DNA of 22,967 nt from a bacterium. GTDB lineage: Bacteria > Planctomycetota > J058 > JAJDCP01. Every line of letters starts with the position of its first letter. Positions within the stretch are counted from its first letter, which is position 1. Of the stretch, positions 1-22,967 are shown piece by piece. Position numbers and translations under genes: made by a program. Under the pieces are notes generated by a model. That model saw only the letters and a list, made by a program, of their open reading frames with translations. It was not told the DNA's origin and searched no databases. Location of the stretch: NCBI GenBank assembly GCA_030428695.1, contig JAUIEM010000130.1, positions 1 through 22,967 of the forward strand. Reading direction: 5' to 3'.

Positions 1-436
1 TCCCGTACATCATATCCCACTCGGTCAGGCCGGTGGGAGTGAAGGTCCCCGTGAACGGGGCGGTACCCGAAGCGATCGCGCCGTCTGCGGGCGTGAAGAA
101 GGCGTCCGCAGTGCTGGTGAACTTGGTGTCGGTGAAGTTGTCCGCCGACCCGCCGACGTCCTGGGCGAGGATCACCGCAGGTCCTGACGGGGGGGTCAGG
201 GTGATCAGGACGTCCGAGTCCCAGGTGTGCGTGACGTTGACGGTCACACGAATCTGGGTGATGTTTGTCGGCCCGCCGCTGACCACGATCGTGTCGGACG
301 GTCCGACAGCCGGGAAGTCGGGAATCGCCGCGCCCGGGCTGCTACTGAAAGACTGGCCAAAGGCCGGGCCACCGATCAACACGGCGAGAGCCACGACCAA
401 CAGGCGAGACGCAGGGTGTGACTGCGAAGTCTGCAT
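1..436 (-). CDS. Secreted protein with proprotein-convertase P-domain (partial, runs off left edge)
   Basis: This is the N-terminal 145 codons of a secreted protein; the gene continues beyond position 1. The start is the ATG at 436, preceded by GGAGAGA four bases upstream. A second ATG at 440 is in another frame that gives no sensible protein. Residues 1-28 form a signal peptide: Arg11, a hydrophobic run LLVVALAVLIG, then a small-residue cleavage area around AFGQ-S. From about residue 50 the sequence (ITQIRVTVNVTHTWDSDVLITL, followed by a PPSGPAVILAQ segment and a FTDTKFTSTA stretch) matches the jelly-roll P/Homo B domain, which normally lies C-terminal to subtilisin-like proteases or stands alone in surface proteins. 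Here it follows directly after the signal peptide, so a catalytic domain could only lie downstream, outside the window. The P-domain call is moderately sure. The substrate or role is unknown. Confidence 0.72.
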   Translation of the reverse strand, partial: MQTSQSHPASRLLVVALAVLIGGPAFGQSFSSSPGAAIPDFPAVGPSDTIVVSGGPTNITQIRVTVNVTHTWDSDVLITLTPPSGPAVILAQDVGGSADNFTDTKFTSTADAFFTPADGAIASGTAPFTGTFTPTGLTEWDMMYG

Positions 437-514
437 ACATTCTCTCCATCAAACCATGGCCAGCCGAGGCGACTCGGAAGACCGGAACATGTTGGGTGCA
501 GAACAGATTCCGCG

Positions 515-520
515 ATCATA
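515..520 (-). promoter_or_regulatory. Possible -10 element for the P-domain gene
   Basis: On the minus strand TATGAT lies about 80 bases upstream of the ATG at 436, in a 187-bp gap that is less GC-rich than its surroundings. No good -35 hexamer sits 16-18 bases upstream, so the call is tentative. The gap 437-623 also contains the short palindrome AGAAATTTCT at 544-553. I see no U-tract terminator for the upstream FG-GAP gene. Confidence 0.25.
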
Positions 521-623
521 GCGCAACCGGCAGACCCGCGTACAGAAATTTCTCTTCACTTGGCCGTTTCCTGCGTTGATTCTTCACGCGGGATGCCAGG
601 TGGGTTGAGCCTGCACTACACGC

Positions 624-2357
624 TCAGCGAGGCCACACCCGGGCGCCGGGCTCGAAAGGCTCGGCAGGACCCCCCTGACGCACCCGGAAGAAGCCAGGCC
701 CCAGCTCGCCGAGCGGCTGAAGCTCCCCACCCGGCCAGCGAACTTCGATCGCCGCCTTTTGTTGAGCCCCCAGGCCAATATGTACACGCAGGTCCGAGAC
801 GGACAGGTAGCTGGAAGCACCGCGCACCTCGCGGAGGAGCACCCGATCCCCGACCGTGGCGCGCACCCGCGAGCCGATCGCGCTGCGATTGGAGCCGACA
901 CCTTCGAGCCAGAGCACGACCGCGTCCCCCGCGAGTGTGCTGCGATTCAGGCCGACCTCCAGCGGACCTCCATTGTTGGAGAAAACCAGGTCGAGGGCGC
1001 CGTCACCGTCGAGATCCGCGCTGACCAGACCACGGCTGACGTGACGCTGTGCGAACAGGCTGCCCGCGCCATCGGACACGTCGACGAAGTGGCCCGCGCC
1101 GTCATTGACGAACACGGTGTTCTGCTGCTCGAAGCTGTCGCCGGGGGTGTACTCGGCGACGCTGCTCTCGACGTGTCCGTTGGCGGTGGCGAGGTCTTCG
1201 TCGCCGTCGTTGTCGGCGTCGAAGAACTCGATCCCGAACCCCAACCGTCGACGTGACGACGCGCCGACTCCGACCGCGTCTGCGACCTCGCGAAAGATGC
1301 CGGCGTTCTCCTGCTGGTAGATGCTCGTCACCTGGCGCTGGAAGTTCGTGCACGCGAGGTCGAGATCACCGTCGCCGTCGATGTCCGAGAGGTCCGAGCC
1401 CATGCCGGCCTCCTCCTCCCCGAGCAGACTGTAGGCGACCCCCGTCCGCTGCCCCTGGTCGTCGAAGCCCCCCCGCCCGTCGTTGAGCCAGAGGAGGTTG
1501 CGGGAGAGGTCGTTGGCGACGTACATGTCGACATCGCCGTCGCTGTCGATGTCGCCGCTGACCAGCGCGAGCCCGCGACCGTCCACGCCTCCTCGCAGGC
1601 GCTCGCTGGCCTCGACGAAGCGGCCGTCTCCCGCGTTGAGGAACAGCCGGTCGGGGAGGGGCGGGAAGTTGATCGGATGGCAGTAGATGCGCACGCCCAT
1701 CGCGTAGCAGGGATCGACACGGGCCGGGTCGTAGACCACGTACTGTGCCACGTAGAGGTCGAGATCGCCGTCGAGGTCGACATCGAGGAAGGAGGCGCTC
1801 GAGCTCCACGGCAGATCCGCCTGCGCGAGCCCGGAGCCGGCGGTGATGTCGGCGAAGCGGTCGCCCTGGTTCCGGTACAGGCGCACCCCCCCGCCGTAGC
1901 TGGTCAGGAGCAGGTCGTTCCAGCCATCGTTGTCGACATCGCCGACAGCGACCCCCATCCCATAGCCGTGCCCGACGACCCCCCAGGCCTCCGACACGTC
2001 GCGGAAGCTCCCCTTCCCATCGTTGAGGAACAGCCGGTCACGGGCTTCCGCAGAGCGCCCTTGCGCGCCGATCGCCCCCGAGCTCACGACGTACACATCC
2101 GGGGCGCCGTCGCGGTTGAAGTCGCACACGGCGAGCCCCGACCCCATCGTCTCCGGCAGGTGCTTGTCGTCCGTCCTGCCCGCGACGTGCTCGAAGCGAA
2201 GCCCGCAGGCCGCCGCTGCCTCGTCGAAGCGAAGGTGGGTCGCGAGCGCTGGCGGAGCTGGCTCCGCGGGGGTCCCGGGCGGCGCCTCCCGGAGCAGCCA
2301 CCAAGCTCCGGCTCCGATGGCGAGCAGCGCGAGCCCGACTCCGATCCTTCGCATCAT
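624..2357 (-). CDS. FG-GAP/VCBS repeat protein with ASPIC/UnbV C-terminal domain (CRTAC1-like)
   Basis: This 577-residue protein is probably exported and membrane-anchored. Residues 4-22 (RIGVGLALLAIGAGAWWLL) form a single hydrophobic signal or anchor segment. The body is a beta-propeller-type array of FG-GAP/VCBS repeats with at least seven calcium-loop motifs of the DxDxDGxxD type, for example DFNRDGAPD, DVDNDGWND, DVDLDGDLD, DIDSDGDVD, DIDGDGDLD, DADNDGDED and DLDGDGALD. The last 90 or so residues (GSNRSAIGSRVRATVG, HIGLGAQ and VRWPGG) match the ASPIC/UnbV domain. Such proteins are abundant in planctomycetes and are often encoded next to TPR proteins, as here; their molecular role is not settled. 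The start is the first of two adjacent ATGs and overlaps the stop of the TPR lipoprotein gene by 4 bp (ATGA), which implies translational coupling. Confidence 0.9.
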   Translation of the reverse strand: MMRRIGVGLALLAIGAGAWWLLREAPPGTPAEPAPPALATHLRFDEAAAACGLRFEHVAGRTDDKHLPETMGSGLAVCDFNRDGAPDVYVVSSGAIGAQGRSAEARDRLFLNDGKGSFRDVSEAWGVVGHGYGMGVAVGDVDNDGWNDLLLTSYGGGVRLYRNQGDRFADITAGSGLAQADLPWSSSASFLDVDLDGDLDLYVAQYVVYDPARVDPCYAMGVRIYCHPINFPPLPDRLFLNAGDGRFVEASERLRGGVDGRGLALVSGDIDSDGDVDMYVANDLSRNLLWLNDGRGGFDDQGQRTGVAYSLLGEEEAGMGSDLSDIDGDGDLDLACTNFQRQVTSIYQQENAGIFREVADAVGVGASSRRRLGFGIEFFDADNDGDEDLATANGHVESSVAEYTPGDSFEQQNTVFVNDGAGHFVDVSDGAGSLFAQRHVSRGLVSADLDGDGALDLVFSNNGGPLEVGLNRSTLAGDAVVLWLEGVGSNRSAIGSRVRATVGDRVLLREVRGASSYLSVSDLRVHIGLGAQQKAAIEVRWPGGELQPLGELGPGFFRVRQGGPAEPFEPGARVWPR

Positions 2358-3304
2358 CGCTGTCCTCCCCCGGACGCCCGCAGCGCCTCGATCTGCTCGC
2401 GTACCCGCTGCGCCGACGGCTCCCGACCCGTGCGGACGAGCACCTCGACGAGATACTCGAGGAGCACGATCCTGTCCCGGCCCCGCGCGACGTCGAGGCC
2501 GCGCTGGATCGCCTCCTCACAGCCTCGCATGTCTCCGGCGGACCAGGTCCGCTGCACGTCGCGCTGGGCCGAGGCCAGGGTCGCGGCGCGTCGCCGCTCG
2601 GCCTCCCCCGCGTCCTGGATCTGCTGCATGCGCGCGAACTCCGCCTCGGCCGCCGCCTCCTCCCCCCTGGCGGTCAGCACGCTGCCGAGCGCGTGGGATG
2701 CGACGAGCTGGGTCGGCTGCGCGGCGACCGCCTCGCGCGCCCGCTCCAGCGCCTCGTCCAGCTCGCCCGCGTAGAGGTGCAGGAGGGCACGGAGCGCGAG
2801 GACGTCGGCGTAGCCGCGCTGCAGGATCCCTTCCCACGCCTCGTCGAAGTGCCCCGCGGCCTCTGGATGCCGCCCGAGGTGGAAGGCGTTGTAGCCCGCC
2901 AACCACGACAGCTCGGGGTCTCGGGGGCGCGCCGCGAGCAGGGCGATCGCGCGCTCGTACGCCGCGGCGAAGCGCTTCGCGGACGTCAGCGCCTGGACGA
3001 GCAGGACGCGCTCCTGGGGCTCGAGCGCCGCCTCCCGCGCCAGCAGGAGCTCGCTGAAGAGCTGATAGTTCTCGCGGCGCAGGTACTCCTGCTCGAGCCG
3101 TGTGCGCACCCGCCGGGAGTCGGGGAAGCGCTCCTGCAGACCCCGCAACCCGGCCAGCTCGGCGGCGGTCAACTCCCGACGGCTGGACTCGATCTCCGTG
3201 AACATCGCGAAGTCCCGATCGTCCTCGAGCCGCGCGGGGGCCTCCGCCTCGCCGCAGCCCAGCACGACGAGCACGGTGAGCGCGCCCGCGATCCCCGCTC
3301 TCAT
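2354..3304 (-). CDS. TPR-containing lipoprotein
   Basis: This is a 316-residue predicted lipoprotein. The short signal peptide ends in a lipobox (VVLGC) with Cys17 as the lipidation site. The rest is Ala/Leu/Arg/Glu-rich and helical, with tetratricopeptide-like helix pairs. These include a segment around residues 110-150 with LAARPRDPELSWLAGYNAF and a later one with HLYAGELDEALERAREAVA. TPR arrays mediate protein-protein contacts. The start at 3304 is chosen because it gives the lipobox and forms an ATGA overlap with the lipB stop; the open frame extends further upstream into lipB without a signal sequence. The stop overlaps the downstream FG-GAP gene, so the two products are probably made together and may work together in the cell envelope. 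Confidence 0.85.
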   Translation of the reverse strand: MRAGIAGALTVLVVLGCGEAEAPARLEDDRDFAMFTEIESSRRELTAAELAGLRGLQERFPDSRRVRTRLEQEYLRRENYQLFSELLLAREAALEPQERVLLVQALTSAKRFAAAYERAIALLAARPRDPELSWLAGYNAFHLGRHPEAAGHFDEAWEGILQRGYADVLALRALLHLYAGELDEALERAREAVAAQPTQLVASHALGSVLTARGEEAAAEAEFARMQQIQDAGEAERRRAATLASAQRDVQRTWSAGDMRGCEEAIQRGLDVARGRDRIVLLEYLVEVLVRTGREPSAQRVREQIEALRASGGGQR

Positions 3305-3954
3305 GCTCCCTCCTTCCGCGCCTTCGGCGCCGGGGTGAAACGACCGAACACGTCGCGGAAGCGGGCGACCACCGCGGCCTTTCCCGCCTCCAGCCAGGGC
3401 CCCGCGCCTCGCAGCGCGCGCAGCGAGGTCATGTCCGCCGCGGTCAGCCCACAGGGCCGGATGCAGGCGAACTCCGCGGGGTCGTTGTCGAGGTTGAGGG
3501 CGAAGCCGTGCCAGCTGACCCAGCGGCGGACCGCGATGCCGATCGAGGCGATCTTGCCCCGGTCGGTCCACACCCCGGTCAGGCCCTCGCGGCGGAAGCT
3601 CGCGACGCCGAGGTCCTCGAGCGCGGCGATCAGCACCCCCTCGAGCTCGCGCAGGTAGCGGCGCAGGTCACGGCCGCGCTCGTCGAGGTGCACGATCGGA
3701 TAGCCGACGAGCTGCCCGGGGGCGTGGTAGGTCGCCTGGCCCCCGCGCTCGATCTCGACGACCGGGACCGTCGGATCGAGCACCGCGTCCGCCTTGCTGC
3801 TGCGCCCGAGGGTGATCACCCGCGGATGCTCGCACAACAGCAGGGTGTCGGGGATCCCGCCCGCGCGCCGCGCCGACAGCAGCTCCTGCTGGAGGATGTG
3901 GGCCGCGCGGTAGTCGAGCAGCCCCTCGTCGCGGACCGCGAGCGGACGGCTCAT
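3301..3954 (-). CDS. lipB: Octanoyl-[acyl-carrier protein]:protein N-octanoyltransferase LipB
   Basis: LipB transfers octanoate from acyl carrier protein to the lipoyl domains of 2-oxoacid dehydrogenase E2 subunits and of glycine cleavage H protein, the first step of lipoate assembly. The 217-residue length fits the family. The diagnostic RGGQATYHAPGQLVGY lies at residues 70-85. The catalytic Lys is K134 in GKIASIG and the catalytic Cys is C168 in IRPCGL, followed by the expected MTSL segment. The start at 3954 overlaps the lpdA stop by 4 bp (ATGA). An upstream in-frame ATG at 4083 would lie well inside lpdA and adds unrelated residues. Adjacency to lpdA makes sense, because E3 reoxidises the cofactor that LipB helps install. 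No lipA is visible in the window. Confidence 0.95.
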   Translation of the reverse strand: MSRPLAVRDEGLLDYRAAHILQQELLSARRAGGIPDTLLLCEHPRVITLGRSSKADAVLDPTVPVVEIERGGQATYHAPGQLVGYPIVHLDERGRDLRRYLRELEGVLIAALEDLGVASFRREGLTGVWTDRGKIASIGIAVRRWVSWHGFALNLDNDPAEFACIRPCGLTAADMTSLRALRGAGPWLEAGKAAVVARFRDVFGRFTPAPKARKEGA

Positions 3955-5330
3955 CGCTTCCGCGGGATGTGCACCGCCATGCCGTGGGCGGCCTCGGCGG
4001 CCTCCATCAGCGACTCGGAGATCGTCGGGTGGGGATGGACCGTCAGCCCGAGGTCCTGGACCTGTCCGCCCATCTCGAGGCACAGGCTGGCCTCCGCGAT
4101 CAGCTCGGCGGCGTGCGGACCGACGATGCCCGCGCCGACCAGGGTGTCGTCATCGGCCCGCGAGACCAGCTTGACCAGCCCGTCCGCCGCGCCCTGCGTC
4201 AGCGCCCGGCCCGAGGCGGCCAGCGGGAAGCGCCCGATGCGCACCTCGATGCCCTGCTCCTTCGCCTCGGCCTCGCTCAAGCCGACAGTCGCGATCTCGG
4301 GGACGGTGTAGACCGCCGCCGGCATCGCCCGCACGTCGTACAGCCCGTCCTTCCCGGCGATGCTGTTGGCGACCAGCAGCGCGTGCTTGGTCGCGCGGTG
4401 GGCGAGCAGCGGCCCGGCGACGACATCCCCGATCGCGTACACCCCATCCCCTGCGCGCAGGTGCTCGTCGACGTCGATGAAGCCGCGCCGGTCGGGGCTG
4501 ATGCCGACGGTGTCGAGGCCGAGCTCTTCGGTATTCGGCCGCCGGCCGACCGCGATCAGGATCGCCTCGGCGGCCAGCGTCAGCTCGCCCTTCGGTCCGG
4601 AGACCTGGAGGAACAGCTCGCCCTCGGCCCGTTCGAGCGCGCTCGCCCGGGTGTCGAGGAGGAACTTCACGCCCTCTTTCTCGAGCTTCTTCTGCAACAC
4701 CTTCGCCAGCTCGGGGTCGGTGCCGACCAGGATGCTGTCGAGGGCCTCGACCACCGTGACCTGGCTGCCGAGCCGCGCGTAGACCTGGCCGAGCTCGAGG
4801 CCGATCACCCCCCCACCGATCACGATCAGCCGGGGCGGCAGGCTGTGCAGCTCGAGGGCCTCGGTCGAGCTCCACACCCCCTCCTCGCCGAAGGGCAGGA
4901 AGGGCAGCTGGATCGGCCGCGAGCCGGTCGCGACCACGATGTTGCGGGTCTCGAGGGTGCGGTCGCCGACCTGGACCCGACCGGGTCCGACGATGCGCCC
5001 GCGGCCCTTGACCACGTCGACCGTCTGGCTCTTCAGCAGGCCGCCGACCCCGCGGGTCAGGCGCTTGACGATCTTGTCCTTCCAGCCCGCCAGCTTCTTC
5101 AGGTCGACCTCGACGTTCTGGAAGGTGATGCCCATCTCCGCCGCCTCGCGGGCGTTGGTCAGCACCTCCGCGGCGTGGATCAGGGCCTTCGAGGGGATGC
5201 AGCCGATGTTCAGACAGACGCCGCCGAGGTCCTTCTCCTCGACCACCGCCACCTTCTGCCCGAGCTGCCCGAGCCGCACGCCACAGGCGTAGCCGCCGGG
5301 GCCCGAGCCGATCACCACCGCGTCGTACAT
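3951..5330 (-). CDS. lpdA: Dihydrolipoyl dehydrogenase (E3)
   Basis: This 459-residue flavoprotein disulfide reductase reoxidises dihydrolipoamide on E2 or H protein with NAD+. The N-terminal FAD site GSGPGGYACG is at residues 8-17. The redox-active disulfide is in GGVCLNIGCIPSKAL near residues 36-50. The NAD site VIGGGVIGLELG is near residues 170-185. The second FAD motif is YAIGDV near residue 300. The C-terminal His-Glu dyad region HPHPTISE is near residue 435. All catalytic elements look intact. A strong ribosome binding site (GGGGAGG) lies about 7 bases before the ATG at 5330. The gene is 45 bp downstream of priA and overlaps lipB by 4 bp. Whether it serves pyruvate dehydrogenase, 2-oxoglutarate dehydrogenase or the glycine cleavage system cannot be told from this window. 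Confidence 0.96.
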   Translation of the reverse strand: MYDAVVIGSGPGGYACGVRLGQLGQKVAVVEEKDLGGVCLNIGCIPSKALIHAAEVLTNAREAAEMGITFQNVEVDLKKLAGWKDKIVKRLTRGVGGLLKSQTVDVVKGRGRIVGPGRVQVGDRTLETRNIVVATGSRPIQLPFLPFGEEGVWSSTEALELHSLPPRLIVIGGGVIGLELGQVYARLGSQVTVVEALDSILVGTDPELAKVLQKKLEKEGVKFLLDTRASALERAEGELFLQVSGPKGELTLAAEAILIAVGRRPNTEELGLDTVGISPDRRGFIDVDEHLRAGDGVYAIGDVVAGPLLAHRATKHALLVANSIAGKDGLYDVRAMPAAVYTVPEIATVGLSEAEAKEQGIEVRIGRFPLAASGRALTQGAADGLVKLVSRADDDTLVGAGIVGPHAAELIAEASLCLEMGGQVQDLGLTVHPHPTISESLMEAAEAAHGMAVHIPRKR

Positions 5331-5375
5331 CCTTCATCCTCCCCTGTGTGAGGCGCGCATGGTACCTCAAACGGG

Positions 5376-7837
<2,462 letters not shown>

Positions 7838-7841
<4 letters not shown>

Positions 7842-9430
7842 TCCTCCGCTTCCCAGCTTTGGCGGAGCAGCGCGGCCTCTTCGCGCAGCGCGTCGCGCTC
7901 CTCCGCGTCGAGCTCGACGCCGAAGCCCTGCTCGAGCGCGTCGAGCGCCTGCTCCTTGTCCCCGAGCGCGATCCAGGTCTGCGCGAGCAGCGTCCGCAGC
8001 GCTACGCTGTCGCCGGTCTTGCGCGCCTGCTCGAGGTACTCGAGGGCGGCGTCGGGGGCACCGCGCCGCAGGGCATTGTTCGCCCCGCTGAGCAGGACCT
8101 CCCCGTCGCTCCTGCCCGTCTCGTCGCCGAGCACGTAGCCGAAGCCGAGGCAGCACAGCACCGCGATCCCGACGATGCCGAAGCGCAGGCGCCGGAAGTG
8201 GCGCACCCAGCCCTGGCGGAAGCCGTCATCGGTCGCCGCGCGCTGCACGAAGTCGCGGCGGCGGTTGATCGAGAAGTGCCGCCAGGAGTTCTTGTCGTTC
8301 GAGCCTCCGGACACGTCGCCGACCGCGAGCAGCGTCTTCTGGTAGAGGTCCGGGTCGTCGACCAGGCTCAGCCCGACCAGGTCGGCCTCGAGCTCGAAGC
8401 GCCGGGAGAGGTAGCTGAACGTCACCAGCCAGACGAGCACGAAGGCGAGGAGGATGCCGAGCTCGATAAAGATGCTCGGGGGCACCTCGGCCCACTCGAG
8501 CAGATGGTCCAGCGGCAGCACGAGGAACAGGAAGGACATCACGTACAGGAGATAGAACAGCGCGTGCTTGCGCAGCACGTGCCCGAGCTCGTGGGCGAAG
8601 ACTGCGACGACCTGGTCGGTGCGCAGCGAGGTCAGCAGCCCGTCGGAGATGAACACCCAGCGCGACCAGCCGGTCGTCCCGGTGACGAAGGCGGTCGACA
8701 GGCGCGCGCCCTGCGTGTCCCAGAGCAGCACGCCGCGCAGGCGCACCCGCAGGCCCTTCGCCATCGCGAGCAGCTCGGAGCGCAGCGGCCCCTCGGGCAG
8801 GGCCCGGCTCGGGAAGACGTAGCGCAGCACCAGCGGGAAAAGGAGGTACATAGCGACGATCAGCACCGCGGCGGCGAGCACGTGCAGGCTCTCGAAGCAG
8901 TCGAGCAGCATGCGCAGACCCGGCTGCTCGAACAGCGACTCCCCGACGTACAGGGCCACGGCCAGGGCGGCGGTGGTGCCGACCACCCGCAGACGCAGGC
9001 CGGTGTACTGCACCATCGACGGCTTCGGCTGCCAGAAGAAGGTCGCGAGGCGGAAGGAGCCCGCCGCCGCCCCGATCGAGCCCGAGACGAAGGGCGTCAG
9101 CCACAGCGCCTCGCGCAGGCCGCTGATCCCGAAGCTGCTCTCGTTGACCGCCGAGATCCAGCCGAACACGCCGACCAGCAGCCCGAACAGCAGCAGGTCG
9201 AGGGAGCGGCACAGGCGCAGGAGGAAGACCCGCCGCCGCTCGAAGGCCTGGACCTTCTGCCCGGGCCGATGCAGCACGGCGCGGGTCGCCAGCCGCCCGC
9301 ACAGGAAGCCGAACAGCAGCACGACCAGCGGCGCGAGGACGAGCCAGCCGCCGATGTCGACCAGCGGTGCCTGCGGCAGCACCGCGATCAGCACGACCGC
9401 GAGGATCAGGCGGATGACATCGCCGAACAT
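7838..9430 (-). CDS. M48-family membrane zinc metalloprotease with C-terminal TPR-like tail
   Basis: This 530-residue integral membrane protease resembles the Ste24/HtpX (M48) group. Hydrophobic segments cover about residues 5-45, 75-95, 110-130, 150-163, 185-205, 290-310 and 320-342. The zinc site is HELGH at residues 280-284, with the third ligand in EAD at 348-350, as the family requires. A further hydrophobic segment near 425-440 (FGIVGIAVLCCLGFGYVLG) is followed by about 80 soluble residues with TPR-like repeats (NALRRGAPDAALEYLEQA, then AQTWIALGDKEQALDALEQ). That tail is not part of the basic M48 fold and may dock partners. M48 enzymes degrade or process membrane proteins. The gene lies 40 bp downstream of the small lipoprotein gene and ends in a 4-bp overlap with the possible priA TTG start. 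Confidence 0.88.
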
Positions 9431-9470
9431 GCAGTCCCGTCCTTCCGCCTGTTTCCGCCCCGGGCCTCGT

Positions 9471-9977
9471 TCAGGGGCGTCCGTGCAGCGCGCGCTGGTG
9501 CAGCGCGAGCAGCACGTGTTCGAACTTCGTGAACAGGACCTGCCCCGCGAGCGGCAGCCGGTCTTTGCGGATGGAGTAACGCTCGCCCGGCAGCTCGACC
9601 TCGACCGAGCGGGGAATCTCCAGGTCCGGATCGCCCGCCGTCAGCTCTCCCTCGAAGCTCCGCAGGTTGTCCTCGACGTACTGCACGAGCTCGCCCATCG
9701 TCTCGGGGCTGATCAGCCGCGACTGCGAGGTCGGCCGGTTCGTCCGTTCGCGCTGGCCGACGATCAGCTCCGAGCTGGTCGAGGTCTCGACCTGGTACAC
9801 GCCTTCGGGCAGCATGCTCGCGTCGCAGGCGAAGTTGATCGTGAACCGGAACTTGCTCCCGGTCTCATCCTCACTGACCGTGTGATAGACGATACGGCTC
9901 TGTTCGAGGGCGCGCGGGCTCGCGGTCGACGCGCATCCGATCAGCAGCGCCGCGCCGCACAGGGCGATCCACCTCAT
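9471..9977 (-). CDS. Small predicted lipoprotein of unknown function
   Basis: This 168-residue protein has a signal peptide ending in the lipobox LLIGC, with Cys15 as the lipid attachment site. I do not recognise the mature domain. It has beta-rich segments (FRFTINFACD, GVYQVETSTSSELIVGQ), a central helix (PETMGELVQYVEDNLRSF) and a C-terminal segment (RLPLAGQVLFTKFEHVLLALHQ). The ATG at 9977 overlaps the CobW-family gene stop by 4 bp, and the M48 protease gene follows after 40 bp. It is therefore probably co-transcribed with both, and is likely an outer-surface or periplasm-facing envelope protein. Confidence 0.75.
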   Translation of the reverse strand: MRWIALCGAALLIGCASTASPRALEQSRIVYHTVSEDETGSKFRFTINFACDASMLPEGVYQVETSTSSELIVGQRERTNRPTSQSRLISPETMGELVQYVEDNLRSFEGELTAGDPDLEIPRSVEVELPGERYSIRKDRLPLAGQVLFTKFEHVLLALHQRALHGRP

Positions 9978-10975
9978 GCTCCGACCTCCGACGGTTCCGC
10001 CCGCCGCTCCGGCGGACTCTCCGACCGCGCGCGCTGGCAGGCGAGGAAACCCTCGCGCAGCGCGGTCATCGGCAGGTCACGGCCGATCAGCACCAGGCGG
10101 GAGACCCGCTCGGCGCCCGCTTCCCAGACATCGCCCAGGCCGAGGTCGACCAGCTCGTGCACGCCCTGGACGAGCAGCCGGCGCTCCTGCCCGGCGAGCT
10201 CGAGGAAGCCCTTGTAGCGGTACAGCTCATCCCGGAAGGCCTTGATCATGCCCTTCAGCCAGCCGTTGAGCGCGACCGGGTCGAGGGGCAGCCGCGACTC
10301 GAGCACGAAGCTCTGCAGCATCTCGTCCTGCTTGTGATGATGGTGGTGGGCGACGGGCGGCGGCGGCTGGTCGAGCTCGTAGGCGTTGAGCTCGAGCAGC
10401 TCTTCGGCCGGCACCCGCGCCTCGCGGCAGGGCAGCACAGGGGCCTGGGGGTTGATGCTCGCCAGCCGCGCGGTCAGCCGCGCCAGGGCCGCCTCGCCGA
10501 CCAGGTCGCGCTTGTTGAGCAGCAGCCTGTCGCCGAAGGCGATCTGCTCGACCAGCTCGAGCTCGCTGTCGAGGTGCTTCTCGAGGTGGAAGGCGTCGAC
10601 GACCGTCACCACACCGTCGAGGCGGAAACGCTCGCTGACCGAGGGCTCGCCGAGGAAGGTGCGGACCAACGGCCCGGGCTCGGCGATGCCCGTCGTCTCG
10701 ACCAGCACCCGGTCGAAGCGCTCGGCCTGCAGGGCCAGCCGGGCGAGGGCCTCGACCAGGTCGGAGCGCACCGTGCAGCACAGGCAGCCATTGCTCAGCT
10801 CGACGATGCCGTCGTCGTTGGTCACCAGCAGCTCGTTGTCGACCCCGACCGCCCCGAACTCGTTGACGATCACCGCGAAGCGCACGCCGAGGGCGGCGCT
10901 GCTCGCGAGCAGGTGGTTGACCAGCGTGGTCTTGCCGGCGCCGAGGTAGCCGCTGACCAGCGTGACGGGAATCAC
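9974..10975 (-). CDS. CobW/COG0523-family GTPase (putative metallochaperone)
   Basis: This is a 333-residue G3E GTPase. The P-loop GYLGAGKT is at residues 9-16 and the metal-binding CxCC motif (GCLCC) at 63-67. The switch-like ETTGIAEP is at 93-100 and the NKRD guanine-specificity motif at 154-157. A His run (HHHHH, residues 210-214) lies after a proline-rich linker, typical of COG0523 proteins that buffer or deliver zinc or cobalt. The CobW C-terminal domain follows (YRYKGFLELAGQERRLLVQGVHE). The start is a GTG at 10975 with a GGAGAGGG ribosome binding site. Subfamilies cannot be separated by eye, and the lack of cobalamin genes makes a zinc role more likely than cobaltochelatase support. 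It heads the long minus-strand gene run and overlaps the lipoprotein gene by 4 bp. No Zur box was recognised. Confidence 0.88.
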   Translation of the reverse strand: MIPVTLVSGYLGAGKTTLVNHLLASSAALGVRFAVIVNEFGAVGVDNELLVTNDDGIVELSNGCLCCTVRSDLVEALARLALQAERFDRVLVETTGIAEPGPLVRTFLGEPSVSERFRLDGVVTVVDAFHLEKHLDSELELVEQIAFGDRLLLNKRDLVGEAALARLTARLASINPQAPVLPCREARVPAEELLELNAYELDQPPPPVAHHHHHKQDEMLQSFVLESRLPLDPVALNGWLKGMIKAFRDELYRYKGFLELAGQERRLLVQGVHELVDLGLGDVWEAGAERVSRLVLIGRDLPMTALREGFLACQRARSESPPERRAEPSEVGA

Positions 10976-11005
10976 GGACGTCCCTCTCCTTCGAGGTTCG
11001 GGGCC

Positions 11006-11034
11006 AGCTTAGCCGCGGCCGGGGTGGATGTAAA
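11006..11034 (-). promoter_or_regulatory. Possible sigma-70-type promoter for the CobW-to-FG-GAP gene run
   Basis: On the minus strand TTTACA (11034-11029) is followed after exactly 17 bases by TAAGCT (11011-11006). This predicts a start about 24 bases upstream of the GTG at 10975. The -35 hexamer is good (5/6) and the -10 fair (4/6). The site lies in the 134-bp gap between the divergent CobW and Uma2 genes, where a promoter is expected. Confidence 0.4.
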
Positions 11035-11109
11035 CCCGTCGGATGGCGCGCGACCGACGCCTTGACCCGCGCCGCGATGCCCGCCAACCTGCACCGCGGA
11101 GGACGAAGC

Positions 11110-11715
11110 ATGCTCCAGACCAACGCCCGGACACCGACCCGCGCCCACGACCACGACGACGTGATCATCCTCGAGGGCGCGACCTGGCAGGACTTCGAGC
11201 GCCTGCTCGCGGTGCGCGGCGAGCGCAGCGCCCCGCGCATGGCCTACCTCGACGGCAGGATCGAGCTGATGTGTCCGTGCTACCGCCACGAGGCGATCAA
11301 GTCGCTCCTGGGCCGCCTCGTCGAAGCCTGGTGCCTGCACGCGGGCGTGCGCTTCCACACCGTCGGCGCCTGGCTGCTGAAGAACCCGGGGGCGGAGAAG
11401 GGCCTCGAGCCCGACGAGTGCTACTTCTTCGGCGTCCCGGACCCCGAGCCGCAGAGGCCGCACCTCGCGATCGAGGTGGTCTGGTCGCAGCGCATGAACA
11501 AGCTCGAGATCTACCGCGGCCTCGGCATCCCCGAGGTCTGGGTGTGGAAGGACGGGATGCTGACCGTGCACGTGCTGCGCGACGGCAGCTACGCGCCGAC
11601 CGACGCCTCGACCGTGCTGCCGGACCTCGACCTGCCGCAGCTGCTCTCCTTCCTCGACCGCCCGACCACCTTCGACGCGATCCGCGACTACCGCGCCGCC
11701 CTCGAACAAGGCTGA
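11110..11715 (+). CDS. Uma2-family (DUF820) putative PD-(D/E)XK nuclease-fold protein
   Basis: This 201-residue protein belongs to the Uma2/DUF820 family, which has a restriction-endonuclease-like fold and is strongly expanded in cyanobacteria and planctomycetes; its biological role is mostly unknown. The family pattern is present: the N-terminal FERLLAVRGERSAPRMAYLDGRIELM, then EPDECYFFG, then the core AIEVVWS with the charged residues of the nuclease motif, and KLEIYRGLGIPEVWVW. The ATG at 11110 is preferred over an in-frame ATG at 11062, because GGAGG lies 7 bases before it and the family homology begins soon after. The gene stands alone on the plus strand and converges on the broken methyltransferase with only 2 bp between the stop codons. 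Confidence 0.88.
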   Translation: MLQTNARTPTRAHDHDDVIILEGATWQDFERLLAVRGERSAPRMAYLDGRIELMCPCYRHEAIKSLLGRLVEAWCLHAGVRFHTVGAWLLKNPGAEKGLEPDECYFFGVPDPEPQRPHLAIEVVWSQRMNKLEIYRGLGIPEVWVWKDGMLTVHVLRDGSYAPTDASTVLPDLDLPQLLSFLDRPTTFDAIRDYRAALEQG

Positions 11716-11717
11716 CC

Positions 11718-12518
11718 TCAGCCGTCCTTCACCGCCGTCAGCGCGTACACCAGCGGGATCTTCGCCGGGATCTTGCCGACGCGGAAGCGCCCGGGCGCGA
11801 ACTCGACCGCGGAGGAGAAGCAGTCGTACGGCGACCAGTCGTGCTCGCGCAGGCCGGTCAGCCGCAGGCCGGCGCCGAGCACCCGGCTGACGACCTCGCC
11901 GAGGCCGTGGTTCCAGCCGATCGTGCGCAGCGGCTCGCTCTTCACGCCGGGCGCGCCGTAGGTCCCGTCGGACTCCTCGACGATCGGCTCCGGGCTCGAG
12001 TAGTCGTACTTCAGGGTCTCGAAGTCGTCGTCGAAGGTCCACAGGAACGGGTGGAACTCGACGAGGATCAGCTCGCCTCCGGGCTTCAGGAAATCCGCGA
12101 CCAGCCGCGCCCAGCGCTCGAGGTCCGGCAGCCAGCCGATCGCCCCGTAGCTGACGAACACCCGGTCGAAGCGCTCGTCGAGATGCTCGCGCAGGGCGTA
12201 GACGTCGCAGCGCACGAAGCGCGCGTCGAGCCCGAGCGCGGCCGTCAGCCGGCGCGCCTCTTCGATCGCCCGGTCGGAGATGTCGACCCCGACCACCCGG
12301 GCGCCCATCCGGGCCAGGGACAGCGTGTCCTGGCCGAAGTGGCACTGCAGGTGGAGGATCTACTGGCCCGCGACCTCTCCGAGCAGCGCGAGCTCGATCG
12401 GCTTGAGCGAGCACTCTCCCGCCGCGAAGGCCTCGTGCCGGTACCAGTCCGCGGCGAGGTGCAGCTCGGTCGAGCGGTTCCAGCTCTTGCGGTTGACCTC
12501 GGCGTAGTCATCGGTCAT
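11718..12518 (-). pseudogene. SAM-dependent class I methyltransferase interrupted by an in-frame TAG
   Basis: The frame runs from the ATG at 12518 (ribosome binding site GAGAGG, 8 bases away) and reads MTDDYAEVNRKSWNRSTELH and onward to LLGEVAGQ. It meets TAG at 12362-12360, then continues in the same frame with ILHLQCHFGQDTLSLARMG and ARVVGVDIS to a TGA at 11718. The two halves join without a gap into a 266-position methyltransferase. The stop falls one codon before the SAM-binding motif I strand (ILHLQCHFG). An internal start at the ATG of 12308 would yield 196 residues lacking motif I, so it is unlikely to be active. TAG is an ordinary stop elsewhere here (priA, the CPBP-like gene, the 92-residue peptide), so recoding is improbable. 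A recent nonsense mutation or a sequencing error are the two explanations. The rest looks undecayed, which suggests the change is young. Confidence 0.85.
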
Positions 12519-12617
12519 CGCGTCATCCTCTCGGTCTGTGGATCCGCCCAGCATACCCGAAGCTTGCGGTGATGGCCCGTCCGTGCTACCCGTAGCGCCG
12601 CGACTCTGGAGGACGAC

Positions 12618-13310
12618 GTGCAGCCGACGGCCCAGGCTCCCCTGACCGGTGCCCCCGCCCGCCCGGGCCTGCTCCCGGTCTGCCTGCTCTACGCCGCCGC
12701 CTGGATGCTGCTCTTCGTGCCGAGCTTCCTGGTCAACGGCCCGGGCTTCGACCCCTCCCTGCGCCAGTGGCTGCTCGTCGCCCGCGACCTCTGCGCGGGG
12801 AGCGCCTTCCTCTTCGTCTGGGCCCGCCTGCGCGGCGGCCTGCCCGCCTTCCGCCCGCCCCACGGCCGGCTCGAGCGCAGCCTGCTCGGGCTGGCGGGCG
12901 CCGCGACGGTCCTCTTCCTCTGGATGCGCCTCGCCTGGGGCCCGCGCTTCGTGCAGGACCTCGCGGTCTTCCTCCAGCGCAGCTGGATCGTGCCGTTGCG
13001 CTCGGCGACCTTCGCCGGCTTCCAGCAGCTCGGCGCCACCGTGCTGCTCGTCGACATCCTGCGCCGCTACGAGCAGTCCGAGGGGCGCGTGGTGCTGCTG
13101 ACGGCGACGATCTTCTCGGCGCTGCACCTCGCCCTGGTCTTCCTCGGCCTGCCGCTGTGGTGGGTGCTCACCCTGACCGCGGCGACCTTCGGCGCGATGC
13201 TGCTGTGGGCCTGGGCGCGGGTGCGCTGGCGGCAGCCCTGGGTCGGCTTCGCGCTCCACTACGGGTTCTACATCGGCCTGGCGTGTGTGTTCGCGGCGGT
13301 GGAGGTGTAG
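12618..13310 (+). CDS. CPBP-like multi-pass membrane protein, probably lacking protease residues
   Basis: This 230-residue membrane protein starts at a GTG with GGAGG five bases upstream. Six or seven hydrophobic segments are visible, at about residues 15-38, 50-70, 87-108, 130-150, 155-200 and 207-228. The end of the protein resembles the CPBP/CAAX-protease-like fold: IFSALHLALVFLGLPLWW matches the FxxxH-type third motif and FALHYGFYIGLA matches the fourth. The first motif, normally EExxxR, is not seen; its expected place reads FAGFQQLGATVLLVDILRRY, with Gln-Gln where Glu-Glu would be. It is therefore either a degenerate CPBP homologue or another membrane family with similar sequence. It is divergent from the methyltransferase (99 bp apart) and convergent with glgA (4 bp between stops). 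No function is assigned. Confidence 0.7.
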   Translation: MQPTAQAPLTGAPARPGLLPVCLLYAAAWMLLFVPSFLVNGPGFDPSLRQWLLVARDLCAGSAFLFVWARLRGGLPAFRPPHGRLERSLLGLAGAATVLFLWMRLAWGPRFVQDLAVFLQRSWIVPLRSATFAGFQQLGATVLLVDILRRYEQSEGRVVLLTATIFSALHLALVFLGLPLWWVLTLTAATFGAMLLWAWARVRWRQPWVGFALHYGFYIGLACVFAAVEV

Positions 13311-13314
13311 CTCC

Positions 13315-14796
13315 TCACACCCCCGCCAGGTGCCGGTACAGCTGCACGTACTTCGGCCCCTGCCGGTCCCAGGAGTAGTCCTGCGCCATCCCGTTCTGCA
13401 CCAGCCGGTGCCACAGCTCCGGGGAACGGAAGGTCAACAGGGCGCGCTTGAAGGCCCAGGTGAAGCCCGCCGAGGTGAAGTGGTCGAACAGGAAGCCGGT
13501 GCCCTCGCCGGTCGCGGCGTCGAACTGCTGGACGGTGTCGGCCAGGCCGCCGGTCTTGCGCACGACGGGGACGGTCCCGTAGCGCAGGCTGTACATCTGG
13601 TTGAGACCGCAGGGCTCGTACAGGCTCGGCATCAGGAAGATGTCCGCCCCCGCCTCGATCCAGTGCGCGAGCTTGTTGCTGTAGCCCTCGTAGTAGCAGA
13701 CCCGGCCGGGGAACATCCGCTGCAGGTCGCGGAAGTCCTTCTCGAGCGAGGGCTCGCCGCTGCCGAGCACGCACAGCCGCATGTCGACCTGGCGCAGGAA
13801 GCGCGGCAGCGGATCGAACAGCAGGCGGAAGCCCTTCTGCGCGGTCATGCGCGAGACCATGCCGACGACCGGCACGCGGCCGGCGACCGGCTGCAGGCCC
13901 ATGTTCTTGAGCAGCGCGTCGCGGCAGCTGCGCTTGCCGGCCAGGTCGTCGGGGCCGTAGCGCGCCGGCAGGTAGGCGTCGTGGCGCGGGTCCCAGTCGC
14001 CGTAGTCGACGCCGTTGACGATGCCGTACAGGTCATGCTGCCGCGCCCGCAGGTAGCCCTCGAGGCCGACGCCGAAGTCGGCGGTCTGGATCTCCCGGGC
14101 GTAGGTGCGCGACACCGTGCTCAGGCCGCTCGCGTAGAGGATGCCGGTCTTGAGGAAGTTCAGCCGGCCCTTCTTGAGGTCGCCTTGATGCAGCAGCTTG
14201 CGCGCCTTCTCGAGGCCGAGCACCGGCACGCGCTCGGCGGGGGTGGTGCCCTGGTAGCCGATGTTGTGGATGCTGAGCAGGCTTTTCGTGCCGCGGAACA
14301 GCTGGTCCCAGGCGTAGTCGTGCTTCAGCAGCAGCGGCATCAGCGCCGTGTGCCAGTCGTTGCAGTGCACGACGTGGGGAGCGAAGCGCAGCCGCTGGCA
14401 GCACTCGAGCACTGCCCGGGTGAAGAAGGTAAAGCGCAGGTCGTCACGGCCCCCGGGCAGGTAGATGCCGTCGTGGTCGAACAGGTCGTGGTGCTCGATG
14501 AAGTAGACGTCGCAGTCGCTGTTCGGCAGCTTCCCGACCAGCCCCGCGCAGCCCCAGGCCCGCCCGCCGAAGGAGAACTGCACCGAGCGCAGGGCCTCGT
14601 GGCGACGCAGCTCGATCTGCCCCTTGACCCGGCGGTACAATGGGAGAAAAATCCGGACGTCGTGGCCCGCACGGTGCAGGTAGCGTCCGAGGGCCGCAGC
14701 CACGTCGGCGAGCCCGCCGGTCTTGGCGAAAGGAGCGAGCTCCGATGCGAGCAGGCAGATGCGCAACGGCTCGGACGTCTGCGAAGTCTCCGTCAT
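13315..14796 (-). CDS. glgA: Glycogen (starch) synthase
   Basis: This 493-residue GT5-family enzyme adds glucose from ADP-glucose to alpha-1,4-glucan. The N-terminal ADP-glucose motif ELAPFAKTGGLADV has Lys25 in the KTGG loop. The GT5 signature HCNDWHTALMPLLL follows near residue 148, then SIHNIGYQG, and YGIVNGVDYGDWDP near 260. The C-terminal Rossmann domain carries the nucleotide-binding segment SLYEPCGLNQMYSLRYGTVP with the conserved Glu and the second KTGG (RKTGGLADTV). Everything needed for catalysis is present. The only ATG close enough to the fold is at 14796 (14796-14794), with GGGGAC about 6 bases upstream. That codon overlaps the start codon of the divergent ATP-grasp gene, so any glgA promoter must lie inside that gene. 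No other glycogen genes are present. Confidence 0.95.
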   Translation of the reverse strand: MTETSQTSEPLRICLLASELAPFAKTGGLADVAAALGRYLHRAGHDVRIFLPLYRRVKGQIELRRHEALRSVQFSFGGRAWGCAGLVGKLPNSDCDVYFIEHHDLFDHDGIYLPGGRDDLRFTFFTRAVLECCQRLRFAPHVVHCNDWHTALMPLLLKHDYAWDQLFRGTKSLLSIHNIGYQGTTPAERVPVLGLEKARKLLHQGDLKKGRLNFLKTGILYASGLSTVSRTYAREIQTADFGVGLEGYLRARQHDLYGIVNGVDYGDWDPRHDAYLPARYGPDDLAGKRSCRDALLKNMGLQPVAGRVPVVGMVSRMTAQKGFRLLFDPLPRFLRQVDMRLCVLGSGEPSLEKDFRDLQRMFPGRVCYYEGYSNKLAHWIEAGADIFLMPSLYEPCGLNQMYSLRYGTVPVVRKTGGLADTVQQFDAATGEGTGFLFDHFTSAGFTWAFKRALLTFRSPELWHRLVQNGMAQDYSWDRQGPKYVQLYRHLAGV

Positions 14797-16018
14797 GACC
14801 GTCCCCGCGGTGTTCGTCGCCCCGTTCCTGTTGCCGAGCACGCTGCGCTTCGTGCGCGCGGCGGCGGCGGTCGAGGGCGTGCGGATCGGCCTGGTCAGCC
14901 AGGACAGCGCCCGCTCCATCCCCCCGGATCTCAAGGCAGCTCTGGCGGCACATTACCAGATCCCCGACGGGCTGAACACCGCGCACATCGTGTCCGCGGT
15001 GCGCAAGCTCTCCGGCCAGCTCGGAGGCTGCGCGCGGCTGATCGGCATGCTCGAGCAGCTGATGGTCCCGCTCGCCCGGGCCCGGGCCGAGCTCGGCCTG
15101 GCCGGGCTCAGCGTCGAGGCCGCATTGAACTTCCGCGACAAGTCGCGCATGAAGCGGGTGCTCGCCGCCGCCGGCCTGCCCTGCGCCCGCCACCGGCTGG
15201 TGCGCTCCGAGGAGGAGCTGCGGGCCTTCGTCGCCGAGGTCGGCTTCCCGATGATCGTCAAGCCGCCGGCCGGCGCCGCCGCGAAGGACACCTTCCGGCT
15301 CGACTCGGCCGAAGAGCTGGCCGGCTACCTCCGCCACTTCCGGCCCTCGGCACAACGTCCGGCCCTGTTCGAGGAGTTCATCTCCGGCGAGGAGCACTCC
15401 TTCGACGCGGTCTGCATCGGCGGGAAGTGCGTCTGGGCCTCGCAGTCGCGCTACCACCCGAGCCCGCTCGAGGTGATCCAGACGCCCTGGATCCAGTGGT
15501 GCGTGCTGCTGCCTCGCGAGCTCGACGCGCCGCGCTTCCGCAGGATCGCCGAGGTCGGCCCCGCGGCCCTCGCGGCCCTCGGCATGCGCGAGGGCTTCAG
15601 CCACATGGAGTGGTTCCACCGGCCCGACGGCTCGGTCGCGGTCTCCGAGGTCGGCGCGCGGCCGCCCGGCGCGCAGTTCATGAGCCTGATCTCCTACGCC
15701 TACGACCGCGACTTCTACAGGGCCTGGGCGCGCCTCGAGCTGCTCGGTGCCTTCGACCCGCCGACCCGCGACTATGCCGTCGGCGCGGCCTTCCTGCGCG
15801 GCCAGGGCCGCGGGCGCGTCAAGGCGGTGCACGGCCTCGACCTCGCCCAGAAGGAGCTCGGGCCGCTGGTCGTCGAGGCGTCGCTGCCGCGGCCCGGCCA
15901 GCCCGCCGGCACCGGCTACGAGGGCCAGGGCTACGTGATCCTGCGCGACCGCGACACCGCCCGGGTCGAGGCGGCCCTGTCCCGCCTGATCCGGCTGGTG
16001 CGGGTCGAGCTCCACTGA
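14795..16018 (+). CDS. ATP-grasp domain protein, first of a tandem pair
   Basis: This 407-residue ATP-grasp enzyme would join a carboxylate, activated as acyl phosphate, to an amine or thiol; its substrate is unknown. The N-terminal preATP-grasp domain starts VFVAPFLLPSTLRFVRAAA. The ATP-binding Lys region is FPMIVKPPAGAAAKDTF near residue 155. The hinge Glu segment is ALFEEFISGEEHSFD near 190. The metal-binding Glu residues are in SHMEWF (near 270) and SEVGARPPG (near 285). The layout resembles the carbamoyl-phosphate synthase/PurT/BtrJ-type branch. Its neighbour, 12 bp downstream, is a paralogue with the same HMEWF and E(V/I)GARPPG motifs. The ATG at 14795 has no clear ribosome binding site and overlaps the glgA start codon. 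A GTG at 14810 is an alternative. Confidence 0.85.
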   Translation: MTVPAVFVAPFLLPSTLRFVRAAAAVEGVRIGLVSQDSARSIPPDLKAALAAHYQIPDGLNTAHIVSAVRKLSGQLGGCARLIGMLEQLMVPLARARAELGLAGLSVEAALNFRDKSRMKRVLAAAGLPCARHRLVRSEEELRAFVAEVGFPMIVKPPAGAAAKDTFRLDSAEELAGYLRHFRPSAQRPALFEEFISGEEHSFDAVCIGGKCVWASQSRYHPSPLEVIQTPWIQWCVLLPRELDAPRFRRIAEVGPAALAALGMREGFSHMEWFHRPDGSVAVSEVGARPPGAQFMSLISYAYDRDFYRAWARLELLGAFDPPTRDYAVGAAFLRGQGRGRVKAVHGLDLAQKELGPLVVEASLPRPGQPAGTGYEGQGYVILRDRDTARVEAALSRLIRLVRVELH

Positions 16019-16030
16019 GTTGAGGACGTG

Positions 16031-17248
16031 ATGAACATCGTCTTCCTGTCCCCCGGCTACCCCGCCGAGATGCCCCACTTCGTGCGCGGCCTGGCCGCCG
16101 TCGGCGCCAAGGTCCTCGGGGTCGGCGACCAGCCCCCCGCGGCCCTGCCGCAGCTCGCCCGCGACCACCTGCACGACTACCTGCAGGTCGAGTCGCTGTG
16201 GGCGGCGCCGCAGCTCGAGAAGGCGTTGCGGGCCTGGCTGCGCGGCCGCTCCATCGACCGCCTGGAGTGTCTGTGGGAAGCGGGGATGACGGTCGCCGGG
16301 CAGCTCCGCGAGGCCTTCGGGCTGCCGGGTCTGGGCGTCGAGGCGACGCGCCGGGTGCGCGACAAGGGCGTGATGAAGGAGGTGCTGACCGCGGCCGGCG
16401 TGCGCACCCCGAAGAACGCCCGGGCGGCGACGGTCAAGGAGATCGAGGCAGCCGCCGAGCGCATCGGCTACCCGCTGATCGTCAAGCCGATCTCCGGCGC
16501 CGGCTCGATGCACACCTTCCGGGTCGACGACGAGGCCCGGCTCGCGCAGGTGCTGCCCGAGCTGCGGAACGTCGCCGAGGTCAGCGTCGAGGAGTGCATC
16601 GAGGGCCGGGAGCTCACCTACGACACCGTCATCGCGGGCGGCGCGATCGCCTACTACAACATCGCCTGGTACCGCCCCCAGGTGCTGATCGCCCGCAGCG
16701 AGGAGTGGATCAGCCCGCAGACCGTCACCCTGCGCCACCCCGAGCAGCCCGAGCTCGCGCCGGGGCGGAAGCTCGGCGAGCAGGTGATCGCGGCGCTCGG
16801 GCTGACGAGCGGCTTCACCCACATGGAGTGGTTCCTGACCGCGGCCGGCGAGGCGGTCTTCGGGGAGATCGGCGCGCGGCCTCCCGGCGGGCGCTCGGTC
16901 GACATCATGAACTACGGATGTGACATCGACCTGTTCCAGGGTTGGGCGGAGGCGGTCTGCAAGGGCAGCTTCTCGCAGCCGGTCGAGCGCCGCTACAACG
17001 CCGCGGTGGTCTTCAAGCGCGCCCGGGGGCAGGGGCGCATCCGCCGGGTGGAGGGGCTGCGGGGAATCCTGTCGCGCTACCGGGAGCACATCGTCTGCGT
17101 CGACCTGCTGCCCATCGGGGCCCCGCGCCGCAACTGGAAGGCGACCCTGGTCTCGGACGGCTACCTGATCGTGCGCCATCCGCATCTCCCGGCGACCCTG
17201 GAGATGGCCGACCGCATCGGGACCGACCTGGCCCTGTACGCCGGCTGA
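16031..17248 (+). CDS. ATP-grasp domain protein, second of a tandem pair
   Basis: This 405-residue paralogue of the preceding gene starts at the ATG at 16031, with GAGG five bases upstream; the GTG just before it (16028) is less likely. The N-terminal domain is MNIVFLSPGYPAEMPHFVRG. The ATP-binding segment is YPLIVKPISGAGSMHTF near residue 148, with EECIEGRELTYDTV near 185. The metal ligands are in THMEWF (near 263) and GEIGARPPGG (near 279). All expected ATP-grasp residues are present, so both paralogues look active. The two proteins may form a heterodimer or catalyse successive ligations; this is inferred from 12-bp spacing and shared architecture. The substrate is not predictable from sequence. 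Linkage to glgA might hint at carbohydrate or storage metabolism, but is not evidence on its own. Confidence 0.85.
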   Translation: MNIVFLSPGYPAEMPHFVRGLAAVGAKVLGVGDQPPAALPQLARDHLHDYLQVESLWAAPQLEKALRAWLRGRSIDRLECLWEAGMTVAGQLREAFGLPGLGVEATRRVRDKGVMKEVLTAAGVRTPKNARAATVKEIEAAAERIGYPLIVKPISGAGSMHTFRVDDEARLAQVLPELRNVAEVSVEECIEGRELTYDTVIAGGAIAYYNIAWYRPQVLIARSEEWISPQTVTLRHPEQPELAPGRKLGEQVIAALGLTSGFTHMEWFLTAAGEAVFGEIGARPPGGRSVDIMNYGCDIDLFQGWAEAVCKGSFSQPVERRYNAAVVFKRARGQGRIRRVEGLRGILSRYREHIVCVDLLPIGAPRRNWKATLVSDGYLIVRHPHLPATLEMADRIGTDLALYAG

Positions 17249-17273
17249 GCGGATCGTCTCTTGCTCCGGTCGC

Positions 17274-17289
17274 TGGCACGACGCTTGCA
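17274..17289 (+). promoter_or_regulatory. Sigma-54 (RpoN) -24/-12 promoter
   Basis: The sequence TGGCACG-ACGC-TTGCA, preceded by C, matches the YTGGCACG-N4-TTGCW sigma-54 consensus at every defined position. The GG of -24 is at 17275-17276 and the GC of -12 at 17287-17288. Transcription would start near 17300, giving a 5' leader of about 24 bases. That leader contains a ribosome binding site (GGAG, 17312-17315) and leads to the ATG at 17324. Spacing and orientation all agree. An enhancer-binding activator site was not identified. Confidence 0.88.
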
Positions 17290-17323
17290 TGGTTGTGATC
17301 GAACAACGACTGGAGATCGACCG

Positions 17324-17701
17324 ATGCCCATCATGCGAAGCCTCGACGGCGCCCTGCACGACCTCTTCCGCGGCAGAAAGCTGCGTTCCTTCCGCCGCCA
17401 CTTCAACAGCGACCTCGAGGACGTCGAGGTCGTCGCGCGGCTGCTCGACGACGACGACGCGCCGCTGTCCCGCAAGAACTTCGGCAAAGTCAACATGGCC
17501 CGGAACCACGCGGTGCGCCTCGTCGCCCGGCTCGAAGAGCTGATGGCCCGCTGGCAGGCCTACGGGAGCCAGGAGCAGCAGTCCGGCGCCCGGCGGGGCG
17601 GGCAGGGTCCGGTGCGCGCGTCGAACCAGCGCCGCCAGGGCGTCGGGCCCGCCAGGTCGAACGACCGGCCCGGACCTCGGCGCGCGGCAGGTTCCCGCTG
17701 A
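17324..17701 (+). CDS. Small protein of unknown function under a sigma-54 promoter
   Basis: This 125-residue protein was not recognised. The start is the ATG at 17324, with GGAG 8 bases upstream and a perfect sigma-54 promoter about 35 bases before it. Residues 1-80 look like a real helical domain rich in charged residues: RGRKLRSFRRHFNSDLEDVE, a DDDD acidic run near residue 45, then NMARNHAVRLVARLEELMAR. Residues 83-125 are Gln/Arg/Gly/Pro-rich and probably disordered. There is no signal peptide or membrane segment, so it is probably cytoplasmic. Sigma-54 control implies expression on a specific signal such as nitrogen state, motility or stress, but which one is unknown. The kinase gene starts 232 bp downstream on the same strand and might be partly co-transcribed. 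Confidence 0.75.
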   Translation: MPIMRSLDGALHDLFRGRKLRSFRRHFNSDLEDVEVVARLLDDDDAPLSRKNFGKVNMARNHAVRLVARLEELMARWQAYGSQEQQSGARRGGQGPVRASNQRRQGVGPARSNDRPGPRRAAGSR

Positions 17702-17819
17702 GCGCTCCCCGGGGTCGTCGCCTGCACAAGCTGCACACCTCGCACACCGCACGCTGCCGCCGCCGTGCGGGGCGGGTCCAGCCTCTCCCGCGGGCTTCGA
17801 TCCCCTGCTGTTTGAACGC

Positions 17820-17841
17820 GCGCGGAGGGGTCTCTCCGCGC
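17820..17841. other. Perfect 8-bp stem hairpin between the small gene and the kinase gene
   Basis: GCGCGGAG (17820-17827) pairs with CTCCGCGC (17834-17841) around a 6-base loop. There is no T-tract after it, so it is not a classic intrinsic terminator, although it could slow or end transcription from the sigma-54 promoter. A second GC hairpin (GCCGCCG at 17857-17863 with CGGCGGC at 17874-17880) follows. Confidence 0.5.
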
Positions 17842-17901
17842 CGGGTGGATCCCCCGGCCGCCGGCACTTCGCGCGGCGGCGTCGACAGCCTGCCAGGGAT
17901 G

Positions 17902-17918
17902 CCGCACAATGGGTGCGG
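17902..17918. other. Hairpin just upstream of the kinase ribosome binding site
   Basis: CCGCAC (17902-17907) pairs with GTGCGG (17913-17918) around the loop AATGG. The hairpin lies 6 bases before the GGAGG ribosome binding site (17925-17929) and 15 bases before the ATG at 17934. It overlaps a CACAAT sequence (17905-17910) that could be a -10 element, so it may be an operator or a leader structure. Confidence 0.35.
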
Positions 17919-17933
17919 AAGCCCGGAGGCAGC

Positions 17934-20597
17934 ATGTCCGCCCCCTCCTACGACGAAGTCTGCGAGTGGCTGCGCGCCCGCAAGGACGCGCGCCCGTCCT
18001 CGCTGGTCGGCTCGAGCGAGCGCATCGCCCGCAGCCTGCTGACCCCGTCCCGGGAGGGCAGCTCCGCGCAGCTCGCCTCGCTGATCGGCGCGCTGCGCTC
18101 GACGCCCCGGGCCGGGGAGAAGGCCTTCGAGCCGCCGGCCTCGGGCGCGGTCGAGGCCTCGCTCTTCCCCGGCCGGGCCGCTTCGCGCGGCGCCGCCCGG
18201 GACGCGACCCCGGGCTGGCTCGAGGACGGCTACGAGCTGCTCGGGGTGCTCACCGGCGGCATGGGCGAGCTGTTCGTATGCTTCGACCAACACAACGGCC
18301 TGCCCTTCGTGCTCAAGACCTTCCGCGACGACGTCTTCGCCGGCAACGCCCGGCTGCTGCCCGCCTTCGTCAAGGAGCTGACCTTCTGGTGCGGCCTGCG
18401 CCCCCACCCGAACATCGTCCGCGCCTACGGCAGCCGCATGCTCGACGACAAGCCCCACCTGTTCCTCGAGCTGGTCTGTGGGCCGACGCTGGCCGAGGTG
18501 CTGCGCGAGGGCACGCTCGGGCCGCCGGACGCGGTCGAGCTCGGCCTGCAGGTGTGCGCGGCGCTGCAGCACGCCTGCAGCCACTCGGTGCACTTCGTCC
18601 ACGGCGACCTCAAACCCTCCAACCTGCTGCTCGCGGGGGAGCAGGCCAAGCTGACCGACTTCGGCCTGGCCCGCACGGCCGGGGTCGGCGGCCCGGACCG
18701 GGCGAGCGGCACGCCGCCGTACATGGCGCCCGAGCTGTGGCGCGGCGAGGAGGTCACCGAGAAAGCCGACGTCTACGCCCTCGGGGTGCTGTTGTGGGAA
18801 GCGCTCGCCGGCCGGCGTCCCTTCCCCGGCAAGGACCTCCGCGCCCTGCGCGCGGCCCACCTCGAGCAGGCGCCGCCGCCGGTGCGGCTGCCGCGGGAGT
18901 GGAGCCCGCTCGGCTTCACGCTGCTGAGCTGCCTGGCGAAGAACCCCGCCGAGCGGCCGCCGGTCGAAGAGCTCGCGAAGGCCCTCGGCAGCCTGCGGAA
19001 GACCTCCGACACGCGGCGCTTCCGGACCTCCAGCGGCACCTTTCAGCGGCTGCGCAAGGCCGTGCAGCGCTGGCTGCCGGAGCGCCAGGTCGTGCTGCCC
19101 GAGCTCGGCAGCCAGCCGAGCAGCGGCGTCGAGGCGACGATCCGCGCCCGCCTCGTGCGCGTCCTCTCGCAGCCCCTCGACGCCCGAGGTCTCGACGCCC
19201 TGTGCGCGCTGTCCCGGCTGCGGGGCCGGCACGCGCGGGCCTTCGGTGAGCTTCCGCCGCTGGCCTCCAAGGTCCCGGCCGCCCTGGAGGAGCGCGCGGA
19301 CCTGCGCGAGCTCTACCTGCCCCGCGGAGACTTCTCCGGCCGCCGCCTGCGCGGCTCCAACCTGCTCGGGGCCGACCTGCGCGAGAGCCGCTGGCGGGAG
19401 GCGCAGCTCCTGCGCGTGTCGTTGCGAGATGCGGACCTGCGCGGCGCCGATCTGCGCGAGGCGGCCCTGGTCGAGGTCGACCTGCAGGGCGCCGACCTGC
19501 GGAAGGCGCGCCTGGCGGGCCTCGACCTGCGCCGTTGCTCCCTGCCCCGCGCCCTCGAGGGAGCCGACCTGCGCGGCACCCGCCTCGACGGCTGCGACCT
19601 GCAGGGCGCCCGCTTGACCGACGCCGACGTGCGGGAGGCGCGCCTGGCGGGGGCCGACCTGCGCCGCGCCGACCTGCGCGGCGCCCGCCTCGAAGGGGTC
19701 GACCTCGCGACGGCCCGGCTCACCGGTGCGAACCTGCGCGGGGCGCTGATCGACCCGGCGACGACGCTGCCCGCCGACGTCGCCGCCGACCGCCTCGGTC
19801 CCGACCCCCTGCTCGGCACGCTGCTGGCCGGGCGCTTCTTCGTCAAGCGGCGCCTCGCCCGCAACGAGGTCGGGGCGCTCTACCGGGTCGTCGACGAGCA
19901 GGGGGCGGAGCACGCCCTGCGCTGGGTCCCGACCGGCCGTTACCTGCGCAGCTACCCGACCCGGCGCACCCTGACCCACAAGGACGCGGTGCGCCGCCCC
20001 CTCGGGGCGCTGCTGTCCCTGCGCCATCCGCGCCTGGTGCCGCTGCACGAGGCGGGGATGTGCGCGGAGGGCAGCTTCCTGACGATGGAGCACGTCCACG
20101 GGAGCAGCTTCGCGACCCGGATCGCCTCCGGTCCGGTCGAGGTCGACCGCGCCCTGGCCTGGACCCGCCGCCTGCTCGAGGGGCTGGCGGTGCTGCACGG
20201 CAACAGCATCGCCCACCTCTGCCTCAGCCCGCGCACGGTGCTGCTCGGCGAGGGCGGAGTGCGGCTGGCCGGCCTCGGCTGCGGGCCGCTCTTCCAGTGG
20301 GCCGACCGGCCGCCGTACTACCTCGCCCCCGAGCAGCTGATCGGCCAGGGCACCGGGCCGCGCAGCGACGTCTTCAGCGTCGGGGTGATCCTCTGGGAGC
20401 TGCTCGCCGGGCGCGTCTTCGAGAGCCGCAAGCGGCGCTTCGCGCCGAGCCTGTTCGACCCCGTCCCCGACCTCTCCCTGCCCGCGCTCGACAGCCGCGA
20501 CCGCCTGCGCGGCCTGCTCGCCCGGATGCTCGAGGTCGATCCGACCCGGCGGCCGGCCTCGGCCCGCCACGCCCTCGAAGGGCTCGCGCGGATCTGA
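17934..20597 (+). CDS. Ser/Thr protein kinase - pentapeptide repeat - pseudokinase fusion
   Basis: This is an 887-residue cytoplasmic protein with no membrane segment. The ATG at 17934 has GGAGG four bases upstream. The first kinase domain covers about residues 98-345. It has a Gly loop (GVLTGGMGELF), Lys128 in VLKTF, a catalytic loop HGDLKPSN at 223-230 with Asp225, DFG at 242-244, and PYMAPELW. It is therefore complete, but is a non-RD kinase (HGD, not HRD). Residues about 455-605 are pentapeptide repeats, with many A(D/N)LRG/ADLRE units, predicted to form a right-handed quadrilateral helix. Residues about 630-887 are a second kinase fold that has lost catalysis. Lys is Arg663, the loop reads HLCLSPRT (761-768, Asp replaced by Cys763), and DFG reads GLG (780-782). 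An FHA-domain gene lies 2.2 kb away on the same strand. Confidence 0.92.
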   Translation: MSAPSYDEVCEWLRARKDARPSSLVGSSERIARSLLTPSREGSSAQLASLIGALRSTPRAGEKAFEPPASGAVEASLFPGRAASRGAARDATPGWLEDGYELLGVLTGGMGELFVCFDQHNGLPFVLKTFRDDVFAGNARLLPAFVKELTFWCGLRPHPNIVRAYGSRMLDDKPHLFLELVCGPTLAEVLREGTLGPPDAVELGLQVCAALQHACSHSVHFVHGDLKPSNLLLAGEQAKLTDFGLARTAGVGGPDRASGTPPYMAPELWRGEEVTEKADVYALGVLLWEALAGRRPFPGKDLRALRAAHLEQAPPPVRLPREWSPLGFTLLSCLAKNPAERPPVEELAKALGSLRKTSDTRRFRTSSGTFQRLRKAVQRWLPERQVVLPELGSQPSSGVEATIRARLVRVLSQPLDARGLDALCALSRLRGRHARAFGELPPLASKVPAALEERADLRELYLPRGDFSGRRLRGSNLLGADLRESRWREAQLLRVSLRDADLRGADLREAALVEVDLQGADLRKARLAGLDLRRCSLPRALEGADLRGTRLDGCDLQGARLTDADVREARLAGADLRRADLRGARLEGVDLATARLTGANLRGALIDPATTLPADVAADRLGPDPLLGTLLAGRFFVKRRLARNEVGALYRVVDEQGAEHALRWVPTGRYLRSYPTRRTLTHKDAVRRPLGALLSLRHPRLVPLHEAGMCAEGSFLTMEHVHGSSFATRIASGPVEVDRALAWTRRLLEGLAVLHGNSIAHLCLSPRTVLLGEGGVRLAGLGCGPLFQWADRPPYYLAPEQLIGQGTGPRSDVFSVGVILWELLAGRVFESRKRRFAPSLFDPVPDLSLPALDSRDRLRGLLARMLEVDPTRRPASARHALEGLARI

Positions 20598-20603
20598 GGC
20601 CTG

Positions 20604-22238
20604 TCAGGGCCCGCGCAGGGCCGGCCCGTGATGGTGGATCCAGCCGTCCTCGTCGGCGATGACCGCCCGCAGCAGCTCCGGCCGCGCCTCGACGACCTCG
20701 AGGGCCTCGGCGTGCGAGAGATGCGCGGGCAGCCAGGCCTCGATCACCGCCCGCCGTGCCCGCCAGCTCCCGTCGTCCCGCGCCGGGCGCATCAGGTTGC
20801 AGGGCACCTCCTGGCCGAGCAGGACGCAGTCGAAGCCACCGAGCCCGTAGATCGGGATGTTCCCGCCGATGAAGCCGAGGGCGTCGAGGAAGGGCCGGCC
20901 CCGCAGGCTGAGCGGCGCCCGCTCCCGGTACAGGGCGAGCAGCAGCTCGACCCCCGACACGTCGGTGTCCGCGCGGGCCTGCCTCCAGAAGGCGGTGTCG
21001 CGCTGGCGGTTGAACTTGAAGTGCACGGCGAGGAACCAGCGCAGGGCGTCCCACTGGTTCGCCATCACGCGGTTGAGGAGCCGCCGCGCGGTGCCGTCGC
21101 GGCGGTCGCCGGGGAAGCACGCGGTCAGGAGCCGCAGGGCCTGCTCGATCATCACCAGGCCGGACGACTCGAGGGGCTCGACGAAGGCGTAGGCGTTGCC
21201 GATCGCGACCACGTTGCCGCGCCAGCACTCGGCGTGGCGGCCGGAGCGGAAGGGGATCGCGCGGAAGTCCCGGGCCTGCGGGAAGACCGCGTGGATCTCC
21301 GCCTCGGCCTGCCGGTCGTCGCAGCAGGCAGAGCGGAAGACGTAGCCGTTGTGATCCCGATCGCGCTGGGGGATCACCCAGCACCAGCCGTGGTCCATCG
21401 TCTTCGCGGTCGTGAAGGGCTTGATCGCGCCGCCGTGGGGCGCGGTGAAACACAGCGCCCGGTCGGTGGACAGGCTGCTCGCGAAGCTGTGGTACGGGAC
21501 CTTCAGCGTCTTCTCCAGCAGGAAGGAGACGAACCCCGAGCAGTCGATGTAGAGGTCGAAGGCGAAGCGGCGCCCGTCTTCGGCGATCAGGCAGGCGACC
21601 TCCCCCCGCTCGTCGAGCTGCGCCTCCGCGATCCTGCACTCGACCCGACGCACCCCCCGCGCACGGGCGAGGTCGCTGAGAAAGCGCACCAGGCGAACGT
21701 TGTCGAGGTGGTACGCGAAGGAGGTCTGCGGCAGGAAGGAGTGGAAGTCGTCGTCGGCGAAGACCAGCGGCGTCTTCTCGTGCTCCATCAGCAGCGACTG
21801 GATCGTCATCGCGTTGATCGAGCCCTCGTGGCGCAGCGACCCGAGGATGCCGAGGCCGGGCTCCGCCCAGTCGAAGGGCGCGTGGAAGTACCCGCCCGGG
21901 CGCCCCCACTCGAACTTGATGCCCTGCTTCCAGGTCGGCTCGACCGCGCGGTGGAAGTCGACGATGTCGATGCCGAGCTGGACGTGCAGATCGTACAGGA
22001 ACGCGGGCACGGTCGCCTCGCCGACGCCGATCGTCGGGATCGCCGCGGACTCGAGCAGGGTCACCTCGAGATGGGGCAGCCGGGCCTGCAGGAACAGCGC
22101 GCTCAGGTAGCCGGCGGTGCCGCCGCCGAGGATGCCGACGGAGCGGTAGCTGTCCCGGAAGGTCTCCGGGTCGAGCCCGCTCCGGGCGTTGGACTCCGCC
22201 TCGAGCCGCCGCGGCGGAAGGTCGGGCAGGGCTGGCAC
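20604..22238 (-). CDS. Flavin-dependent tryptophan halogenase-family protein, coupled to a peptide gene
   Basis: This 544-residue FAD-dependent halogenase family member would use FADH2, O2 and halide to make hypohalous acid and halogenate an indole ring. Visible motifs are the FAD site GILGGGTAG (35-43) and GVGEATVP (71-78). WKQGIKFEW (103-111) contains Lys104, aligned with the catalytic Lys79 of PrnA. The diagnostic WxWxIP appears as GWCWVIP (284-290), and EPLESSG (354-360) has Glu357, aligned with PrnA Glu346. All catalytic elements are kept. The only plausible start is the GTG at 22238, two bases after the TAG of the upstream 92-residue peptide and without its own ribosome binding site. 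Translation is thus probably coupled. The longer open frame to 22961 overlaps the peptide gene and is not credible. No flavin reductase is nearby. The substrate is inferred to be the peptide. Confidence 0.92.
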   Translation of the reverse strand: MPALPDLPPRRLEAESNARSGLDPETFRDSYRSVGILGGGTAGYLSALFLQARLPHLEVTLLESAAIPTIGVGEATVPAFLYDLHVQLGIDIVDFHRAVEPTWKQGIKFEWGRPGGYFHAPFDWAEPGLGILGSLRHEGSINAMTIQSLLMEHEKTPLVFADDDFHSFLPQTSFAYHLDNVRLVRFLSDLARARGVRRVECRIAEAQLDERGEVACLIAEDGRRFAFDLYIDCSGFVSFLLEKTLKVPYHSFASSLSTDRALCFTAPHGGAIKPFTTAKTMDHGWCWVIPQRDRDHNGYVFRSACCDDRQAEAEIHAVFPQARDFRAIPFRSGRHAECWRGNVVAIGNAYAFVEPLESSGLVMIEQALRLLTACFPGDRRDGTARRLLNRVMANQWDALRWFLAVHFKFNRQRDTAFWRQARADTDVSGVELLLALYRERAPLSLRGRPFLDALGFIGGNIPIYGLGGFDCVLLGQEVPCNLMRPARDDGSWRARRAVIEAWLPAHLSHAEALEVVEARPELLRAVIADEDGWIHHHGPALRGP

Positions 22239-22240
22239 GG

Positions 22241-22519
22241 CTACCAGTTCGGGCCGGGGAACCAGTTCGGGCCGGGGAACTTGCGTCCGCCCGACGCCGC
22301 CTGGTAGACGTTCTGCAGCGCCGAGAGCGTCGCCGCCGTCTTCTCCATCGCCGCGGCGATGTCCTTGAGGTCCCGCGGCCCCAGCGCTCTGTTCTTGTCC
22401 CGCAGGCGCTGCTTCAGGCGCTCGAGGCTGCGCACGCAGCCGCCCTCGATGCCCTCGAACTTCCGCAGGTTGGCGGGTCCGCCGAGCTGCCCTTCGACGT
22501 CGGTCTGTCGATTCTCCAT
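22241..22519 (-). CDS. Putative RiPP precursor peptide with duplicated FPGPNW core
   Basis: This is a 92-residue peptide with start ATG at 22519, a strong GGAGGAG four bases upstream, and a TAG stop. It matches no family I recognise. Residues 1-27 are Gly-rich. Residues 28-76 form a charged amphipathic helical stretch (SLERLKQRLRDKNRAL, DLKDIAAAMEKTAATLSALQ). Then comes a Gly-Gly at 77-78, RK, and two exact copies of FPGPNW (81-86, 87-92) ending in Trp. The plan of helical leader, Gly-Gly and short aromatic tail is that of a ribosomally made, modified peptide. The only Trp residues in the protein are W86 and W92, and the next gene is a tryptophan halogenase. Halogenation of one or both Trp is the natural inference. 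A plain accessory or anchor role for the halogenase cannot be ruled out. Confidence 0.75.
   Translation of the reverse strand: MENRQTDVEGQLGGPANLRKFEGIEGGCVRSLERLKQRLRDKNRALGPRDLKDIAAAMEKTAATLSALQNVYQAASGGRKFPGPNWFPGPNW
22244..22279. repeat. Perfect 18-bp tandem duplication encoding FPGPNW twice
   Basis: On the plus strand the unit ccagttcgggccggggaa occurs at 22244-22261 and again at 22262-22279 without a mismatch. On the minus strand each unit encodes Phe-Pro-Gly-Pro-Asn-Trp. Identity at the DNA level, including third positions, indicates a recent duplication or active homogenisation of the core. Confidence 0.97.
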
Positions 22520-22845
22520 CGTTCTCCTCCAGTCCGCTCCTGGTCGTACCCCTGCAATCCCCGGGTTCTGCGGCGGGAGGGTGATTTTTGGGAAAAGTCT
22601 GCCGCAGACGCCGACGGCGGCCTACCGGATCTGCGCCCGGATCGTGGTGGTGGCGAGGCGAAGCGACCAGCTCCACCAGCGCGAGCCTCTCCATCGTGCG
22701 CGGTGAAGTGCGCGAGCCGCCCCGCACAGGATCCCCAACCCCCGCCGCGACGGAGTATTGCGACGAGGCCATCTGGATGGCGGGGCCCGTACGAGCTACA
22801 ATGGCCGGGGAGTTTCCCCCTCTAGATGGAAGCGCTGGCGAGCCT
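22520..22845. other. Non-coding gap between divergent peptide/halogenase and FHA genes, with a 13-bp palindrome
   Basis: No gene is credible in these 326 bases. A perfect odd palindrome GTCTGC-C-GCAGAC (22597-22609) lies about 80 bases upstream of the peptide ATG, next to an A/T-rich patch (22582-22596), and could be an operator. TACAAT at 22797-22802 may be a -10 element for the FHA gene on the plus strand, without a clear -35. No terminator is expected or seen, because both genes point outward. Confidence 0.45.
22524..22530 (-). promoter_or_regulatory. Strong ribosome binding site of the peptide gene
   Basis: GGAGGAG lies four bases before the ATG at 22519. It is the best ribosome binding site in this part of the window and sets the start of the 92-residue peptide. 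The halogenase that follows has none, so the peptide should be translated in excess over the enzyme, as expected for substrate and catalyst. Confidence 0.8.
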
Positions 22846-22967
22846 ATGGCGAGCATCCAGATTCTCAGCGGCTGCCGTGAAGGACAGGTCCTCGAGCTGC
22901 GTCCGAAACGGCAGATCCTCGGCAACAGCGAAAAGGCCGATGTGCCGATCGGCGAAGGCATCCGGAT
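22846..22967 (+). CDS. FHA-domain protein (partial, runs off right edge)
   Basis: Only 40 codons are present. The frame reads MASIQILSGCREGQVLELR, then PKRQILGNSEKADVPIGEG, which matches the first strands of a forkhead-associated domain (the G..GQ..L pattern, then the G-x-S loop). FHA domains bind phosphothreonine and commonly partner Ser/Thr kinases such as the one encoded at 17934-20597. The conserved Arg of the GR-x-S loop is Asn here (LGNS), which may weaken phosphopeptide binding. An in-frame ATG at 22801 would add 15 residues; the start at 22846 is preferred because FHA homology begins at once. What follows the domain lies outside the window. Confidence 0.75.
   Translation, partial: MASIQILSGCREGQVLELRPKRQILGNSEKADVPIGEGIR

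Follow-up and report, generated by a model that had tools for sequence, protein, structure and literature searches.

A putative precursor peptide gene coupled to a MibH/ChlH-clade flavin-dependent halogenase as a candidate two-gene system for peptidyl-Trp halogenation

The window, that is, the whole stretch of 22,967 nucleotides analysed, carries near one end a two-gene cassette in which a 92-residue peptide gene is followed by a flavin-dependent halogenase gene. Both reading frames are present on the minus strand with a spacing of 2 nt, the catalytic motifs of the halogenase are intact, and the enzyme belongs to the clade of MibH and ChlH. The cassette is RiPP-like, with the halogenase as its only local maturase and a precursor of an undescribed kind, and would constitute a single variant of known RiPP halogenation. 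That the halogenase modifies the adjacent peptide is held with moderate confidence on the basis of adjacency, coupling, Trp placement and the kinship of the enzyme.

The peptide gene and its surroundings

The sequence-only reading had described a 92-residue peptide carrying two FPGPNW units, located 2 nt upstream of the halogenase gene, and the coordinates, the gap, the codon score and the Shine-Dalgarno sequence all agree with that description. The features of the cassette are as follows.

20604..22238, minus strand: flavin-dependent halogenase of the MibH/ChlH clade, 544 aa, GTG start (PF04820, 4e-114; best PDB match 5UAO; tree; 48% identity with ChlH)
22239..22240, minus strand: intergenic gap of 2 nt, TAG-CC-GTG, from the peptide stop to the halogenase start (read from the sequence)
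22241..22519, minus strand: putative precursor peptide gene, 92 aa (ORF with ATG, codon statistics, Shine-Dalgarno; no family or homologue)
22244..22285, minus strand: putative core RKFPGPNWFPGPNW with Trp86 and Trp92 (sequence and exact 18-bp repeat; candidate core)
22286..22519, minus strand: putative leader, residues 1-78, with a Gly-Gly end (sequence and propensity calculation; proposed leader/core boundary)
22526..22530, minus strand: Shine-Dalgarno GGAGG, 6 nt before the peptide ATG (read directly)

The 92-aa ORF is very probably a real gene, since its codon log-likelihood of 47.6 bits, trained on nine window genes, is higher than that of all 410 wrong-frame controls of 92 codons each, taken out of those nine training genes (maximum 36.9 bits, 95th percentile 4.6); true-frame controls (82 windows) ranged from 5.4 bits upwards with a median of 59. 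Its GC content by codon position (0.67/0.48/0.94) is neighbour-like, as the values for the halogenase are 0.70/0.47/0.97. For the halogenase GTG no Shine-Dalgarno sequence of its own was seen, in keeping with translational coupling to the peptide gene. In a protein database where the window halogenase has an entry, the search with the peptide did not recover its own copy from the window, apparently because the gene caller of that database had left it uncalled.

Trp occurs in the peptide only at residues 86 and 92 of 92, both within FPGPNWFPGPNW, so the earlier claim that the only two Trp lie in the repeat and one of them at the very C-terminus was correct. The (FPGPNW)x2 repeat is an exact 18-bp tandem DNA duplication, in frame, at 22243-22280, and the two Trp are therefore not independent and count as one event. 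Under random placement, both Trp would fall within the last 7 residues with p ~0.005, and a single C-terminal Trp, as before the duplication, has p ~0.012. Such duplications are not unique in the window, as a second perfect tandem repeat (15 bp x 3) is present at 7772-7816. The putative core is devoid of Cys, Ser and Thr.

By propensity scales, helix propensity is high for residues 28-76 and very low for residues 79-92, and to that extent the proposed helical leader is borne out. The Gly-Gly that had been noted between leader and repeat is indeed found at 77-78, but two further Gly-Gly are located at 13-14 and 26-27, which makes the pair at 77-78 weak evidence of a cleavage site. An LxxxxL leader motif, considered as a sign of SrpI-like recognition, was present in one copy, yet it also appeared in 62% of shuffled leaders and was discarded.

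The view that no described family covers the precursor was upheld, as the peptide matched nothing in Pfam, NCBIfam, PHROG and PADLOC, leader families included, and had no homologue. Among 5.8 billion proteins, two shared words with it, neither at E<=1; the best PDB match had an E value of 0.24, plasmids yielded no relative and phages a single match at E 0.5. At a threshold of 0.001 the peptide was found in 0 of 334 genomes of the phylum to which L034, a Planctomycetaceae MAG, belongs and in 0 of 177 from the order of Minicystis, empty results that show little in a search with no positive control. The best phmmer E value against 21,257 stop-to-stop ORFs from 90 loci was 3.4. In viral contigs a degenerate DNA pattern for FPGPNWFPGPNW gave 0 matches, and no halogenase relative was recognised among the 15 matched stretches. 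No description of such a peptide/halogenase gene pair was found among the matches listed from open-licence papers. The cassette is known from one copy.

In the surroundings of the cassette, a divergent ORF upstream of the peptide gene is cut by the window end, which lies 448 bp upstream of that gene, and no sigma-70-like promoter was detected in 20400-22967. Downstream of the halogenase lies a convergent kinase gene with its stop at 20597, 6 bp separating the two stops; this gene (17913-20597, plus strand) encodes two kinase-like stretches and pentapeptide repeats in one protein. As previously noted, neither a lanthipeptide enzyme among the 20 window ORFs scanned nor a nitrile-hydratase-like (proteusin) leader in the peptide by Pfam and NCBIfam was found, and the same 20 ORFs contained no recognised YcaO or lasso maturase and no transporter. 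The further statement that no other maturase is present holds for the two-gene unit, which has no maturation gene other than the halogenase; in the wider window, the nearest possible peptide-modifying genes are an ATP-grasp pair on the opposite strand, at a distance of 3.4 kb and beyond another gene, and the nearest peptidase gene is an M48 at 12.8 kb. The tandem ATP-grasp ligase genes (14723-17248, plus strand), the first weakly similar to the C-terminal domain of L-amino-acid ligase, are possibly a peptide-bond-forming pair. For the dihydrolipoyl dehydrogenase encoded at 3951-5330 (minus strand), one relative shares 78% identity (P0122, on a 60,730-bp contig) and the others at most 54% among the 120 listed, one being its own entry. 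The window appears to derive from a poorly sampled lineage, and placement by GlgA, PriA and this dihydrolipoyl dehydrogenase (Lpd) did not decide between phyla.

The halogenase and its clade

All catalytic motifs that had been reported as intact were located, namely GGGTAG at 38-43, PTWK with Lys104, GWCWVIP at 284-290 and EPLESSG with Glu357. Among the 33 PDB sequences matched, 5UAO scored 541.7 bits and the runner-up, the free-Trp enzyme 2WET (Trp 5-halogenase), 221.8. According to PMC12518702, 5UAO is MibH. P0057 from Microbispora corallina, which scored 1209.6 bits against 5UAO, was taken as MibH. Over nearly the full length, the window halogenase shares 49% identity with MibH and 48% with ChlH. 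ChlH is represented by the halogenase of L004 (Lentzea jiangxiensis), whose PTWK at 136-139 agrees with the catalytic Lys139 described for ChlH (PMC12518702).

Substrate-associated motifs were judged by the table in PMC8269204. In the window halogenase, Trp1 reads ATVPAF and Trp2 reads APFDW, a motif also present in MibH and ChlH, and the Trp4 motif of free-Trp halogenases was absent by the patterns tested, which were likewise matched by 0 of the 120 relatives listed. In a rapid tree built from 159 rows (120 proteins from the list of relatives plus 39 hand-picked loci, none of them a free-Trp enzyme, for which the PDB comparison serves as substitute), the window halogenase fell together with P0057 and ChlH inside a clade of 140 rows with an SH-aLRT of 100. 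Its branch is long (1.09) and its exact place within the clade is unsure. The closest database relatives, P0002-P0005, are 50-54% identical, and few genomes carry a halogenase of such closeness: under the E-value limits applied, the numbers were 1 of 392, 4 of 377, 1 of 29, 12 of 183 and 1 of 247, counts that include genomes entered for having a match and that rest on few first-look candidates scored per genome.

Peptidyl Trp is the reported substrate of both ChlH (PMC12518702) and MibH (PMC12518702, PMC12615548). Kinship with these two enzymes, the presence of APFDW, the absence of Trp4 and the leader-binding-like domains fused to relatives (below) together make it quite probable that the window halogenase acts on some peptide.

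Pairing and fusions among related halogenases

The sequence-only reading had set as a test that a Trp-tailed peptide should stand beside related halogenases. By tblastn, 101 halogenase matches with at least 350 bp upstream were collected, corresponding to 87 distinct genes from 78 of the 80 first loci, a set outside which P0002-P0005, the closest relatives, lie. A small ORF preceded by a ribosome site was found upstream in 57 of the 101, and in 12 of them (10 distinct genes) Trp occurred in the last 8 residues. On inspection by eye, these were judged to be either off-frame or the tail of a larger gene, none of them resembling the window peptide, so that a convincing Trp-tailed upstream peptide was found for 0 of the 87 genes and the expectation was in part contradicted. 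The peptide/halogenase pairing is therefore not clade-wide. In a codon-scored search covering 700 bp on the upstream and 500 bp on the downstream side at 56 loci, 12 small ORFs were retained, and none was Trp-tailed with similarity to the window peptide. The closest upstream one, a 90-aa ORF of L032 located 17 nt from the halogenase, was rejected as an equivalent, as it has no terminal Trp and is open to the contig end, and is thus probably the end of a longer gene. The peptide frame, which was expected to be kept in relatives, had no homologue in any collection searched, the DNA of P0002-P0005 being outside the set, and conservation in related clusters, one of the marks of a RiPP precursor, was accordingly not found.

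Families typical of RiPP pathways occur near a minority of the relatives: Lant_dehydr_N 3 times, and YcaO, TfuA, Asn_synthase and Transglut_core3 twice each, in a Pfam neighbour scan that covered 169 of 237 ORFs from 25 of 28 loci, with very long ORFs left out, and that gave the 25 most frequent of 138 and of 159 families. Other neighbours include flavin reductases, transporters and other enzymes, and some contexts do not look RiPP-like, with a ketoacyl synthase beside the L010 halogenase and an AMP-binding enzyme beside that of L041. As RiPP-type families are confined to a minority of neighbourhoods, it is not proven that the MibH/ChlH clade is peptide-only. A sodium/hydrogen exchanger gene is a repeated neighbour of MibH-clade halogenases in actinobacteria, accounting for 5 of 91 and 2 of 78 of the neighbour ORFs scanned (for example L009:4436-5803 and L040:4462-5730).

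Halogenases of 10 of the 80 first loci bear an N-terminal extension of ~230-370 residues, namely those of L015, L017, L018, L021, L022, L023, L026 (two genes, 4497-6887 on the plus strand and 7909-10395 on the minus strand), L031, L047 and L051. The extensions are mutually related, that of L023 most weakly; the profile was built from 7 of the 11 genes, which match by construction, and it recovered those of L017, L018, L021 and L051, the last with extension and halogenase encoded in separate frames. An initial reading of the extensions as PqqD-like had no Pfam support, and NCBIfam pointed to TIGR03882 (TOMM precursor leader peptide-binding protein) instead, matched by 3 of the 7 extensions scanned (second gene of L026, 3e-7; L031, 5e-6; L015, 3.5e-4), all below the curated cut-off of 36.9 bits. 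The extensions of L022, L023, L047 and the first gene of L026 did not match this family in NCBIfam. None of the fused enzymes included in the tree fell within the 140-row clade. The fusion of leader-binding-like domains to relatives as close as these suggests that halogenases around the MibH/ChlH clade commonly have peptide substrates.

The hosts of the fused halogenases comprise Nostoc-type cyanobacteria, Polyangiaceae, Holophagales and a gammaproteobacterial MAG. In L017, two halogenase genes lie side by side (3467-4888 and 4858-7530, both on the plus strand), the second with the fused extension; ORFs of the same layout are present in L015, L018 and L021, and the first halogenase is Pfam-confirmed in L017 only. 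Cupin_8/JmjC-like genes adjoin fused halogenases at L026:6897-7889 (minus strand), between the two, and at L023:3844-4878 (plus strand). A small-ORF conservation search beside cyanobacterial halogenases returned many overlapping and antisense frames, and no literature joining 'halogenase' with 'ocin-ThiF' was found among the matches listed.

Known systems and competing explanations

Hallmarks of lasso peptide pathways are an asparagine-synthetase-like cyclase, a transglutaminase-like protease and a leader-binding partner, and genes for none of these were found among the 20 window ORFs scanned. The lasso peptide chlorolassin from Lentzea jiangxiensis (PMC12518702) is made with a halogenase, ChlH, of the same clade and 48% identity, which according to that account acts on Trp of the linear precursor, the likeness named for the system proposed here. 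In the ChlH locus, a 40-aa ORF with three Trp (L004:3169-3291), presumed to be ChlA, ends ~2.5 kb before chlH and is unlike the window peptide, of which no relative was found in L004.

MibH of NAI-107 (microbisporicin), the best PDB match, shares 49% identity and APFDW with the window enzyme, but its described substrate is the matured lanthipeptide after leader removal (PMC12615548), and no lanthipeptide enzyme was recognised in the window. Lanthipeptides such as NAI-107 and MppE depend on a lanthionine synthetase and a Cys/Ser/Thr core, and the window cassette has neither. The proteusin SrpE from a sponge symbiont resembles the window peptide in its C-terminal Trp, short core and long leader with Gly-Gly, and SrpI brominates the C-terminal Trp, including that of a chimeric core of six residues with Pro-Trp at its end (PMC10858898). 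SrpI is likened here by description only, and SrpE has a proteusin leader and a YcaO partner in that description, whereas the window leader matches no family. Likewise compared by description only, the Moorena halogenase MppI acts on MppE, a precursor with a 77-residue Gly-Gly leader, which is of Nif11 type and accompanied by a LanM (PMC11791876); neither was recognised in the window.

In the proposed mechanism, the two genes would be transcribed as one unit, and the flavin-dependent halogenase would chlorinate or brominate the ribosomally made linear precursor at Trp86 and/or Trp92, within its C-terminal FPGPNW repeats. FADH2 would be supplied by a flavin reductase, and leader removal would presumably follow through a protease, the genes for both lying elsewhere; any role of the product is likewise presumptive. 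The assignment of the substrate still rests, as at the outset, on adjacency, coupling and Trp placement, and has been strengthened by the kinship of the enzyme. The minimal RiPP reading was thus sustained in part: a short ribosomal peptide gene does stand beside a modifying enzyme, and the coupling, the clade and the missing Trp4 speak for it, while the conservation results (0 of 87, no peptide homologue) do not. The adjacent peptide is the best candidate substrate, and the two-gene explanation as a whole appears moderately likely. A bolder version, in which the halogenase is the only and class-defining maturase of a RiPP class whose linear precursor, halogenated at the Trp of tandem C-terminal FPGPNW units, is cut into short hexapeptides, each ending in a halogenated Trp, is doubtful.

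Three other explanations were weighed against the modification of the adjacent peptide. The halogenase could act on free indole, tryptophan or another small molecule, with the peptide unrelated, given that PF04820 includes many free-Trp and indole halogenases (PMC8269204) and that a ketoacyl synthase or an AMP-binding enzyme adjoins some relatives; this is unlikely, as the free-Trp motif is absent, the score of MibH is far above those of all other PDB sequences matched, and no indole-product pathway was recognisable among the window ORFs scanned. It is also unlikely that the enzyme is a peptide halogenase whose substrate is encoded elsewhere, the 92-aa protein being a helper, an escort or an unrelated operon protein. 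The distance of the presumed ChlA gene from chlH indicates that adjacency is no rule of the clade, other members examined have no convincing adjacent precursor, and the 92-aa peptide has no recognisable leader family, but the confinement of its only Trp to a duplicated Pro/Gly-rich C-terminal motif is not obviously something that an escort protein needs.

Finally, an untranslated or decaying peptide ORF beside a halogenase working alone would agree with the failure of every search to return a homologue and with its absence from the window's own predicted proteins, but is very improbable in view of a codon score above 410 of 410 wrong-frame controls, a third-position GC of 0.94, a Shine-Dalgarno sequence at 6 nt, a stop 2 nt before the halogenase start and a duplication that stays in frame. 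Modification of the adjacent peptide by the halogenase is accordingly the reading retained.

There are few peptidyl-Trp halogenases, and they are sought as biocatalysts (PMC12615548); those characterised in the papers cited here operate, as far as these accounts go, inside larger RiPP pathways. If the proposal is true, a halogenase as the only modifying enzyme beside its precursor would represent a very simple natural system for linear-peptide halogenation, and the short C-terminal Pro-Asn-Trp unit may be a recognition element. The cassette further suggests that uncalled small ORFs are worth seeking around MibH-clade genes.
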